From Salinisphaera orenii subsp. halophila YIM 95161 (GTDB taxonomy: Bacteria; Pseudomonadota; Gammaproteobacteria; Nevskiales; Salinisphaeraceae), in NCBI RefSeq assembly GCF_003732545.1, contig NZ_AYKF01000035.1, positions 1-64,000 on the forward strand: a stretch of 64,000 bases of DNA, given 5' to 3'. Position numbers and translations under genes: made by a program. The notes under the pieces are model-generated. The model was given only the letters and a program-made list of their open reading frames with translations. It did not search any database and was not told the origin of the DNA. Of the stretch, positions 1 through 64,000 are shown in pieces (the first letter of the stretch is position 1; every line of letters begins with the position of its first letter).

Positions 1-74
1 TGCGGCCGAAGGCCGCGGAGGGAACCCGAAGCGCAGCAGCGCTTTGGGCGGTCAACTGCAGCGACCTGTTGGCT
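1..74 (-). repeat. partial attC site of integron cassette 2
   Basis: On the minus strand this stretch begins with an R''-like box (AGCCAAC, 68-74) that is the exact complement of the GTTGGCT at the start of the same cassette (716-722), as expected of a cassette and its own attC. The following bases are nearly identical to the complete attC at 716-790 (CAGCGCTTTGGGCGG and CAACTGCAGCG on the plus strand, with one change nearby). The site runs off the window at base 1, so its R' box and the next cassette are not visible. Confidence 0.85.
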
Positions 75-81
75 CTTGTGA

Positions 82-708
82 CTAGACGGCAACAACGCTG
101 TTTATCCGCTTACGAATCTTTTCGCACGTAACGTCGATAGCCGCTACGATCTGATCGCGATTTCTTCTCGCTTCTTTGAAATATTCGGATGTATCCCGTT
201 CCGTGTATTCGAAATCAACGCTCTCGTCGTAGCAAAGATGCAACACCTCATCCAATCTTTCGTAGACCTCTGGTGAATAGAACGGTCTATTTTTCTCTAC
301 GACATCTCGATAATCAGTGAACGGTTTTGAAAAGTCGGCGAGACGCTTTTTCTTTCGTTCGTCTTCCGTTTCGTTTGGATCGATGCAGTCTATCGTTGGG
401 CGCAGTCGCAAAGTGGCCGCTCGCAAGTCGACTAGCGCGTCCCAGACTATTTCGTAAATCCTGAATTCTTTATCAAACTGTGCTTTATATATGTGCACTT
501 TGTGATCCAACAAAGATTTCAGGCGCAGATTGTTTGACTCAAGCTCTTGTTCGAGCTTCGCAAACTGCTTATTACGCTGCGCGGTTTCACTGGCTACTAT
601 CCTTTGCAACCAAATTTTCCCGACGAAAACGCTCAAACCTACCAGTACAACACTGCCGCCACCGAACGCCGCTAGAATCTGTCCAAGCAAGGGATTATCT
701 ATCTCCAT
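82..708 (-). CDS. Integron cassette 2: membrane-anchored coiled-coil protein of unknown function
   Basis: A 208-residue protein I do not recognise. Residues about 10-32 form one hydrophobic membrane segment. Residues about 38-70 are rich in Glu, Lys, Gln and Leu in a heptad-like pattern, predicting a coiled coil. The rest is charged and helical (DPNETEDERKKKR near 110) and probably cytoplasmic. It fills one cassette exactly: the ATG lies 8 bp after the GTTGGCT cassette start and the TAG lies 8 bp before the R'' box of its attC. Base composition is much more AT-rich than the genes beyond 3 kb, consistent with acquisition. Single-TM coiled-coil proteins of this shape are common among cassettes and in defence islands, but no function can be assigned. 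Confidence 0.75.
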   Translation of the reverse strand: MEIDNPLLGQILAAFGGGSVVLVGLSVFVGKIWLQRIVASETAQRNKQFAKLEQELESNNLRLKSLLDHKVHIYKAQFDKEFRIYEIVWDALVDLRAATLRLRPTIDCIDPNETEDERKKKRLADFSKPFTDYRDVVEKNRPFYSPEVYERLDEVLHLCYDESVDFEYTERDTSEYFKEARRNRDQIVAAIDVTCEKIRKRINSVVAV

Positions 709-715
709 TTTTTAG

Positions 716-790
716 AGCCAACGCCGAAGCTCAGTTGCCGGCCGAAGCGCGGCAGCGCTTTGGGCGGTCAACTGCAGCGCACTGTTAGGC
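716..790 (-). repeat. complete attC site of integron cassette 1
   Basis: Read on the minus strand, R'' GCCTAAC (784-790) and R' GTTGGCT (716-722) bound a 75-bp imperfect palindrome. The arms pair as GCT-CAGTTG-CCG against GCTGCAGTTGACCG, leaving single extra bases on one strand; attC hairpins have such extrahelical bases, which set strand choice. A smaller AAGCGC/GCGCTT hairpin forms the centre. The stop codon (TAA) of the cassette 1 ORF lies inside R''. The core closely matches the partial attC at 1-74. Confidence 0.88.
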
Positions 791-1267
791 ATGGCCAGCC
801 ATGCAAAGTGAAACGGCAAACGCTAGAACCCAAAAACCTATAAAGAATAAGGCGAGCATCGACATCTGAAAGCTCACGGATGGCTTCTTTAAAATGCGCT
901 CGTCCATCCACGCCTGGGTGCCGTGATGGTTGCCACGATTGAGACTATGTTCCACTTCCTCGTGAACCTCGTCTTTACTAGCGGCGAACAACTTTGCTTT
1001 CGGACAGCAATCGGCCTCTAAGCGCCGTGCGGCTTCTTCCCAGCGCGATTGCCAGTATTTTGAACCGAATGTAACCAGCGCCCAACTTATGCAGGCAAAG
1101 AAACCCAGCAATGCGAGCAGCGGAGCCAACGGACTCGGAACCACGGAGAAAAAGCCTACAGCGATGGCCGTATTTAGCACCATGAAATAGTTGCTGCGCT
1201 GCCAGAACATTTGGATTTCGAACTGCCTTGTAGTGACAGCGAGTTTTAGTTGTTCTTCAGTAGTCAT
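785..1267 (-). CDS. Integron cassette 1: small integral membrane protein, RipA-like family
   Basis: A 160-residue protein with two hydrophobic blocks, about 27-70 (probably two close membrane spans) and 132-156, separated by a soluble loop rich in Glu and His. Motifs such as FWQRSNYF, LNTAIAVGFF and SKYWQSRWE resemble proteins annotated as RipA-family octameric membrane proteins, often found in cassettes and defence-associated neighbourhoods; this family call is from memory. It is the first cassette after attI, so the most likely to be expressed. Its TAA stop is within the attC R'' box. AT-rich compared with the chromosome, indicating transfer. Confidence 0.7.
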   Translation of the reverse strand: MTTEEQLKLAVTTRQFEIQMFWQRSNYFMVLNTAIAVGFFSVVPSPLAPLLALLGFFACISWALVTFGSKYWQSRWEEAARRLEADCCPKAKLFAASKDEVHEEVEHSLNRGNHHGTQAWMDERILKKPSVSFQMSMLALFFIGFWVLAFAVSLCMAGHA

Positions 1268-1290
1268 CGATATAAAACTCTTTGTCCTTG

Positions 1291-1421
1291 CCTAACGCCA
1301 AGTATACGCAGACTGCTAGGTATAGCATTCATGCCGAAATTCGTATAGCAATACCATGGTCTAGTAAATGGCGGGCATTTTGGTGCTAATCTCACTGCTA
1401 TAACGAAACACGGAATAAGCA
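1291..1421 (-). other. attI-like region with cassette junction and divergent promoters
   Basis: The first cassette begins at GTTAGGC (minus strand, 1290-1296), exactly complementary to the R'' box GCCTAAC of that cassette's own attC, so this is the attI x cassette 1 junction. Between it and intI lie two direct copies of GTATAGCA (1320-1327 and 1343-1350), spaced 23 bp, which could be accessory integrase-binding repeats. A TATAAC box (1399-1404, plus strand) could be the -10 of the intI promoter, with a poor -35. I could not settle a cassette promoter; TATACT just upstream of the junction on the minus strand is a candidate -10. No convincing LexA box was seen. Confidence 0.65.
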
Positions 1422-2396
1422 ATGGCGGACGAAGCCGGTAATGAGCCGAAGCTCCTCGATCGGGTGTCGGAGAAGTTGCGGCTGGGCCATTACAGTCTTC
1501 GTACGGAAAAATCGTATATCGCCTGGATCAAACGCTTCATTGTCTTTAACGGCAAGCAGCACCCGAAGCTGATGGGCAAGCCGGAAATCGAGGCGTTTCT
1601 GACGCATCTGGCGGTGGAGCGTCATGTGGCGGCGGCCACACAGAATCAGGCGCTGAACGCGATCCTGTTTCTCTATCGGCAGGTGCTGGCCATCGATCTG
1701 CCGTGGATGGACGACGTGGTGCGGGCCAAACGGCCGGAGCGTATTCCGGAGGTGCTCAGTGCGGTGGAGGTCGCGCGGCTGCTCGCGCAGCTCCAAGGCA
1801 CCTACAAGCTCATGGCGTCGCTGCTCTACGGCTCGGGCCTGCGGTTGATGGAAGTCGTTCGGTTACGCGTGAAGGATGTGGACTTTGAGTACCGCCAAGT
1901 CGTGGTGCGCGACGGCAAGGGGGCGAAGGACCGCGTCACGCCGTTGCCCGCGAGTATAGAGGCGGCGCTGCGGGCACAGATCGAGACGGTCGCGGCGTTG
2001 CACCGGGCGGATCTCAAGGCGGGCTACGGCCGGGTGTTTCTGCCGAACGCCCTGGCGCAGAAATATCCCAACGCCCAGCACGAGTTCGCCTGGCAGTACG
2101 TCTTTCCCTCCAGCCGGCTGTCGCGGGACCCGCGTTCGGATGTGGTGCGGCGGCACCATCTCAACGAGAAGGGCTTGCAGCAGGCGGTCAAGCGCGCGGT
2201 GGCGCGGGCCGGCATCCACAAGAAGGCGAGCTGCCATACGCTGCGGCATTCCTTCGCGACCCATCTGCTGGAACGTGGCAGCGACATCCGCACGGTGCAG
2301 GAGCTGCTGGGCCACAAGAACGTGCAGACGACCATGCTGTACACGCATGTCCTCAAGCGCGGCGGTCGCGGCGTGGTCAGCCCGCTGGACAGTTGA
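1422..2396 (+). CDS. intI: integron integrase (tyrosine recombinase IntI)
   Basis: A 324-residue tyrosine recombinase. It has the N-terminal SAM-like DNA-binding domain (about 8-95) and the catalytic domain with Arg about 141 (GSGLRLMEV), the HTLRH box near 272-276, His near 297 ([10 protein letters not shown]) and nucleophile Tyr 307 (LYTH). The segment [20 protein letters not shown] (about 208-227) matches the extra helix region that separates IntI from XerC/D, and the C-terminus ends in the typical RGVVSPLDS. The gene is full length, diverges from the cassettes, and is preceded by a weak GGA ribosome site. It inserts and excises cassettes by attI x attC recombination. It looks functional. 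Confidence 0.96.
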
Positions 2397-2558
2397 CCGG
2401 CGGGGTTGCGGCTCGAGGGTTGTCGATCAATCGGCCCGCGGGAGCCGGTGGTGCGGGTCGGTCAGCGCGTTGTGGTGCGTGTTGCGCTTTGCGGAATGAT
2501 ACGCATCAGGACCCGGTCGTCGCTTTGACCGGGCGGCGAATCCTTTTCGTCGAAAGCC

Positions 2559-2756
2559 TCAGGCGACCATGCCCCGGACCTGCAACCGATCGACATCGGT
2601 GCGCTCGCTCGCGTGCTCGAACGTGATCGCGCAGATATTGCCTTCGGCGTCGATGTCCAGAATCGTGTTCTCGTCGAGGTCTCGTGTTTCGGCGATGTCG
2701 CCGGCGCGGAACTCGATATAGATCGTGTCGGTGTCGTCGAAGTACTGAACTTTCAT
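2559..2756 (-). CDS. DUF2283 family small protein
   Basis: A 65-residue protein with the DUF2283 pattern: a beta hairpin YFDDTDTIYIEF near the start, then DLDENTILDIDAEGNI. Its ATG overlaps the TGA of the upstream DUF4258-like gene (ATGA at 2753-2756), so the two are translationally coupled. DUF2283 proteins are small, acidic and often paired with a small basic partner. A two-gene toxin-antitoxin-like module is a reasonable inference but not shown. It lies just beyond the integron integrase, converging on it, with about 160 bp of empty DNA between. Confidence 0.8.
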   Translation of the reverse strand: MKVQYFDDTDTIYIEFRAGDIAETRDLDENTILDIDAEGNICAITFEHASERTDVDRLQVRGMVA

Positions 2757-2989
2757 GGCGTATATCCGCGGTCGAAGAAAGCGTTGTCGACCGTCTCGCC
2801 GTCATCCAACAATACGACTCTCAGGTAACGACCGTCCATATCCGCGATGGCCGCCCAGCGTCGCACACGGCCGTCGGCTTGCACGATCTCTCGCTCTGGC
2901 TTGTCGATGATGTGCTGAATCCATTCGTCGCGGATGACGGCTCGATCAGGCCGGGTGCGCGTCGCCTGGAAGTAGCGTGTCGTTTTCAT
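2753..2989 (-). CDS. DUF4258-like small protein, partner of DUF2283
   Basis: A 78-residue basic protein starting MKTTRYFQATRTRPDR, with the conserved tail RYLRVVLLDDGETVDNAFFDRG. An in-frame GTG further upstream (3031) lies inside the MITE terminal repeat, so the ATG at 2989 is preferred, although no clear Shine-Dalgarno sequence precedes it. It overlaps the following DUF2283 gene by 4 bp. Pairs of this type recur in many proteobacteria; the basic member may be a nuclease-like toxin or an RNA binder, which is inference only. Its promoter may come from the adjacent MITE. Confidence 0.65.
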   Translation of the reverse strand: MKTTRYFQATRTRPDRAVIRDEWIQHIIDKPEREIVQADGRVRRWAAIADMDGRYLRVVLLDDGETVDNAFFDRGYTP

Positions 2990-3014
2990 CGCCGCGCGCC
3001 GCCGGGCCGCGTGG

Positions 3015-3287
3015 CTAGGGCCTGTTAACACTTCATGCGAGCCCGCGCCAAGCGCTGTTTTGCGGCAAGACGAGGCGTCGTGCGCGCCGCGCAGTCATTC
3101 TGCGCCAGCGTGCGACAACGCGGGATTGCCGCACAACAGCGCTTGGCCCTTCGGGTTGGGCCGCAAATCGCGCTCTGCGGCGTTGCAAGTCTTGATCGTG
3201 GCACGCCACGATCGGCGACTCGCGCCTTGCAGAACACGATTTGCGGTCTCCAACGCGGCGTTCGTATGAAGTGTTGACAGGCCCTAG
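3015..3287. mobile_element. MITE-like element with 25-bp terminal inverted repeats
   Basis: The ends are imperfect inverted repeats. The left end reads CTAGGGCCTGTTAACACTTC and continues ATGCG (3015-3039); the reverse complement of 3263-3287 matches it at 23 of 25 positions. The 273-bp interior codes for nothing credible and contains further short inverted segments. CTAG or TA at both outer edges fits a palindromic or TA target, as used by IS5-group and Tc1-like elements. No transposase is present, so it would depend on one elsewhere in the genome. The right end supplies the TAG stop of the oligopeptidase B gene. Confidence 0.72.
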
Positions 3288-5464
3288 ATCGGATTCGCGA
3301 GTTGTTTCAACAGAAACGCGAAGATCAGGCCGGTCTCTTCCAGCGCGGCGAAGCGCCCGGGAACGCCGCCGTGTCCGGCCGCCATGTGGGTCTTGAGCAG
3401 CAGCGGGTTGTCGTCGGTTTTGGTGGCGCGCAGCTTTGCGACCCATTTGGCCGGTTCCCAGTAGGTCACGCGCGGGTCGGACACGCCGGCGATGACAAGC
3501 ATGGCCGGGTAATCCTGGGCGGCGACGTTCTGGTAGGGGCAGTACGAGCGGATGGTCTCGAAGGCCTGGGCGTCGTCGCGCGGGTTGCCCCATTCCGGCC
3601 ATTCCGGCGGGGTCAGCGGCAGGCTGTCGTCCATCATGGTGTTGAGCACGTCCACGAAGGGCACGTCGGCGATGGCCGCGCCGAACAGGTCCGGGCGCTT
3701 GTTGACGACCGCGCCCACCAGCATGCCGCCCGCGCTGCCGCCGAAGGCGGCGATCCGGCCGGGGGCGGTGTGGTTGGTCTTGCACAGGTGCTCGGCCACG
3801 CGGATGAAGTCCGCGAAGGTGTTGGGCTTTTTCTCCAGCTTGCCTTCGGCGTACCAGCGATAGCCGCGTTCCTTGCCGCCGCGGACGTGGGCGATGGCGT
3901 GGACGAAGCCGCGGTCGACGAGCGAGAAGCGGGCGGCGGAGAAGGCCGCGGCCTCGGAGATGCCGTAGGCGCCGTAGCCGTGCAGCAGGCAGGGCGCGCT
4001 GCCGTCGATGGGCGTGTCGCGATGGTGCGTGATCGTGATCGGCACGCGCTCGCCGTCCGCGGTCTCGGCGGTCAGCCGGCGCACGACGTACTGCGCCGGG
4101 TCGAAGCCGCTCGGCACCCGGCGCTGCTTGCGCAGCACGCGCTCGCGGGTGGTCATGTCGTAGTCGAAGGTCTCGTCCGGCACGTGCGGCGCGCTGTATA
4201 GAAAGCGCAGCGTGCTCGTGTCGTACTCGTAGCCGGCGGCCATGCCCAGGGCATAGGCCTCGTCGTCGAAGGCGATGGCGTGTTCCTCGCCGCTGGCCTT
4301 GTCGGTGATGACGATGCGCGGCAGGGCGTCCGCGCGCTCCATGCGCACGCGATGGCCGGCGAGCTCGACGTGGTCGAGGATGAGCCGGCCGGGCACGTGC
4401 GGCACCAGTGGCTGCCAGTGGTCGTAGTCCGGTGTTTCGATCGGCGCGCGCATGAGGCAGAAGTCCTCGGCCCCGCCCGCGTTGGTGAGGATGACGAAGT
4501 GCGTGCCGTTGTCGTCGTCCACGCCGTATTCGCGGCCGGTGACGCGCGCGGCGATCAGCCGCGGCTCGGCGGTCGGGTCGTCCGCGGGGATGAAGCGCGT
4601 CTCGCTGGTGGCGTGGTCGTGGGCGTCGATGAGGATGTAGCGCGCGCTCTGGGTCTCGCCCAGGCCGACGAAGAAGCCGGGGTCGGGCTCTTCGTAGACC
4701 AGCACGGCGTTATCGGGGGTCTCGCCCAGCGCCAGCCGCCAGACGCGGCAGGGGCGGTGGTTGTCGTCCAGCGTGGTGTAGAACAGCGTGGCGCTGTCGG
4801 CGGCCCAGACGACGTTGCCCGTGGTGTTGCCGATGGGCGGCTGGAGCTCGGCGCCGGGATCGCCCGCGCCGCCGGTGGCGCCGGCGTCATCGGCGGCGTC
4901 GTCGAGCGCGCGGACGTGGATCGTGTAGGCCTCGGAGCCGCGCTCGTCGACGGCGAAGGCGAGCCGGGCGTGGTCCGGACTGTGGTCGACGCCGCCGAGC
5001 GCGAAGTACTCGCGCCCTTCGGCCTCGGCGTCGCCGTCCAGCAGGATGCGCTCGCCGGGCAGCGGCTCGCCCGGTTCGGCGCGGCCGTCGGCCGCCCGCG
5101 GCGCGCGGCAGAAGATCGGGTGCTGGCCGCCCTCGCGGAAACGCACGTAGTAGACCCAGTCGCCGTCGGCGGTGGGCACGCTGGCGTCCGCCTCGGCCAT
5201 GCGGGCGCGCATCTCGGCCACGAGCGTGGTCTGCAGCTCGGCGGTATCGGCCATCATCGCCTCGGTGTAGGCGTTCTCGGCCTCGAGATGGGCGCGGATG
5301 TCGGCGCCGAGCTTCGTCGGGTCGAGCATGGCCTCGCGCCAGTTCGCGTCGCGCAGCCAGGCGTAGTCGTCGACGAGGGTCACGCCGTGGATCGTGGTCT
5401 TGCTCGGCCGGCGGGCGGCGACGGGCGGCTGCGGTGCGGCGTTGTCGGCGGCGGTCTGGTTCAT
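3284..5464 (-). CDS. ptrB: oligopeptidase B (S9A serine peptidase)
   Basis: A 726-residue prolyl-oligopeptidase-family enzyme that cleaves short peptides after basic residues, normally in the cytoplasm. The N-terminal half is the beta-propeller (begins with the DDYAWLRD motif near 40). The C-terminal hydrolase domain carries nucleophile Ser about 575 in GGSAGG, Asp about 660 (GVSDPRVTYWEP) and His about 697 (GHGG). The start MNQTAADN was chosen; an upstream in-frame start would add 11 Pro/Arg-rich residues. The stop TAG coincides with the CTAG edge of a MITE, yet the length is normal, so the protein is probably intact. Confidence 0.93.
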   Translation of the reverse strand: MNQTAADNAAPQPPVAARRPSKTTIHGVTLVDDYAWLRDANWREAMLDPTKLGADIRAHLEAENAYTEAMMADTAELQTTLVAEMRARMAEADASVPTADGDWVYYVRFREGGQHPIFCRAPRAADGRAEPGEPLPGERILLDGDAEAEGREYFALGGVDHSPDHARLAFAVDERGSEAYTIHVRALDDAADDAGATGGAGDPGAELQPPIGNTTGNVVWAADSATLFYTTLDDNHRPCRVWRLALGETPDNAVLVYEEPDPGFFVGLGETQSARYILIDAHDHATSETRFIPADDPTAEPRLIAARVTGREYGVDDDNGTHFVILTNAGGAEDFCLMRAPIETPDYDHWQPLVPHVPGRLILDHVELAGHRVRMERADALPRIVITDKASGEEHAIAFDDEAYALGMAAGYEYDTSTLRFLYSAPHVPDETFDYDMTTRERVLRKQRRVPSGFDPAQYVVRRLTAETADGERVPITITHHRDTPIDGSAPCLLHGYGAYGISEAAAFSAARFSLVDRGFVHAIAHVRGGKERGYRWYAEGKLEKKPNTFADFIRVAEHLCKTNHTAPGRIAAFGGSAGGMLVGAVVNKRPDLFGAAIADVPFVDVLNTMMDDSLPLTPPEWPEWGNPRDDAQAFETIRSYCPYQNVAAQDYPAMLVIAGVSDPRVTYWEPAKWVAKLRATKTDDNPLLLKTHMAAGHGGVPGRFAALEETGLIFAFLLKQLANPI

Positions 5465-5522
5465 GGGCGGGGGTCTCGAAGGGCGGCGCAATCGCACACC
5501 ATCATGCCGCGGCAGTCGGGAT

Positions 5523-6866
5523 TCAAGCGCCGTCGGTCGCCGCGTTCGCCCGCGGGGGTGCGAGCCGGCGCCGCGCGCGCCGGTGGGCCTGCTCCAGGGC
5601 GGCGGTGTCGCGCCGGCTGGTCGCGGCGGCGACGGCGGCCTCGCGCAGGGCGTCGGCCTGTTCGCGCAGCCGCCGGCGCGGGCTGTCGTCGTCCAGAAAG
5701 GCGCCTATCGCGCCGATGTGTTCGAGCATGTGCAGCGCGGCGTTGCGGTCGCCGGCGAAGTAGGGGCGCAGCTGGTCGAACACGGCGTCGGCCAGGGTGT
5801 GGAAGTCGAACGGCGGCACCCACAGGCGCAGCCGGCCGTCGGCGTCGAAGCGGTGGCGGGGCGCGATGTCCTGCCGGGCCAGCCGGATGAGCGCGGCCGC
5901 CAGCCAGTCGAGACAGCCCATGGCGGTGTAGGGGTCGTTGATGCCGGGCGACAGCGCGCGGGCGGCGATCTCCACCAGTTCGTTGACCAGAAAACCGATG
6001 TCCTGAGTCTGCGTGCGCTGGCGGCCCAGGGCGTAGCTGTTGCGCAGCGCCGCGGCGAGGTCCGCGTCCACGCGCGCGGCCGGCCAGGCGCGCAGCAGGG
6101 TCTGGCCGTCGGCGACGAAGTCGCCCGGGGCGCGTTCCAGCCGCAGGACCAGATCGTGCCGGGCCGCCGCGCGCACGAGCGAGGTAAAGCCCAGGTTCTG
6201 GATGTAGCCGTGGTCGTCCGCGGTCACCGCCAGCGCGACGTCGTCGAAGCCGGCCGGCAGGCGCGCGGGCCCGTGTTCGGCCGCGGTCTCGGCCTCGGCG
6301 GTGTAGTCGTCCAGGGCCGCGTCGAGGTCGCGGGCGACGTTGCCGACCACGTTGGAGACGTGCAGCGATTCGGTGATGTGATGGATGAAATAGATCAGCA
6401 CCGCCAGGCTGGCCACGGTCAGCCCCAGCGCGAAGACCAGCGACAGATGCGGGATGAAGGCCGCATCCGCGCCGCTGTCCGCCTGCACCGTGCGCAGCAG
6501 CAGCAGGCAGTAGACGAACGTCGCCACGAACGTGCCCAGCGTGATCTGGTTGCCGCGGTCGTTCATGAAGTTGGTCAGCAGCCGCGGCCCGAGGGTGGAG
6601 GTCGTGTACGACAGCGCGGCGATCGTGATCGAGAAGGTCACGCCGGCCACCCCGATCATCGAGCCGGCCACCGTGCTCAGCACGCCGCGCGCACCGTCGG
6701 CCTGGATGCGATAGACCCACGGCACCGCGTCCACCCAGGCGCTGCCGATGGCGCCGTCCACGGCCACCAGCACGAACGAGCAGACCGCCGCGGCCAGCGA
6801 CATGACGGTCGGCAGGAACCAGTAGCTGCCCCGCAGCCGGTTCCAGATCTGGATGAGTCGTGCCAT
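5523..6866 (-). CDS. DUF2254 family integral membrane protein
   Basis: A 447-residue member of the DUF2254 family, whose function is unknown. Four hydrophobic spans lie in the first 155 residues ([40 protein letters not shown], two more near 95-150), followed by a long soluble region containing PGINDPYTA, a conserved family motif. The start [11 protein letters not shown] was preferred to an upstream alternative. It is divergent from the macro-domain gene with about 60 bp between, so the two may share a control region. Confidence 0.85.
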
Positions 6867-6925
6867 TGGCGGCGCCCGCTGCAAGCCGGATGATGGGGGC
6901 ACTCTATCGCACCGGAGAACGAGTC

Positions 6926-7486
6926 ATGCAGCGCGAAATCCAGGGCCTAACCCTCGAATGCGTCCAGGGCGACATCACCGCCCAGCCGGACATCGACATC
7001 ATCGTCAACGCCGCCAACAAGCAGCTCAAGGGCGGGGGCGGCGTGGACGGCGCGATCCACCGCGCGGCGGGCCCGCAGCTGGTCGAGGCCAGCCGCGCGC
7101 TCGCACCCATCGAGGCCGGCGAGGCGGTCATCACCCCCGCCTTCGATCTGCCCAGCGCCCACGTCATCCACTGCGTCGGCCCGGTCTACAGCAACAATCC
7201 GGCGGTGGCCGACCGCCTGGCCGGCTGCTACCGCGAGGCCATGCGCCTGGCCGCCGAGGCGGGCGCCGAGTCCGTCGCCTTTCCGGCCATCTCCTGCGGC
7301 GTCTACGGCTACCCGCTGGATGCCGCGGCGCGGATCGCGGTGGATACGGTGGCCGCCTGCGCGGCCGACGCCGCCCCGGTCACCCGGGTGCGCTTCGTGC
7401 TGTTCCACGATGCCGCGCGGGCGGCCTTCGAGGCCGCGCTCGCGGATCATCGGCCGGCGACGGAACAGCCGGAACGACCGGGCTGA
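6926..7486 (+). CDS. macro-domain O-acetyl-ADP-ribose deacetylase
   Basis: A 186-residue single macro domain, the size of E. coli YmdB. Hallmarks are VQGDIT (about 10), [20 protein letters not shown] (about 25-44, the ADP-ribose loop with the Asn and the GGGGVD motif) and the phosphate loop ISCGVYGYP near 124. It should hydrolyse O-acetyl-ADP-ribose or remove ADP-ribose from proteins in the cytoplasm. The start MQREIQG follows a good GGAG ribosome site; upstream in-frame ATGs would overlap the divergent DUF2254 start. It stands alone. Confidence 0.93.
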
Positions 7487-7997
7487 GATCGCGGAACGGC
7501 GCAGCGCGTCTTCGCCGCGCCGATCGGGCGGGCCGGGACGACGAGTCCCCGGATCGGGCGCCGTAACCGGCGCCCGGCCTCGATTCCACGGGTGTGGATG
7601 GCCGTTCTCGCATCGGGTCGATCACGCCGCCGAGCCTCTGGCGACGCGGCCGGGTTGGCGCGCGAACGCGATTGGTGCGGACGCCGGGGCGGCCGTTTCC
7701 GGGGCTTCGGGGCGGGGCGACGGGACGCTGTCCGGCGTGGCCGATGGACGGGCCGTCTGCCGGTCCGCCGACCGGCCATTGCCGCGGACAGCGGGTGCGC
7801 GTGGACGCCGGGCCGACGGCCGTGATCGCCGGCCATCCCGTGGCACGCCGGGTTTTGCGGCACGCGGGCTGTACCACGGGCGTCTCGAGGGCCCCGCTTC
7901 ATGGAGATGTCACGAACACCGCCTAGCGTTCGGTGGGCCCGTTGCGTGTTCCGGGCAACACGCACATCCCAGGACCCACCACCTAGAAGGGGGAATC
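7487..7997. other. 511-bp spacer without a credible gene
   Basis: High-GC sequence whose open frames are Arg/Pro-rich shadows without family resemblance. The phoX frame stays open through it, but that is chance extension in GC-rich DNA. The only structure seen is a hairpin in the presumed phoX leader, TGCGTGTT paired with AACACGCA (7943-7964). A Pho box was looked for; nothing convincing was found. Confidence 0.6.
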
Positions 7998-10169
7998 GTG
8001 AGCGAAGAAATCGAAGACCATCGGCTGCTCAACACGAGCGACAACGAGCCGTTTTCATCCGTGCTGGAGCGGCGCGTGTCGCGTCGCGGCGTCATGCGCG
8101 GCGGCCTTGGCATGGCCGCCGTGGGCATGCTCGGCAGCTTCGGCCTGACCGCCTGCAGCGACGACGACGGCAACGTCGATCTCGGCGACGACGACATGGC
8201 CGCGGCCATGGCGCTGGCGTTCGAGTCCATTGCCGGTTCGCAGCAGGACGCGGTCGTCGTGCCGCCGGGCTATACCGCGCAGGTGCTCATGCCCTGGGGC
8301 ACGCCGATCAACGGGGGCGGCACCGAATGGCGTCCGGATCTGTCCTTCACGCCGCAGATTCAGGCCAATAGCGCGGGCATGCACCACGACGGCATGTATC
8401 ACTTCCCGATCTCGGAGGAGAACGCCTCGAGCGAGTTCATCCTCGCGCTGAACAACGAATACATCGACCAGGGCGCGCTCTGGGCGCCGCAGGGCGGCCC
8501 CACGAACGCCGGCGAGGGCGCGCGCCCGGCCGACGAAGTGCGTACCGAGATCAACGCCCACGGCGTGACGGTCGCGCAGGTCGCCCGGGACGCGGACGGC
8601 CGTTGGTCGGTGTCCCGCAGCGCGCCCTACAATCGCCGCCTGACCAGCGCCACACCGATGAAGCTGAGTGGGCCGGTGGCGGGCAGCCCCTACGTGGTCA
8701 CGGCCTATGACCCCACCGGCATGTCCACGCGCGGCACCAACAACAACTGCGCCAGCGGCTACACCCCCTGGGGCACCTACCTGACCTGCGAAGAGAACTG
8801 GCCGGCGGTGTTCATCAAGAACAGCGACCGCTACATGGACGACGAGCGTCTGGGCATCAGCACCGAGCGCGGGCGCTACGGCTGGGAGACCGCGGCTGGC
8901 GACCCCACCGAGACCGACGGCGAGTTCGCCCGTTTCAACGCCACACCGAGCGGCGCCTCGGCGGCCGAGGACTATCGCAACGAACCGCGCACCTTCGGCT
9001 ATATCGTGGAGGTCGACCCGTATACGCAGCAGTCGCGGGCGGTCAAGCGCACGGCGCTGGGTCGCTTCCGGCACGAGGGCTGCTGGCCCGGCAAGCTCGT
9101 TCCGGGTGAGCCGGTGGTGTTCTATTCCGGCCACGACTCGCGCAACGAGTACATCTATAAGTTCGTCTCCACCGAACTCTGGCGCGAGACCGATGCGAAC
9201 ATGGCCGGGGGCAGCTACGATCGGCTGGCGATCGGCGATCGTTACCTCGACGACGGCACCCTCTACGCCGCCCGCTTCGACGCCGACGGCAACGGCGAGT
9301 GGCTGCCGCTCGAACCCGACGCCATGGTGCCCGGCACCGCGCAGACGCTGGCCGCGGCGCTGGGGCTCGAGGCCGGCGACCGGGCCGGGGTGATCATCCA
9401 CACCTGTGATGCCGCGGACCTGATGGGCGCGACGCCGATGGACCGGCCGGAATGGGGCACGGTCGATCCGGTCTCCGGTGAGGTCTACATGACCCTGACC
9501 AACAATTCGGATCGCACCGAGGAAGGTACCGAGCCGACCTTCACCGAAGACGCCAGCGAGGTGGAAGCCCTGGGTGCGGCCTATGCCACCGCGCCGGTCA
9601 ACGCCGCCAACCCGAAACCGGAGAACGCGCACGGTCACGTGATCCGCTGGCGTGAGCCGAGCCCGGGCGAGACGACCTTCGAATGGGAGATCTTCGTCTT
9701 CGGCGCGATGCCGGATACCGATCCCGCCCGGAACCTGTCGAATCTCAACGCGGAGAACTACTTCTCCAGCCCGGACGGGCTCTGGTACGACAACCGCGAC
9801 GACGGCCAGGGCATTCTGTGGATCCAGACCGATACCGGCACCACGCCCGAGGACGACAACGGCCCGGATTTCACCAATGATCAGGTGCTGGCTGTGGTGC
9901 CCCAGGGTGTGCAGGCCGGCGCCGATGATCCCTCGGTGGTCAACTCGGCCAACCAGACGCAGCTCAAGCGTTTCGCGGTCGGCCCGAACGACTGCGAGGT
10001 CACCGGCATCTTCGCCACGCCCGACAAGACCGCGCTGTTCATCAACATCCAGCATCCGGCCAACTGGCCGTCGACCGAAGACGCGACCGCGGTAACCGAG
10101 GGCGACGTGCGTCCGCGTGCCTCCACGGTGGTCATTCAGAAGGCCGATGGCGGACAGATCGCGGTCTGA
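7998..10169 (+). CDS. phoX: PhoX-family alkaline phosphatase, Tat-exported lipoprotein
   Basis: A 723-residue DUF839/PhoX protein. PhoX enzymes are Ca/Fe-dependent phosphomonoesterases that release phosphate outside the cytoplasm. The N-terminus holds a twin-arginine signal (SRRGVMRGG, about 28-36), a hydrophobic stretch and then LTAC followed by SDDDGN, a lipobox. It is therefore probably folded before export and anchored as a lipoprotein. Family motifs are NNEYID (about 155), CASGYTPWGTYLTCEENW (about 252-269), GRFRHEGCWP (about 356) and SGHDSRNEYIYKF. The GTG start follows AAGGGGG; the long upstream extension of the frame is not coding. A strong terminator follows. Confidence 0.92.
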   Translation: MSEEIEDHRLLNTSDNEPFSSVLERRVSRRGVMRGGLGMAAVGMLGSFGLTACSDDDGNVDLGDDDMAAAMALAFESIAGSQQDAVVVPPGYTAQVLMPWGTPINGGGTEWRPDLSFTPQIQANSAGMHHDGMYHFPISEENASSEFILALNNEYIDQGALWAPQGGPTNAGEGARPADEVRTEINAHGVTVAQVARDADGRWSVSRSAPYNRRLTSATPMKLSGPVAGSPYVVTAYDPTGMSTRGTNNNCASGYTPWGTYLTCEENWPAVFIKNSDRYMDDERLGISTERGRYGWETAAGDPTETDGEFARFNATPSGASAAEDYRNEPRTFGYIVEVDPYTQQSRAVKRTALGRFRHEGCWPGKLVPGEPVVFYSGHDSRNEYIYKFVSTELWRETDANMAGGSYDRLAIGDRYLDDGTLYAARFDADGNGEWLPLEPDAMVPGTAQTLAAALGLEAGDRAGVIIHTCDAADLMGATPMDRPEWGTVDPVSGEVYMTLTNNSDRTEEGTEPTFTEDASEVEALGAAYATAPVNAANPKPENAHGHVIRWREPSPGETTFEWEIFVFGAMPDTDPARNLSNLNAENYFSSPDGLWYDNRDDGQGILWIQTDTGTTPEDDNGPDFTNDQVLAVVPQGVQAGADDPSVVNSANQTQLKRFAVGPNDCEVTGIFATPDKTALFINIQHPANWPSTEDATAVTEGDVRPRASTVVIQKADGGQIAV

Positions 10170-10199
10170 CCCGCGCTTCCACCACGCCGTCGTGTTCGG

Positions 10200-10225
10200 G
10201 GCCGCCTTCGGGCGGCCCTTTTTCT
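10200..10225 (+). terminator. rho-independent terminator after phoX
   Basis: GGGCCGCC (10200-10207), loop TTC, then GGGCGGCCC (10211-10219) followed directly by five T residues. A canonical GC-rich stem and T-run starting 30 bp after the phoX stop. Confidence 0.92.
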
Positions 10226-10316
10226 TGGGCACGGCACATCCGTAATTTCGGTGATGCCGTGACGGCGTCGCGGCGTGTTACCCATGGCGCGTCATTAGCG
10301 CCACCGATCCGTTTTC

Positions 10317-10805
10317 ATGTCCGTCACCACCCCGCGCGAACGTCTGATCGAATGGCTCAAGGAAGCCCATGCCATGGCCCGCCACGGCGAGACCATGCTT
10401 TCGGCGCGCGCCGACGACCTCCGCTCCTACCCGCAGCTCGCCGAACGCCTGGCGGCCCACGCCACCCAGACGCAGGCACAGGCCACGCGTATCGCCGATT
10501 GTTTGGACGAGCTGGGCGAGGACACCTCTTCGGTGCGTGACCTCGCCAGCCGGCTGTCGGCGGCCGGGCATTCGCTGGGCACCCGCGTGGCCGGGGAACA
10601 GGCGGTGCAGGCGCATGCCGCGAGTCTGGCCTTCGAGCACTACGAGATCGCCAACTACCGCGCGCTCGTCGCTGCCGCCCAAGCCGCGGACGCGCCGGCG
10701 GTCAAGTCGCTGTGCGAGGCCATCCTGACCGAGCAGCGCACGATGGCCGACTGGCTCGAGTCGCATCTGGACGCGACCACGGCGGCGTTTCTCGAGCACG
10801 GTTGA
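10317..10805 (+). CDS. DUF892 (YciE/YciF-type) ferritin-like protein
   Basis: A 162-residue all-helical protein matching DUF892, a ferritin-like four-helix bundle induced by stress in enterobacteria. The sequence starts with the family pattern RERLIEWLKEAHAMARHGE, and FEHYEIANYRALVAAAQ in the third helix carries the Glu/His positions expected to bind a di-metal site. It is a single gene after the phoX terminator. Function is poorly known; a role in oxidative or osmotic stress is inferred from the family. Confidence 0.85.
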   Translation: MSVTTPRERLIEWLKEAHAMARHGETMLSARADDLRSYPQLAERLAAHATQTQAQATRIADCLDELGEDTSSVRDLASRLSAAGHSLGTRVAGEQAVQAHAASLAFEHYEIANYRALVAAAQAADAPAVKSLCEAILTEQRTMADWLESHLDATTAAFLEHG

Positions 10806-11066
10806 GAGGGCGCGTCCGAATCAAGCGCTGCCCGTCGCAGAATTCGCGGATTGGCCCGTTGGCGCGGGTCGGATCAGGTGCTTGCGCCGCAATCCGCCAA
10901 AGCCGGGCCGCTGCGCCGCGCGCCCGCACCTCGGATCACGCGCGTCGCGCTGATTCAGCCTGCGTGTGGCCTATCGTTCTCGCGCCTCAAATGGACTTTT
11001 CTGGTTATGTAAACCCTCGCTATCTCGTCGCGTAAGCGATGACGCCGGTTTGTGGATCGGAGCTTT

Positions 11067-13087
<2,021 letters not shown>

Positions 13088-13088
<1 letters not shown>

Positions 13089-14542
13089 CAGCGGGCCCCG
13101 CCCGCGGGCTGGGCCGGTGCGCTGTCGTCGTTGGCGTCAGCGCCCTCGGCGCCGCGCAGGCGCGGGTCGAAGGCGTCGCGCACCACGTCCGCGAACAGAT
13201 TGGCCGCCAGTACCAGCACCAGCATGAACACGAAGGCCGCGAACAGCGGCCACCAGACGATGGGCTCGCGCGCCATCTCCAGCCGGGCGCTGTTGATCAT
13301 GTTGCCCCAGCTGTTCATGGACGGGTCCACGCCCACGCCGATGTAGGACAGCACCGCCTCGGCCAGCACCAGCGCGGAGAAGTCCAGCACCACCTGGATG
13401 AGCACGATGTGCATCACGTTGGGCAGCATGTGGCGGGCGAGTATGCGGCCCGGCCCGCTGCCCAGCCCGCGGGCGGCGGCCACGTAGTCCAGCTCGGCGA
13501 GCTTGCGGGTCTCCGCGCGCAGCAGCCGGCACAGGCTGGTCCAGCTGGTGATGCCCAGTATCAGGCACAGGAACAGCAGCCGCAGATCCGCGCGTTCGGT
13601 GGTGGTGCCGAAGGCGTCGGCGTTGTTCTCCATGTAGACCTGCATCATCAGCACCGCGGCGGCGATGAGCAGCACGCCGGGGATCGAGCTCAGCGTGGTG
13701 TAGAGATACTGGATGACGTCGTCCACCCAGCCGCGGAAATACCCGGCCAGCAGTCCCAGCACCAGCGCGAAGGGCAGCATCACCAGCGTGGTCAGCGTGC
13801 CGATGGCCAGCCCGGTGCGGATGCTCTTCACGGCCTGGTAGAACACGTCCTGGCCGACCTTGTCGGTGCCGAGCACGTGGTAGTCGCCGGCCAGCACGAC
13901 CAGCGCGCCGACGCATACGGACACGACCAGGGCGGCGATCAGCCCGGCCCGCCAGGCCAGCCGCGTATGCCCGCCGGCGATGCGCCGGGCGACCCGCTGC
14001 GGCGGGCCGCGCGTGGCCGCGGCGATCGTCAGGACCAGCGCCAGCGCCCCGAGCAGCCAGGCCGCCATCCCGTAGCCGGCCCCGAGGAGGCCACTCTGCG
14101 CGATGTCCTCGGCCCGCGTCAGGCCGGTCTCGTCCAGCCGGTTGCCGGCGTAGGACAGCCGCGGATAGGTCTGCAGCTTGCGCCCGTCGGCCTCGGTGAC
14201 CACCTGCTGGACATAGGAATCCAGCGCGAACGGCGCGGAATAGGTCTGCTCGTTCTGCTCGATCAGCGGCCGGGCCAGCGTGTCCAGCACGCTGACGACC
14301 TCGCTGGCGACCCGCGTGCCGCCGTCGCCGGTCGCCTCCACCGGCCGGTAGTGGATGCTGTCGAGCACGCCGACCACGGTATAGGCCAGCAGCACCACCA
14401 GCGTGACCATGCCCACCGGGCGGGCGAACACCCGCAGCCACGGCACCCGCAGCGGCTTGCTGCGCGCCGCGAAGACCGCGAACACGCCGATCGCGATCAG
14501 CAGCAGGTAGATCAGCACGTCGGTGTAGAGGAGGACGTACAA
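13088..14542 (-). CDS. oligopeptide ABC transporter permease C, with altered start region
   Basis: A 484-residue OppC/YejE-type permease with an unusually long N-terminal part. There are membrane spans near 8-28 and 43-62, a periplasmic loop (about 65-145) and a further pair near 160-230. The permease domain with the EAA loop (YVAAARGLGSGPGRILARHMLPN) and a GVDPSMNSWGNMI tail follows. The frame opens with TTG (14542) without a clear ribosome site; GTG at 14518 is an alternative. The higBA module lies directly upstream, so the native start may have been lost by insertion. It ends in a TGATG overlap with the ATPase gene. Confidence 0.88.
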
Positions 14543-14604
14543 CGTGTTCAGCTATGCGAGGAAATGGCAGTCATCGACGCGATCATCCTTCAAAGGATTC
14601 ATGA

Positions 14605-14898
14605 TCAGGCCGCGTCGAACTCGATTTTCTCGACCGTATCCAGATCGATCGTACGCCGGGCCTGCCAGAGTTCGTACTGATCCTGCATGGCCATCCAGCT
14701 TTCGGGCGAACGACCGAGCGTTTTCGACAGCCGCAGTGCCATTTCGGAGCTGATGCCGCTCGTACCTTTGAGCACCCGGTTGAGTGTGGACGGTGACACG
14801 CCGAGCTTGCCGGCCAGCGTGCGTCCGGTAATACCGTGGGGCTCCAGATAGACCGCGCGGATGAATTCACCGGGATGCGGGGGATTGTGCATGGTCAT
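14605..14898 (-). CDS. higA: HigA-type XRE antitoxin
   Basis: A 97-residue antitoxin of the HigA/VapI addiction-module family. It has the opening MHNPPHPGEFI and a helix-turn-helix (ITGRTLAGKLGVSPSTLNRV, about 23-42), followed by the MALRLSKTLGRSPESWMAMQ motif. It overlaps the toxin gene by one base (TGATG at 14896-14900), with the toxin first, the usual higBA order. It should bind HigB and repress the shared promoter, where a palindrome is visible. A second ATG two codons in is possible. Confidence 0.94.
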   Translation of the reverse strand: MTMHNPPHPGEFIRAVYLEPHGITGRTLAGKLGVSPSTLNRVLKGTSGISSEMALRLSKTLGRSPESWMAMQDQYELWQARRTIDLDTVEKIEFDAA

Positions 14899-15176
14899 CA
14901 GTGATAATCCTCGTAATTCAGTACGTACGCGTGCCCATGTCGAAATTCGAAGGTGAGTCGCCAGTTGCCGCTGACCCATATCGACCATCGATCGACGTTG
15001 TCGCCACTGAGCGAATGGAGTTTGAAGCCCGGAATATCCATGTCGTCGATCGTTAGTGCGGAATCTAGCGCGGCGAGTTGCATGCGTAAGCGTTTAGCGT
15101 GCTCGGGTTGTATGCCGGCCTTCGAGCCGGTCTGGAAATATTGCTTGAGCCCCTTATGTCGAAACGACTTGATCAC
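14898..15176 (-). CDS. higB: HigB-type toxin (RelE superfamily mRNA interferase)
   Basis: A 92-residue HigB/GraT-like protein: MIKSFRHKGLKQYFQTGSK at the start, then HAKRLRMQLAALDSA, then the conserved FKLHSLSGDNVDRWSIWVSGNWRLTFEF. Such toxins cleave mRNA on the ribosome. The start codon is GTG, placed about 7 nt after a good -10 box and without a ribosome site, so the mRNA may be nearly leaderless. The gene sits between two permease genes of one ABC transporter, on the same strand. Confidence 0.94.
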   Translation of the reverse strand: MIKSFRHKGLKQYFQTGSKAGIQPEHAKRLRMQLAALDSALTIDDMDIPGFKLHSLSGDNVDRWSIWVSGNWRLTFEFRHGHAYVLNYEDYH

Positions 15177-15182
15177 GACTCG

Positions 15183-15211
15183 ATTTTAGCGCGTTGCGCA
15201 ACACGCAACAA
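15183..15211 (-). promoter_or_regulatory. higBA promoter and probable HigA operator
   Basis: On the minus strand TTGTTG (15206-15211) and TAAAAT (15183-15188) are separated by exactly 17 bp. The spacer contains a perfect 10-bp palindrome, GTTGCGCAAC (15193-15202), well placed for autorepression by HigA. Transcription would begin at about the higB GTG. This gives higBA and the downstream permease a promoter inside the opp operon. Confidence 0.65.
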
Positions 15212-15242
15212 ATGATGAGTGTCTTGCTTCGATGCGGCTCAT
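15186..15242 (-). pseudogene. possible vestige of the original permease C start
   Basis: The oppB stop overlaps an ATG in the typical coupled form ATGA (15239-15242). That ATG opens an 18-codon frame (MSRIEARHSS...) that stops at 15186 inside the higBA promoter. The other natural junctions of this operon overlap as TGATG, so this orphan start may be what remains of the beginning of the second permease gene, cut off by higBA insertion. It could equally be a chance short frame. Confidence 0.4.
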
Positions 15243-16213
15243 AATCGTATCCGCGGATCGAACAGTGTGTAGCTGATATCGGTCAGCAGCAGGCCGACGA
15301 TGTAGAGCACCGAGCCGAGAAACACCATCGCCCGCACGATGGCGAAGTCCTGATTCTGGATCGCCTCGATGGTGTAGCTGCCCAGGCCCGGGATCCCGAA
15401 AAAGGATTCCATGATCAGGCTGCCCATGAACAGCAGCGGCAGCAGCACGACCACGCCGGTCAGGATCGGGATCATGCCGTTCTTGAGCACGTGCACGAAC
15501 AGAATGCGCAGGTCGCCCATGCCCTTGGCGCGGGCGGTGCGGACATAGTCCTTGCCGTATTCCTCCATGAAGATGGTGCGATACCAGCGCGTGCCCGAGC
15601 CGATGCCGGAGACCACGCCGATGACCACCGGCAGGACGAGGAACTTGGCCATGTCCCAGCCGCCGGCATAGCCGGAGATCGGCACGAGGTTCATCAGCTT
15701 GCCGGCCACGAACTGCCCCGCGATGATGTAGAACAGCGGCGAGATCGACATCAGCACCACGCACAGCACGACGCCGCCCCAGTCGATGGCGGTCGAGCGG
15801 AAGAACACCAGCAGCAGGCCGAAGGTGATGTTCACCGCCATGCCCACCAGCAGCGTGGGGATGGCCAGCGCCAGGCTCGGACCCATGCGGGCCTGGATGT
15901 CGGCGGCGATGGAACGGCCGCCGTCCGAGCGCCCGAAGTCGAAGGCCATGACCTTCACCGATTTCTGGAAGAACAGCGTGTCGGTGAACGCCGCCAGGCC
16001 GGACTCCTCGGCGTTGTGGAAATAGGGCCGGTCGTAGCCGTGGGTGGCCTTCCAGGTGTCGATGGCCTCGGGCGTGACGCGCTTGGCGCCGAGCTGCATG
16101 CGGGCGATGTCGTCGGGCGTGTTGACCACGAAGAACAGCAGGAAGGTGATCAGGTTGACGCCGATCAGCACCGGAATCGCGTACAGGGCGCGGCGGACGA
16201 TATAGGCGAACAT
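15239..16213 (-). CDS. oligopeptide ABC transporter permease B
   Basis: A 324-residue OppB/DppB/YejB-type permease. It begins with the typical MFAYIVRRALYAIPVLIGVN membrane segment, has five further spans, the EAA loop (DYVRTARAKGMGDLRILFVHVLKNG, about 218-242) and ends SYTLFDPRIRL as this family does. The start overlaps the stop of the substrate-binding protein (TGATG at 16211-16215), showing that the two are co-translated. It pairs with permease C beyond the higBA insertion to form the channel. Confidence 0.94.
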   Translation of the reverse strand: MFAYIVRRALYAIPVLIGVNLITFLLFFVVNTPDDIARMQLGAKRVTPEAIDTWKATHGYDRPYFHNAEESGLAAFTDTLFFQKSVKVMAFDFGRSDGGRSIAADIQARMGPSLALAIPTLLVGMAVNITFGLLLVFFRSTAIDWGGVVLCVVLMSISPLFYIIAGQFVAGKLMNLVPISGYAGGWDMAKFLVLPVVIGVVSGIGSGTRWYRTIFMEEYGKDYVRTARAKGMGDLRILFVHVLKNGMIPILTGVVVLLPLLFMGSLIMESFFGIPGLGSYTIEAIQNQDFAIVRAMVFLGSVLYIVGLLLTDISYTLFDPRIRL

Positions 16214-18414
16214 CAGCGCGCTGTCCGCCGCACGGCCCGGTGCTCGCGCCGGCGATGGATCCACACCCCGGGCAGCAGCAGCACGAGCAGCCCGCCCGCC
16301 CCCGCGGCGAGCGGCCAAAGCACGGGCCGATTCCAGGCGAGGCGTTTGTCGGCGCGCGCCGCCGGATCGATGTCGAGATACTTGATCGTGTTGTTCGCCA
16401 TCGCGTTGGGCTTCGTGTTGGCGAGCCAGCTCTGGTAGAGGCCGTACTGGCGCGGGTACATGCCCCACACCCAGGGCGCGTCGCGCTGGACGATGTCGAT
16501 CATGTGGTCGATGAGTTGCCGGCGTTTGGGGCCGTTGTCCATGTCGCGCATGCGCCGGAACAGCCGGTCGAAGGTGTCGTTCTGGTAGTTGGCGATGTTC
16601 TGGCCGTTGTTCTCGGCCGCGCTGTTGGGGCCGTAGAGCAGGAACAGAAAGTTCTCCGGATCGGGATAGTCGCCCATCCAGCCGGAGCCGAAAAATAGCT
16701 GCACGTTGCCGTCGGCGGTCTTCTGCTGGAATCGGCTCCAGGTGGTCGCGCGCACCACGAGCTGGATGCCGAGCTTGTCGAACTGCTGGCGCATCCAATC
16801 CATCTGCGACTTGAATTCCGGGCCGCTGGCCGGCGTGTCCAGATTCAGCAGCAGCGGTCGCCCGGTCTCCTCGTTGGTGCCGCCGGGATAGCCCGCCTCG
16901 GCCAGCAGCTCGCGCGCGACCTCGATCGACTTGCGCCGGCGTTCGCCGTCGACCCAGTCGTAGACGACCGGGTTCGTGCCGGCTTCGCCCTCGCGGGCGC
17001 CGAACAGCCCCGGCGGCAGCGGGTCCTGGGCGACCAGGCCGCGGCCGTTGAGGAAGATGGCGACGTAGGACTCGTAGTCGATGGCGATCGAGATCGCTTG
17101 GCGCAGCTTGCGGGCGTCGTCGTCGCCACCGACCACCTCGTCGTTCATGTTGAAGCCGAGATAGTAGATCGCCGGCAGCACGGTCGTGGCCAGCCGCATG
17201 CCGCGCTCGGCCATGGTTTCGGTCAGATGCGGGTCGCCGTCGGCGTCGATGCGGATCGCCTCGCCGAAGGCGTCCGAGGAGATCCCGGAACTGTCGTAGT
17301 AGCCCTGCAGGAACTTGTTCCAGTAGGGAATGGATTCCTTCTCCAGCGAGAACACGACCCGGTCGATGAAGGGCAGCGCCCTGCCGGCGTCCTCGAGCAG
17401 GCCGGCCTCGCGATCGCCGGGCGCACCCTCGCTCGGGTAGCGCTCGCCGTGGAAGTTGGGGTTGGTCTCGAGCACCATCCGCCGGTTCGGATTGTTCTCG
17501 GTGAGCATGTAGGGCCCGGTGCCCACCGGAAAGGTGTCGATGCCGATGTTCTTCGCCGCCAGGGCGTCCTGGTTGTAGAAGGCGATGGCCTCGGGCGGCA
17601 TCGGCGCGAAGAACGGCATCGCCAGCCAGTAGCGCAGCTGCGGGTAGACGCCGTTGACGCGGATCTCGAAGTGGCGGTCGTCGACGGCGCGGGCGCCCTC
17701 GAAGTCGTGGCGGGTCAGATCCAGATGTTCGCCCGGTGCGAGCTTGTCCCGCGCGGCCCGCAGGCGTTCGGCGAAATCGGCCAGGCCGACGATGTGCTCG
17801 CTCATCACGCCGAGGATCGGCGAATTCACTTCCGGGCTCGCCAGGCGTTTGATCTGATGCACGTAGTCCGAGGCGCGCAGCGTCCGGCTGGCCTGGTGGG
17901 TGAAGTCCGCGGGCGAGGCGATGCCCTCCAGATCGGCCGGCGACAGGTCGCGATAGCGCGGCGCGCCGTCCGGCCCGCGGGCGAACGCCGGGTGCGGCTG
18001 ATAGCGCACGCCGGGTTCGATCTCGATGGTGTAGACACTGGTGGCGACGTCCTCGGGCGGGGTGTCCGCGGGCAGGGGGTCGCCGTCGGCGTCCAGATAC
18101 TGCGGCTCGGGCAGGCGCGTCGCGGCCAGCGGCTCGAGCTGGTAGGGCCGCTTGAGATAGTGATACTGCAGGGGCGGCTCGTAGATCTGGCCGGTGAACT
18201 CCACCTCGTCGGTGGCGTAGGAGCGCGCCGGGTCCAGATGCCGCGGCGGTTCTGTGAAGGCACGATAGAGCGTGTCGCTGGCGCGCTCCGCGTCCGGGTA
18301 GGGGCTGTTCCAGGGCCGTTCGCAGCCGGCGCCAAGGACGATCGCCAGCCACAGCAGCGCCCAGAGCGCGCCGCGCCGGGCCGAAGGGGTACGAACGCAT
18401 GTCGCGCAGGGCAT
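16213..18414 (-). CDS. oligopeptide ABC transporter substrate-binding lipoprotein with C-terminal membrane helix
   Basis: A 733-residue family-5 solute-binding protein that binds peptides outside the membrane. It has a signal with lipobox LGAGC (Cys about 31), followed by SBP_bac_5 features such as the FFAPMPPEAI and NIGIDTFPVGTGPY stretches. Unusually for the family, a strong hydrophobic helix (PLAAGAGGLLVLLLPGVWI) followed by basic residues ends the protein. It may thus be anchored at both termini. It is the first gene of the operon, divergent from the propionyl-CoA synthetase gene across 126 bp. Confidence 0.9.
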   Translation of the reverse strand: MPCATCVRTPSARRGALWALLWLAIVLGAGCERPWNSPYPDAERASDTLYRAFTEPPRHLDPARSYATDEVEFTGQIYEPPLQYHYLKRPYQLEPLAATRLPEPQYLDADGDPLPADTPPEDVATSVYTIEIEPGVRYQPHPAFARGPDGAPRYRDLSPADLEGIASPADFTHQASRTLRASDYVHQIKRLASPEVNSPILGVMSEHIVGLADFAERLRAARDKLAPGEHLDLTRHDFEGARAVDDRHFEIRVNGVYPQLRYWLAMPFFAPMPPEAIAFYNQDALAAKNIGIDTFPVGTGPYMLTENNPNRRMVLETNPNFHGERYPSEGAPGDREAGLLEDAGRALPFIDRVVFSLEKESIPYWNKFLQGYYDSSGISSDAFGEAIRIDADGDPHLTETMAERGMRLATTVLPAIYYLGFNMNDEVVGGDDDARKLRQAISIAIDYESYVAIFLNGRGLVAQDPLPPGLFGAREGEAGTNPVVYDWVDGERRRKSIEVARELLAEAGYPGGTNEETGRPLLLNLDTPASGPEFKSQMDWMRQQFDKLGIQLVVRATTWSRFQQKTADGNVQLFFGSGWMGDYPDPENFLFLLYGPNSAAENNGQNIANYQNDTFDRLFRRMRDMDNGPKRRQLIDHMIDIVQRDAPWVWGMYPRQYGLYQSWLANTKPNAMANNTIKYLDIDPAARADKRLAWNRPVLWPLAAGAGGLLVLLLPGVWIHRRREHRAVRRTAR

Positions 18415-18540
18415 GCCCTGCAAAATAGCGGATTCCACTGGCCGACCCAAACGCGGTCCGTCGGGTGTCCACCTTCGTCGTATAGGGCCGGGGGCCTCCA
18501 CGCTGGCATATTGCCGGAATCTGCGAGTAGAGGAGCGAGC

Positions 18541-20451
18541 ATGTCCGACCCCAGCCGATACGCGGCCGAATTCGAGGCCGCGCGCGACAACCCGGACGCG
18601 TTCTGGGCCGATCAGGCCGAGGCCATACGCTGGACGCGGCCGCCGACGCAGGTGCTGGACGGCAGCCGCGCGCCGTTCTATCACTGGTTCCCCGACGGCG
18701 AGCTCAACACCGCCGACAACTGTCTCGATCGCCACGTGGACGCCGGCCGCGGCGACGTCACGGCCCTGATCTACGACAGCCCCGTGACCGGCACGCAGGC
18801 GCGCTACACCTACGCCGAGCTGCGCGACGCCGTGGCTCGTTTCGCCGGCGTCATCCGCGATCAGGGCGTGGCCAAGGGCGACCGCGTGATCATCTACATG
18901 CCGATGATCCCGGAAGCGGTCATCGCCATGCTCGCCTGTGCCCGCATCGGCGCGGTGCATTCGGTGGTCTTCGGCGGCTTCGCGGGCGCGGAGCTGGCCA
19001 AGCGCATCGACGACGCCACCCCGAAACTGGTGCTTTCGGCCTCCTGCGGGATCGAGCCGGGGCGCGTGGTCGAGTACAAGCCGCTGCTGGACACCGGCAT
19101 CGATCTGGCCGAGCACAAGGTCGAGCGCTGCGTGATCTTCCAGCGCGACACGCAGCGCTGCGCGCTCGTTTCCGGCCGCGACATCGACTGGAACGAGGCC
19201 CTGGCCGCGGCCGAACCGGCCGACTGCGTGCCGGTGGCCGCGACCGATCCGCTCTACATCCTCTACACCTCCGGCACCACCGGCAAACCCAAGGGCGTGG
19301 TCCGCGACAACGGCGGCCACGCCGTGGCCATGCACTACTCCGCGCGGGCGGTCTACGGCCTGTCGCCGGACGACGTGTTCTGGACCGCCTCCGACGTCGG
19401 CTGGGTGGTCGGCCACTCCTATATCGTCTACGCGCCGCTGCTGCTGGGCTGCACCTCGGTGATGTACGAGGGCAAGCCGGTGGGCACCCCGGACGCCGGC
19501 GCCTTCTTCCGGGTGATCGCCGAGCACGGCGTCGATGTCTTCTTCACCGCGCCCACGGCCTTTCGCGCGGTCAAGAAGGTCGACCCGAACGCCGAACTCG
19601 GCGCCGCCCACGACACGTCCTGTCTGCGCGCGCTGTTCCTGGCCGGCGAGCACACCGACCCCGACACCGCCCGCTGGGCCGGCGAGAAGCTCGACGTGCC
19701 CGTCATCGACCACTGGTGGCAGACCGAGACCGCCTGGGCGATGAGCGCGAACCCGTTGGGCATCGAGATGCTGGACGTACCGCCGGGCTCGGCCGGCCGC
19801 CCGATGCCGGGTTACGACATCCGCGTGCTCGCCCCGGACGGCAGCGAGGTCGGCGCCGACGAGATGGGCGACATCTGCGTGAAGCTGCCGTTGCCGCCCG
19901 GCTGCTTCCCCACCCTCTGGCAGAACGACGCGCGCTTCCGCTCGTCGTATCTGGACGAGTTCCCCGGCTACTACCGCTCGGGCGACGCCGGCTATTTCGA
20001 CGCCGCCGGCAACGTCTGGGTGATGAGCCGCGTCGACGACATCATCAACGTCGCCGGGCACCGGCTGTCCACCGGCATGATGGAGGAGGTCATCGCCGAC
20101 CACGCCGACGTCGCGGAGGTCGCGGTGGTGGGCGCGGCGGACGCCGACAAGGGTCAGCTGCCGGTGGCCATGGTGGTGCTCAAGTCCGGCGTCACGCGGC
20201 CCTCGGACGAAGTCATCGCCGAACTGGTGGCGCTGGTGCGCGACCGGATCGGGCCGGTCGCGGCCTTCCGTCACGCCACCCTCGTCGAGCGTCTGCCCAA
20301 GACGCGCTCGGGCAAGGTGGTGCGCGCCACCCTGCGCCAGATCGCCGACGGCAAGGAGTGGAACACGCCTGCCACCATCGACGATCCGGCCATTCTCACC
20401 GAGATCGAGGCGCAGCTGGCGACCATCGGCTATCCGCGCCACGGCGGCTGA
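18541..20451 (+). CDS. prpE: propionyl-CoA synthetase (AMP-forming)
   Basis: A 636-residue adenylate-forming acyl-CoA synthetase. It has an N-terminal ACS domain (YAAEFEAARDNPDAFW at 6-21), the P-loop TSGTTGKPKG (about 243-252), the acyl-pocket motif DHWWQTETAW, the YRSGD motif and the catalytic Lys near 590 in SGKVVRATLRQI. The size and the WWQTETAW pattern fit PrpE, which converts propionate, ATP and CoA to propionyl-CoA; acetate or another short acid is possible. The start follows GAGGAGCG. Single gene, cytoplasmic. Confidence 0.9.
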   Translation: MSDPSRYAAEFEAARDNPDAFWADQAEAIRWTRPPTQVLDGSRAPFYHWFPDGELNTADNCLDRHVDAGRGDVTALIYDSPVTGTQARYTYAELRDAVARFAGVIRDQGVAKGDRVIIYMPMIPEAVIAMLACARIGAVHSVVFGGFAGAELAKRIDDATPKLVLSASCGIEPGRVVEYKPLLDTGIDLAEHKVERCVIFQRDTQRCALVSGRDIDWNEALAAAEPADCVPVAATDPLYILYTSGTTGKPKGVVRDNGGHAVAMHYSARAVYGLSPDDVFWTASDVGWVVGHSYIVYAPLLLGCTSVMYEGKPVGTPDAGAFFRVIAEHGVDVFFTAPTAFRAVKKVDPNAELGAAHDTSCLRALFLAGEHTDPDTARWAGEKLDVPVIDHWWQTETAWAMSANPLGIEMLDVPPGSAGRPMPGYDIRVLAPDGSEVGADEMGDICVKLPLPPGCFPTLWQNDARFRSSYLDEFPGYYRSGDAGYFDAAGNVWVMSRVDDIINVAGHRLSTGMMEEVIADHADVAEVAVVGAADADKGQLPVAMVVLKSGVTRPSDEVIAELVALVRDRIGPVAAFRHATLVERLPKTRSGKVVRATLRQIADGKEWNTPATIDDPAILTEIEAQLATIGYPRHGG

Positions 20452-20485
20452 ACGCGCTAGGGCCGGGTTCGGCTGCCGCGAAGGC

Positions 20486-21610
20486 GTGGTCCGCGCGGCG
20501 CTGGTCGTCGGCCTCGTGCTCGGGCTAGGGCTGTCCGCTGCGGCGGCGGTCGCCGACACCCGCGCCGGCATCGCGGCCCATGCGCGCGGCGATTACGCCG
20601 CCGCCGCCGAGGCCTGGCGGTCGCCGGCGGCCGAGGGCGCGGCGCGGGCGCAATACGGGCTGGGCCTGCTCCATGCCGAGGGCCGGGGCGTGCCCGCCGA
20701 TCCGGCGCGGGCGCTGGGCTGGTACACACGCGCGGCCGAACGCGGTTTCGCCCCCGCCCAGTACAACCTGGCCGTGCTGCACGAACGCGGCGCCGGCGTC
20801 CCGCGCGATATCGCCCAGGCGGTGTTCTGGTATGCCGAGGCGGCGCGCCGGGACTTCGCCCCCGCGGCGACCAACCTGGCGCTGGCTTATCTGGACGGGC
20901 GCGGTCTGCCGCGCAATCTCGAGGCGGCGGTGCAGACGCTGGCGGTCGCCACGCCGGCCGATCGGGCGCGCCTGCGCTCGGCCCTGCCGGCGGCGCGGGT
21001 GGGCCCGGCCCGGGTGAATCTGCGCGCCGGGCCGTCGCTCAACGCCGCGGTGCGCAGCCGGCTTGCCGCGGCCACGCCGCTGCGCGTGTATCGGCGCCAG
21101 CGCGGCTGGGTCCAGGTCTGGGCGGCGGACGGCGAGCGCGTGGGCTGGGTCGCCGAGCGGTTGCTGCGCGGAGTGCCGAAGTCTCTGTCGCTCGATCTCG
21201 AGGGCCTGCGCCGCGGCCCGCTGAACGGCTTCGACGCGGCCGCGGCGCCGCGACGGGTGCCGGCGCGCGGCGCCGGGTCCGAACCGCCGACGCTGGCGGC
21301 CTATGTCGGTTTGCCCGCGCTCTTCGCCGATATCGACGCCGGCCGCGGGCGCGACAGCCCCGAGGCGATGCGGCGCGTGGCCACGCCGCGGCTGAACGTG
21401 CGCGCGGGGCCCGGTACCGACCGGGCGGTCGTGGCGGAGCTCCCCCGCGGTGCGACGGTGCGCGTCCTCGGCCGCGCCGGCGGCTGGCGCCGCGTGCGCT
21501 ACGGCACGGAGGCGGCCGAGGGCTGGGTCGCGGCGTTTCTGCTGGCGCCCGCGGGGCGTGCGGAATCGGCCGCCGACACGCGGCCGGCGATCGGTGCGGG
21601 CGGCGGTTAG
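20486..21610 (+). CDS. Sel1-repeat protein with two bacterial SH3 domains
   Basis: A 374-residue secreted protein. A GTG start and a hydrophobic signal sequence (to about Ala 22) are followed by three Sel1-like repeats (residues about 30-140; AQYGLGLLHAEGRGVP, AQYNLAVLHERGAGVP, AATNLALAYLDGRGLP). Two SH3b domains follow (about 172-230 and 290-355), each with the NLRAGP/NVRAGP signature and a GWV turn. Sel1 repeats bind proteins and SH3b domains often bind cell wall, so an envelope role is inferred. The gene converges on the GNAT gene with a 4-bp overlap of the stop codons. Confidence 0.88.
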   Translation: MVRAALVVGLVLGLGLSAAAAVADTRAGIAAHARGDYAAAAEAWRSPAAEGAARAQYGLGLLHAEGRGVPADPARALGWYTRAAERGFAPAQYNLAVLHERGAGVPRDIAQAVFWYAEAARRDFAPAATNLALAYLDGRGLPRNLEAAVQTLAVATPADRARLRSALPAARVGPARVNLRAGPSLNAAVRSRLAAATPLRVYRRQRGWVQVWAADGERVGWVAERLLRGVPKSLSLDLEGLRRGPLNGFDAAAAPRRVPARGAGSEPPTLAAYVGLPALFADIDAGRGRDSPEAMRRVATPRLNVRAGPGTDRAVVAELPRGATVRVLGRAGGWRRVRYGTEAAEGWVAAFLLAPAGRAESAADTRPAIGAGGG

Positions 21611-22119
21611 GCGGGGAGCGCGCGCCCCATCAGGTAGTCGTCCATGACGAAGCCGGCGCCGATGTCCTTGACGTCCTCGGCCTCCACCGCGAAGCCCAGG
21701 CGCCGATAGGCGTGGACGGCGTCGACGTTGTGCCGGTTGACCCGCAGTCGCAGCCGGGTCGCGCCCCGGCGGGCGGCGTCGGCTAGGCTGTCCGCGACCA
21801 GCCGCCGGCCGAGCCCTTCGCCGCGGGCCTCGGCGTGGACATAGAGCTTGTCCAGCCAGGCGGTGGCGGCGTCCGCCGGGTCGGGCGAGACGGCGGCGAA
21901 GCCGATCGCCCGGCCCGCCCGCCGGGCGAGCACGAAGCGGGTGCCGGCCCGCTGTTCGGCCGCCAGCGCCTGCGGGCTGTAGCCGCGTTCGAGCATGTAG
22001 TCGATCTGGGCCCGGCTGATCAGCCCCGGGTAGTGCTCGTGCCAGATCTCGCGGGCGAGCGCGGCCAGCCGGGCGTGATCCGCGGCCGTGGTCGCCGCCG
22101 CGAGGACGGCGTCGGTCAT
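21607..22119 (-). CDS. GNAT-family N-acetyltransferase
   Basis: A 170-residue single GNAT domain with the acetyl-CoA-binding motif A, DKLYVHAEARGEGLGRRLV (about 92-110, Q/RxxGxG/A form), and the C-terminal NVDAVHAYRRLGF. The substrate cannot be told. Its ATG overlaps the stop of the DUF1992 gene (ATGA at 22116-22119), so the two form an operon. Confidence 0.9.
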   Translation of the reverse strand: MTDAVLAAATTAADHARLAALAREIWHEHYPGLISRAQIDYMLERGYSPQALAAEQRAGTRFVLARRAGRAIGFAAVSPDPADAATAWLDKLYVHAEARGEGLGRRLVADSLADAARRGATRLRLRVNRHNVDAVHAYRRLGFAVEAEDVKDIGAGFVMDDYLMGRALPA

Positions 22120-22499
22120 GCGCGGTCGTCGTTGCCGGCGAATCGGTCGCGTACCGCCGCGGCGTAGTCGGGATCGGCCAGCAGGGCGCGGCCGCGGCGG
22201 CTCTGGCGCAGGCGCGTCTCCAGCCAGCGCAGGCGCCGGGTCAGGCGTTCGGACTCCGCGCTCTCGGGCTCGGTCGCGGCGAGCAGTTCCTCGATGTCGC
22301 GGATCGCGCGGCGGGATTCGATCTCGGGCGGCACGAAGCCGGCGTTCTTGAGCAGACGATAGCCGGCCCGCAGTTCCGGCGGCACGTGGCGGTCGTCGTC
22401 GAGATTCAGCGGTTGGCCGGCGCCCGGCAGATCGTCGAACTCGCCGCGCTCGGCGGCGGCCTCGATATGGGCGTCGGCCAGTCGGTCGAGCAGGCTCAT
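22116..22499 (-). CDS. DUF1992 (DnaJ-homologue subfamily C member 28-like) protein
   Basis: A 127-residue protein with the whole DUF1992 domain: LADAHIEAAAERGEFDDLPGAGQPL at the start and PPELRAGYRLLKNAGFVPPEI in the middle. This domain is found alone in bacteria and with a J domain in eukaryotes; function unknown. The ATG at 22499 is the natural start; longer open frames upstream overlap the divergent hydrolase gene. It is coupled to the GNAT gene that follows. Confidence 0.9.
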   Translation of the reverse strand: MSLLDRLADAHIEAAAERGEFDDLPGAGQPLNLDDDRHVPPELRAGYRLLKNAGFVPPEIESRRAIRDIEELLAATEPESAESERLTRRLRWLETRLRQSRRGRALLADPDYAAAVRDRFAGNDDRA

Positions 22500-22575
22500 G
22501 ACGCTAGAATACACGCGTCGCGCGCCGGGGCCGAGTGCCCCGGGCCCGGAACGAGCAGTCGCAGGATGGTTCGCT

Positions 22576-23529
22576 ATGACAGAGTTTCTGGCGCCCGCAC
22601 TCGAGGGGGCGGACAAGCAGGGGCGGGTGGCCGCCAACGGCCTCGAGCTGGCCTGGGAGCAGTTCGGCGACGACCGCGACCCGGCGCTGATCCTGATCAT
22701 GGGGCTGGGCACCCAGCTCACCGGCTGGCCGGACGCCTTCTGCCGCGCCCTGGCCGACACCGGCCTGCGCGTGATCCGTTTCGACAATCGCGATATCGGC
22801 CTGTCCACCAAGCTGCGGACCGCGACCCGGCACGACGGCCCACGGGCGGCGTTCTTCAAGTCGCTGCTGGGCCGCGAGATCGACGCGCCCTACACGCTCG
22901 AGGACATGGCCGTGGACACGGTCGGTCTCATGGACGGGCTCGGCATCGCACGGGCGCATCTGGTCGGTGCCTCCATGGGCGGCATGATCGCGCAGCTGGT
23001 TGCCGCGCTGTATCCGGAGCGCGTGCAGACGCTGACCTCGATCATGTCCACCTCGGGGGCGCGCCGTCTGCCGCGCGGCCGGCTAAAGACCCTCCTGCGC
23101 CTGGCGAAGGCGCCAAGAAGCCGCGACCCTGACGCGATCGCGCGGCACATGGCGGTGACCATGCGCATGATCGGCAGCCCCCGCTACGGCCGCAGCCTGG
23201 CCGACTGGACCAGCGAGATCCGCCGGAACGTCGCGCGCAGCTACTATCCCGCCGGCACCCGGCGGCAGATGCTCGCGGTGATGGCCGCGGCCTCCCGAAC
23301 CGATCTGCTCGGCGGCATCCGGCAGCCGGCGCTGGTGATCCACGGCGCCGCCGACCCGCTGTTGCCGGTCAAGCACGGTCGCAGCACCGCCGAGCACCTG
23401 AGCGACGCGCGCTACGAGGAGTTCCCCGGCATGGGCCACGATCTGCCGCCGCGGCTGCTGCCGCGGTTCGTGGAGCTGATCGGCGAACTCGTGCACGGCG
23501 AATCGGAGTCTGCCGGCCGGGCGAGGTAG
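22576..23529 (+). CDS. alpha/beta-hydrolase
   Basis: A 317-residue alpha/beta-hydrolase fold enzyme. The oxyanion region is LILIMGLGTQLTGWP (about 36-50), the nucleophile elbow is GASMGG with Ser about 135, an Asp lies in HGAADPLLPV (about 261) and the His in FPGMGHDLP (about 291). It resembles esterases or lactone hydrolases such as the aclacinomycin methylesterase RdmC group; the substrate is not predictable. The start ATG follows a weak ribosome site. Confidence 0.9.
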   Translation: MTEFLAPALEGADKQGRVAANGLELAWEQFGDDRDPALILIMGLGTQLTGWPDAFCRALADTGLRVIRFDNRDIGLSTKLRTATRHDGPRAAFFKSLLGREIDAPYTLEDMAVDTVGLMDGLGIARAHLVGASMGGMIAQLVAALYPERVQTLTSIMSTSGARRLPRGRLKTLLRLAKAPRSRDPDAIARHMAVTMRMIGSPRYGRSLADWTSEIRRNVARSYYPAGTRRQMLAVMAAASRTDLLGGIRQPALVIHGAADPLLPVKHGRSTAEHLSDARYEEFPGMGHDLPPRLLPRFVELIGELVHGESESAGRAR

Positions 23530-23848
23530 CCGCGGTGCGGCATCCGGCCGGCCGATCGAGACGGACCGCCGACGGCCGTCCGTCGACCGGGCCGCACTCG
23601 CCCGCGGGTCGCCAGGCCGGGCCGGCTGCGCCCTGCAGGCCGGGCGACTGCGGGTCGACGGCGCTCCAGCCATGCGGCGGCGCATCCGTCGCGGGCGCCG
23701 TTCGGCGCGCCGGGATCGGCCCGGACGGTAGCGTCCGGGGCGGGCACTCGGTGGCCTGGCACGCGGCGGCACGGAGGCGGATGCACCGCGTCGTCCCGGA
23801 ACGCCTGTCGTATGAGGCCGACGATCGCGAATCGCGCCGGCCCGTCGT
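23530..23848. other. 319-bp convergent spacer without a gene
   Basis: Very GC-rich DNA between two converging genes. Open frames here lack any recognisable pattern. GC-rich inverted segments are frequent, but there is no T-run, so no terminator can be named. Confidence 0.55.
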
Positions 23849-24943
23849 TCAGGCGAAATCGAAGGCCTTCTGGTCGCCGGCCGCCGGCGGACACGCGAAG
23901 CGGCCGGTATCGAGCGTGATGCGGCGGCTCGCGTCGATACCGGCGCGCCGGCAGGCGAGCCGGAAGCGCCGCGCGATGAGTTCGGCGTGCACGCCCGAGC
24001 CGCGCATGCGCTGGCCCCAGCGGGCGTCGTAGTCGCGCCCGCCGTGGCTCTGGTTTATCAGGCTCATGACGTGGGCGGCCCGGTCCGGATAGTGGGCGGC
24101 GAGCCAGTCCCGGAACAGATGCTTGACGCCGTGCGGCAGGCGCAGCAGCACATAGCCCGCCGTCAGCGCGCCGGCCTCGGCCGCACGCGCGACCAGCGCC
24201 TCCAGCTCGTGGTCGGTCAGCGCGGGGATGACCGGCGCGACCAGAACGCCGACCGGTATGCCCGCGCGCCGCAGCGCCTCGATCGCGGCGAAGCGCCGGC
24301 CGGGGCCGGCCGCACGCGGCTCCAGATGCCGCTTGAGCGTCGCGTCGAGGCTGGTGACGCTGACCATCACGCTAGCTAGATTGTCCACGGCCATCTCGCC
24401 CAGCACGTCGATGTCGCGGGTGACCAGTGCGCCCTTGGTCACGACCGAGATCGGCTGGTTGAAGCGGTGCGCGACCGCGAGCAGCGCGCGGGTGATCCGC
24501 AGCCGGCGCTCGTCGGGCTGGTAGGGATCGGTGTTGGCGCCGAGCGTGATCGGCGTGCAGCGATAGCCCGGCGCCCGCAGCTCGGCCTCGAAGCGCTCGG
24601 CGGCGTCGGGCTTGTAATAGATCTCGGTCTCGAAATCGAGCCCGGCCGAATGGTCGAGGTACTCGTGTGTGGGCCGCGCGAAGCAGTAGATGCAGCCGTG
24701 GCTGCAGCCCTTGTAGGGGTTGATGGAGGCCGAGAAGGGCACGTCGGGGGAGTCGTTGCGGCTGATCACGCGTCGCGCCGGGTCGGCGTGCAGCCGGGTG
24801 GCCGGCGGCGTGTCGTCGGCCAGCGCCTCGGCGTCGAGCGTGCCCCAGCCGTCGTCGAAGTCGTCGGCGCCGGCTGCGGCGAAACGCCCTGCGGGGTTGG
24901 TCAGCGCGCCGCGCGTCTTGTGGTGGGTTGGGCGATGAGGCAT
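23849..24943 (-). CDS. PA0069-family radical SAM protein
   Basis: A 364-residue radical SAM protein of the PA0069/Rv2578c (SplB-like) family. The cluster motif CSHGCIYC (CxxxCxxC) sits near residue 99, preceded by SINPYKGC and followed by FARPTHEYLD. The family reaction is unknown, and the protein is often near DNA-repair genes in other bacteria. The ATG at 24943 is only 3 bp from an AT-rich palindrome and has no ribosome site, so translation may be leaderless; a TTG at 24979 would add 12 residues and place the palindrome in the coding region. Confidence 0.9.
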   Translation of the reverse strand: MPHRPTHHKTRGALTNPAGRFAAAGADDFDDGWGTLDAEALADDTPPATRLHADPARRVISRNDSPDVPFSASINPYKGCSHGCIYCFARPTHEYLDHSAGLDFETEIYYKPDAAERFEAELRAPGYRCTPITLGANTDPYQPDERRLRITRALLAVAHRFNQPISVVTKGALVTRDIDVLGEMAVDNLASVMVSVTSLDATLKRHLEPRAAGPGRRFAAIEALRRAGIPVGVLVAPVIPALTDHELEALVARAAEAGALTAGYVLLRLPHGVKHLFRDWLAAHYPDRAAHVMSLINQSHGGRDYDARWGQRMRGSGVHAELIARRFRLACRRAGIDASRRITLDTGRFACPPAAGDQKAFDFA

Positions 24944-24946
24944 GCT

Positions 24947-24972
24947 ATAAACTGTATAAATAAACAGTTTAT
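24947..24972. promoter_or_regulatory. AT-rich perfect inverted repeat, probable operator
   Basis: ATAAACTGT (24947-24955) and ACAGTTTAT (24964-24972) are exact reverse complements separated by 8 AT bases, in a GC-rich genome. It lies immediately before the radical SAM start. On the minus strand TATACA inside it is a usable -10, with TTGCCG 15 bp upstream. A repressor dimer bound here would block the promoter. Confidence 0.6.
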
Positions 24973-24983
24973 GCGGCAAGGGG

Positions 24984-25733
24984 TCATGGTTCGATGCGTT
25001 CGCCCGCCCAGTCGAAGACGTGACCGCTGTCCTCCGGCGTGAGCCGGTCGATCACCGCCAGCAGATGTCGGGCCGCCGTGTCCGGGCTCTGCAGGCGGCC
25101 CGCCGGCACGCGTCGCTGGAAGGGCTCGGACAGGCCGGTGTCCACGGTGCCCGGATGCAGGCCCACGCAGATCAGCGCCCGGGAACGGCGCCGCAGCTCG
25201 ATGGCGGCGGTGCGGGTGAACTGGTTCTGGGCCGCCTTGGCCGCCCGGTAGGCGTACCAACCGCCGATGTGGTTGTCGCCGATCGAGCCCACGCGGGCCG
25301 ACAGACTGGCGATGACCGCGCGCTCGCCGTGCGCGAGCAGGTCGTGGAAATGCTTGATCATCAGCAGCGGCCCGGTGGCGTTCACGGCGAAGCTCGTGGC
25401 GATGTGGGCGGGGTCGATGTCGGCCAGGCGTTTTTCCGGCCAGAGGCCGGTCCGTTCATCGTGAAGCAAGCCAGCCAGCACCAGCATGCCGTCCAGACGC
25501 TCGACCGTGTGCCCGATTCGGGCCCGCGCGTCGGCAACGCTGGTTTCGCTTGTCACATCCAGCGCCACAATCCGGAGCCGTGTGTCGCCGTGCGCCTCGG
25601 CGAGCGCCTGCAGACGCGGTGCGGCCGACGGATCGCGTACGGTCGCGACCAGTCGCACCGCGTCGCGCTCGAGCAGCCGGGTCGCCAATGCGAGGCCGAG
25701 GCCTCGGCCGGCGCCCTGTATGAGGATGTTCAT
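24984..25733 (-). CDS. short-chain dehydrogenase/reductase (CsgA-like)
   Basis: A 249-residue SDR. The NAD(P)-binding motif is GAGRGLGLALA (about 7-17), with NAT in FAVNATGP, Ser about 143 in ASLSARVGSIGD and the catalytic YxxxK as YRAAK (about 160-164). The spacing matches C-factor/YciK-type enzymes, not classical ketoreductases. Start at the ATG 25733. It is upstream of the radical SAM gene on the same strand, separated by an operator-like palindrome, so the two are probably controlled separately. Confidence 0.92.
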   Translation of the reverse strand: MNILIQGAGRGLGLALATRLLERDAVRLVATVRDPSAAPRLQALAEAHGDTRLRIVALDVTSETSVADARARIGHTVERLDGMLVLAGLLHDERTGLWPEKRLADIDPAHIATSFAVNATGPLLMIKHFHDLLAHGERAVIASLSARVGSIGDNHIGGWYAYRAAKAAQNQFTRTAAIELRRRSRALICVGLHPGTVDTGLSEPFQRRVPAGRLQSPDTAARHLLAVIDRLTPEDSGHVFDWAGERIEP

Positions 25734-25864
25734 GGGGTTTGCCTGCTCCCGGATTGGATGGGCTGTCGTCTGCCGCGGCCGCAGTGGGCCCGGTACGGCG
25801 GATGCGTGTGCCTGTGCGGGCGCGCTGTTCGGCCCTGGGTGTGGCCCGAAGGGATACAACGACG

Positions 25865-27124
25865 ATGCCGAACATGGAAACCACCTCCGCCGAGCTGTAC
25901 CGGCTGGAACGCGCGGAGGAGCAGCAGTGGGCCGAAGGCGCGCAGCAGACGCCGACGGAACTGCTACGCGAGCAGCGCGAACGCGGTTTCGCCACCCTCT
26001 GGTTCCGACCGGAACTGGAGGCGGATTTCTGCCGCTACCTGCGGCTGTCCGGCCGGCTCAGCCGCCTGACGCTATTGTCTATCGCCTTTCTGGCGATGGC
26101 GATCACGCCGCTGATCGACACCACGCTGCTCGGCATGCCGGAACCGCTGGTGCCCCTGTCGCGCTGGCTGCAGCTTGGCGGGATGATCCCGCTGCTGCTG
26201 GGCGTCGGCCTGTTCTGCTGGAAGCGGCCGGACGCGGCGGCCATCGAGCTGGTCATGGTGTTGCTGTTTCTCGGCTTCATCGCGGGGCTGCTGGGCCAGC
26301 GGATCGTCGATGCCCGATACGGCTTCGACCTGCCGGTGGAGTTCATCGGCATCTGCACGGTCACCATGTTCGCCCTCGCCCGCATCCGCTTCTGGGTCAT
26401 GCTGCCGGCGGCGGTCGTGGCCGGCATCGCGGCCATCGGCGTCGAGGTCGCGTTCATCCATATCGAGCCCAACGTCAACTATCACGTGTTCGCGACCGTG
26501 GTGCTGATGGTGGTGGCGGTGTGTGCGGGCTATTCGCTTGAATACTTCATCCGCTGGACCTGGCTCAACGGCACGCTGCTGCATTATCTGTCGCGCCAGG
26601 ACAGCCTCACCGGGCTGCTCAACCGCTATGCGCTGGAGGACGCGCTCGAGCAGGCGCAGGCGCAGGCGGCCCGGGAATCGGCGGGCTACGCGGTGGCGAT
26701 GATCGATATCGACGCCTTCGGCGCCTACAACGATCACTACGGCCATCAGGAGGGGGATGCCGCGCTGCGCCGGGTCGCGGCGGTGCTGCGAGCCGGAGCC
26801 CGGCGGCCGCTGGATGTCTGCGGCCGCTACGGCGGCGAGGAGTTCGCCATGCTGTGGATGCACGGAGACGCCGACGAGATCCGGGCGCTTGCGGAAAACG
26901 TCTGTTCAGCCATCGCTGCGGAACGGATTCCGCACGCGGTGTCGCCGGTGGCCGAGTGGGTGACGGTGAGCATCGGCGTCTGCCACATCGGCCCCGACGA
27001 CGGCCGCGTCGGTCTCTCGGCGGCGCTGCGCAAGGCCGACGCGTTGCTCTACGAGGCCAAGGCGCGGGGCCGCAACCGGGTGCTGTGCGAGCGTTTCAGC
27101 AGCTGGCCGGACGACGACGGCTGA
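25865..27124 (+). CDS. membrane-bound diguanylate cyclase (GGDEF)
   Basis: A 419-residue protein. The N-terminal soluble part is followed by five or six membrane spans (about 65-225), then a GGDEF domain (about 242-405) beginning QDSLTGLLNRYALE. The active-site motif is RYGGEEF (GGEEF about 322), and an RxxD product-inhibition site (RPLD) lies exactly five residues ahead. It should therefore be an active, feedback-inhibited c-di-GMP synthase at the inner membrane. The start MPNMETT was chosen because the frame upstream overlaps the divergent SDR promoter. Confidence 0.93.
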   Translation: MPNMETTSAELYRLERAEEQQWAEGAQQTPTELLREQRERGFATLWFRPELEADFCRYLRLSGRLSRLTLLSIAFLAMAITPLIDTTLLGMPEPLVPLSRWLQLGGMIPLLLGVGLFCWKRPDAAAIELVMVLLFLGFIAGLLGQRIVDARYGFDLPVEFIGICTVTMFALARIRFWVMLPAAVVAGIAAIGVEVAFIHIEPNVNYHVFATVVLMVVAVCAGYSLEYFIRWTWLNGTLLHYLSRQDSLTGLLNRYALEDALEQAQAQAARESAGYAVAMIDIDAFGAYNDHYGHQEGDAALRRVAAVLRAGARRPLDVCGRYGGEEFAMLWMHGDADEIRALAENVCSAIAAERIPHAVSPVAEWVTVSIGVCHIGPDDGRVGLSAALRKADALLYEAKARGRNRVLCERFSSWPDDDG

Positions 27125-27199
27125 GGCGCCGCGGTCGAGCGCCGGCGGGCCGACTTGCCGGTATCGCCGGCCGCGGAGCCTGCGGCGGGTGGTCGCGCG

Positions 27200-27487
27200 T
27201 CAGTGGATCAGCCAGGTCAGCACCACCACGCCCAGCGCCGCCCAGATCACCGCGCCGATGAGCCGGCGCTTGAGCAGCGCACGCAGGGCTGCCCAGAGCA
27301 TCACCAGGCCGAGCAAGAGAATGAGCAGGCTCAGCACCGAGGTGCTGATGCCCAGGGCGTTGGTCAGCCCCGCCAGAAAGCTGTCGATGAGGCCGTAGAG
27401 ATTGCCCAGCAGCCCCGCCAGCCCGTCGACGATGAAGCGGATGGCCGCGCCCAGTGTCTCGCCGATCCAATGAAAGAATTCTTCCAC
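27200..27487 (-). CDS. small membrane protein, function unknown
   Basis: About 95 residues if it starts at the GTG 27487; a longer frame exists but would overlap the preceding HlyD gene. Two hydrophobic stretches are visible (residues about 28-65, SVLSLLILLLGLVMLWAALR, and AVIWAALGVVVLTWLI at the end) with a basic KRR link. It follows the efflux-pump adaptor by 58 bp on the same strand and may belong to that operon. I do not recognise the family, and the start is uncertain. Confidence 0.5.
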   Translation of the reverse strand: MEEFFHWIGETLGAAIRFIVDGLAGLLGNLYGLIDSFLAGLTNALGISTSVLSLLILLLGLVMLWAALRALLKRRLIGAVIWAALGVVVLTWLIH

Positions 27488-27545
27488 GTTCCTGCACGCT
27501 TCCGGCGAGCGCCGGTCCGACCAAACCAGCCGCCAGTCTAAAGCC

Positions 27546-28784
27546 TCAGGAAGCCGATGCGGGCGATTCCGAGCGCGCTGCGCGGTTGCCGCCGGCGGGG
27601 CCGCGCTCATCGGATGCGGCCGGCGCGACCGTGGTGTCCACGTCGACCTCCACCATCATGCCGGGGCTGAGCGCGGTCTTCGGCCCGTGGTCGATGGCGA
27701 TGCGCACCGGGATGCGCTGGGTGATCTTGGTGAAATTGCCGGACGGGTTCGGATCCGGCAGCAGGGCGAACTGGTTGGTCGCGGCATGGCCGATGACGGC
27801 GACATGGCCGCGATAGGCGATGTCCGGGCGGGCGTCGACGTGCACGGCGACCGGCTGGCCGACGGCCAGTTCGGCGATCTTGGTCTCCTTCATCTTGGCC
27901 TCGATCCAGACGTCGGCCGGGTCGTGCATCATCACGATCGGCTGGCCGGCGGAGACGTATTCGCCCGCTTCGATGAAGGTCTCGTCGACGACGCCGTCGA
28001 TCGGCGCGGTGATCGCCAGATCGTCCAGACGCGTGCGCTGGTGTGCCAGTTCCGCCTTCGCCTCGGCGAGCCGGCGTTTCATGACCGCGCGCTCGTCGGT
28101 CAGCACCTCCGGGTTGTCGATCGTGGCCTGCGGCGCCGACAGCAGGCCCGTTCGGGCGTTGTCCAGCGCGATGCGATCGACGCGCACCTGACGCTCGGCG
28201 CGGTCGTGCTCGGCGCGGGCGGCCTGGTAGGCATAGCGGTCGGCGTCGCGCTCGGCCTCGGAGACGCCGTGGCGCTGATAGAGTTCGGCCGACCGTTCGG
28301 CGTCGTGGCGGGCCCGGGTGGCTTCGGCGGCGGCGGCCTTCTCGGCGGCGACGTCGGCCGCCAGCACGTCCTTCATCTGCTCGATGCCGCCGCTGATCTG
28401 GCGGCGGGCGAGGTCGATGCGCCCCGCCTGGGCGTCGAGCTCGGCCTGCATGCGCTCGACCCGTGCGGCCAGCTGGCGGCGGCGCAGCGCGTCCGGCCGG
28501 CTGTAGAGCTGGGCCACCCGCGCGCCGGTCGCCAGGCGGTCGCCGCGAATCAGGTCGAAGCCGGTCACGCGGCCGGCCAGCCGGCTGCTGACCGTGATCT
28601 CGTGAGTGGCCACCCGGGCGTCGTTCTCGCTGACGTGGGTCAGGCGGTGATGCAGCCAGAAGCCCACCCAGATCGCCGCGATCCCGATCAGCACGGCGGC
28701 CGCGAGGAGCTTGAACAGCCGCCCGGTCCGGCCGCGGCCGGAGGCGCTGGAATCGGTGTCGTTGTCGGTCTGTGATGCGGTCAT
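27546..28784 (-). CDS. HlyD/EmrA-type membrane fusion protein
   Basis: A 412-residue periplasmic adaptor. One N-terminal membrane helix (about 25-47) is followed by a split lipoyl domain (VSSRLAGRVTGFDLIRGD; LAITAPIDGVVDETFIEAGEYVSAGQ), a long coiled-coil hairpin (about 100-250, rich in Ala, Glu and Arg) and the beta-barrel with VWIEAKMKETKIAELAVGQ. It joins the MFS pump encoded just upstream to an outer-membrane channel, as EmrA does. The two genes are 21 bp apart on the same strand. Confidence 0.93.
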   Translation of the reverse strand: MTASQTDNDTDSSASGRGRTGRLFKLLAAAVLIGIAAIWVGFWLHHRLTHVSENDARVATHEITVSSRLAGRVTGFDLIRGDRLATGARVAQLYSRPDALRRRQLAARVERMQAELDAQAGRIDLARRQISGGIEQMKDVLAADVAAEKAAAAEATRARHDAERSAELYQRHGVSEAERDADRYAYQAARAEHDRAERQVRVDRIALDNARTGLLSAPQATIDNPEVLTDERAVMKRRLAEAKAELAHQRTRLDDLAITAPIDGVVDETFIEAGEYVSAGQPIVMMHDPADVWIEAKMKETKIAELAVGQPVAVHVDARPDIAYRGHVAVIGHAATNQFALLPDPNPSGNFTKITQRIPVRIAIDHGPKTALSPGMMVEVDVDTTVAPAASDERGPAGGNRAARSESPASAS

Positions 28785-28805
28785 GTGCGAAGCGTCGGTT
28801 GGAGG

Positions 28806-30362
28806 TCAGCGGTCGGCGGCGCGGGCGCCCCAGCGGCTGAGCAGAAAGGAGGGCAGGCAGACCGCGACCAGGGCGGTCGCCACCATGAGAAAACCGTCCT
28901 GATAGGCGTAGATCGTCGCCCAGATGCGATCGATGCCGGAGAGGACGTGCTCGGCCGCCGCGCGCCGGTGCGTCGCGTCCACGCCGGTGCGTCCGACGAC
29001 CTCGCCCAGATGAGCGAGCGCGCGGCGGGCCATGTCATTGCCCGGGTTCAGGCCGGCGGTCAGGTGATCGCTGTGGGCCAGCGTGCGACGGTCGAGCATG
29101 GCCACCAGCGTGACGGTGCCGAAGGCCCCGCCCAGCTGCAGGGCGAAGTTGATCGCCCCCGAGCCGTAGCCGATCAGCCGCGGCGGCAGCGCGGCGATGG
29201 AGCGCGACAGGGTCGGCGGCGGCACGGCCGCCATGCCCACGCTCAGCAGCGCCATCGACAGCGCGAGACTGGCAAACGAGGTGTTCCAGTCGGCCTGGGC
29301 CATCCGGCAGACCGCCCAGATCGCGAACGCCAGCCCGGGCAGGGTCAGCCAGTGCGGGGCCATGCGGTCGCTGAAGCGGCCGACCAGCGGCACGAGCACG
29401 GCCAGCACCAGCGTCGACGGCGTGAACAGCACCCCCGAGGTGATCGGGCTGAAGTGCAGGATCGCGTCCATGAACTGCGGCAGCAGGTACATCACGCCGT
29501 AGAAGGCGCCGCCGAACAGCAGCATGACGATCGACCCGGCCAGGAACTCCTTGTGCCGGAAGATGGCGAGGTCCAGCAGCGGGCGCGGCTGGCGCAGCTC
29601 CCAGCCGATGAAGAACACCGTGGCCGCCAGCGAGAGGACTTCGAGCTGGAGGATCGCGCTGCTCTGCCAGCCCCAGCGCTGGCCGTTGGCGATCGCGGCC
29701 AGCGCGGCGAAGATGGCCACGAACAGCGTGATCGCGCCGATCCAGTCCAGCGGCGGCCGCGGCCCGGTCGACTCGCGCCGAGGCAGGAAGATGGCGCCCA
29801 TGACCATCGCGGCGACACAGATCGGCAGCACGATGAAGAACACGTAGCGCCAGGAGAAATGTTCGACCAGAAAGCCCCCGACCACGCTCGCCAGGGTCAG
29901 TGGCAGGCCCAGGCTCATGCCGTAGAGCGCGGTCGCCATCCCGCGCTGTCTGGGCGGATAGACCGCGAACAGCGCTTCGAGCGCGACCGGACGGATGATG
30001 CCGGTCATCGCGCCCTGGACCACCCGGGCGACGATGATCGCGCCCATGCCGGTGGCCAGGCCGCCCACGAACGAGGCCGCGATGAACACCGCCAGCAGGC
30101 CGACATAGGTCGCACGCTGGCCGAAGGCGCTCATCAGCCAGGGCGAGATCAGCAGCGTGACCGTGGTCGCGGCCAGAAAACCGGTCGACAGCCACTGCAC
30201 CTGATCGGCGCTCATGCCGAAGGCGCCCTTGATGTAGGGCGTGGCGACGTTGACGATCGTGATCGACATGCCCAGCGCGACCAGCCCCAGCAGCACCGTC
30301 AGCGTGACCAGCCAGCGGTATTTCGGGCCATAGCGCTCGAACATGGCCTCGACCTGGGTCAT
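28806..30362 (-). CDS. EmrB/QacA-type (DHA2) multidrug efflux MFS transporter
   Basis: A 518-residue transporter with 14 predicted spans. DHA2 hallmarks include the first helix motif SITIVNVATPYIKGAF with QVQWLSTGFL after it, the loop 2-3 segment FGQRATYVGLLAVF and the motif C-like GLPLTLASVVGGFLVEHFSWRY. It should export toxic organic compounds by proton antiport together with the HlyD protein downstream. Its promoter region faces a lipoprotein gene and contains a TGTA-N3-TACA dyad. No regulator gene is adjacent. Confidence 0.93.
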   Translation of the reverse strand: MTQVEAMFERYGPKYRWLVTLTVLLGLVALGMSITIVNVATPYIKGAFGMSADQVQWLSTGFLAATTVTLLISPWLMSAFGQRATYVGLLAVFIAASFVGGLATGMGAIIVARVVQGAMTGIIRPVALEALFAVYPPRQRGMATALYGMSLGLPLTLASVVGGFLVEHFSWRYVFFIVLPICVAAMVMGAIFLPRRESTGPRPPLDWIGAITLFVAIFAALAAIANGQRWGWQSSAILQLEVLSLAATVFFIGWELRQPRPLLDLAIFRHKEFLAGSIVMLLFGGAFYGVMYLLPQFMDAILHFSPITSGVLFTPSTLVLAVLVPLVGRFSDRMAPHWLTLPGLAFAIWAVCRMAQADWNTSFASLALSMALLSVGMAAVPPPTLSRSIAALPPRLIGYGSGAINFALQLGGAFGTVTLVAMLDRRTLAHSDHLTAGLNPGNDMARRALAHLGEVVGRTGVDATHRRAAAEHVLSGIDRIWATIYAYQDGFLMVATALVAVCLPSFLLSRWGARAADR

Positions 30363-30403
30363 GCCGCTCCGGAAGGGGAAAGACGAAGGCGTATTCTATT
30401 GCA

Positions 30404-30414
30404 TGTAAACTACA
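30404..30414. promoter_or_regulatory. TGTA-N3-TACA dyad between efflux operon and lipoprotein gene
   Basis: TGTAAACTACA is a perfect short dyad in an AT-rich patch (30393-30424) within the 81-bp divergent region. It is suited to a TetR- or MarR-type repressor controlling the efflux operon; which protein binds is unknown. Confidence 0.4.
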
Positions 30415-30443
30415 ATAAAAATGACAGTCATCGGGAGCGAGTC

Positions 30444-31094
30444 ATGGGCGATCACACCGGGGCGCCGCGCCGCCGCGCGTGGGGGATGATTCTGGCGGCG
30501 GTCGTGGCTCTCGCGGCCCTGTCCGGCTGCGCCGCCGCGCCCGGCATGTCCGACACGTCCGTCGCGTCGGCGGCCTCATCGCGGCACTACCACAGCCCGC
30601 GCTACGGCCTGGCCATCGCTTACCCGCAGGGTGTCCCGGCCGCGCGGCGGTTCGAGGCCGATTATTTCCTGGGCACGCGCTGGAATCCCGATGCGGCGGC
30701 GGCCGTGCCCGGCGACGCCCTGCTGGCGTTGACGATGCCCGGGTCCAACACGATCACCCGTGGGGTGATGCGGATCGGCGCCAGCCGCGCGCCGCGCGCG
30801 CTGGCCGCCTGCAGTGGACCGTCCAGCGGGCCGGCGGGCGCCCCGGCCGAGCCGCGGCGGGTGTTGATCGACGGGGTGGCCTTCACCCGGGTCGATACCG
30901 GCGATGCCGCGATGAATCACCACCTGCAGCGCCACAGCTACCGCGCGGTGACGGCCGGCCGCTGTATCGCCATCGACCTGATCGTGACCGGCGTCAATCC
31001 CTCGGTCTATGCCTCGCCGCCGGCGCGGCCGTTCGACCGTGAGACCGCATTCGCCCGGCTGGAGGCACTGTTGTCGCGGCTGCGGCTGGAATGA
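30444..31094 (+). CDS. lipoprotein of unknown function
   Basis: A 216-residue protein with a lipoprotein signal (hydrophobic 13-28, lipobox LSGC, Cys about 29). The mature part begins with a Ser/Ala-rich linker and then SPRYGLAIAYPQGVPAARRF, a layout typical of small periplasmic beta-rich proteins. I cannot name the family. A good GGGAG ribosome site precedes the ATG. It is divergent from the efflux operon. Confidence 0.75.
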   Translation: MGDHTGAPRRRAWGMILAAVVALAALSGCAAAPGMSDTSVASAASSRHYHSPRYGLAIAYPQGVPAARRFEADYFLGTRWNPDAAAAVPGDALLALTMPGSNTITRGVMRIGASRAPRALAACSGPSSGPAGAPAEPRRVLIDGVAFTRVDTGDAAMNHHLQRHSYRAVTAGRCIAIDLIVTGVNPSVYASPPARPFDRETAFARLEALLSRLRLE

Positions 31095-31130
31095 TGGATC
31101 GCGCCCGCCCATGGGCGGCGGGCGTCGGTC

Positions 31131-31274
31131 CTATTCGGCGGCGTCCTGGACTTCCTCGCCGGCGCGTTCCATGTCTTCGCCGGCGCCCTGGATCGTGTTG
31201 CAGCCGGCGAGCAACGACATGCCGATGAGCATCAGAGCCACGAGGCCGGTCCATCTCGGGGTATTACGGTTCAT
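31131..31274 (-). CDS. entericidin-like small lipoprotein
   Basis: A 47-residue peptide: a signal with basic start (MNRNTPRW), a hydrophobic stretch (LVALMLIGMSLL), lipobox LAGC, and a mature part of about 23 residues reading CNTIQGAGEDMERAGEEV. This is the entericidin A/B pattern, a tiny outer-membrane lipoprotein associated with stationary-phase or osmotic stress. It converges on the 216-residue lipoprotein gene; a GC-rich hairpin (about 31101-31123) lies between them. No paired second entericidin gene is seen. The start is the only ATG. Confidence 0.9.
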   Translation of the reverse strand: MNRNTPRWTGLVALMLIGMSLLAGCNTIQGAGEDMERAGEEVQDAAE

Positions 31275-32005
31275 CTGCGAACGCCCTCCGGGCGTGTCCA
31301 CGGGGCGGGCTCGCCCCGCATCGACTATAGCCCCAGCCCGGGCGGATTGCGAGAGGCCGTCGAGGCCCGTGCGCGGTCGCTGTCGGCGGCGTTGTCACCC
31401 GACATGCAAATCCCGTTTTGCCAAGTTGATGACGTCAACGGCTCCCGGCGTGTCGGCCGCAGCCATCGGCCTTTAATCAATTGAAAATAAGTAACAAAAG
31501 TGTGACAACCTCTGTTTCCAGGTGCGTTGAAAACAGCTGGTGATTCGGCGGTTTCGCTGCCAGGTCAATGATCGCAGCGGGTGTGGGCGATGCCGGCCCA
31601 CGCCGGCCGTTGCCCCGCTATCGGGGCCGCGACCCGGGATCGCGCGGTGCCGCGGCCGGCCGCGAGAAGCGGCAGGCTAGGCCATGCGCGTCGGCGCGCG
31701 AGGCCGCTCGGGCGACGCGTCGGGTGTGTCTGCCCGCGCCACCGCGGCGGGCCGCTGTCGGGGCGATCGGTCCTGCGGGGCGCGAGTGCCGACCGGTTGT
31801 GGCGCGGCGCGCGCTGTCCCGGGCGGGCCCCGCGAGCCTCGGCCGCGGGCGCCTCGACGTGCTCGCTCGTACCGGCCCGGGGTGGAGATGACGTCATGCC
31901 CGGACCTATCGCGAACGGCCGCGAGCCCGCGGCTTGGAGGCGGGATTTCGCCGTCCGCATCGGCGGATCGACCCCACGTTTCCGGTTGCCGGGCGAGACC
32001 CGGCG
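31275..32005. other. 731-bp spacer without a credible gene
   Basis: The right part (31565-32005) is GC-rich with only Arg-rich shadow frames. The left part contains an AT-rich patch (about 31470-31515). On the minus strand it carries TTGTCA (31503-31508), a fair -35, but no good -10 at 17 bp, so a distant entericidin promoter is only possible. No RNA gene was recognised. Confidence 0.5.
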
Positions 32006-32491
32006 TCAGCGCGGCGGCAGCACGCGGTCGTGCATCACCCGGCGCAGCACGAAGCTGGAATGCACGCCCGAGACGCCCTCGATGCGCGTGATGTGCTGCA
32101 GCAGCAGCCGCTGGTAGTCGTCCATGTCCACCGCGGCGATGCGCAGCTGATAGTCGGCCTCCTGGCCGGTGATGAGCAGGCATTCCTGAACCTCGGGCAG
32201 CTCCGCGACCCGGGCCTCGAAGTTGGCGAAGCGTTCGGGCGTGTGCTTGTCCATGGAGATCAGCAACAGCGCGACCAGACCGTAGCCGAGCGCGCGCGCG
32301 TCCACCTCCGCCCGATAGCCGGTGATCAGCCCCGCGGCCTCCAGCGCACGCACCCGTCGCAGGCAGGGCGAGGGTGACAGGTTCACGGCCTCGGCAAGCG
32401 CCTGGTTGCTGATGCGACCGTCGGCCTGCAGCACCTCGAGGATGCGGCGGTCGAAACGGTCCAGGCCGGCGGTGTTGCGCTGATTCGACAT
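32006..32491 (-). CDS. Lrp/AsnC-family transcriptional regulator
   Basis: A 161-residue regulator with an N-terminal winged helix-turn-helix (DRRILEVLQADGRISNQALAEAVNLSPSPCLRRV, about 13-46) and a C-terminal RAM domain that binds amino acids (ECLLITGQEADYQLRIAAVD, about 104-123). The ATG at 32491 is preferred to an upstream extension. It is divergent from the 2-isopropylmalate synthase gene across 170 bp, so leucine biosynthesis is a likely target. Confidence 0.94.
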   Translation of the reverse strand: MSNQRNTAGLDRFDRRILEVLQADGRISNQALAEAVNLSPSPCLRRVRALEAAGLITGYRAEVDARALGYGLVALLLISMDKHTPERFANFEARVAELPEVQECLLITGQEADYQLRIAAVDMDDYQRLLLQHITRIEGVSGVHSSFVLRRVMHDRVLPPR

Positions 32492-32499
32492 GAGTTGGC

Positions 32500-32527
32500 A
32501 ATAATTTTTATTCAGCAGGATATTATT
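32500..32527. promoter_or_regulatory. AT-rich inverted repeat in the lrp-like/leuA intergenic region
   Basis: AATAAT (32500-32505) and ATTATT (32522-32527) form an inverted repeat in an AT-rich stretch just outside the regulator start. Lrp-family proteins prefer AT-rich dyads, so autoregulation and control of leuA are plausible. Confidence 0.4.
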
Positions 32528-32661
32528 AGCATGATATTGCGTGCCGATGCATTCCATGCGTCGACTTGGCAATCCGGTGCCGCCGCAGGCGGGTTAGACT
32601 ATGTCCAGCCGGATCCCGACTAGTCGCGACCCGGCGTTCGACCGACAGCAAGGACGCAGAC

Positions 32662-34356
32662 ATGAGCCGTTTCGACCATCGCAAGTATCGCCCCGCCCCG
32701 CGGGTGACCGGTTTCGACCGCACCTGGCCCGAGCGCGACCTGACGCAGGCGCCGATCTGGGTCAGCGAGGACCTTCGCGACGGCAATCAGGCCCTGCTCG
32801 AGCCGATGAGCGTGGACCAGAAGAAGCGCCTGTGGCAGCTGCTGGTCGATGTCGGCATCAAGGAGATCATGGTCGGCTTTCCCTCGGCCAGCCAGCCGGA
32901 TTACGACTTCGTGCGCTGGCTGATCGACGGTGACCGGATTCCGGATGACGTCACCATCGCCGCACTCACCCAGTCGCGGGATCACCTGATCGACCGCACC
33001 TTCGAATCGCTGGAAGGAGTGAACAAGGCCATCATCCATCTCTACAACTCGACCTCCACCGTGCAGCGCGAGCGCGTGTTCGAGATGGACGAGGACGGGA
33101 TCATCGACATCGCCGTCGAGGGCGCGCAGCGCGTTAAGGAAAACGCGGTCAAGCGCCCCGGTGTGCACTGGCGGCTGGAATATTCACCGGAGAGTTTCTC
33201 CACCACCGAGCCCGAGTTCGCGGTGCGCATCTGCGAAGCGGTGATGGACGTCTGGCAGCCCACGCCCGACGACCGGATCATCTTCAACCTGCCGAACACG
33301 GTCGAGATGGCCGGCCCGCACCACCACGCCGACCAGATCGAGTATTTCTGCCAGAACGTGAAGAACCGCGAGTCCGTGATCGTGTCCGTGCACACGCACA
33401 ACGACCGCGGCGGCGCGGTGGCCGCGGCCGAGCTGGCGATGCTGGCCGGCGCCGAGCGCGTGGAAGGCACGCTGCTGGGCAACGGCGAGCGCACCGGCAA
33501 CATGGATATCGTGATCCTGGCGATGAATCTCTACGGCCAGGGCATCGATCCGGAGCTGGATCTGTCCAACCCGGACGAGATCATCCGCGTGGTGCACGAG
33601 TGCACCGGCATTCCGCTGCATCCGCGCCATCCCTGGGTGGGCGAGCTGGTCTATACCGCGTTTTCCGGCAGCCACCAGGATGCGATCCGCAAGTCGCTGC
33701 GCAAGCAGGGCGAGGACGAGCCCTGGCAGGTGGCCTACCTGCCGATCGACCCGCGCGACATCGGCCGCGACTATCAGGCCGTCATCCGCGTGAACAGCCA
33801 GTCCGGCAAGGGCGGCATGGCGTTTCTGCTGGAGCGCGACTACGGCATCAACCTGCCGCGCTGGATGATGCTCGCACTCGCCCCCCACGTGCAGGCCGAG
33901 AGCGAGAAGATCGCCGGCGAACTGGCCAGCTCGCAGATCCGCGATCTGCTGTTCAGCCACTTCTCGCGGCGGGCGCCGATCGCGCTGGTGGACTACGGCC
34001 TCAGCCGCGCGGGCGACACCCAATCGATGGTGGTCACCCTCGAGCAGGACGGCGAGCGGTTCACGCTGGAGGGCCGCGGCAACGGGCCGCTGTCGGCGTT
34101 CGTCAACGCCTGGAACGCGCACGCGAACGACGACATCGCCGTGGCCGATTACGCCGAGCATGCGCTGTCGACCGGCTCCGACGCCGACGCCATCGCCTTC
34201 GTGCAGCTCAAGTGCGGCACGGTGCGGGTACCCGCGGTGGCCGAGGACAGCGATACGGTCAGTGCCTCGCTGCAGGCGATCATCAGCGCGATCAACCTCA
34301 CCCGGGAGCGCGACGAGACCGGCCAGCGGGGCGGGCTGACCGCGCTCGCCAGCTGA
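32662..34356 (+). CDS. leuA: 2-isopropylmalate synthase, long (yeast-like) form
   Basis: A 564-residue enzyme that condenses acetyl-CoA with 2-oxoisovalerate, the first step of leucine synthesis. The catalytic TIM barrel shows WVSEDLRDGNQAL (about 32-44), the metal-binding HTHNDRGGAVAA (about 252-263) and the GNGERTGNMD motif (about 277). The C-terminal regulatory LeuA dimer domain (about 420-545) should bind leucine for feedback control. Length and sequence match the long LeuA form, not E. coli LeuA. A terminator follows, so it is monocistronic. Confidence 0.94.
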   Translation: MSRFDHRKYRPAPRVTGFDRTWPERDLTQAPIWVSEDLRDGNQALLEPMSVDQKKRLWQLLVDVGIKEIMVGFPSASQPDYDFVRWLIDGDRIPDDVTIAALTQSRDHLIDRTFESLEGVNKAIIHLYNSTSTVQRERVFEMDEDGIIDIAVEGAQRVKENAVKRPGVHWRLEYSPESFSTTEPEFAVRICEAVMDVWQPTPDDRIIFNLPNTVEMAGPHHHADQIEYFCQNVKNRESVIVSVHTHNDRGGAVAAAELAMLAGAERVEGTLLGNGERTGNMDIVILAMNLYGQGIDPELDLSNPDEIIRVVHECTGIPLHPRHPWVGELVYTAFSGSHQDAIRKSLRKQGEDEPWQVAYLPIDPRDIGRDYQAVIRVNSQSGKGGMAFLLERDYGINLPRWMMLALAPHVQAESEKIAGELASSQIRDLLFSHFSRRAPIALVDYGLSRAGDTQSMVVTLEQDGERFTLEGRGNGPLSAFVNAWNAHANDDIAVADYAEHALSTGSDADAIAFVQLKCGTVRVPAVAEDSDTVSASLQAIISAINLTRERDETGQRGGLTALAS

Positions 34357-34368
34357 TCGCCCGCGCAC

Positions 34369-34399
34369 GGGCGCCGGCCTCGCTCCGGCGCCCGCTTTT
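34369..34399 (+). terminator. rho-independent terminator after leuA
   Basis: GGGCGCCGG (34369-34377), loop CCTCGCT, then CCGGCGCCC (34385-34393) and GCTTTT. The perfect 9-bp stem starts 12 bp after the leuA stop. Confidence 0.9.
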
Positions 34400-34423
34400 C
34401 AGATGCGCGGGAGGCGCGTTTCC

Positions 34424-35191
34424 ATGGCCGAATTCATCCGTTTTGACGTAAACGCCGACGGCATCGCCCACGTGGTGCTCGATCGGCCCGACGTGCTCAA
34501 CGCCATGCACGCGCCGATGCGCGAGGCGCTCATCGATTGCATGGCCACCCTCGACGCGCGCCCCGACGTGCGCGCGGCGGTGCTCACCGGCGCCGGGGAG
34601 CGTGCGTTCTGCGCCGGGCAGGATCTCGACGAAGCCGTGGCCTTCGACGGCGACGACGCGGTCGCGGCCTGGGCGCGGCACCAGGGTGCGCTGCTGCGTG
34701 CCGTGCGCGCGCTCGACAAGCCGCTGGTCGCCGGCTTCAACGGCGTGGCTACCGGCGTGGGCTTTCAGCTCGGCCTGCTCGCCGATCTGCGCATCGGCTA
34801 TCCCGAACTGCGGCTGGGCCAGCCGGAGGTCCGGGTGGGGCTGGCCAGCATCTACGGTTCCTGGCTGATGTCCCTGCATCTGGGGCTGGCCGCGAACGTG
34901 GAGCTGTCGATGACCGGCGACCTGATCGACGGCGAGCGTGCGCGGGCGCTGGGGCTGGTCAACGAGCTCGTGCCGCAGGGCGACGTTCGCGATCGCGCCG
35001 GGGCGACCGCACGACGTCTCGCGGCGCAACCCGCCGCCGCGCTCGCCGCGACCAAGCGCCGTTTTCGCGAACAGACCCAGGCCGGCTTCGATGCCACCTG
35101 CGAGGCGGCGGTGGCCGCCCAGGTCGCGGCCTACGCGAGCGGCGAACCCCAGCGGCGGATGTCCGCCTTCATCGCCCGTCGCCAGGCCTGA
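34424..35191 (+). CDS. enoyl-CoA hydratase/isomerase family protein
   Basis: A 255-residue crotonase-fold enzyme. The CoA and oxyanion regions are visible as AFCAGQDLDE (about 62-71) and FNGVATGVGFQLGLLADLRIG (about 105-125). The second catalytic Glu is present in LGQPEVRVGL, but the position of the first (usually GGxEL) is Gln (GFQL), so isomerase or other crotonase chemistry is as likely as hydration. The start MAEFIRF follows GGGAGG. No neighbouring fatty-acid degradation genes help to fix the substrate. Confidence 0.88.
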   Translation: MAEFIRFDVNADGIAHVVLDRPDVLNAMHAPMREALIDCMATLDARPDVRAAVLTGAGERAFCAGQDLDEAVAFDGDDAVAAWARHQGALLRAVRALDKPLVAGFNGVATGVGFQLGLLADLRIGYPELRLGQPEVRVGLASIYGSWLMSLHLGLAANVELSMTGDLIDGERARALGLVNELVPQGDVRDRAGATARRLAAQPAAALAATKRRFREQTQAGFDATCEAAVAAQVAAYASGEPQRRMSAFIARRQA

Positions 35192-35406
35192 CGCAGCTGC
35201 CCGGGCGGGTGTCGCCCGCGATCGCGCGTTGGCGCATCCCGATCCGGACCGTTGCGGCGGTCGGGCTCGGGTCGCCGCCACGAGACCCGGTCGCGGCCAC
35301 GGCGCTGGCCGCCAGTCATCCCTCGGGGTCGGGCGCGCGGTCGCGCTTGATCCGGGCGTGCGGTGCCGCGGCCTGTGTCGCCGGTGTACCCGGTCGCTGG
35401 CTCGAC

Positions 35407-36606
35407 TCAGCGCCGGAGATTGGTGGCCGACACCGGCGCGGCGTCGTTGCCCCAGCTGCCGCGGATGTAGCTGATCACGGCGGCGAGCTCGCGTTCCGAT
35501 AGCTGGTGGAACGGCGGCATGCCGTAGGGGCGGGGATTGTCCGCGGTCGCCGGCGGGAAGCCGCCGCGCCGGATCATGTTGGCGACGTTGACCGGGTTGT
35601 CCATGGTCACCGCGCGGTTGCCGGCCAGGGCCGGGGCGCCGTCGCCGCCTTCGCCCTCGTCGCCGTGGCAGTCAGCGCATTCGTTCGCATAGATGCGCCC
35701 GCCCTCGCGCATGGCGACTTCGCGCCCGCGCTCGGACAGTCCGATCAGGCGCTCGGGCGAGGGCACCGTCCGTGCCGGAATCGATTTCAGATAAGTGGCC
35801 ATGGCCCGGGCGTCCTCGGAGCTCAGGTACTGCAGGCTGTCGAATACGACATCGGCCATCGGGCCCATCGTCGCGGCGTGCTCGGTCCGGCCGCCGCGCA
35901 GCAGGGCCGCCGCCTCGGCCACGGGCCAGTCCTGCAGCCCGGCTTGGGCCGGATCGGCCAGCGGCGGCGCGTACCAGCCGTGGATCATCGCGCCCGGGGC
36001 GTCGGCCTCCGTGTCGGTCGCACCGAAGGTGCCGCGGGCGCGGTGGCAGCCGTCGCAGTGGCCCAGGCCCTCGACGAGATAGCGCCCGCGCGCCCGCACG
36101 GGATCGGCGTCCGCCGTGTCCGCGGGCGTGCCCGGCTCGAAGTACAGCGCCTGCCAGAGATTGACCAGCGGCCGGTAGCCGTAGGGCCAGTCCAGATCGT
36201 GCGCCGGGGTCTCGTGCGCCACGGCCGGCACGGTCTCGAGATAGGCGTGGATCGCGTCGATGTCGTCGCGTTCGACCCGGGTGTAGCTGGGGTACGGGCA
36301 GGCCGGATACAGCGGCGAGCCGTCGGCGCGTTCGCCTTCGTGCATGGCCGCCCAGAGGTCGTCGGCGTTCCAGTCGCCGATGCCGGTAGCCGCATCCGGC
36401 GTGATGTTGGGCGTGATGAAGGTGCCGTAGGGGCTGTCCAGGCGCAGGCCGCCGGCGAAGGGTTCGCCGTCGGGCGCCGTGTGACAGCCCGCGCAGTTGC
36501 CGATGCGGGCGAGATACTCGCCGCGTTCGGCGTCGGCGCTGTCAGTGGCGCCGACGGCGGGAGCCGCGGTCAGAAGGAGCAGCAGTATCGGAAGCAGGCG
36601 ATGCAT
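35407..36606 (-). CDS. tri-haem c-type cytochrome
   Basis: A 399-residue exported protein with a cleavable signal (MHRLLPILLLLLTAAPAVGA) and three haem c motifs: CAGCH (38-42), CDGCH near 185 and CADCH near 310. The layout resembles the cytochrome c subunit of membrane alcohol/gluconate dehydrogenases, including GLRLDSPYGTFITPNITPD after haem 1, but no dehydrogenase gene is nearby and no C-terminal anchor is seen. It follows the di-haem cytochrome gene by 3 bp and is surely co-expressed with it. Confidence 0.92.
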   Translation of the reverse strand: MHRLLPILLLLLTAAPAVGATDSADAERGEYLARIGNCAGCHTAPDGEPFAGGLRLDSPYGTFITPNITPDAATGIGDWNADDLWAAMHEGERADGSPLYPACPYPSYTRVERDDIDAIHAYLETVPAVAHETPAHDLDWPYGYRPLVNLWQALYFEPGTPADTADADPVRARGRYLVEGLGHCDGCHRARGTFGATDTEADAPGAMIHGWYAPPLADPAQAGLQDWPVAEAAALLRGGRTEHAATMGPMADVVFDSLQYLSSEDARAMATYLKSIPARTVPSPERLIGLSERGREVAMREGGRIYANECADCHGDEGEGGDGAPALAGNRAVTMDNPVNVANMIRRGGFPPATADNPRPYGMPPFHQLSERELAAVISYIRGSWGNDAAPVSATNLRR

Positions 36607-36609
36607 GGG

Positions 36610-37335
36610 TCAGGCGTTGTCGTCGGGGGCCGGGACGCTGCCGCAGTCCATCGGCGGCTCGGCGACCGGGGCGTCGGCGGGTTCGGTGTTGTCGGGCACC
36701 GGTCGCGCGGCCAGCCAGGCGGCCACGGCCTCGACGTCGCGGCCGTCGAGCCGCGCCGTGATTTCGGCCATGCAGTCCGGCGCCGCGGCGTGCCGGGTGC
36801 CGACCTGCCAGGCGCCCAGCTGGGCCATGATGTACTGGCGCGGCAGGCCGACCAGACCGGGCGTGTTCGGTTGCACGCCGGTCAGGCGCTCGCCGTGGCA
36901 GCTCGCACAGGCGGGCACCTCGGCCTGCGGGTCGCCCTCGCGCACGAGCTGTTCGCCGCGTTCGGCCAGGGCCCGGCCGGGGCGCTCGGCCGCGGCGGGA
37001 TAGGGCGGGTGCCGCTCGGCGAAATGGCGTGCGATCTCGTAGAGATAGTCGCGCGACAGATGCGACACTAGGTGATTCATGGTCGCGTTGCGCCGCCGCA
37101 GCGTCTGATAGTTGACCAGCTGGTTGTAGAGATAACCCGCCGGCTTGCCGTGGATGCGCGGCACGTAGCCGTCCTCGAGCCGGATGCCCTCCTCGGCGTG
37201 GCAGGCGGTGCAGGCTTCGAGGCGCTGGGCCATCGCATCGCCCCCCGACGTGCTGTCGCGCGCGCTGGCCGGCGTGGCGATGGCCAGGCCCGCAGCCAGC
37301 CCGATGGCGATGAGAATAACCCTTGTGGCAAACAC
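36610..37335 (-). CDS. di-haem c-type cytochrome (cytochrome c4-like)
   Basis: A 241-residue periplasmic protein starting at GTG, with a signal ending PASA. Haem motifs are CTACH (about 42-46) and CASCH (about 147-151), each heading a cytochrome c fold of about 90 residues, as in cytochrome c4. The C-terminus has an acidic, Pro-rich tail. It is the first gene of a two-gene cytochrome operon and probably carries electrons between a dehydrogenase and an oxidase. Confidence 0.9.
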   Translation of the reverse strand: MFATRVILIAIGLAAGLAIATPASARDSTSGGDAMAQRLEACTACHAEEGIRLEDGYVPRIHGKPAGYLYNQLVNYQTLRRRNATMNHLVSHLSRDYLYEIARHFAERHPPYPAAAERPGRALAERGEQLVREGDPQAEVPACASCHGERLTGVQPNTPGLVGLPRQYIMAQLGAWQVGTRHAAAPDCMAEITARLDGRDVEAVAAWLAARPVPDNTEPADAPVAEPPMDCGSVPAPDDNA

Positions 37336-37553
37336 GGTTGCAGCAGCCTCGAATGGATGGGCCGCGGACGCGGCGCTCGGTCGCCATTATCGGCGGATGG
37401 AGCCTGACCACCAAGCGACAGTTGCGCCGGATGATGCATAACAGTTGCGGCCGTACATTGCTGTTACGAAAAAACCACCGGCAACTGTGGCTGTCGAGCG
37501 CGATACCCCAGCCCGGACAATCGCGCTCACGACATGCGTTGCAGGAGCGTTCG

Positions 37554-37784
37554 ATGGATTCAACGAACCGCGAGCCCGCGGCCGGTGGGCGCCGACCGCG
37601 ATGGTGGCAGGTGGTATTCAGCGTAGCCAGTGCGTTTTTCGGTGTGCAGAGTTCGCGTGTGCGCCGACGAGATTTCACCTATGGTCGCCCGTTGCACTTC
37701 GTCGTTTGCGGGTTGTTGATGACCGGGGTCGTGGTGCTGCTGTTTTTCGGCGCCGTACGCCTGGCACTGGCCTATCTGGCGTGA
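37554..37784 (+). CDS. DUF2970 small membrane protein
   Basis: A 76-residue protein matching DUF2970. The basic start leads into WWQVVFSVASAFFGVQSSRVRRRDF, the family signature. A single membrane span follows near residues 48-72 (VVCGLLMTGVVVLLFFGAVRL). The ribosome site is AGGAG. Its last 13 bases overlap the converging MocR gene. Function unknown; common as a single small gene in Gammaproteobacteria. Confidence 0.9.
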   Translation: MDSTNREPAAGGRRPRWWQVVFSVASAFFGVQSSRVRRRDFTYGRPLHFVVCGLLMTGVVVLLFFGAVRLALAYLA

Positions 37785-39223
37785 CGTGAGGCCGGGTTCG
37801 GCCGGTGCCACCGGTCGATTATTTCGGCCAGGCGGGCCACGCCCCTTGCGATTTCGGCCGGGTTCGGGTGGCCGTAGTTCAGGCGGATGTAATTGTTGAA
37901 GGTGTCGTCGGTCGAGAACAATACCCCCGGAGCTATGGCCACCTCTGCGGCCAGCGCGCGGCGATGCAGTTCGCGTGCGTCGATGCCGGCAGGCAGGCGC
38001 AGCCAGAGCACGTAGCCACCCGCGGGGCGGGTGAATGCGATATCGGCCGGCAGTTCGCGGCACAGGTGCTCGATGAGCCGGTCGCGACGCGAGCACAGTT
38101 CCGCGCGCAGCGCCGCCAGATGCCGGTCGTAGTGGGTCCCAGCCAGATAATCGGCGATGCCTACCTGCGCCGGTAGCGAGGCCGCGAGCGTGCTATCGAG
38201 CTTGTAGCGCATCACGCGGGCGGTGTGGCGCCCCGGCATCGCCCAACCGATGCGATAACCCGGCGCCAGGCACTTGGAGAACGTGCCGCAATGCAGGACA
38301 TGGCCGCTCGTGTCGAATGCCCGCGCCGGCGGTGGCCGTTGGTCGCCGTAATAGAGTTCGGCATAGGCATCGTCCTCGATTAGCGGCACCTCGTATTCGG
38401 CGAGCAGTTCAACCAGCGCGCGCTTGGCTAGTGCCGGCATCAAGGCGCCGGTCGGGTTCTGAAAGGTAGGCATCAACCAGCAGGCGGCAGGGCGGAAACG
38501 GGCCAGGCGTGCGCGCAGGTCGGCGATATCGACTCCGGTCTCGGCATCGACGGGTATCTCGACGGCACGCCGACCGAGCCGCTCTATGGACTGCAGGGCG
38601 CCGTAGAAGGTCGGGTGCTCGATGAGTACGCTGTCGCCCGGCCGGGTCACCGCCTGTAGACATAGATTGAGCGCTTCAAGCGCGCCGTGGGTGATCACGA
38701 TTTCGTTCGCATCGACGTGATAGCCATCGAGGTGATAGCGAATGGCGATCTGGCGTCGCAGCTCGGCATTGCCGGGTGACAGATCCTCGACGCTCTGGTG
38801 CGCGTCCGCATGCCGCAGGCCGCGATAGATCGAACGGCGCAGCCGCGCCAGCGGAAACAGACGCGGGTCCGGGAAAGCCGAACCCAGGGGCATCAGCTCG
38901 CGCGATCGGCTGGCGTCAAGCACGGCATGGATCAACCGGCTGCGGTCGACCGGCACGCCTGCCTCGTGCGCCGGGGCAAGCGCCGGCGGGTCGGGATGTT
39001 GCGGATACTGCACGGCGCCCGCGCTGACGTAGTACCCCGAGCGCGCCCGGGCCTCGACGAGTCCGCGTGCTTCCAGCAGACGGTAGGCCTGCAATACCGT
39101 GGACACGCTCAGTCCGCGCCGGCGACTGGCCTCGCGTACCGAGGGCAAGCGCTCGCCCGCCGGGAGGGCGCCGCTGGCGATCAGCGACTGGACCTGCTCG
39201 GCATAGTCGATATAAAGCGCCAT
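37772..39223 (-). CDS. MocR-type GntR regulator with aminotransferase domain
   Basis: A 483-residue protein. A GntR winged helix (SGALPAGERLPSVREASRRRGLSVSTVLQAYR, about 17-48) is fused to a fold-type I aminotransferase domain (about 110-470) with the PLP lysine in GTFSKCLAPGYRIGW (about 316-330). MocR regulators use PLP or an aminotransferase-like ligand to control vitamin B6, amino-acid or GABA genes. It is divergent from the AI-2E/PerM-family gene with 194 bp between; targets are unknown. Confidence 0.94.
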   Translation of the reverse strand: MALYIDYAEQVQSLIASGALPAGERLPSVREASRRRGLSVSTVLQAYRLLEARGLVEARARSGYYVSAGAVQYPQHPDPPALAPAHEAGVPVDRSRLIHAVLDASRSRELMPLGSAFPDPRLFPLARLRRSIYRGLRHADAHQSVEDLSPGNAELRRQIAIRYHLDGYHVDANEIVITHGALEALNLCLQAVTRPGDSVLIEHPTFYGALQSIERLGRRAVEIPVDAETGVDIADLRARLARFRPAACWLMPTFQNPTGALMPALAKRALVELLAEYEVPLIEDDAYAELYYGDQRPPPARAFDTSGHVLHCGTFSKCLAPGYRIGWAMPGRHTARVMRYKLDSTLAASLPAQVGIADYLAGTHYDRHLAALRAELCSRRDRLIEHLCRELPADIAFTRPAGGYVLWLRLPAGIDARELHRRALAAEVAIAPGVLFSTDDTFNNYIRLNYGHPNPAEIARGVARLAEIIDRWHRPNPASRHAR

Positions 39224-39417
39224 CGTTTCGGGTCGTCCGCCCCGGCGGTCGCGGCCTGTGTTTGGCGAATGCCGCGCAGTATAGCGACCCGCCGGCTACG
39301 CAGGGCTACGGATGGCGACCTGTCTCGGGTGCACGGTAATCTATGGCGCTGTGCATTGATGCCGGCGGATGCGCGACGGGGCGCGATGGGATCCGGCCGG
39401 GGAAAGGGGAGCCTTGC

Positions 39418-40527
39418 ATGGCTGAAGAGTCGAAGCCGGTCGACCGGGCACCGGACAATTACGTGATGCGACTGTTCGAGCGGCCCATCCAGATCCGGTC
39501 GTTCATCATGACTGCGATCCTTGTGCTGCTGATCGTCTACACGCTGTACTTCGCGCGGTTCGTGTTCATTCCGGTGGTGCTCGCGCTGATCTTCAATCTG
39601 CTGCTCGGGCCGCTGGTCACCAGGCTGCAGCGCTGGTACGTGCCACGCTGGGCCAGTGCGCTGCTGATTCTCGGCAGCTTCGCGGGCGTGGTCATCTACG
39701 GCGGCTACATGCTCATGGGCCCGGCCCAGTACTGGATCAACCACGCCCCGCAGGCGTTCTCCTCGTTCAACCAGCAGACGTCCAAGCTGCAGCAGCAGAT
39801 CCAGGACATGAACGAGAGCACCGAAAAGATCAAGGAAGCCGCGTCCGACATGATCGGCGAGGCTTCGCGTCAGACGATCACCGTCAACCAGGAGGGATTG
39901 CGTGACCAGATCGTGACCAATCTCCAGTGGACGAGCGGCATCCTGTTCATGACGGTGATACTGCTTTATTTCATGCTCTGCGGGCGGGGTTTTCTGCTGC
40001 GGCGCCTGCTCATTCTCACCCGGACCGGGCGCAGCCGACGTAACGCCGTGCGCATTGTGCGCCATCTGCAGAGCGACATCAGCCGCTATCTGCTGACCGT
40101 GACGGTGATCAACACCTTGCTCGGCGTCGCGGCCGCCGGTGTCCTCTGGGTCATCGGGCTGCCGAACCCGATACTCTGGGGCGTGCTCGTCGGGGTGTTC
40201 AATTTCGCGCCCTACGCCGGGGCGGCGATCTCGCTGGCCGCCATCTCGCTGGCCTCGTTCGCAACCTTCGACACGCTGGCGCACGTGCTCGCCGCCCCTG
40301 CCGCGGTGTTCGCGCTGAACGTGCTGGAAGGCAACTTCATCACCCCCGCGATCCACGGCCGACGCTTCGAGATGAGCGCGCTCATGGTCTTTTTGGCGCT
40401 GTTCTTCTGGGGCTGGCTCTGGGGCGTGGCCGGCATGCTCATGGCCGTGCCGCTGCTGGTGGTCATCAAGGTCACCTGCGACCACATCGAGGAACTGCGG
40501 CCGGTGGGGCGGTTCCTCGGGAACTAG
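39418..40527 (+). CDS. AI-2E/PerM family membrane transporter
   Basis: A 369-residue protein of the AI-2E family (COG0628). It has two N-terminal spans (about 28-65), another near 75-95, a soluble loop with coiled coil (SSFNQQTSKLQQQIQDMNES, about 118-137) and four or five C-terminal spans containing the family PNPILWGVLVGVFNFAPYAG motif. Members exchange small solutes or Na+/H+; the name does not prove autoinducer transport. The start has a strong AAAGGGGAG ribosome site. Confidence 0.92.
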   Translation: MAEESKPVDRAPDNYVMRLFERPIQIRSFIMTAILVLLIVYTLYFARFVFIPVVLALIFNLLLGPLVTRLQRWYVPRWASALLILGSFAGVVIYGGYMLMGPAQYWINHAPQAFSSFNQQTSKLQQQIQDMNESTEKIKEAASDMIGEASRQTITVNQEGLRDQIVTNLQWTSGILFMTVILLYFMLCGRGFLLRRLLILTRTGRSRRNAVRIVRHLQSDISRYLLTVTVINTLLGVAAAGVLWVIGLPNPILWGVLVGVFNFAPYAGAAISLAAISLASFATFDTLAHVLAAPAAVFALNVLEGNFITPAIHGRRFEMSALMVFLALFFWGWLWGVAGMLMAVPLLVVIKVTCDHIEELRPVGRFLGN

Positions 40528-40758
40528 CCGGGCAGACCCCGCGAAGACGTGCCCCGGGTCGTCGATCGGGCGCGGGCTGTCGCCGGGCCGGCCGGTGCCG
40601 GATGAGTCGCCGGGCGCTAACGGCGAGCGGCTCGGGCGCCGCGGCCGCTGACCGACGGATCGCGCCACGATCTACTTCGGACGTGATCGCCGCACCACCG
40701 GCGACTCCGTAGGGCGCGCCAGGCCTGACCGCGAGCTCCGGGCCGTCGGTTCGTGCGC

Positions 40759-42099
40759 CTAGCCGGCCGGCCGCAGGAACACGAAGTAGCCCAGAAAGAC
40801 GACCGCCAGCGCGTACATCAGCGGGTTGACGTCGCGGGCGCGGCCGGCGGCGGCCATGGTCAGCGGATAGACGATGAAACCGAGCGCGATGCCGGTGGCG
40901 ATGGAGTAGGTCAGCGGCATCATCAGCACGGTGACGAAGGCCGGCGCGGCGGTCTCGAAGCGCTCCCAGTCGATCTGCTTGAGCGAGGCGCACATCAGCA
41001 CGCCCACCACGATCAGCGCCGGCGCGGTCACCGCCGAGGTGACCACCGCCAGCAGGGGCGAGAAGAACAGCGCCAGCAGGAACAGCACGCCCACCACGAC
41101 GGCGGTGAAGCCGCTGCGGCCGCCGGCGGCGACCCCCGAGGCGGACTCGATGTAGGCGGTGGTCGAGGAGGTGCCGATCAGCCCGCTGGCGGTGGTCGCC
41201 AGGGCGTCGGCGAACAGCGCCCGGCCGGCGCGCGGCAGACGGTTGTCGCGGATCAGCCCGGCCTGTCGGGCCACGCCCATGAGCGTGCCGGCGGAGTCGA
41301 AGAAGTCCACGAACAGCATGGTCGCGATCACCACCAGCATGTTCGCCGTGAACAGTTCGTCGAGACGGGTCAGGGCCACGCCGGCCACCGGGGTCACGTC
41401 CGGCACCTGGCCGACGATGTGGTCGGGCAGGTCGATCAGGCCGGTGACGATGCCCGCAGTGGCGGTGGCGACCATGCCGAGGAAGATCGCGCTGGTCAGA
41501 CGCAGCGTCATCAGCACCAGCGTCACCGCGAGGCCGAAGATCGCCAGCAGCGTTTCCGGCGTGGTCAGCGGCGCCAGCCGTACCAGCAGGGCGTCGTCGT
41601 CGAGCACGATGCCCGCGTTCTGCAGGCCGATGAAGGCGATGAACAGGCCGATGCCGGCGGCCACCGCGTGCTTGAGCTCCGGGGCCACCGCGTCGATGAT
41701 GCGCTGGCGGATGCGCGACAGCGACAGCGCCACGAAGATGAGTCCGGAGACGAAGGTGCCGGCCAGCGCCGTCTGCCAGTCGATGCCCATGCCGAGCACC
41801 ACCGAGAAGGCGAAGAAGGCGTTGAGCCCCATGCCCGGGGCCTGGGCGATCGGAAAGCGCGCCAGCAGCCCCATCACCAGCGAACCGAAGGCCGCGGCCA
41901 GCGCGGTCGCGGTGAACACCGCCTCGCGCGGCATGCCCAGCGCTTCGGCCTCGGGGCCGGCGCTGGCCAGCGAGAGCACGCTGGGGTTCACGAACAGGAT
42001 GTAGGCCATCGACAGGAAGGTCGTCAGCCCGGCCACCGATTCGGTGCGGAAGTTCGTGCCCAGCGTGTCGAAATCGAAATAGCGCGCGATCGCGTTCAC
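40759..42099 (-). CDS. AzgA-type purine (hypoxanthine/guanine) permease
   Basis: A 446-residue NCS2-family (COG2252) transporter. Typical motifs are RTESVAGLTTFLSMAYILFVNP (about 19-40), QAPGMGLNAFFAF (about 86-98) and LFVDFFDSAGTLMGVA (about 264-279), followed by TSSTTAYIESASGVAAGGRSG. About 12-14 spans. It imports purine bases by proton symport. A GTG start at 42099 after AGGGA is preferred to a TTG further upstream. It converges on the AI-2E gene across an empty 230-bp gap. Confidence 0.92.
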   Translation of the reverse strand: MNAIARYFDFDTLGTNFRTESVAGLTTFLSMAYILFVNPSVLSLASAGPEAEALGMPREAVFTATALAAAFGSLVMGLLARFPIAQAPGMGLNAFFAFSVVLGMGIDWQTALAGTFVSGLIFVALSLSRIRQRIIDAVAPELKHAVAAGIGLFIAFIGLQNAGIVLDDDALLVRLAPLTTPETLLAIFGLAVTLVLMTLRLTSAIFLGMVATATAGIVTGLIDLPDHIVGQVPDVTPVAGVALTRLDELFTANMLVVIATMLFVDFFDSAGTLMGVARQAGLIRDNRLPRAGRALFADALATTASGLIGTSSTTAYIESASGVAAGGRSGFTAVVVGVLFLLALFFSPLLAVVTSAVTAPALIVVGVLMCASLKQIDWERFETAAPAFVTVLMMPLTYSIATGIALGFIVYPLTMAAAGRARDVNPLMYALAVVFLGYFVFLRPAG

Positions 42100-42169
42100 G
42101 GCGTCGTCCCTGATGCGGCCCGGCGCGAAACGATACAAGAAACGTGCCGTGCCCTGCGCCGGCGGTGGC

Positions 42170-42973
42170 TCATGCGCCGCGGCTGCGGCCGGCGACGCGG
42201 GCGAGAAAAGCGGTCAGCGGCGGATTGACCGCCGCCGGATGGGTCAGGTTGGCGGCATGTCCGGCGCCGGGAATGCGCACCAGCTCCGCCCGGGGCAGCC
42301 GTGCGGCCATCTCCTCGGCGAGCGTCATGTCGATGGCGCGGTCGGCCTCGCCGTGGATGACCAGCGCCGGCACGTCGATCTCGCCGAGGCGGTCGCTGAT
42401 GTCGTCGCGCGTGTCGAGGGTGGCGTAGATGCGGGCGACGTTGGCCGCGGAGGACGCCGCCCAGCGCGACTTCCACTGCTCGGCGTGGGCGCTGTCGTCG
42501 CCGAGGATGCGCGCGGCGATGTTGTCGGCCATCTCCGGCGTCAGGCCGTGTTCGGCCCAGAGGGCGGCCGCCCGTCGATGGGTCTCGATGCGCTCGGCGG
42601 GCTCGGGCCGGGCCTGGCTGTCGATGAGCGCCAGTGCCGCGACGCGCGCCGGATGGGTGAGTGCGGCCCGCAGGGAGAGATAGCCGCCCTGTGACATGCC
42701 GATCCAGACCGCCCGCTCGATGCCGAGGGCGTCGAGCAGCCCGACGGCGTCGTCGGCCGAATCGTAGTAGGAGAACGGCGCCTCGTCGGTCACGGTGGCG
42801 CCGTGGCCGCGTTCGTCCCAGGCGATGCAGCGATAGTCTTTTCGGAGCGCCTCGATCTGCGGCTCGAACATGCGATGGTCCATATGCAGCCCGTGCGAGA
42901 ACAGCAGTGGCGGACCGTCGCCGCCGGTGTCGATATAGAACAGGCGCTGGCCGTTGCTGTCGATGTGCGGCAT
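42170..42973 (-). CDS. alpha/beta-hydrolase
   Basis: A 267-residue alpha/beta-hydrolase. The oxyanion HGLHMDHRMF is near 28, the nucleophile elbow is GMSQGG (Ser about 94), the acid Asp is in HGEADRAID (about 212) and the His in IPGAGHAANL (about 240). It resembles 3-oxoadipate enol-lactonase-like and haloperoxidase-like esterases; no exact substrate can be given. It is on the same strand as the purine permease, 70 bp upstream of it. Confidence 0.9.
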   Translation of the reverse strand: MPHIDSNGQRLFYIDTGGDGPPLLFSHGLHMDHRMFEPQIEALRKDYRCIAWDERGHGATVTDEAPFSYYDSADDAVGLLDALGIERAVWIGMSQGGYLSLRAALTHPARVAALALIDSQARPEPAERIETHRRAAALWAEHGLTPEMADNIAARILGDDSAHAEQWKSRWAASSAANVARIYATLDTRDDISDRLGEIDVPALVIHGEADRAIDMTLAEEMAARLPRAELVRIPGAGHAANLTHPAAVNPPLTAFLARVAGRSRGA

Positions 42974-43024
42974 GTCGTCTCCTCGTTGCGCGGTGGCTGT
43001 GGCGGCGCGACCGGGGTCCGGCGG

Positions 43025-44839
43025 TCAGCGTCCGGCGGACGGGCCGTGGCGCGGCTCGCGGCGGCGTGCCATCTGGCGGGCCAGCCGGCTGGAACGGGCC
43101 ACGTCCGACAGTGTCAGGACACCCTGGACCTCGCGGGGATGGTTCATGTGGCCGTCCGGGGTCACCAGTGCGACCTCGCAGTGGGCGGCCCGCAGCCGGC
43201 CGACGATGTCGAAGATCAGGTCGTCGGCGCCGACCACGATATATTCGTCCTCCATGTGCTCGTCCGCCCAGCTGCGGATGCGCCCGCGCCCGGTCAGCCG
43301 GTAGTGGCGGCGCGAGGAGAAGATCGACTGGATGCCGCCTTCGGCGTCGAGCACCAGCACGTTCGGCGTCTGCCGGCCGAACCGGCGGAAGCGCCGGCGG
43401 ATCTCGGCCATGCCGCGGGTGCTGCCGACCCGGACGACCCGCGGATCGTAGAAGTCCGAGGCCTTGCGCAGCATGAACAGATTGGTCTCCAGCGAGGCCG
43501 GCACCGGGTGATTGCGGCGGCTGAGCTTGAAGGTGTAGATCGTGTCGGCGGTCAGGAACTGGCGGATGCCGTAGGCGATGGAGACGATGATCACCATCGG
43601 GATGATCACGTGATAGTCGCGGGTCATCTCGAAGATGATCACGATCGCGGTGAGCGCGGCGCCGGTGGAGCCGGCCACCACGCCGGCCATGCCGAGCACG
43701 GCCATGGTCGCGACATCCAGCTCGAACCACGGCGCGATCTGCTGCATGCCCACGGCGAAAGCGCCGCCCAGGGTCGCGCCGAGATACAGCGCCGGCGAGA
43801 ACACCCCGCCCGAAGCGCCGGAGCCCAGCGTCAGCGACGTTGCCAGCAGTTTCGCAGCGAACAGGAGCAGCAGCAGGCCGGGCGCGGTGAGCGCGTTCTG
43901 GAGGATGTCCTGGATGGTCGCGTAGCCCACGCCGTCGACATAGTAGTGCCCGGTCGTGGTCACGAACACGTACATCATCAGCCCCACGCAGCCCATGCCG
44001 AGCACGTGGCGCAGATAGGCGTTGCCGGGCAGGCGCTCGAACAGATCCTCGAACAGATAGATGCTGCGGTTGAACAGCCAAGCCGCCAGGCCCATGAGCA
44101 CGCCGAACACGAGATAGACCAGCAGTAGTTCCGGCGAGTTCAGGTCGAGGCCGTTGTTGGCCAGCGCCGGGATGTCGAACGAGGGCGTGTTGCCGAACAG
44201 CGCCCGGCCCACGAACGAAGCCGCACCGGTGGCCAGGGCGACCGGAATCAGCGTGCGCCCGGAGGTCTCCGGCAGGATGATCTCGATGGCGAACAGCAGC
44301 CCGCCCAGCGGCGCGTTGAACGTCGCGGCGATGCCGGCGGCCGCGCCGGCGGCGATGAGCGTGTTGCGCTGCCATTCGCGCAGCATCGTAGCCTGCCCGA
44401 CGCCCGAGCCGAGCGCCGAGCCGATCTGGATGATCGGGCCCTCGCGGCCGACCGCGCCGCCGGTCGCGATCGAGATCGACGAGGCCAGCGCCTTGACCCC
44501 CGCCACCGTCGGCCGGATCACGCCGCCGCGGTAGTAGATCGCGTCGATGACCTCGGGCACGCCGTGGCCCTTGGCCTCGGGGGCGAAGTTCTGCACCAGG
44601 AAGGTCACCGCCACCGCGCCCAGCATCGGCACGATGATCACCCAGGCGCCCCAGGGGCTTACGCCGGTGTGCTGGTTGGCGTCGTAGATCCGCGACAGCT
44701 CGCCGAAGAAGGCGAGGTTGTGGAAGATCGCGATCAGGTCCCGGAACAGGGCGGCGCCGAGCCCCGCCGCGATGCCCACGCCGACCGCGAGGAGGGCGAG
44801 GACGAGGCTGGAGCGTTCGATCGTGCGCGGCCGGGCCAC
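43025..44839 (-). CDS. CLC-family chloride channel/antiporter with CBS-like C-terminus
   Basis: About 604 residues from the GTG 44839, which has an AAAGGA ribosome site; an ATG at 44917 would add 26. The ion pathway motifs are GHGVPEV (where ClcA has GSGIP), GREGP with the gating Glu, and GGVFSPALYLG. The central Ser of the selectivity filter is His here. The C-terminal 130 residues look like a CBS pair, degenerate in the first half. The protein spans the inner membrane and likely moves Cl- (or another anion) against H+. Confidence 0.92.
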   Translation of the reverse strand: MARPRTIERSSLVLALLAVGVGIAAGLGAALFRDLIAIFHNLAFFGELSRIYDANQHTGVSPWGAWVIIVPMLGAVAVTFLVQNFAPEAKGHGVPEVIDAIYYRGGVIRPTVAGVKALASSISIATGGAVGREGPIIQIGSALGSGVGQATMLREWQRNTLIAAGAAAGIAATFNAPLGGLLFAIEIILPETSGRTLIPVALATGAASFVGRALFGNTPSFDIPALANNGLDLNSPELLLVYLVFGVLMGLAAWLFNRSIYLFEDLFERLPGNAYLRHVLGMGCVGLMMYVFVTTTGHYYVDGVGYATIQDILQNALTAPGLLLLLFAAKLLATSLTLGSGASGGVFSPALYLGATLGGAFAVGMQQIAPWFELDVATMAVLGMAGVVAGSTGAALTAIVIIFEMTRDYHVIIPMVIIVSIAYGIRQFLTADTIYTFKLSRRNHPVPASLETNLFMLRKASDFYDPRVVRVGSTRGMAEIRRRFRRFGRQTPNVLVLDAEGGIQSIFSSRRHYRLTGRGRIRSWADEHMEDEYIVVGADDLIFDIVGRLRAAHCEVALVTPDGHMNHPREVQGVLTLSDVARSSRLARQMARRREPRHGPSAGR

Positions 44840-45327
44840 CGGGATCCTTTCATTGTCGGGAGTATGGCGATGCCGCAGCCGACGTCTGCGCGGCGGGACG
44901 GCATCGACCTGATGCATGGATTATACAGTAGACGGTCGGCTCACCGGAGCCGGCCGGCCTGTCCCCGGGCCGTGTCCGATCGACGCCGACCATGCGGGTC
45001 TCGGTGTCGTCGCCCGAAGACCGAGCGGCCGCCGGGCCCGGTCGACACGTCATGCGCGCGTCGCCCTGGCGGGCGTGTCCGGTAGCTGGCGGGGCGCGAA
45101 TCGCCGATCGTGGTGCACCGCAATCAGGACCTGCCACGCCGCTGGGTGCCGATGGCTGATCGTTCTCGGGTGGCCCAGCCCTGCGCGACAGGCACTCTAT
45201 CGCGTCAATCCGGCGTGCCGGCGCGATCGCGCGACGTGACGCCCCAGTGCGCACCACGTCTCGTGTGCCCGCGAACAGCGCTTGGGGCGGGCTCGCATGT
45301 CGTGTCGACTCGCCCTAAGCTGGCCGC
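44840..45327. other. 488-bp divergent spacer
   Basis: Between the divergent CLC and permuted-papain genes. It includes the possible N-terminal extension of CLC (to 44917). A TATACA/TACAG patch near 44925-44935 may be promoter sequence. The remainder is GC-rich without a recognisable gene or RNA. Confidence 0.5.
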
Positions 45328-46128
45328 ATGAGCGATACCGATTCCCGCGACTGGCGCGCCCGGGTGATCGCCGGCGTGTCGCGATGGCTGCGTCAGGAAA
45401 CCCGGCCGCTGGGCATGCCGCGCAACGACTTCGAGCGGCTCTGCGAGCAGCTCCGCCCCGCCGATGTGGTGCTCGTGGAGGGGCGCACGCGCATCTCCGG
45501 CATCATCCAGAGCGTGACCCTGTCCTCCTGGACCCACGCCGGGCTGTATGTCGGCCGCCTGGACGATCTGGCCGCCGGCGAAGCAGTGGCGCGGCTTCGG
45601 GATGCCGGCGTTCCGGGCGACATGCCCGTGCTGCTGGAGGCCGAGATCGGCCGCGGCGTGCATCTGTCGCCGATCACGCGCTACGCACGGGAACATCTGC
45701 GATTGTGCCGGGCGCGCGAACTGAGCGTGCGCGACGCCCAGACCGTGGTGGCGTTCGCGCTGGCGCGGCTCGGCGCGCCATACAATCTGCGCCAGATCGG
45801 CGATCTGCTGCGGTTCTTCTTCCCCTACGGCCTGCTGCCACGGCGCTGGCGCTCGAGCCTGTTCGAGGCCGGCCACGGCGACATGGCGCGCACCATCTGC
45901 TCCACGCTCATCGCGCGGGCGTTCGCCCGCGTGCGCTATCCGATCCTGCCGGAGATGCACCGCGGGCCCCACGGCGAGGTCGTCCTGCACCGTCGCAACG
46001 CCCGGCTGGTGACGCCGCGCGACTTCGACCACTCGCCCTACTTCGAGATCGTCAAGTATCCGTTCTTCGGGGACGACGTCGCCCGCTACCGCGAACTGAG
46101 CTGGGCCGACGACCGGCCGGTGCCGTGA
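45328..46128 (+). CDS. YiiX/YebB-like permuted papain-fold (peptidase C92) protein
   Basis: A 266-residue protein of the circularly permuted NlpC/P60-like group. The His precedes the Cys: SSWTHAGLYVG (His about 69), EAEIGRGVHLSP (acidic residue about 105-107) and TICSTLIARAF (Cys about 192). In this family they form the catalytic triad of an amidase or thioesterase acting on lipids or peptidoglycan links. No signal peptide is visible, so it may work in the cytoplasm or at the membrane. It stands alone. Confidence 0.85.
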   Translation: MSDTDSRDWRARVIAGVSRWLRQETRPLGMPRNDFERLCEQLRPADVVLVEGRTRISGIIQSVTLSSWTHAGLYVGRLDDLAAGEAVARLRDAGVPGDMPVLLEAEIGRGVHLSPITRYAREHLRLCRARELSVRDAQTVVAFALARLGAPYNLRQIGDLLRFFFPYGLLPRRWRSSLFEAGHGDMARTICSTLIARAFARVRYPILPEMHRGPHGEVVLHRRNARLVTPRDFDHSPYFEIVKYPFFGDDVARYRELSWADDRPVP

Positions 46129-46146
46129 ACCGGCCGGTCCGCGAGC

Positions 46147-46452
46147 CTACTTGTCGAACATGTGGGTGGCGTGGGTGATCGCGCCGCCGGCGCGGATGGC
46201 CGCCGCGACCACCGCGGTCTCGCCGAGCTCGGCATCGCTGGCGCCGGCCTCGCGTGCGGCGTCGGTGTGCAACTCGATGCAGTAGGGACACTGGGTGGTC
46301 ATGGCCACCGCCAGCGCGATCAGCTGCTTGGTCTTGCCGTCGATGGTCCCTGCCTTGAAGGCGGCCTGGTCGAAGGCCCAGAAGGCGTCCATGCCCTCCG
46401 GGGCGCTGGCGTTCAGGGTCTCGAGCCGGTTGAGATTCTGCTTGTCGTACAT
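46147..46452 (-). CDS. AhpD-like carboxymuconolactone decarboxylase family protein
   Basis: A 101-residue single-domain protein with the redox pair and His of the AhpD group: TTQCPYCIELHTDAAREAG (CPYC about 54-57, His about 61). The size fits the small peroxidase-like members that reduce peroxides through the two cysteines. The start ATG at 46452 follows GGAGG; the codon before it is GTG and would also read as a start. The gene is alone. Confidence 0.92.
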   Translation of the reverse strand: MYDKQNLNRLETLNASAPEGMDAFWAFDQAAFKAGTIDGKTKQLIALAVAMTTQCPYCIELHTDAAREAGASDAELGETAVVAAAIRAGGAITHATHMFDK

Positions 46453-46871
46453 CACGCCTCCGATGATCGTTGTCGTTGTGCTTGCCGCTGCAAATATCTG
46501 ATTGCGGCGGCATTCGAGACTGCGCCGCGGCTGTTGCGGCTGTCAACGTGAATCGAACGATCGGTACAATCCTGGGCGTTCGATGGGCCGCGGGTGCGCC
46601 GATGCCGCTGGCCACCCCGCAAACCGCGCGGCACCGAGTGCGCGTCGCCCGTTCGGCATCGCTTCCCCGGCCGTCGCCGTCCTGCGGCCTGAAATCGCAG
46701 GCGGATTGCGGTGCGGCCAATCGGGCGCGAACCGCCGCGCAGGCATGGCGCGATGGTTCGCGGGGCGCAGGGGAACCGCTGGCTCGCGCTCGGGCGTCGG
46801 CCCCGGGGCCGCGTATAGACGCGCCGGGCCGGCCACGCCGCGGGCGTGCGGCCGGTCTGGGCGAGTAGGCC
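46453..46871. other. 419-bp spacer without a credible gene
   Basis: Upstream of the AhpD-like gene and downstream of the DUF454 gene. The first 100 bp are less GC-rich and probably hold the AhpD promoter. The rest is GC-rich with only shadow frames. Confidence 0.5.
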
Positions 46872-47252
46872 CTAGCGCGGCGGCGTGGGCCGGGTGGCCA
46901 GAAACACGGCCACGCCGCACAGCCCGGCGGTCACGCCGATCGCCAGCGGGCGGTAGTCGATGTGCCACCAGACGATGCCCGCGCTCGCGGCGATCGTCGT
47001 CAGGGCGATCAGCTTGGCCCGGGGGGCGATCGCGCGGTCGCGTTCCCAGTTGACGATGGCCGGGCCGGCATAGCGGTTGGCGCGGATCCAGCGGGCGAAA
47101 CGCGGCGAGCCGCGCGAGGCCAGGGCCACGGCGGCTAGCATGAAGGGCGTCGTCGGCAGCAGCGGCAGGAACACGCCCAGCACGCCGAGCGCGAACAGCA
47201 GCGCCGCGGCGAGCACGTACAGATGCCGGATGAACGCCGGGCGCGGGTTCAC
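46872..47252 (-). CDS. DUF454 (YbaN) inner-membrane protein
   Basis: A 126-residue protein with the YbaN/DUF454 pattern: a first span with GVLGVFLPLLPTTPFMLAAVALASRGSPRF (about 20-49) and two close spans near the end (about 75-115). It starts at GTG after GGAG. Function unknown; widespread in Proteobacteria. It is divergent from the YihY gene with about 150 bp between. Confidence 0.9.
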   Translation of the reverse strand: MNPRPAFIRHLYVLAAALLFALGVLGVFLPLLPTTPFMLAAVALASRGSPRFARWIRANRYAGPAIVNWERDRAIAPRAKLIALTTIAASAGIVWWHIDYRPLAIGVTAGLCGVAVFLATRPTPPR

Positions 47253-47399
47253 GATCGCGCTCCGCGCAGAAGGATAGACGGGCGTTCGGCGGCGATCATG
47301 GCGAAATGCTACGTGCCGGCGCGCCCGGCTGTCATGCCGCGCGCAACCGTGTCGTGCGCGGTGCGTATACTCGACCATCGCATTTGCAGGTGGGACTCG

Positions 47400-48431
47400 A
47401 TGGTGCACCGACGCAACGCCCAGCGACCGGCGCCCGACGGCGAGGTCGCCAACGACGGCCGCGGCCGTCGCGCGCGCAATCCGGCCGCCATTCCGCTGAT
47501 CGGCTGGCGCGACGTGCTGCTGCGCGTCTATCACGCCTTCGGCGACAACAACCTGTCCATCATCGCGGCGGGGGTTTCGTTCTACGGTCTGCTCGCGATC
47601 TTTCCCGGCATCGCCGCCTTCGTGGCGATCTACGGCCTGTTTCAGGACCCCGGACAGGTCGTGGCCCAGATGCAGGCGATGCAGGGCATCGTGCCGGCCG
47701 ACGTCATCAACACCGTCACCGCTCAGATGACCCAGATCGCCGGTCGTCCGGAGGCCTCGCTGGGCTTCGCTGCCCTGTTCACGCTGGTGCTGGCGCTGTG
47801 GAGCGCGCGCAAGGGCACGACCGCGCTGATGGTCGCGCTCAACGTCGTCTACGCCGAACGCGAGACGCGCAACTTCTTCGTGCAGATCGCGGTCTCGCTC
47901 GCGCTCACGCTGGCGATCATCCTGGGGCTGAGTGCGATCGCGCTGCTGGCCGCGGGCGTGCCGCTGGTGCTGGCCGCCCTCGGCTTCGCGGATTGGGTGG
48001 TCACCATCGGTCGCGGCCTGGGTCTCGGCGGCGCGGCCCTGCTGCTGATGACCGGCATCGCCGGGCTGTACCGCTTCGCCCCCAGCCGGCGGGCGCCGCG
48101 CTGGCGCTGGGTGCTGGTGGGCGCGGCGACGGTCACGGTGTTCTGGATTCTCGGCTCGATCGCGTTCTCGATCTATGTCGCGTTTTCCGGTTCCTATTCG
48201 GCGACCTACGGCTCGATCGGCGCGGTGGTGGTCGTGCTCACCTGGCTCTATATCACCGTGCTGATCATGCTGGTGGGCGGCGAGCTCAACGCCCAGCTGG
48301 AATACCAGACCGCGGCCGACACCACCGCCGGCCACACCCGGCCGATGGGCGAGCGCGGTGCCTTCGTGGCCGACAACGTCGCCCGCAAGACCGAGGCGAT
48401 CGACTTCGAACAGCAGGACAGGCCGGAGTAG
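47400..48431 (+). CDS. YihY/UPF0761 (BrkB) family membrane protein
   Basis: A 343-residue membrane protein of the YihY family, once called ribonuclease BN. The opening LLRVYHAFGDNNLSIIAAGVSFYGLLAIFPG (about 41-71) is the family signature, and five or six spans follow, ending with TWLYITVLIMLVGGELNAQLE. The acidic tail is cytoplasmic. The function is unproven; roles in envelope lipid or osmotic stress have been proposed. It is followed after 3 bp by a hydrolase gene, so the two form an operon. Confidence 0.92.
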   Translation: MVHRRNAQRPAPDGEVANDGRGRRARNPAAIPLIGWRDVLLRVYHAFGDNNLSIIAAGVSFYGLLAIFPGIAAFVAIYGLFQDPGQVVAQMQAMQGIVPADVINTVTAQMTQIAGRPEASLGFAALFTLVLALWSARKGTTALMVALNVVYAERETRNFFVQIAVSLALTLAIILGLSAIALLAAGVPLVLAALGFADWVVTIGRGLGLGGAALLLMTGIAGLYRFAPSRRAPRWRWVLVGAATVTVFWILGSIAFSIYVAFSGSYSATYGSIGAVVVVLTWLYITVLIMLVGGELNAQLEYQTAADTTAGHTRPMGERGAFVADNVARKTEAIDFEQQDRPE

Positions 48432-48434
48432 CGC

Positions 48435-49406
48435 GTGGCCACGACCGATCTCCACGTCGACAGCCGCCTCGCGCCCGGCGAGCGCATCCGGCTGCGCGAA
48501 CGCCATGCGGGGGCCTCGCCCGCCGCGGCCGGGCGCGCGGTGCTGTTCGTCCACGGTGCGACCTATCCCGGCGCGATGTTCGATGTCCCCGGCACGAGCT
48601 GGCTGGCCCACGCCGTGGCCGACGGCTATGCCGCCTACGCCCTGGACGTGCGCGGCTACGGCGGCTCGACCCGGCCCGCGGCCATGGACGGGCCGCCCGA
48701 GCGGGCCGCGCCCTTCGCCCGGGCGGACGCCGCGATCGCCGACATCGCCGACTGTATCGCGACAATCCGCGAGCGCGCGGACGTGGATACGGTGGATGTG
48801 GTCGGTTGGTCCTGGGGCACGATGACCTGCGGCGGGTACGCCGCCACGCGGCCGGACACCATCGGCCGTCTGGTGCTGTTCGCGCCGGTGTTTCGTCACC
48901 GCGACCCGTCGCGGCTGCAGGCGCTGGTCGGCCGCCGCGGCGCCGGCGATCCGGAGGCGCTCGGCGCCTATCGCACGGTCACGATGGCGCAGGCCGCGGC
49001 CCGCTGGGACGCCGACTTCGACGGCGACGACCCCGCGCGCTGGCGCGCGCCCGGGGTGCTCGAACGCTGGTTCGATCTGATGTGCGCCGACGAGCCGGCG
49101 GAGGCCGTGCGTGCACCCAACGGCGTGCTGCTGGATCTGGCCGAGGCGCTCGACGGCCGCGCGCTCTACGACGCCGGCGCGATCGACAGGCCCACCCTGG
49201 TGGTGCGCGGCAGCGCGGACGCCACCGCGGTGCGCGCGGACGCGCTGGGGCTCTACGACGCTCTGGGCAGCGCGCATCGCCAGTACGCCGAGATCGCCGA
49301 CGGCGGCCATTTCCTGCTGCTGGAGCGGCGGGCCCCGGCGCTGTTCGAAACGGTCTCGCGTTTTCTCCGCGGCCCGCTCGACGACAGCGACGCCGGGCGC
49401 CTCTAG
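48435..49406 (+). CDS. alpha/beta-hydrolase
   Basis: A 323-residue alpha/beta-hydrolase starting at GTG. The oxyanion region is LFVHGATYPGAMFD (about 36-49), the nucleophile elbow is GWSWGT (Ser about 123), Asp is in RGSADATAVR (about 259) and His in IADGGHFLLLERR (about 288). The aromatic GWSWGT elbow fits the epoxide-hydrolase/haloalkane-like branch. Co-transcribed with the YihY gene just upstream. Confidence 0.88.
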   Translation: MATTDLHVDSRLAPGERIRLRERHAGASPAAAGRAVLFVHGATYPGAMFDVPGTSWLAHAVADGYAAYALDVRGYGGSTRPAAMDGPPERAAPFARADAAIADIADCIATIRERADVDTVDVVGWSWGTMTCGGYAATRPDTIGRLVLFAPVFRHRDPSRLQALVGRRGAGDPEALGAYRTVTMAQAAARWDADFDGDDPARWRAPGVLERWFDLMCADEPAEAVRAPNGVLLDLAEALDGRALYDAGAIDRPTLVVRGSADATAVRADALGLYDALGSAHRQYAEIADGGHFLLLERRAPALFETVSRFLRGPLDDSDAGRL

Positions 49407-49918
49407 CCCCGGTCGTTACCCGCCCTCGGAGCCGGCCGGCGACGGCGCCCGGACGCGCCGTGATCGCGGTGCGCTCCTCGGCGCGCTAGCTGTTGCGCCT
49501 CGCCGGAGCCGAACGCGTCCGATCGACCACGGCCGGTCGCCGATGCCTGAGGGGGACTGGCGACAGCGCCGTGCCGAATTCATGATCCTCAGCGTTGTTT
49601 GGCGCCCGCCGCCGTTCTGATCGGGGCGGGTGTTCACCGATGCGCACGATGCCCTGGCACGGGCGCGCCGACGCGGTGGGATGATGTGAGCGGGCGCGTC
49701 CTCCGCGGGGACGTTGCCGTGCGACGTGGCCGCGCGGCCGGAAATCGCCGCGGCGGACGCGGCATGCGGCGAGCGTAGCGCTCGAGGCCGCGACCGCGCC
49801 GATGAGCTCGCGGGCTCGCCCGCGTCTGAGCAAGATCACGCGAGGCAGCCGAGCCGTGGGTGCCGGCGCGATGATGTCGGGCCGGCGGAGGCACGCCCGG
49901 GCCCTGCCCGGATCGGCT
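49407..49918. other. 512-bp convergent spacer without a credible gene
   Basis: GC-rich DNA between the hydrolase and the phosphate transporter, which converge. Frames are short or Arg-rich. No terminator with a T-run and no repeat shared with other gaps was recognised by eye. Confidence 0.5.
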
Positions 49919-51181
49919 CTAGAACAGCGCCCGCAGCAGGAAATAGAAGATCGCGGTGAACAGGGCCGCGCCCGGCAGGGTCAGCAGCCAGCCGATGAAG
50001 ATGGTGCCCAGGACCGACAGGTCCAGCGCGCGGATGCCGCGGGCCATGCCCACGCCGAGCACGCCGCCGATCAGCGTCTGCGTGGTCGAGACCGGGATCG
50101 CGAACCAGGTGGCCAGCACGATGGTCGAGGCCGCCGACAGCTCGGCGGAGAAGCCGCGGCTGGGCGTGAGCTCGGTGATACGGGTGCCGATTGTGCGCAT
50201 CACCCGGTGGCCGTAGGTCGCCAGCCCCACCACGATGCCGCCGCCGCCCAGGGCCAGCACCCAGCCGGACAGCTCCGAGCGCGCGCCGACCGCCTCGGGG
50301 TTGCCGACCACGTTCAGGACCGCCGCGACCGGGCCCACGGCGTTGGCGACATCGTTGGAACCGTGCGCAAACGCCATGGTCGCCGCCGTGAACACCTGGG
50401 CATAGCCGAACACCCGCTCCACGTTGCGATAGCGATCCGAGGCCCGGGCCTCGGCCGACAGGTCCACCCGCCGCAGCACCAGTGCGGAGAACACGGCGGC
50501 AAGGGCGCCGAGCGCGAGCGCGCCGACGACGCTGGTGGTCGTCGACAGCGTGAAGCCGATGTGGGCCAGGCCCTTGACCAGGGTGACCAGCGCGATCACG
50601 AAAGCGGCCAGGAAGACGTAGTAGGGTACGTAGCGGCGCGCACCCGCGGCCGGATCCGGATGGTTGAGCACCAGCATGCGGATGGATTCGAACAGCACGA
50701 AGGCGACCAGCCCCGCCAGCAGCGGCGATACGACCCAGCTGGCCACGATCTTGCCGATCGCGCCCCAGTTCACCGGCTCGACCCCGAAGGCCACCAGGGC
50801 GAAGCCGAGAATGCCGCCGACGATCGACTGGCCGGTGGATACCGGCAAGCCGCGCATGGAGGTGACCACCAGAAAGCTGCCCGCACCGAGCAGGGCCGCG
50901 AGCATGCCGTAGACCAGCAGTTCGGGCTGGTCGGCGAAGGCCTCTGGCCGGATCAGCCCGCCGCTGATCGTCTCCGTGACCTGGCCGCCGGCGAGCCAGG
51001 CGCCGAGAAACTCGAAGGTGCCGGCGATGAGCACGGCCTGCCAGACCGTGATCGCGCCCGAGCCGACTGAGGTGCCCATGGCGTTGGCGACGTCGTTGGC
51101 GCCGATGCCCCAGGCCATGAAGAAGCCGAAGACGCACGCCAGGACGATGAACAGGTCGGCGTGCTGCGCGATGATCGACAT
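49919..51181 (-). CDS. PiT-family inorganic phosphate transporter
   Basis: A 420-residue PiT (PF01384) carrier. The duplicated signature is clear: FFMAWGIGANDVANAMGTSVGSGAIT (about 20-45) and TAATMAFAHGSNDVANAVGPVAAV (about 263-286), with about ten spans. It takes up metal-phosphate or Na/H-coupled phosphate. The PhoU-like DUF47 gene lies 51 bp upstream on the same strand, the standard pairing for low-affinity phosphate uptake. Confidence 0.95.
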   Translation of the reverse strand: MSIIAQHADLFIVLACVFGFFMAWGIGANDVANAMGTSVGSGAITVWQAVLIAGTFEFLGAWLAGGQVTETISGGLIRPEAFADQPELLVYGMLAALLGAGSFLVVTSMRGLPVSTGQSIVGGILGFALVAFGVEPVNWGAIGKIVASWVVSPLLAGLVAFVLFESIRMLVLNHPDPAAGARRYVPYYVFLAAFVIALVTLVKGLAHIGFTLSTTTSVVGALALGALAAVFSALVLRRVDLSAEARASDRYRNVERVFGYAQVFTAATMAFAHGSNDVANAVGPVAAVLNVVGNPEAVGARSELSGWVLALGGGGIVVGLATYGHRVMRTIGTRITELTPSRGFSAELSAASTIVLATWFAIPVSTTQTLIGGVLGVGMARGIRALDLSVLGTIFIGWLLTLPGAALFTAIFYFLLRALF

Positions 51182-51232
51182 GAGGCGGGTGGGAGACGCG
51201 GCGCGGAGCGCGCAGGTTAGCGGATGCGCCGG

Positions 51233-51919
51233 CTATCGCGCCATCATGATCTGCAGGCGCGAACCCACACGCTCGGCGCGGTCGGCGACCGTGCCGATCC
51301 AGTCGATCACGCGGTAGAGGAACATAACCTCCAGCGGCGGCAGCTCGCTTTCCAGCGCCAGCAGGCGCTGACGGATGTCGATCTGCTCCTCGTCGGCGCG
51401 TTTTTCCAGCCGGCCGAGTTCGACGACCATGTCCTCGATCATCTCGCCGACGTTGCGGCCGAAGCCCGAATCGAGCAGCTCGTCGAGCTCCTCGATCACC
51501 TTGCGCGCCTGGTGCACGGAGGCGATCGAGGTCTGCATGTAGTCGCCGATCGGCTGCTCGAGGGTGGCCGGGAACTGCATCCGCCGCCCGGTCATCAGGC
51601 CCGAGATATCCTTGATCTTGTTGATGATCTTGTCCTGCGCCTCGATCAGGACCAGCAGATCCGAACGCGAGATCGGGAGAAACAGGGTCGACGGCAGGTT
51701 CAGACGGATCCGATCCTTGAGGTCGTCCGCGGCGTGCTCGCACTCCGCGATCTGCGTGTGCAGCCCGTCCGCGCGCGCCCAGTCGCCGGCCGCGCTGGCC
51801 TCGAGGTAGGCGCCGAGCAGGTCGGCGCCGTGATCGACCTGACGGATGTGCTCGGCCACCGCGTCGAACGGCGAGCGCCCGAACAGACGGCTCAGAGGGC
51901 TGTTCTTGCTGGGGTCCAT
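51233..51919 (-). CDS. DUF47 (PhoU-like) phosphate transport regulator
   Basis: A 228-residue TIGR00153/DUF47 protein, nearly all helical, with the repeated E/DxxxD metal-binding pattern (IAECEHAADDLKDRIRLNL, about 56-74) and the PISRSDLLVLIEAQDKIINKIKDIS segment. PhoU-like proteins gate the PiT carrier. It precedes and is co-transcribed with the phosphate transporter gene. Confidence 0.94.
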   Translation of the reverse strand: MDPSKNSPLSRLFGRSPFDAVAEHIRQVDHGADLLGAYLEASAAGDWARADGLHTQIAECEHAADDLKDRIRLNLPSTLFLPISRSDLLVLIEAQDKIINKIKDISGLMTGRRMQFPATLEQPIGDYMQTSIASVHQARKVIEELDELLDSGFGRNVGEMIEDMVVELGRLEKRADEEQIDIRQRLLALESELPPLEVMFLYRVIDWIGTVADRAERVGSRLQIMMAR

Positions 51920-52241
51920 ACGCTGCTCCGGTGTCGAGCGTTCATCCTAACGTCTGCCGCGGTGCGGCGGCATGATTCGGCCAGCCGCGCGGGCTGCGAC
52001 CGGGCGCGCCGGAATGCGTCGTGGCGGTTGTCGGGCCCGCATCGCGGCGACGTCGAGTGTGTCGACAGGGCGGCGCAGGCAGACGAGCGGAGACGCGTGG
52101 GCGTTCGCCGGGCCGCCGCCTGCGATCCGAAGGCTGCCGCCTCCGTTCGATCGACTCCGGCCGGGGGATCGAATCGCCGGCTCGGCAGCATGCATGTTCG
52201 CATCGCGACGATGGCCCGGCACGCCGACGGGCCGTCGGGAC
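51920..52241. other. 322-bp spacer upstream of the DUF47/PiT operon
   Basis: Probably holds the promoter of the phosphate operon near 51920-51950; no Pho box was recognised. The remainder is GC-rich without a gene. Confidence 0.5.
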
Positions 52242-53147
52242 TCAGTCGCGATCGTCCAGATGGGCGGCCCGGCGCGAGCCTTCGGCCAGTACCGACAGAT
52301 CCAGGTCGGCCTCGCCGGCCGCGAGTGCTTCGACCAGGCGTTCGCGCGCGGTCGCGGCCAGCGGCAGGGGCACGTGTTCGGCCCGCGCGGCGGCCAGCGC
52401 CAGATTCATGTCCTTGGCGCCGAGCGCCAGCCGGAAGCCTTCCGGGTTGTCGTAGTCGCGGTCGGCCATGGCGCCGGAATAGCCGAGATAGGCCGGAGCC
52501 GCGAACACCGAACCGGTGATGATCTCGAGAAAATCCGCGGGCTCGACGCCGTAGGCCGAGGTCAGGCTCGTGGCCTCGCCCATGGCTTCCACCGCGGTCA
52601 CCAGCATGAAGTTGGCGGCCAGCTTGATGGCGTTGGCGCGATGGGGTTCGTCACCGGCCGGCCAGACGTTCTGCCCCATCGCCGTCAGCGCCGGGCGCGC
52701 GCGTTCGACGGCGTGGGCGGCGCCGGCGGCGACGATGTTGAGCCGCGCCGCGCGGGCGATGTCGGGCCGGCCCAGCACCGGCGCGGCGACGTAGTCGCGG
52801 CCGGCCTCGGCGTGGCGTGCGGTCATCTCCCGGGCGCATTCGATCGAGCAGGTCGCCATGTTCACGTGTACGCCGTGATCCGGCATGGCGGTGATCAGGT
52901 CGTGCGCGTCGACCACCGCGCGCACGGCGTCGTCGTCGGCCAGCATGGTGACGAGCACGTCGCAGGCCGCGGCCTCGGTGGCGTGTTGCGCCCGCCGGGC
53001 GCCGGCCGCGACCAGCCCCTCGCATGCCGCCGGCGAGCGGTTCCAGACCGTGACCAAGAAGCCGGCCCCGAGCAGGTTGTGCGCCATTGCGCGGCCCATG
53101 ACGCCGAGGCCGATGAAACCGATGCGGATGCTGTGTTCCGGTTCCAT
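52242..53147 (-). CDS. 3-hydroxyisobutyrate dehydrogenase-family NAD(P)-dependent oxidoreductase
   Basis: A 301-residue beta-hydroxyacid dehydrogenase. It has the Rossmann motif GFIGLGVMGRAMAHNL (about 9-24), MATCSIECAREM in place of the usual DxSTxxP substrate loop, a modified substrate region (YVAAPVLGRPD) and the catalytic Lys in ANAIKLAANFMLV (about 170). The altered DxST loop suggests a glyoxylate reductase-like or imine reductase-like member. The start MEPEHSIRIG was chosen over a longer frame. Confidence 0.9.
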   Translation of the reverse strand: MEPEHSIRIGFIGLGVMGRAMAHNLLGAGFLVTVWNRSPAACEGLVAAGARRAQHATEAAACDVLVTMLADDDAVRAVVDAHDLITAMPDHGVHVNMATCSIECAREMTARHAEAGRDYVAAPVLGRPDIARAARLNIVAAGAAHAVERARPALTAMGQNVWPAGDEPHRANAIKLAANFMLVTAVEAMGEATSLTSAYGVEPADFLEIITGSVFAAPAYLGYSGAMADRDYDNPEGFRLALGAKDMNLALAAARAEHVPLPLAATARERLVEALAAGEADLDLSVLAEGSRRAAHLDDRD

Positions 53148-53295
53148 GAGCGCTTGTGCTTTGGGTGTCGACGTCAGGCTAACACTGGTTCCGCAGCCCG
53201 CGATGGCCGCCCGTTGACGCGATCTTGACACCCTGGTTGCGGAACCATGACAGGCAGACCTGTCTCATATCGCAGAAATTGAACGCCTCCTCGCA

Positions 53296-55155
53296 ATGCT
53301 GAACCCTGTGGGTCGGGCCGTCCGGCGCGGCGAACTGCTGCGCTGGCTGGGCTGGCTCGTCGTCGCCAACACGCTCGTGCTGTCGCTGATCGCGCTGCGC
53401 TATCTGGATGTCGGCGATCTCGCCGACGGCTGGGCGGCGCGAACCTTCGGCGTGGCGATGTTCTTCGCGCACTTCCTCTCCGTGGCGCTGATACCGCTGC
53501 TGCCGGTGATGCTCCTGGCGCTGATCGCGCCGCTGCGGCATGTGGTGGTGCCGCTGGCGTGGGCCATCAACGTCGTGCTGAGTTGTCTGCTGCTGGTCGA
53601 TACCGTGGTCTTTCAGCAGTACCGTTTTCATCTGAGCGGCGCGCTGGTGTCGCTGTTCTTCTCCGACGCCTCGGCCGAAACCTTCGAGTTCTCGACGCTG
53701 ATGAAGATTCAGGCGGGGCTGATCGCCCTCGGCGTGGCGCTGGCTCATGCGGTGCTCGCGCGGCTGGTCTGGCGGTTCGTCACCCGCACGCCGCACCGGC
53801 GCGACGGCTACGCGGTGGCCGGTGCGTTCGTGGTTCTGCTACTGGGCACGAATCTCTACCATGCCTATGCCGACGCCGCCGGCCGCGGTGCCGTCACCCG
53901 TCAGACCCAGCTGCTGCCAGGCTACGAGCCGCTGACGGCCAAGGGTTTTCTCGCCGACCGCGGCTACGAGGTCGCCCGGGCACCGCGCACCGAAACGGAT
54001 GGCGGTGCGCTGGACTATCCGCGCGAGCCTTTGGACACGCACCGGCCGGCGGAGCGGCCCAATATCCTGTTCATCGTCATCGACTCCTGGCGCGGCGATG
54101 CCATGAACGCGCGGGTGTCGCCGCGCATCGCCGAATTCGCCCGCGAGAACACGCGGTTCACGCGCCACTACAGCGGTGGCAACGCCACGCGCATGGGTAT
54201 GTTCTCGCTGTTCTACGGCATTCCGGGCACCTACTGGCAGAGCGCGCTCAACAGCAGCACGCGGCCGGCCCTGGTCGACCGGCTGCAGGCGCTCGGCTAC
54301 GACTTTGGCATCTTCCGTAGCGCGCCGCTGTCCTCGCCCGAGTTCGACCGCACCCTCTTCGCCCACATGCCGGACCTGCGGATGGAATCCGAGGGGCATT
54401 CGTCGCCGGCACGCGACATCGACGCCAATCGCGACTTCATCGCGTATCTGGACGACCGCGACCCGGCGACCGATCCGCCGTTCTTCGGCCTGGTCTTCCA
54501 CGACTCGCCGCACGCCTACGACCTGCCGGACGACGCCCCGCGCCCGTTCCAGCCGAGCTGGGATGCGGTCAACTATCTGTCGCTGGACGAGGACACCGAC
54601 CCCACCGGCCTGCACAACCTCTACCGCAACTCGGTGCACTTCGTGGACGGGCTCATCGGCAAGGTCTTCGACAAGCTCGAGGCGGAAGGCCTGATGGACG
54701 AGACCATCGTCATCGTCACCGGCGATCACGGGCAGGAGTTCAACGACCTGGGCCTGAACTACTGGGGCCACAACGGCAACTTCAGCCGCTACCAGACCCG
54801 CGTGCCCATGATCGTGCACTGGCCCGGCCGCAGTGAGCCCGGCCGGCGGGTCGAGCATCTCACGAGCTTCTTCGACGTTGCGCCCACGCTGCTCGACCAC
54901 GCGCTGGGCGTGGACAACGCCTACCGCGCCACCAGCGTCGGCCACGACCTGTTCGAGCCGGCCGAGCGGCTGCCGCTGATCATGGCGCGCTACCGCCGCC
55001 ATGCCGCGATGACCGAGGACGGGTTCATCGAGTTCCCGCCGATCGGCCCGGTCAAGGCCGTCGACCGCGACTATCGCCCGCGTGAAGACGGCCCGTCCCC
55101 GGCCGCGATCAAGAACACGCTCGAGCAGATGACCCGGTTTCGCGAAACCGACTAG
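53296..55155 (+). CDS. YejM/PbgA-like inner-membrane sulfatase-fold protein
   Basis: A 619-residue protein with five N-terminal membrane spans (about 18-215, DUF3413 type) and a periplasmic sulfatase fold (about 250-590). Metal and active-site features are visible: ILFIVIDSWRGDAM, the Thr nucleophile region GGNATRMGMFSLFYG and TGDHGQEFNDLG. In enterobacteria YejM senses LPS and controls LpxC degradation; this protein is the right length and layout. It has its own promoter and a hairpin follows. Confidence 0.92.
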   Translation: MLNPVGRAVRRGELLRWLGWLVVANTLVLSLIALRYLDVGDLADGWAARTFGVAMFFAHFLSVALIPLLPVMLLALIAPLRHVVVPLAWAINVVLSCLLLVDTVVFQQYRFHLSGALVSLFFSDASAETFEFSTLMKIQAGLIALGVALAHAVLARLVWRFVTRTPHRRDGYAVAGAFVVLLLGTNLYHAYADAAGRGAVTRQTQLLPGYEPLTAKGFLADRGYEVARAPRTETDGGALDYPREPLDTHRPAERPNILFIVIDSWRGDAMNARVSPRIAEFARENTRFTRHYSGGNATRMGMFSLFYGIPGTYWQSALNSSTRPALVDRLQALGYDFGIFRSAPLSSPEFDRTLFAHMPDLRMESEGHSSPARDIDANRDFIAYLDDRDPATDPPFFGLVFHDSPHAYDLPDDAPRPFQPSWDAVNYLSLDEDTDPTGLHNLYRNSVHFVDGLIGKVFDKLEAEGLMDETIVIVTGDHGQEFNDLGLNYWGHNGNFSRYQTRVPMIVHWPGRSEPGRRVEHLTSFFDVAPTLLDHALGVDNAYRATSVGHDLFEPAERLPLIMARYRRHAAMTEDGFIEFPPIGPVKAVDRDYRPREDGPSPAAIKNTLEQMTRFRETD

Positions 55156-55165
55156 CCGCGCGGCC

Positions 55166-55197
55166 GGTCGCCCGTTCTATTCAGACGAACGGCGACC
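55166..55197. terminator. bidirectional hairpin between converging genes
   Basis: GGTCGCCCGTTC (55166-55177) pairs with GAACGGCGACC (55187-55197) with one bulged base. It lies right after the sulfatase stop and includes the last codons of the facing metallo-beta-lactamase gene. There is no long T-run on either side, so efficiency is uncertain. Confidence 0.5.
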
Positions 55198-56056
55198 ACA
55201 CGTGCGGCAGAAAACGATAGCCATCGCCGTCGGCCACCACATGGCCGATGCCGGGGAAGTCGATATGGTGGCCGGCGATCAGCTCGCCGCTCGCCGCGAC
55301 TTCCGCGAACAGCGCCCGGCGTGAGTGCACCGCCTGTTCCGGGTCGGTATCGAACATCACATGCGCATCCGGGCGCGGGAACTGGATCTGTGGCAAGTGC
55401 ACGATATCGGCCGCGATCAACAGGCGCTCGCCGTTGGATTCGATGCGATAACCGCTGTGGTCCGGCGTATGGCCGGGCAACGGATAGCGTGTGATGCCGG
55501 GCATGATTTCGTCGTTATCGATCGCGCGCAGATTCGCCGCACAGGCATCGAACACGCGCTGCGCACTCGCGAACTGATTGCGCAGCATGTCGCTCGCATC
55601 ATCCGGCACCGCGCCGCGCCAGAAATCCAGCTCACCGGCCGGTACGAAAATCTCCGCCTGCGGGAAGGCCGGCTTGTCGTCGCCATCGATCAACCCGCCG
55701 AGATGATCCGGGTGGCTGTGCGTGAGTATCACGCGGTCGATATCCGCCGGCGTCAGCCCCATCTCATCGAGCCCGGCGCCCAGCCGCGCGCCTTCATCGC
55801 CCACGAGAGCACCCAGCCCGGTATCGATCAGAATCCGCTCGTCACCCGTATCCACCAGATAACAGTTCAGCGTGATCTTCGGCGGTGTCGGCCGCCGGCT
55901 CGCCGCATGCAGATCCTGCACCGTCGCCTCGTCCAGGTTCGAGATCAACCCGAACCCGCCCTGCAGATAGGCATCCTGAATCGTCGTCACGACGAAATCG
56001 CCCACGCGCAGGTGGTGGATGTTGGTGGATTGGTTCTGGGGTTGTTGATGCGGCAT
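55181..56056 (-). CDS. metallo-beta-lactamase-fold hydrolase
   Basis: A 291-residue MBL-fold enzyme with the zinc motif THSHPDHLGG (HxHxDH, about 107-116), later ligands in LPGHTPDHSGY (His about 196) and an Asp in LIAADIVHL, and a final His in IAGHHIDFPG. The pattern resembles quorum-quenching lactonase/AttM- and TIP47-like MBL hydrolases, but the substrate is open. An ATG at 56056 is preferred to TTG at 56080. Less GC-biased than its neighbours. Confidence 0.9.
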   Translation of the reverse strand: MPHQQPQNQSTNIHHLRVGDFVVTTIQDAYLQGGFGLISNLDEATVQDLHAASRRPTPPKITLNCYLVDTGDERILIDTGLGALVGDEGARLGAGLDEMGLTPADIDRVILTHSHPDHLGGLIDGDDKPAFPQAEIFVPAGELDFWRGAVPDDASDMLRNQFASAQRVFDACAANLRAIDNDEIMPGITRYPLPGHTPDHSGYRIESNGERLLIAADIVHLPQIQFPRPDAHVMFDTDPEQAVHSRRALFAEVAASGELIAGHHIDFPGIGHVVADGDGYRFLPHVWSPFV

Positions 56057-56274
56057 ATCGGTTTGCTGTTGGCCGGCCAAGACGAACGGACTTGGTGACG
56101 ATCGCGAGGCTTTAAAGCGCGCAGATTGGGCACGGATTCGCCGAGATCATGCGGCCGATTTCGCCTAGCGTGTCCTGCAGCATCGTCAAGTTAGTACGAT
56201 TGATCACGCCGGACGTGATCGGAACAGCACCGACATTCGGTTCATGATCGGCGCTCCAAGACGGCCACCCTGCA

Positions 56275-57105
56275 TCAGTCGCGTAGTGCGAAGTCCAGAA
56301 TCGCGGGTTTGTCTGCATAATCGACGATGTCCGCGTTGGCGTGCGCTAGTAAGCCGCGGGCATCGTCGAAAGCGTTATAGCGCTTGTCGTTGTCGCTCGG
56401 CCCTTCGACAGCAAACAGGAATCGACCGTCAAAGAGGCGCCGTCTCCGTAGCTCGGCTAATCGGAATTGCCAGCGATTCGCATGCTCGAGAATCGCGCTC
56501 GGCGTTGCCTGGTCGAGATTGAGTGGCTTCATTACTTTGAACGCGCGGCCGTCCCGTTGTTCGACAAACGGCAATTCCGGCGTTTCATATTCGTCGTTGC
56601 CCAGCCGAGCTGACGTGAAACGCGCACTCGCATGGACCTCTTTCAGCCAGCGGCCGAGGCCGCGTGCCAGTACGGTTTCGCGATGCTCGGGCGTAGCAAA
56701 GCTACGATGCACGTAATACTGATGCAGCGTCTTGAGTTTCTTTTCCGGGCTTTCGGCCAGAACGATACGAGGATCGCTGAAACGTACAATGCTTTCACGC
56801 GGCCGAATCAGTTCTTCGAATAGCGTGTTGATGCCAGCGCCAGGGTCGAAAGCCGTACCGTGGCGTTTGATCAAAGCCTGGATGCGTCCGAGCTCGACAC
56901 GAAGTTCCTTTATCGACTGGCGATAGAGTCGGCTGTCCATATCGTCAAAGAACTGCGTGATCCGCTTGTATCGTCGCGTTTCCAGTTCAAAGCCGAAATA
57001 GCCTCGGTCCGCGGCCATTAGAACAATGCCCGCGTTCGCGAATTCGCCCGTTTCCACGAACGGCGCGAAACGCACGATAGCGTATTGGCAGGCAGTACGG
57101 TTCAT
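56275..57105 (-). CDS. DUF3037 family protein, partner of a HipA_2 kinase
   Basis: A 276-residue DUF3037 protein. The signature YAIVRFAPFVETGEFANAGIVL (about 8-29) opens the sequence; the middle and end are charged and helical. Its ATG overlaps the HipA_2 gene stop (ATGA at 57102-57105). DUF3037 genes are typically paired with HipA_2 kinases, and the pair is suspected to act in defence or growth control; the mechanism is unknown. Last gene of the hsd operon, AT-richer than the core genome. Confidence 0.9.
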   Translation of the reverse strand: MNRTACQYAIVRFAPFVETGEFANAGIVLMAADRGYFGFELETRRYKRITQFFDDMDSRLYRQSIKELRVELGRIQALIKRHGTAFDPGAGINTLFEELIRPRESIVRFSDPRIVLAESPEKKLKTLHQYYVHRSFATPEHRETVLARGLGRWLKEVHASARFTSARLGNDEYETPELPFVEQRDGRAFKVMKPLNLDQATPSAILEHANRWQFRLAELRRRRLFDGRFLFAVEGPSDNDKRYNAFDDARGLLAHANADIVDYADKPAILDFALRD

Positions 57106-57833
57106 CGAATAGTCCAGAACGCTTCGGACTCGAAGGCCATCAGTAGCGCGAAGGCGTCGGCGAAATCAAACGGCACGGGATCCAGATAATCGGCGTCGAG
57201 ATACCGCCATTCGTCCGGAATGTCGCCAAGGATCTTATCCCAGTTCGCCATTGCGGCGATCAGCTTTCGAGTGTACTCGGTGCGTGTGACCATGTCACCG
57301 AACACGGTTTCCGCCTCTCGACGAAAGATGTGATAGGCGAGAAAGTCTCGCGACTCTACGGTGTCGTCGAGCGCGACATTGTGATCGATTACGATTAGCT
57401 CCTGTTGGTCCGGCGCCCAGAACAGGTTCGGATTGCCGCCTTGCTCGGTGAAATACCGATCCCCGTTCTTGATCCACCAGTCGAACAGCAGAACGTCTTG
57501 TTTCGTTTGCGACGGCACGGATTGCGCTGATTCCCAGGTCAGCTCGTTTGCGCGTCGTTGTTTCGAGGCGAACACGGGGCCGGAACCAAGGTCGGCAAGC
57601 TCAAGGCGTGCAGGGCCGTTCAAAAGCTGCGCCGGTACGTGCGCGATCCGGAAATCCGGTACCGGCAGCTCCAATTCCCGCGCCAGGCATCCGCAAATCC
57701 ATTCGCAGATCAGACTGCGTCGGCCGGCATCCCGCCCTTTGACGAAGTAAATTGCGTCATCGCTGCCTCGGCAGATGAAAGGCCGGGTTTTGCCTTGAAC
57801 CGACCGATCGATGACTTCGACGATTTCGATCAT
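57102..57833 (-). CDS. HipA_2-type protein kinase-like protein
   Basis: A 243-residue member of the HipA_2 group: shorter than HipA toxins but with the kinase centre. The catalytic loop is WWIKNGDRYFTEQGGNPNLF (NxDR about 122) and the metal site VIDHNVAL (Asp-His about 150). The N-terminal lobe has RPFICRGSDDAIYFVKG. It lacks a HipB partner; DUF3037 follows instead with a 4-bp overlap. Its ATG overlaps the hsdR stop as TGATG (57831-57835), so it is translated in coupling with the restriction subunit. Confidence 0.88.
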   Translation of the reverse strand: MIEIVEVIDRSVQGKTRPFICRGSDDAIYFVKGRDAGRRSLICEWICGCLARELELPVPDFRIAHVPAQLLNGPARLELADLGSGPVFASKQRRANELTWESAQSVPSQTKQDVLLFDWWIKNGDRYFTEQGGNPNLFWAPDQQELIVIDHNVALDDTVESRDFLAYHIFRREAETVFGDMVTRTEYTRKLIAAMANWDKILGDIPDEWRYLDADYLDPVPFDFADAFALLMAFESEAFWTIR

Positions 57834-60175
57834 CAGCGGTACAGATGATCCTGAATACCAAAGAACGCACCGCGAATCTCAGGTATCGAACCCAGCTGGT
57901 TTTTTGCATCGCTCGTGCCGCCATAGCGAATGCGCAGAAAATGCGGGATGCGGTCCGCGGCGAGTTCGTTTACGCCGTGCGTTTCATACGCGTTGAGAAT
58001 GTAGTCGAGGAACGCCCGCATCTCCGGTTCGTAGCCGGCCAGCCCGGTTTCGCGGGCGCGCTCGGCGCGCTCGCGCCGCGCCAGCGGGGCTAGTGTGAAG
58101 CGGATGTAGGCCAGCACGTCGAAGATGTCGCTGTCCGGCGCGTCGATCAGGCGGCGCATGTCGTCGAGGCGATCGCGGTCGTAATCCATTTCCGCCAGGC
58201 GTTCGATGAAGGCGCTGCGTTGGTCCGGATCGCTCCAGATTGCGCGGAGCTGCTCTTCGGATTCGACCAGCCCGGACAGGTCGCCGAAGAGCTGTTCCAT
58301 GAACTGTTGCGCGGTGATCGGCGTGCCGTCGTGTGACCAGTAGCTGGTGGTCGTGAGATAGCGGATACGACGGGCCTTGCCGTCGGCCAGCTTCACGACG
58401 ATCTTTTCGGGGCCTGCATCGCCGTCGCCGGGTTCGGGGGCGTCTGGTTCGTCGTCGGAGTCTTCGACGCCTTCGGGGGTCAGTTCGGGCGCGTCCGGGT
58501 ACGGTTTCGGTTCCGGCAGTTCCGGCGGCTCGGGCTCGCCGTCCCATTCCGGGTCCTTGAAGTGTTCATGGGCCTTGACAAAATCATAGACGGTGAAGAA
58601 ATACTTGCCGTCGAACACGCGCGTGCCACGGCCGATGATCTGCTTGAACTCGATCATCGACTTGATCGGCCGCATGAGCACGATATTGCGTACGTTGAGC
58701 GCGTCCACGCCGGTGGAGAGTTTCTGGGACGTGGTGAGGATCGTCGGCAGCGTCTTTTCGTTGTCCTGGAACCGGCGCAGGAAGGTTTCGCCCGCCGCGC
58801 CGTCGTCCGCGGTCACGCGCACGCAGTAATCCGCGTCCGGGTTGGTCTTGATCTGGTTGATGTAGTCGCGCACCCGTGCGGCATGGGCCTGGGTGGCACA
58901 GAACACCAGCGTCTTCTGGCGTTGATCGATCTCCGCCATGAACTGGGCGACGCGGCTTTGTTCGCGTTCGTCGATCTGGATCTTCGTATTGAAGTCGGCC
59001 TCGGTATACAAGCGGTCGTAGTCGATCTCGCCGGCCAGCACTTCGTCCTCGCCCGAGAACGAATAGGTATCCAGCGTGCTCGCCATCTGGCGCACCTTGA
59101 ACGGCGTGAGATAGCCGTCGTTGATGCCTTCCTTGAGCGCATAGGTATACAGCGGCTCGCCGAAATAGGCATAGGTATCGCCATTGGCATCCCGCTTGGG
59201 CGTCGCCGTCAGGCCGAGCTGCACGGCGGGCGAGAAATGTTCGAGAATCGCTCGCCACTGGCTCTCGTCCCGTGCGCCGCCCCGGTGGCATTCGTCGATG
59301 ATGATGAAATCGAAGAAATCCGCCGGATAGCCCTCGAAGGTGAATTCGCGTTCGGCGTCTGTCTTCCCCTCCGTCATGAAGGTCTGAAAGATGGTGAAGA
59401 ACACGCTCGCGTTCTTGGGCAGCTTGCCCTGCTTGCGAATCTCGTCCGGGCTGATACGGCACAGCGCGTCGGCCGGAAAGGCCGAAAACGCATTGAAGGC
59501 CTGATCTGCCAGAAAGTTGCGATCCGCCAGAAACAGAATCCGCGGCCGCCGCGTCGGCTCGCGGGACAGATTCCAGCTGGCCTGAAACAGCGTCCAGGCG
59601 ATCTGAAAGGCGATGCCGGTTTTGCCCGTGCCGGTCGCCAGCGTGAGCAGCATGCGGTCGCGGCCCTGGGCGATCGCCTCCAGCACGGCCGTAATCGCAT
59701 TGTGCTGGTAATAACGCGGTTGCCATTTGCCGCCGCCGGTCTGGAACGGCACATTGCCGAAGCGTTCGCGCCAGCCGTTGTGCTGTGGAAAACAGCGGTC
59801 CCACAACGCCTGCGGCGAGGGGAAGGGCAGGTCGAGATCGCCTTCCGCGCCGGTTGCCATATCCACGCCGTACCAGCGCTGCCCGTTGGTGGCATAGGCA
59901 AAACGCGTGTTCAGCCGCTGGGCATAGGCCTTGGCTTGGGCCAGCCCTTCCGTATAACCCAGCCCGGCGCGCTTGGCCTCGATAACCGCCAGCTTGCGCC
60001 CGTTCAGGCTTAGCACGTAATCGGCTTTTAGCGGATTGATCCGCCCGGCGGTGGTAATGCGGCCCCTGGCGATCTCTTCGCGGGCAACACGGCTACCGTC
60101 GACGACACCCCAACCTGCGCCCCGTAGGACGGGATCGATACGATTGGCGCGGGTATCGGCTTCGGTTTCTTTCAT
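57833..60175 (-). CDS. hsdR: type I restriction endonuclease subunit R
   Basis: A 780-residue HsdR. The N-terminal PD-(D/E)xK nuclease shows LAVIEAKRAG (about 63-72). The SF2 translocase has Walker A ATGTGKT (about 180), DECH (about 292), LTATPKRD and the motif VI GRGTRVF. The C-terminal part carries an acidic linker (Glu/Pro/Asp-rich, about 545-585) and the HsdM-contact domain. It cuts DNA far from unmethylated sites, powered by ATP. It lies 4 bp behind hsdS and overlaps the kinase gene. Confidence 0.97.
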   Translation of the reverse strand: MKETEADTRANRIDPVLRGAGWGVVDGSRVAREEIARGRITTAGRINPLKADYVLSLNGRKLAVIEAKRAGLGYTEGLAQAKAYAQRLNTRFAYATNGQRWYGVDMATGAEGDLDLPFPSPQALWDRCFPQHNGWRERFGNVPFQTGGGKWQPRYYQHNAITAVLEAIAQGRDRMLLTLATGTGKTGIAFQIAWTLFQASWNLSREPTRRPRILFLADRNFLADQAFNAFSAFPADALCRISPDEIRKQGKLPKNASVFFTIFQTFMTEGKTDAEREFTFEGYPADFFDFIIIDECHRGGARDESQWRAILEHFSPAVQLGLTATPKRDANGDTYAYFGEPLYTYALKEGINDGYLTPFKVRQMASTLDTYSFSGEDEVLAGEIDYDRLYTEADFNTKIQIDEREQSRVAQFMAEIDQRQKTLVFCATQAHAARVRDYINQIKTNPDADYCVRVTADDGAAGETFLRRFQDNEKTLPTILTTSQKLSTGVDALNVRNIVLMRPIKSMIEFKQIIGRGTRVFDGKYFFTVYDFVKAHEHFKDPEWDGEPEPPELPEPKPYPDAPELTPEGVEDSDDEPDAPEPGDGDAGPEKIVVKLADGKARRIRYLTTTSYWSHDGTPITAQQFMEQLFGDLSGLVESEEQLRAIWSDPDQRSAFIERLAEMDYDRDRLDDMRRLIDAPDSDIFDVLAYIRFTLAPLARRERAERARETGLAGYEPEMRAFLDYILNAYETHGVNELAADRIPHFLRIRYGGTSDAKNQLGSIPEIRGAFFGIQDHLYR

Positions 60176-60179
60176 TGTT

Positions 60180-61406
60180 CTAATTTAGTTCGCCGGCGAA
60201 CGCCCTTTCAAGAACAGACTGACGCAACGCGGAGATATCTTTCAGCTTGCTTGTGTAGAGCCTCTCTAGCTCGACTTTGTTCGCGAAAGCCCTCTCGCAC
60301 CCAAAAGCCACTTCCTTCTGCAGTTCGATCGAAGCAGGTACGTGCAACGATATCTTCTTAAGCAGTTTCGCTTTTATACCAAGCACCGTCGCCCCGGTTG
60401 CTTGGGAATGAATGTCAGCCTGCATCTGAGGCGAGAGCAATGACCATTTCAGAAAACCAGGATCGATTTCGTCGCGGTCCGTCTGCATCGTGATCAGCCG
60501 TTGCCCGATAACTACCTTGCCGGGAGTTTGAAGCTGAGCGACATTGGCCAGCGGCGCCTCAGTGGTAAAAAGAACGTCGCCAACTTCAGGGAAGCCTCGC
60601 GTCATCCATTTCTCATAAGCGTTTTCCTCCACAAACTCTTCTGGCTCGGTTTTAATAAATCCTAGCCGAACATTCTTAGCGGTAATCAGAGGGATTCCGT
60701 TATCGCATTTGGGTGGTGTTTTCCCCCGGTAATCCAGAAATCGAACACGTTTCGATAGGTCTTCGCTCGGCCATGTCGAACGCACAGAGAATATGTTCTC
60801 GATTACCGATTCGTAGAGCGCCTGCGAATTCGAAAGGTTACCATCGGTCAGAATCCGAGCGCGGTCGAGGGCGGCGAAGGCCTCATCGAGCGCCGCAACG
60901 ATTCGCTTCTGCTCGTCTAGCGGCAATAACGGAATTTGGAGTGACTTGAGCGTTTCTGTCGAAAGCCGATGAACCGTAGCGCTGCTGCTTACGCTTGCTA
61001 ATAACTGTGATTCCACGCTTTTTAAGAAATAGGCAAGGAAACGCGGCGATAAAACAGCTTTAGGGACCAGCGCTTTTATGTCTTGGTTAACTGTCAGGTT
61101 GCAACCTGACAATGCAATTGGAACTGTTCGAGAAAGAATCCCTGAGCGTACGACGATTAGTACTGCTCCGGTAGGAATTGATTTCGCAGATGAGCCGTTA
61201 ATCGCCTCCGGCGTAATTCGATCGATAGAATTCGTGATGATGTGAGACTTCATGTCCTTGGGAGAAACCCAAGGAATATCGCCATTCCAGAAGTCCGGCT
61301 GCTTCTTCGATGGTGTACCACCGCCAACGAATCTCACTACATCACCTAGATTGGCTGTCTGCCAGTTAGCGGACGAAGTGATATCAGGTGCCACGAGGGC
61401 GCTCAC
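60180..61406 (-). CDS. hsdS: type I restriction-modification specificity subunit S
   Basis: A 408-residue HsdS with two target-recognition domains (about 14-170 and 215-375). Each is followed by the conserved helical spacer: LPLDEQKRIVAALDEAFAAL near 160-180 and the helical end ALRQSVLERAFAGEL. Each TRD reads one half of the bipartite target; the target cannot be predicted here. It starts at GTG overlapping hsdM (GTGA at 61403-61406). Base composition is AT-richer than hsdM and hsdR, as usual for exchanged specificity genes. Confidence 0.95.
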   Translation of the reverse strand: MSALVAPDITSSANWQTANLGDVVRFVGGGTPSKKQPDFWNGDIPWVSPKDMKSHIITNSIDRITPEAINGSSAKSIPTGAVLIVVRSGILSRTVPIALSGCNLTVNQDIKALVPKAVLSPRFLAYFLKSVESQLLASVSSSATVHRLSTETLKSLQIPLLPLDEQKRIVAALDEAFAALDRARILTDGNLSNSQALYESVIENIFSVRSTWPSEDLSKRVRFLDYRGKTPPKCDNGIPLITAKNVRLGFIKTEPEEFVEENAYEKWMTRGFPEVGDVLFTTEAPLANVAQLQTPGKVVIGQRLITMQTDRDEIDPGFLKWSLLSPQMQADIHSQATGATVLGIKAKLLKKISLHVPASIELQKEVAFGCERAFANKVELERLYTSKLKDISALRQSVLERAFAGELN

Positions 61407-62854
61407 AACATCTCCCTAATCTCTTCCAGAATCCGCGCCGTCTCGGCATCCCGTGCCAGCATGTCGCCGATGATTTCTTCCGGGCTGCGCAGCGGCGCTT
61501 CTTCGGGCGCGTTGGGGTTCTTGACCGCCAGATCCCAGGTCGCCGGGTTGATATCGTCGGTGGCGATGGTCCAGCTCTTGTCGCTAGCGGCTTTGCTCGG
61601 GTGCAGTTCGACGAACTCGGCCAGGTCGGCGTCGTTCAGCGGGTTGGTCTTGCCGAGGCTGCGGCCGGGGTCGAGCTGGTAGTACCAGACGTGTTGGGTC
61701 GGCGCGCCTTTGTCGAAGAACAGCACGACGGTCTTCACGCCCGCGCCCTGGAAGGTGCCGCCGGGGCAGTCGAGCACGGTGTGCAGGTTGCAGGTGGTGA
61801 GCAGTTCCTTGCGTAGATCCACGCTGGCGTTGTCGGTATTCGACAGGAAGGTGTTCTTGATGACCACCGCGCCGCGCCCGCCGGCGCGCAGCATGCGGAT
61901 GAAGTGCTGCAGGAACAGGTACGCCGTTTCGCCCGTCTTGATGGGGAAGTTGTGCTGCACTTCCTTGCGCTCGCCACCGCCAAAGGGCGGATTGGCCAGC
62001 ACCACGTCGTGGCGCTGGGCTTCTTGAATCTCCAGCACGTTTTCGTTGAGCGTATTGGCGTGGGTGATGGCCGGCGTCTCGATGCCGTGCAGGATCATGT
62101 TCATGATGCCGATCACATAGGCCAGCGATTTCTTTTCCTGCCCGTAGAAGGTCTTGCGCTGGAGCGTGTCCCATTCGCTGGTCGAGAGGCTATCGCTTTT
62201 GAGGTGTTCGTAGGCTTCGCATAAAAAGCCGGCCGAGCCGCAGGCGCCGTCGTAGATCGTCTCGCCCAGCTTCGGATCGGTTACGCGAATCATGGCGCGA
62301 ATGAGAGGGCGCGGGGTGTAGTACTCGCCGCCGTTGCGCCCGGCGTTGCCCATGCGGCGGATACGGGTTTCGTACAGATCCGACAGCTCGTGCTTGGCCT
62401 GCTGGCTGTTGAAGGTGAGCGTGTCGACGATCTCGATGGCATCGCGCAGGGCATAGCCGGAGCGGAACTTGCAGATGATCTCGGAAAAGATCTCGCCGAT
62501 CTTGTATTCCAGCGTGTCCACGCCGGGCGCGCTGTTGCGGAAGGTCTGCAGGTAGGGAAACAGTTCGCGGTTCACGAACTCGATGAGATCGTCGCCGGTT
62601 TTCGCTACGTTGTGATCGAAATTGCCGTGTTCGTCCTTCGGCGCGGCCCAGGCTTGCCAGCGGTAGGCGCCGTCCAGAATCGGCCGATATTCGCGGCCTT
62701 CCAGCTCGGCGTTATCGGCGCGCTCGGCTTCGCGGTCGTCGAGATATTTCAGGAACAACAGCCAGGAGGTCTGCTCGGCATAGTCCAGCTCGGTGGCCAT
62801 GCCCTCGTCGTTGCGCAGGGCCTTGTCGATATTGTTGAAGGCGTTTTCGAACAT
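61403..62854 (-). CDS. hsdM: type I restriction-modification DNA methyltransferase subunit M
   Basis: A 483-residue N6-adenine methyltransferase. The HsdM N-terminal helical domain (FENAFNNIDKALRNDEGM) precedes the SAM-binding loop DGACGSAGFL (about 203) and the catalytic NPPFGG (motif IV, about 290). It methylates the target and forms the MTase core with HsdS. First gene of the hsd operon, preceded by 108 bp after the PIN gene. Confidence 0.97.
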   Translation of the reverse strand: MFENAFNNIDKALRNDEGMATELDYAEQTSWLLFLKYLDDREAERADNAELEGREYRPILDGAYRWQAWAAPKDEHGNFDHNVAKTGDDLIEFVNRELFPYLQTFRNSAPGVDTLEYKIGEIFSEIICKFRSGYALRDAIEIVDTLTFNSQQAKHELSDLYETRIRRMGNAGRNGGEYYTPRPLIRAMIRVTDPKLGETIYDGACGSAGFLCEAYEHLKSDSLSTSEWDTLQRKTFYGQEKKSLAYVIGIMNMILHGIETPAITHANTLNENVLEIQEAQRHDVVLANPPFGGGERKEVQHNFPIKTGETAYLFLQHFIRMLRAGGRGAVVIKNTFLSNTDNASVDLRKELLTTCNLHTVLDCPGGTFQGAGVKTVVLFFDKGAPTQHVWYYQLDPGRSLGKTNPLNDADLAEFVELHPSKAASDKSWTIATDDINPATWDLAVKNPNAPEEAPLRSPEEIIGDMLARDAETARILEEIREML

Positions 62855-62931
62855 TCGGTGTGGATATCCCGGCAGAGCTTTCGGTGACGCGGAGCGCCGT
62901 ATTCTGGCGGCATGTCGGTAAGGTGTCGATT

Positions 62932-62950
62932 GGCTATCCGGCGGATAGCC
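62932..62950. other. hairpin between the PIN gene and hsdM
   Basis: GGCTATCC and GGATAGCC (62932-62950) are exact reverse complements around a 3-base loop. No T-run follows. It could attenuate read-through from the toxin gene into hsdM. Confidence 0.35.
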
Positions 62951-62962
62951 CGAGGGGCGCGT

Positions 62963-63529
62963 TCAGATCAAATCCTTGAATTCGGCCAGGCGTTCCGCGG
63001 TTACGACCAGCCCCTGTGCCGCCAGTGTCTCGAGTAGCTGGTCGGCGCTGATCGGCGGTTTTTTGAGCGTGTCGCGTTGTGCCTTGGCCGCGGTCACGAC
63101 CGCACCTTCACGCAATGTCATCTGATATTCGATGAAGGCGTCGGGATGTACCGCCTCAATGTCGTACGGTTCCAGATGCTTGGCGGGGAAATCTTTCAGA
63201 TTGAACGGGACGATGGTCTGCGCGCCGGCCTTGATTGCGGCGGCGAGCACGTGGCGGTCGTTCGGGTCGGGGAGTTCGAGGCCTTCGATCAGCGGCTCGT
63301 AGTGGGTTACGACGCTGTCGGGAATGGCTTCGTTCATCAGCGTTCGCGTTCGTTCGAGCCGGTCGCGCGCCAGGTCCGGCCGGCGCTCTAAAAGATTGTC
63401 GATCCACTCATCGTGTATGCGCTCGGTCCAGCGGGCCGCGAACAGGTCGGTCAGCGCCAGGTTCAGTAGAAAATCCCGCAGCGGGGCGGGGTACAGAACG
63501 CAGGCATCGAACAGAACGACGAAGCGTAT
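62963..63529 (-). CDS. PIN-domain ribonuclease toxin with ATA in place of the start codon
   Basis: A 188-codon frame with an intact PIN domain: FVVLFDACVLYPAPLRDFLL (Asp at position 8), HDEWIDNLL (acidic pair about 40-41), LPDPNDRHVLAAAIKAG and a following NLKDFP supply the four acidic positions. Homologues I recall start MRF at this point. Here the codon is ATA (63527-63529), overlapping the antitoxin stop as TGATA where TGATG would be expected. No ATG, GTG or TTG occurs in frame until residue 65, after part of the active site. So the toxin is silenced or weakly translated from ATA or the neighbouring CTG. Confidence 0.8.
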   Translation of the reverse strand: MRFVVLFDACVLYPAPLRDFLLNLALTDLFAARWTERIHDEWIDNLLERRPDLARDRLERTRTLMNEAIPDSVVTHYEPLIEGLELPDPNDRHVLAAAIKAGAQTIVPFNLKDFPAKHLEPYDIEAVHPDAFIEYQMTLREGAVVTAAKAQRDTLKKPPISADQLLETLAAQGLVVTAERLAEFKDLI

Positions 63530-63981
63530 CAGTAACCCAGATCGTTCTCCTGGGCTTGCTCTGCCAGCTCGGCAAGCAGCGCATGGCTTCGTTCGAGTCG
63601 GGCGTTCTTGTAGTCCACTACATCCTGGAATCGAATGCGGCGATGCGAACCTGCCTTGGTAAAGCTGATCTCACCGTCTTCGAGCAGTTTGATGAGATGC
63701 GGACGCGAGACATTCAGCATGTCGGCCGCCTGTTGGGTGGTCAGCTCGGCATGCGTGGGCACAATCGTGATGGCGTGCCCCTGCGCCATGTCTGCAAGTA
63801 AATCACGAAGCAAAGCCAAGGCTTGCCGGGGAAGTACGAGATCCTGCCCGTCGAGATTGACCCGAGCGCGATCAGAGGCGGGTTGGGCGCGAAGCAGCCG
63901 CGTCAAGGCCTGGGCGCTTTCGCGGGCGAGAGCGGCGGATTCTTCGTCGGGCAGAGCGCCGGTCGTGGATTCTGCGGTCAT
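63529..63981 (-). CDS. excisionase-family HTH antitoxin for the PIN toxin
   Basis: A 150-residue protein. A MerR/excisionase-like helix-turn-helix (LTTQQAADMLNVSRPHLIKLLEDGEISFTKAGSHRRIRF, about 80-118) ends with the wing motif typical of this antitoxin group. The N-terminal part (RARVNLDGQDLVLPRQALALL) is also conserved in such antitoxins. It precedes the PIN gene with a one-base overlap. A strong AGGAG site precedes the ATG. It should neutralise the toxin and repress its own promoter, which lies near the window edge. Confidence 0.9.
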   Translation of the reverse strand: MTAESTTGALPDEESAALARESAQALTRLLRAQPASDRARVNLDGQDLVLPRQALALLRDLLADMAQGHAITIVPTHAELTTQQAADMLNVSRPHLIKLLEDGEISFTKAGSHRRIRFQDVVDYKNARLERSHALLAELAEQAQENDLGY

Positions 63982-64000
63982 GCAAATCTCCTGTCCTGCC

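Follow-up and report, generated by a model that had tools for sequence, protein, structure and literature searches.

A restriction-modification operon that ends in a HipA_2-DUF3037 pair

The window, a stretch of 64,000 nucleotides of contig NZ_AYKF01000035.1 from Salinisphaera orenii subsp. halophila YIM 95161, carries a type I restriction-modification (RM) set that is complete by its genes, with hsdR, hsdM and hsdS as full-length frames in a single operon, followed by the genes of a HipA_2 kinase and a DUF3037 protein. All five genes had been named in a first-pass annotation of this DNA, and the Pfam and PADLOC profiles agree on them:

61403-62854, minus strand: hsdM, type I N6-adenine methyltransferase, 483 aa (Pfam N6_Mtase 2.1e-61, HsdM_N 1.8e-8; PADLOC MTase_I 2.6e-156)
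60180-61406, minus strand: hsdS, specificity subunit, 408 aa, GTG start (Pfam Methylase_S 4.4e-24)
57833-60175, minus strand: hsdR, restriction/translocase subunit with an EcoEI-type C-terminus, 780 aa (Pfam ResIII 3e-37, EcoEI_R_C 2.7e-24, HSDR_N 4.8e-8; PADLOC REase_I 1.5e-126)
57102-57833, minus strand: HipA_2 kinase, predicted PDC-M66A-like toxin, 243 aa (Pfam HipA_2 1.9e-88; PADLOC PDC-M66A 9.2e-12)
56275-57105, minus strand: DUF3037 protein, predicted PDC-M66B-like antitoxin/sensor, 276 aa (Pfam DUF3037 6e-24; PADLOC PDC-M66B 1.7e-19)

Read from the sequence, the junctions are exactly as first annotated: hsdM and hsdS overlap by 4 bp (GTGA), hsdS and hsdR are separated by a 4-bp gap, the hsdR stop and the HipA_2 start meet in TGATG, and the DUF3037 gene lies immediately 3' of the kinase gene with an ATGA overlap. 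From these gene overlaps, the restriction genes and the pair would share one transcript. A promoter and terminator scan of the operon returned about as many candidates as in shuffles and is no guide to internal promoters. The further claim that the coupling implies a fixed stoichiometry of the kinase with the restriction subunit is not supported, since an overlap of start and stop codons does not set the ratio of the products. The identical five-gene block is present in Salinisphaera japonica, and in an alignment of both loci that took in 600 bp on the upstream and 700 bp on the downstream side, identity drops to about 40% outside the block, ahead of the hsdM start codon and beyond the stop codon of DUF3037. 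This recurrence, together with the drop in identity at both edges, indicates that the block is more than a chance arrangement.

Both proteins of the pair match the two models of the PADLOC candidate PDC-M66. The kinase matches PDC-M66A over part of its length (residues 3-155) and with moderate strength (E 9e-12); the window pair is therefore probably a divergent branch of PDC-M66. The PDC candidates reportedly originate from a guilt-by-embedding study. At E 0.001, only HipA_2 and DUF3037 were found in the pair with Pfam; the kinase is not of the HipA_C type, and the HipA_C profile gave no match in the window's genome. The guilt-by-embedding preprint is reportedly that of Payne 2024, and the paper on HipAD that of Brenes and Laub 2025. 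Residues N123, D125, N134 and D150, to which we assign catalytic roles by analogy with HipA kinases, are invariant in 54 aligned sequences, and their retention in the window kinase is as expected for a HipA_2-DUF3037 pair. A coliphage record contains a kinase 32% identical to that of the window, annotated as a HipA toxin with a HipD antitoxin, the two genes overlapping by 4 bp. A match was also found on a Shinella plasmid, in a record without annotation.

The predicted structure of the kinase (pLDDT 95.6) is a small kinase fold, for which actin-fragmin kinase and PI4K are the nearest Foldseek matches; HipA 4pu5 ranks 18th. The DUF3037 model (pLDDT 93.5, pTM 0.70) had no Foldseek match at E 0.001, and in a sequence search of solved structures the kinase profile retrieved three chance-like glycoprotein matches (best E 0.004) and the DUF3037 protein none. 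Residues 136-276 of the latter aligned best in VIA with restriction-type nucleases (BstEII Z 9.2, Cdn1 8.8, BsoBI 8.7, PspGI 8.2), whose fold we take to be of the PD-(D/E)XK kind. These Z-scores of 8-9 are slightly above those of Rossmann-like rows (7-8), and the C-terminal part is tentatively regarded as nuclease-like. Among 56 sequences, no conserved acid was found on the strands where acids are expected, while K193 (55/56), P194 (55/56), W212 (56/56) and H208 (52/56) are conserved. Two features speak against a dead site: all 56 have an acidic residue at E143, in the helix just before, and 62-71% have one at residues 170-171.

In three relatives (L050, L078 and L100), profile searches found the N-terminal DUF3037 domain and no match to the C-terminal part; their kinase frames are 244-249 aa long, with motifs checked in L078 and L100. 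For 56 relatives of the window's DUF3037 protein, 11 families were listed at E 0.1, and DUF1829 was not one of them; the partner protein DS-6B is described as DUF3037 plus DUF1829 (PMC13092281). The three relatives that lack the C-terminal part, and the DUF1829 and retron-type C-termini reported elsewhere (PMC13092281 and PMC12548924), suggest that the DUF3037 protein combines a constant N-terminal part that would restrain the kinase with a changeable C-terminal part that would serve in sensing.

Recurrence of the pair beside type I genes

Scanning a single genome from each species yielded a named set of 75 loci with HipA_2 relatives; close relatives are over-represented in it and near-copies included, so its percentages are not genome-wide rates, and the hsd and DUF3037 profiles were built from the surveyed loci themselves. 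DUF3037 followed the kinase at all 75 loci (by tblastn or profile), in a few of them in shortened form. Same-strand hsd genes were found within 3 kb at 35 of the 75 loci and within 100 bp at 25, and opposite-strand hsd genes within 3 kb at 2, a strand bias of 35:2 (binomial p 1e-8). R, M and S occurred together in 23 of the 35 linked loci, as counted from the survey rows; some of the linked loci have other genes, over up to about 1.5 kb, separating hsd from the pair. The other 40 loci have no same-strand hsd gene within 3 kb, 4 of them having too short an upstream sequence to judge. An upstream gap of 40 bp or less was seen in 27 of 36 upstream-linked loci versus 9 of 47 unlinked ones (mechanical ORFs of at least 100 aa), and the 4-bp HipA_2/DUF3037 overlap in 75 of 88 loci, a count biased towards overlap by the choice of the start codon nearest to the kinase stop.

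Within 1.5 kb, hsd genes accompany 33 of the 75 named HipA_2 loci versus 1 of 30 classic HipA_C loci (Fisher 2e-5). The corresponding figure is 3 of 15 for strong HipA_2 loci from genome draws (p 0.10 versus the HipA_C control), two of the 15 being also in the 75-locus set and one of the three linked loci being that of S. japonica, also in that set; it is 0 of 17 for weaker HipA_2 loci, a count that leaves out 12 still weaker or cut loci (L013-L020 and L042-L045). Viral contigs contained 133 HipA_2 relatives; among the best 80 of the 133, DUF3037 directly follows the kinase in 79, and an hsd-like ORF was found in 1 (up to 6 kb per side). The Salinisphaera strain is not alone in having the pair linked to type I restriction. 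The adjacency survey that the first-pass annotation had proposed found recurrence, at 35 of 75 named loci, ruling out a strain-specific accident, and the view that the pair extends a type I operon is borne out.

Toxin-antitoxin pairs can act as addiction modules, and in the comparison of two species whose flanking sequences are unrelated the segment from the start of hsdM to the stop of DUF3037 behaves as a single unit. Both points would suit a pair whose main role is to keep the RM operon in the genome or to adjust the level of restriction, for instance through phosphorylation of Hsd subunits, and not to act against phage. Nevertheless, this role is very improbable: 40 of the 75 pairs occur without hsd genes, the viral pairs fit defence or exclusion at least as well, and related pairs defend (PMC12548924, PMC13092281).

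Eight upstream neighbours of unlinked pairs were scanned with Pfam and PADLOC, and no single common upstream partner was found among them. Three look housekeeping-like (PreP at L070, an S13 carboxypeptidase at L100 and a ribonucleotide reductase at L104) and three defence-like (PDC-S08/5'-nucleotidase at L062, a helicase with weak AbiO, Nhi and PDC-S14 matches at L096, and Mrr at L122); the neighbour at L107 had no match in either library and that at L133 none in PADLOC. Defence genes cluster, and the three defence-like neighbours, like the 40 pairs without same-strand hsd genes, would be expected if pair and RM genes were plain defence-island neighbours with no functional or transcriptional link. 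The overlap of the pair with hsdS or hsdR stops, the strand polarity and the rarity of hsd genes in the HipA_C and viral controls make such an arrangement highly improbable, and polarity and controls disfavour loose island neighbours in general.

Five gene orders were found among the linked operons. The order M-S-R-pair of the window recurs in S. japonica (L061), Sulfuriferula (L083), L106 and L123; R-M-S-pair is seen, for example, in L063, L080, L084 and L111; R-S-pair-M in L074, L087, L088, L093, L098 and L132; M-S-pair-R in L119; and pair-R-M-S in two near-identical Gallionella loci. Neither a fixed stoichiometry with HsdR nor the special tie to it proposed in the first-pass annotation is supported, since in other operons the pair lies after hsdS, between hsdS and hsdM, or before hsdR, 40 of the 75 loci lack a same-strand hsd gene nearby, and the divergence of the kinase follows that of HsdR only weakly.

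In one related type I family, other defence modules occupy the position between hsdS and hsdM. HsdR relatives of the L074 type (E 1e-100) were found in 29 of 369 genomes, and the pair was not seen in 20 stretches around them. Both hsdS and hsdM were visible in 13 of the 20 stretches, with at least one ORF between them in 13 of 13. These slot ORFs are mechanical (a few are antisense, and the longest were kept first), so genes can be masked. Selected larger ORFs, scanned in 8 of the 13 loci, matched an OLD/AriA-like ATPase (L309), a patatin phospholipase (L310, where a further ORF of 387 aa had no Pfam match), DzbA/DzbB of Dazbog (L313), PDC-S18 (L318), GmrSD/HEC-06 (L319), Fic (L320), PDC-M28B/C (L325) and DarG (L326). 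In 16 stretches of the window's own HsdR family the pair was not seen, and in several of them further ORFs separate M, S and R; one of the 16 (L327) was unreadable, an antisense ORF masking hsdR. A class draw of 274 genomes (126 with some match) showed the pair at 0 of the 29 HsdR-relative loci listed (flank up to 1.5 kb), and both Salinisphaera genomes with this HsdR above 80% identity, among 14 searched, carry it. Thus, judging from the slot contents and the absence of the pair in the sampled relatives, it appears to be one cargo among many in type I operons, and a rare one in the window's HsdR family.

Largely independent histories of the pair and its host RM

A quick maximum-likelihood tree was built from 82 kinases (42 unlinked, 37 type I and 3 undecided). 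The type I label requires at least 19 changes on it, 10 of them forced by starred branches, versus 27.5 for shuffled labels, and linkage is clustered beyond chance (0 of 500 shuffles as low). The tree reads as repeated gain and loss of type I linkage, with some inheritance. Co-divergence was measured over 24 linked loci in which both R and M are present, the near-copy L118 having been dropped beforehand. HsdR and HsdM distances are tightly correlated (Mantel r 0.97), as are those of HipA_2 and DUF3037 (r 0.85), whereas the correlation with HsdR is 0.22 for the kinase (0.07 for distant pairs) and 0.28 for DUF3037 (p 0.005). The host HsdR proteins of these loci fall into eight groups at 40% identity, and within groups the cassette is mostly more diverged than its host RM: L068 and L084 share 83% (R) and 84% (M) identity versus 53% and 56% for the pair. 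In Nitrosomonas L063 and L067, pair and RM are together 89-96% identical throughout. This case, the tree clustering and the weak pair-RM correlation indicate some shared inheritance; overall, pair and RM hardly co-diverge and have largely independent histories.

Between the window and S. japonica, dS is 0.45 for hsdM and 0.71 for hsdR, and 2.8 for hipA2, 1.6 for DUF3037 and 2.7 for hsdS, the latter values being near saturation. This contrast suggests that, compared with the backbone, the pair and hsdS are older or have evolved faster, and the data fit either allele exchange or rapid evolution.

These results bear on the possibility that the pair guards the type I enzyme, being silenced by the Hsd complex or monitoring it and firing when a phage anti-restriction protein disables it. 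PrrC, encoded inside a type IC locus and switched on once T4 Stp inhibits EcoprrI (PMC12707154), offers a precedent, and the recurrent linkage with tight junctions and the weak residual correlation of pair and HsdR divergence are in line with it. Such a guard is nevertheless unlikely, given the pairs that stand apart from hsd genes, the variation in operon position and HsdR group, the much stronger divergence of the pair than of HsdR and HsdM in most compared loci, and the defence provided by the Retron-Sda1 operon, which is without hsd genes as described (PMC12548924). A specific guard of HsdR is disfavoured, and so, by variable gene order and weak co-divergence, is an obligate HsdR partner; sensing of anti-restriction by the pair is possible.

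A probable second defence layer carried by restriction operons

With a probability of roughly two in three, the locus is best explained as a complete type I RM operon that carries a mobile HipA_2-DUF3037 cassette of the PDC-M66/HipAD kind as downstream defence cargo. The scattered linkage on the kinase tree, the eight HsdR groups, the five gene orders, the weak co-divergence and the other modules in the slots argue for exchangeable cargo, and the pair is best read as a second, growth-arrest layer that is probably self-sufficient. Several observations weigh against the cargo reading: the pair is rare in the window's HsdR family (0 of 29 loci), the genome draws alone (3/15) are not significant and the 75-locus set favours close relatives, there are the signs of some shared inheritance noted above, and some unlinked pairs also have defence-like neighbours.

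Defence, its dependence on the kinase and toxicity in the absence of DUF3037 have been shown by others for relatives. For Retron-Sda1, the HipA-like kinase is required for defence against Bas51, the pair beside the retron protects without the RT, ncRNA or HTH gene, and a construct without DUF3037 is toxic (PMC12548924). Likewise, for DS-6 (renamed HipAD), a catalytic kinase mutation abolishes defence, and a toxin-antitoxin mode is proposed by its authors (PMC13092281). By analogy with these relatives, which defend and whose partner protein detoxifies the kinase, the window pair would be a defence module with a kinase neutralised by DUF3037, and the suggestion in the first-pass annotation that the kinase acts as a second line gains support. 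In the S. orenii strain, HsdRMS would cut phage DNA without modification while the DUF3037 protein keeps HipA_2 inactive; an infection cue not prevented by restriction would release the kinase, and free HipA_2 would phosphorylate a host target, probably in translation, and arrest growth. Both layers would come from the same transcript, placing an abortive-infection layer behind restriction.

A more specific mechanism, which we consider quite improbable, is that the N-terminal domain of DUF3037 restrains the kinase and its nuclease-like C-terminal domain acts as a DNA-binding decoy, so that DUF3037 would be pulled off the DNA or the kinase by DNA-mimic anti-restriction proteins directed against the type I enzyme, which would set the kinase free. 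If true, the decoy would explain how the cassette lands in many type I families without co-evolving with their subunits.

Under the cargo reading, what looked like a single-strain curiosity becomes a countable pattern of exchangeable second-layer modules in type I operons, among which a HipA-like kinase pair would be a recurrent one. Natural operons with and without the pair offer a test ground for an independent backup versus an alarm on anti-restriction, and the apparent split of DUF3037 into constant N-terminal and variable C-terminal parts points to where a phage cue may be read.

This kind of pair is already known as a two-gene defence module. Literature searches on the pair brought up, in the text available, no account of it as a type I extension. 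Among known systems, HipAD/DS-6, known from an E. coli prophage and from DefensePredictor, has the same succession of a HipA-like kinase and a DUF3037-type partner; it differs in the DUF1829 described for that partner (DS-6 sensu DefensePredictor), which is not among the families listed for the 56 relatives of the window's DUF3037 protein, and the window pair sits in a type I operon. PDC-M66 is matched by both window proteins, although only partially and moderately by the kinase. Classic HipBA shares the HipA-like kinase fold, whereas its HipB-type HTH partner and HipA_C kinase have no counterpart in the window pair. DarT, the toxin of another comparable locus, is an ADP-ribosyltransferase. 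In the EPEC type I RM island, DarTG2 is, like the window pair, toxin-antitoxin defence cargo inside an hsd operon, but its place is between hsdS and hsdR, and it comes with an RptR repressor (PMC12255303). The Retron-Sda1 pair is the same two-gene module beside another defence system, a retron instead of type I RM, and acts without its neighbour (PMC12548924). Finally, PrrC-EcoprrI also places a toxic translation blocker in a type I locus, the blocker in the window being a predicted one; PrrC is an anticodon nuclease controlled by the RM enzyme (PMC12707154), whereas the effector in the window is a kinase.

The gene pair upstream of hsdM

Immediately upstream of hsdM, another TA-like gene pair occupies positions 62963-63981 of the minus strand in the window:

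63529-63981, minus strand: protein with an HTH_17 domain match, first member of the pair
within 62963-63981, minus strand: protein with a PIN_3 domain match, second member, its frame reaching the HTH_17 stop

Although open up to the HTH_17 stop, the PIN_3 frame contains no ATG, GTG or TTG before 63337. Because the PIN_3 domain match reaches upstream of the codon at 63337, translation could possibly start at a CTG or ATA adjoining the HTH_17 stop. Neither an HTH_17 nor a PIN_3 protein was matched in the region upstream of hsdM in S. japonica, a related species carrying the same five-gene block.

Genomic settings of related loci

In the type I family of loci L308-L326, ORFs were found between hsdS and hsdM in all 13 readable loci, L308, L315, L321, L322 and L324 among them. 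The other 8, covered by the interval scan, each carry their own, different defence module there.

Among the loci with HipA_2 relatives, the HipA_2-DUF3037 pair adjoins an apparent hsdR remnant (a 175-aa piece) in L120, and pieces that appear to be hsdR and hsdS remnants in L108, as if the restriction-modification host had decayed while the pair survived. The kinases of L081, L082 and L084 are close relatives of one another, the first two from short contigs binned as Bacteroidota and the third from Sedimenticola, suggesting either transfer between phyla or misbinned MAG contigs.

Reduced forms of the pair

The DUF3037 proteins of L050, L078 and L100 were unmatched by the profile of the C-terminal nuclease-like domain, and the adjoining kinase frames are full-length; thus, the N-terminal domain alone may perhaps be enough to neutralise the kinase. 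Both frames are shortened in L134. In L060, L107 and L135, a normal-length DUF3037 frame is kept beside a broken or shortened kinase frame, a pattern expected of a toxin and its antitoxin.
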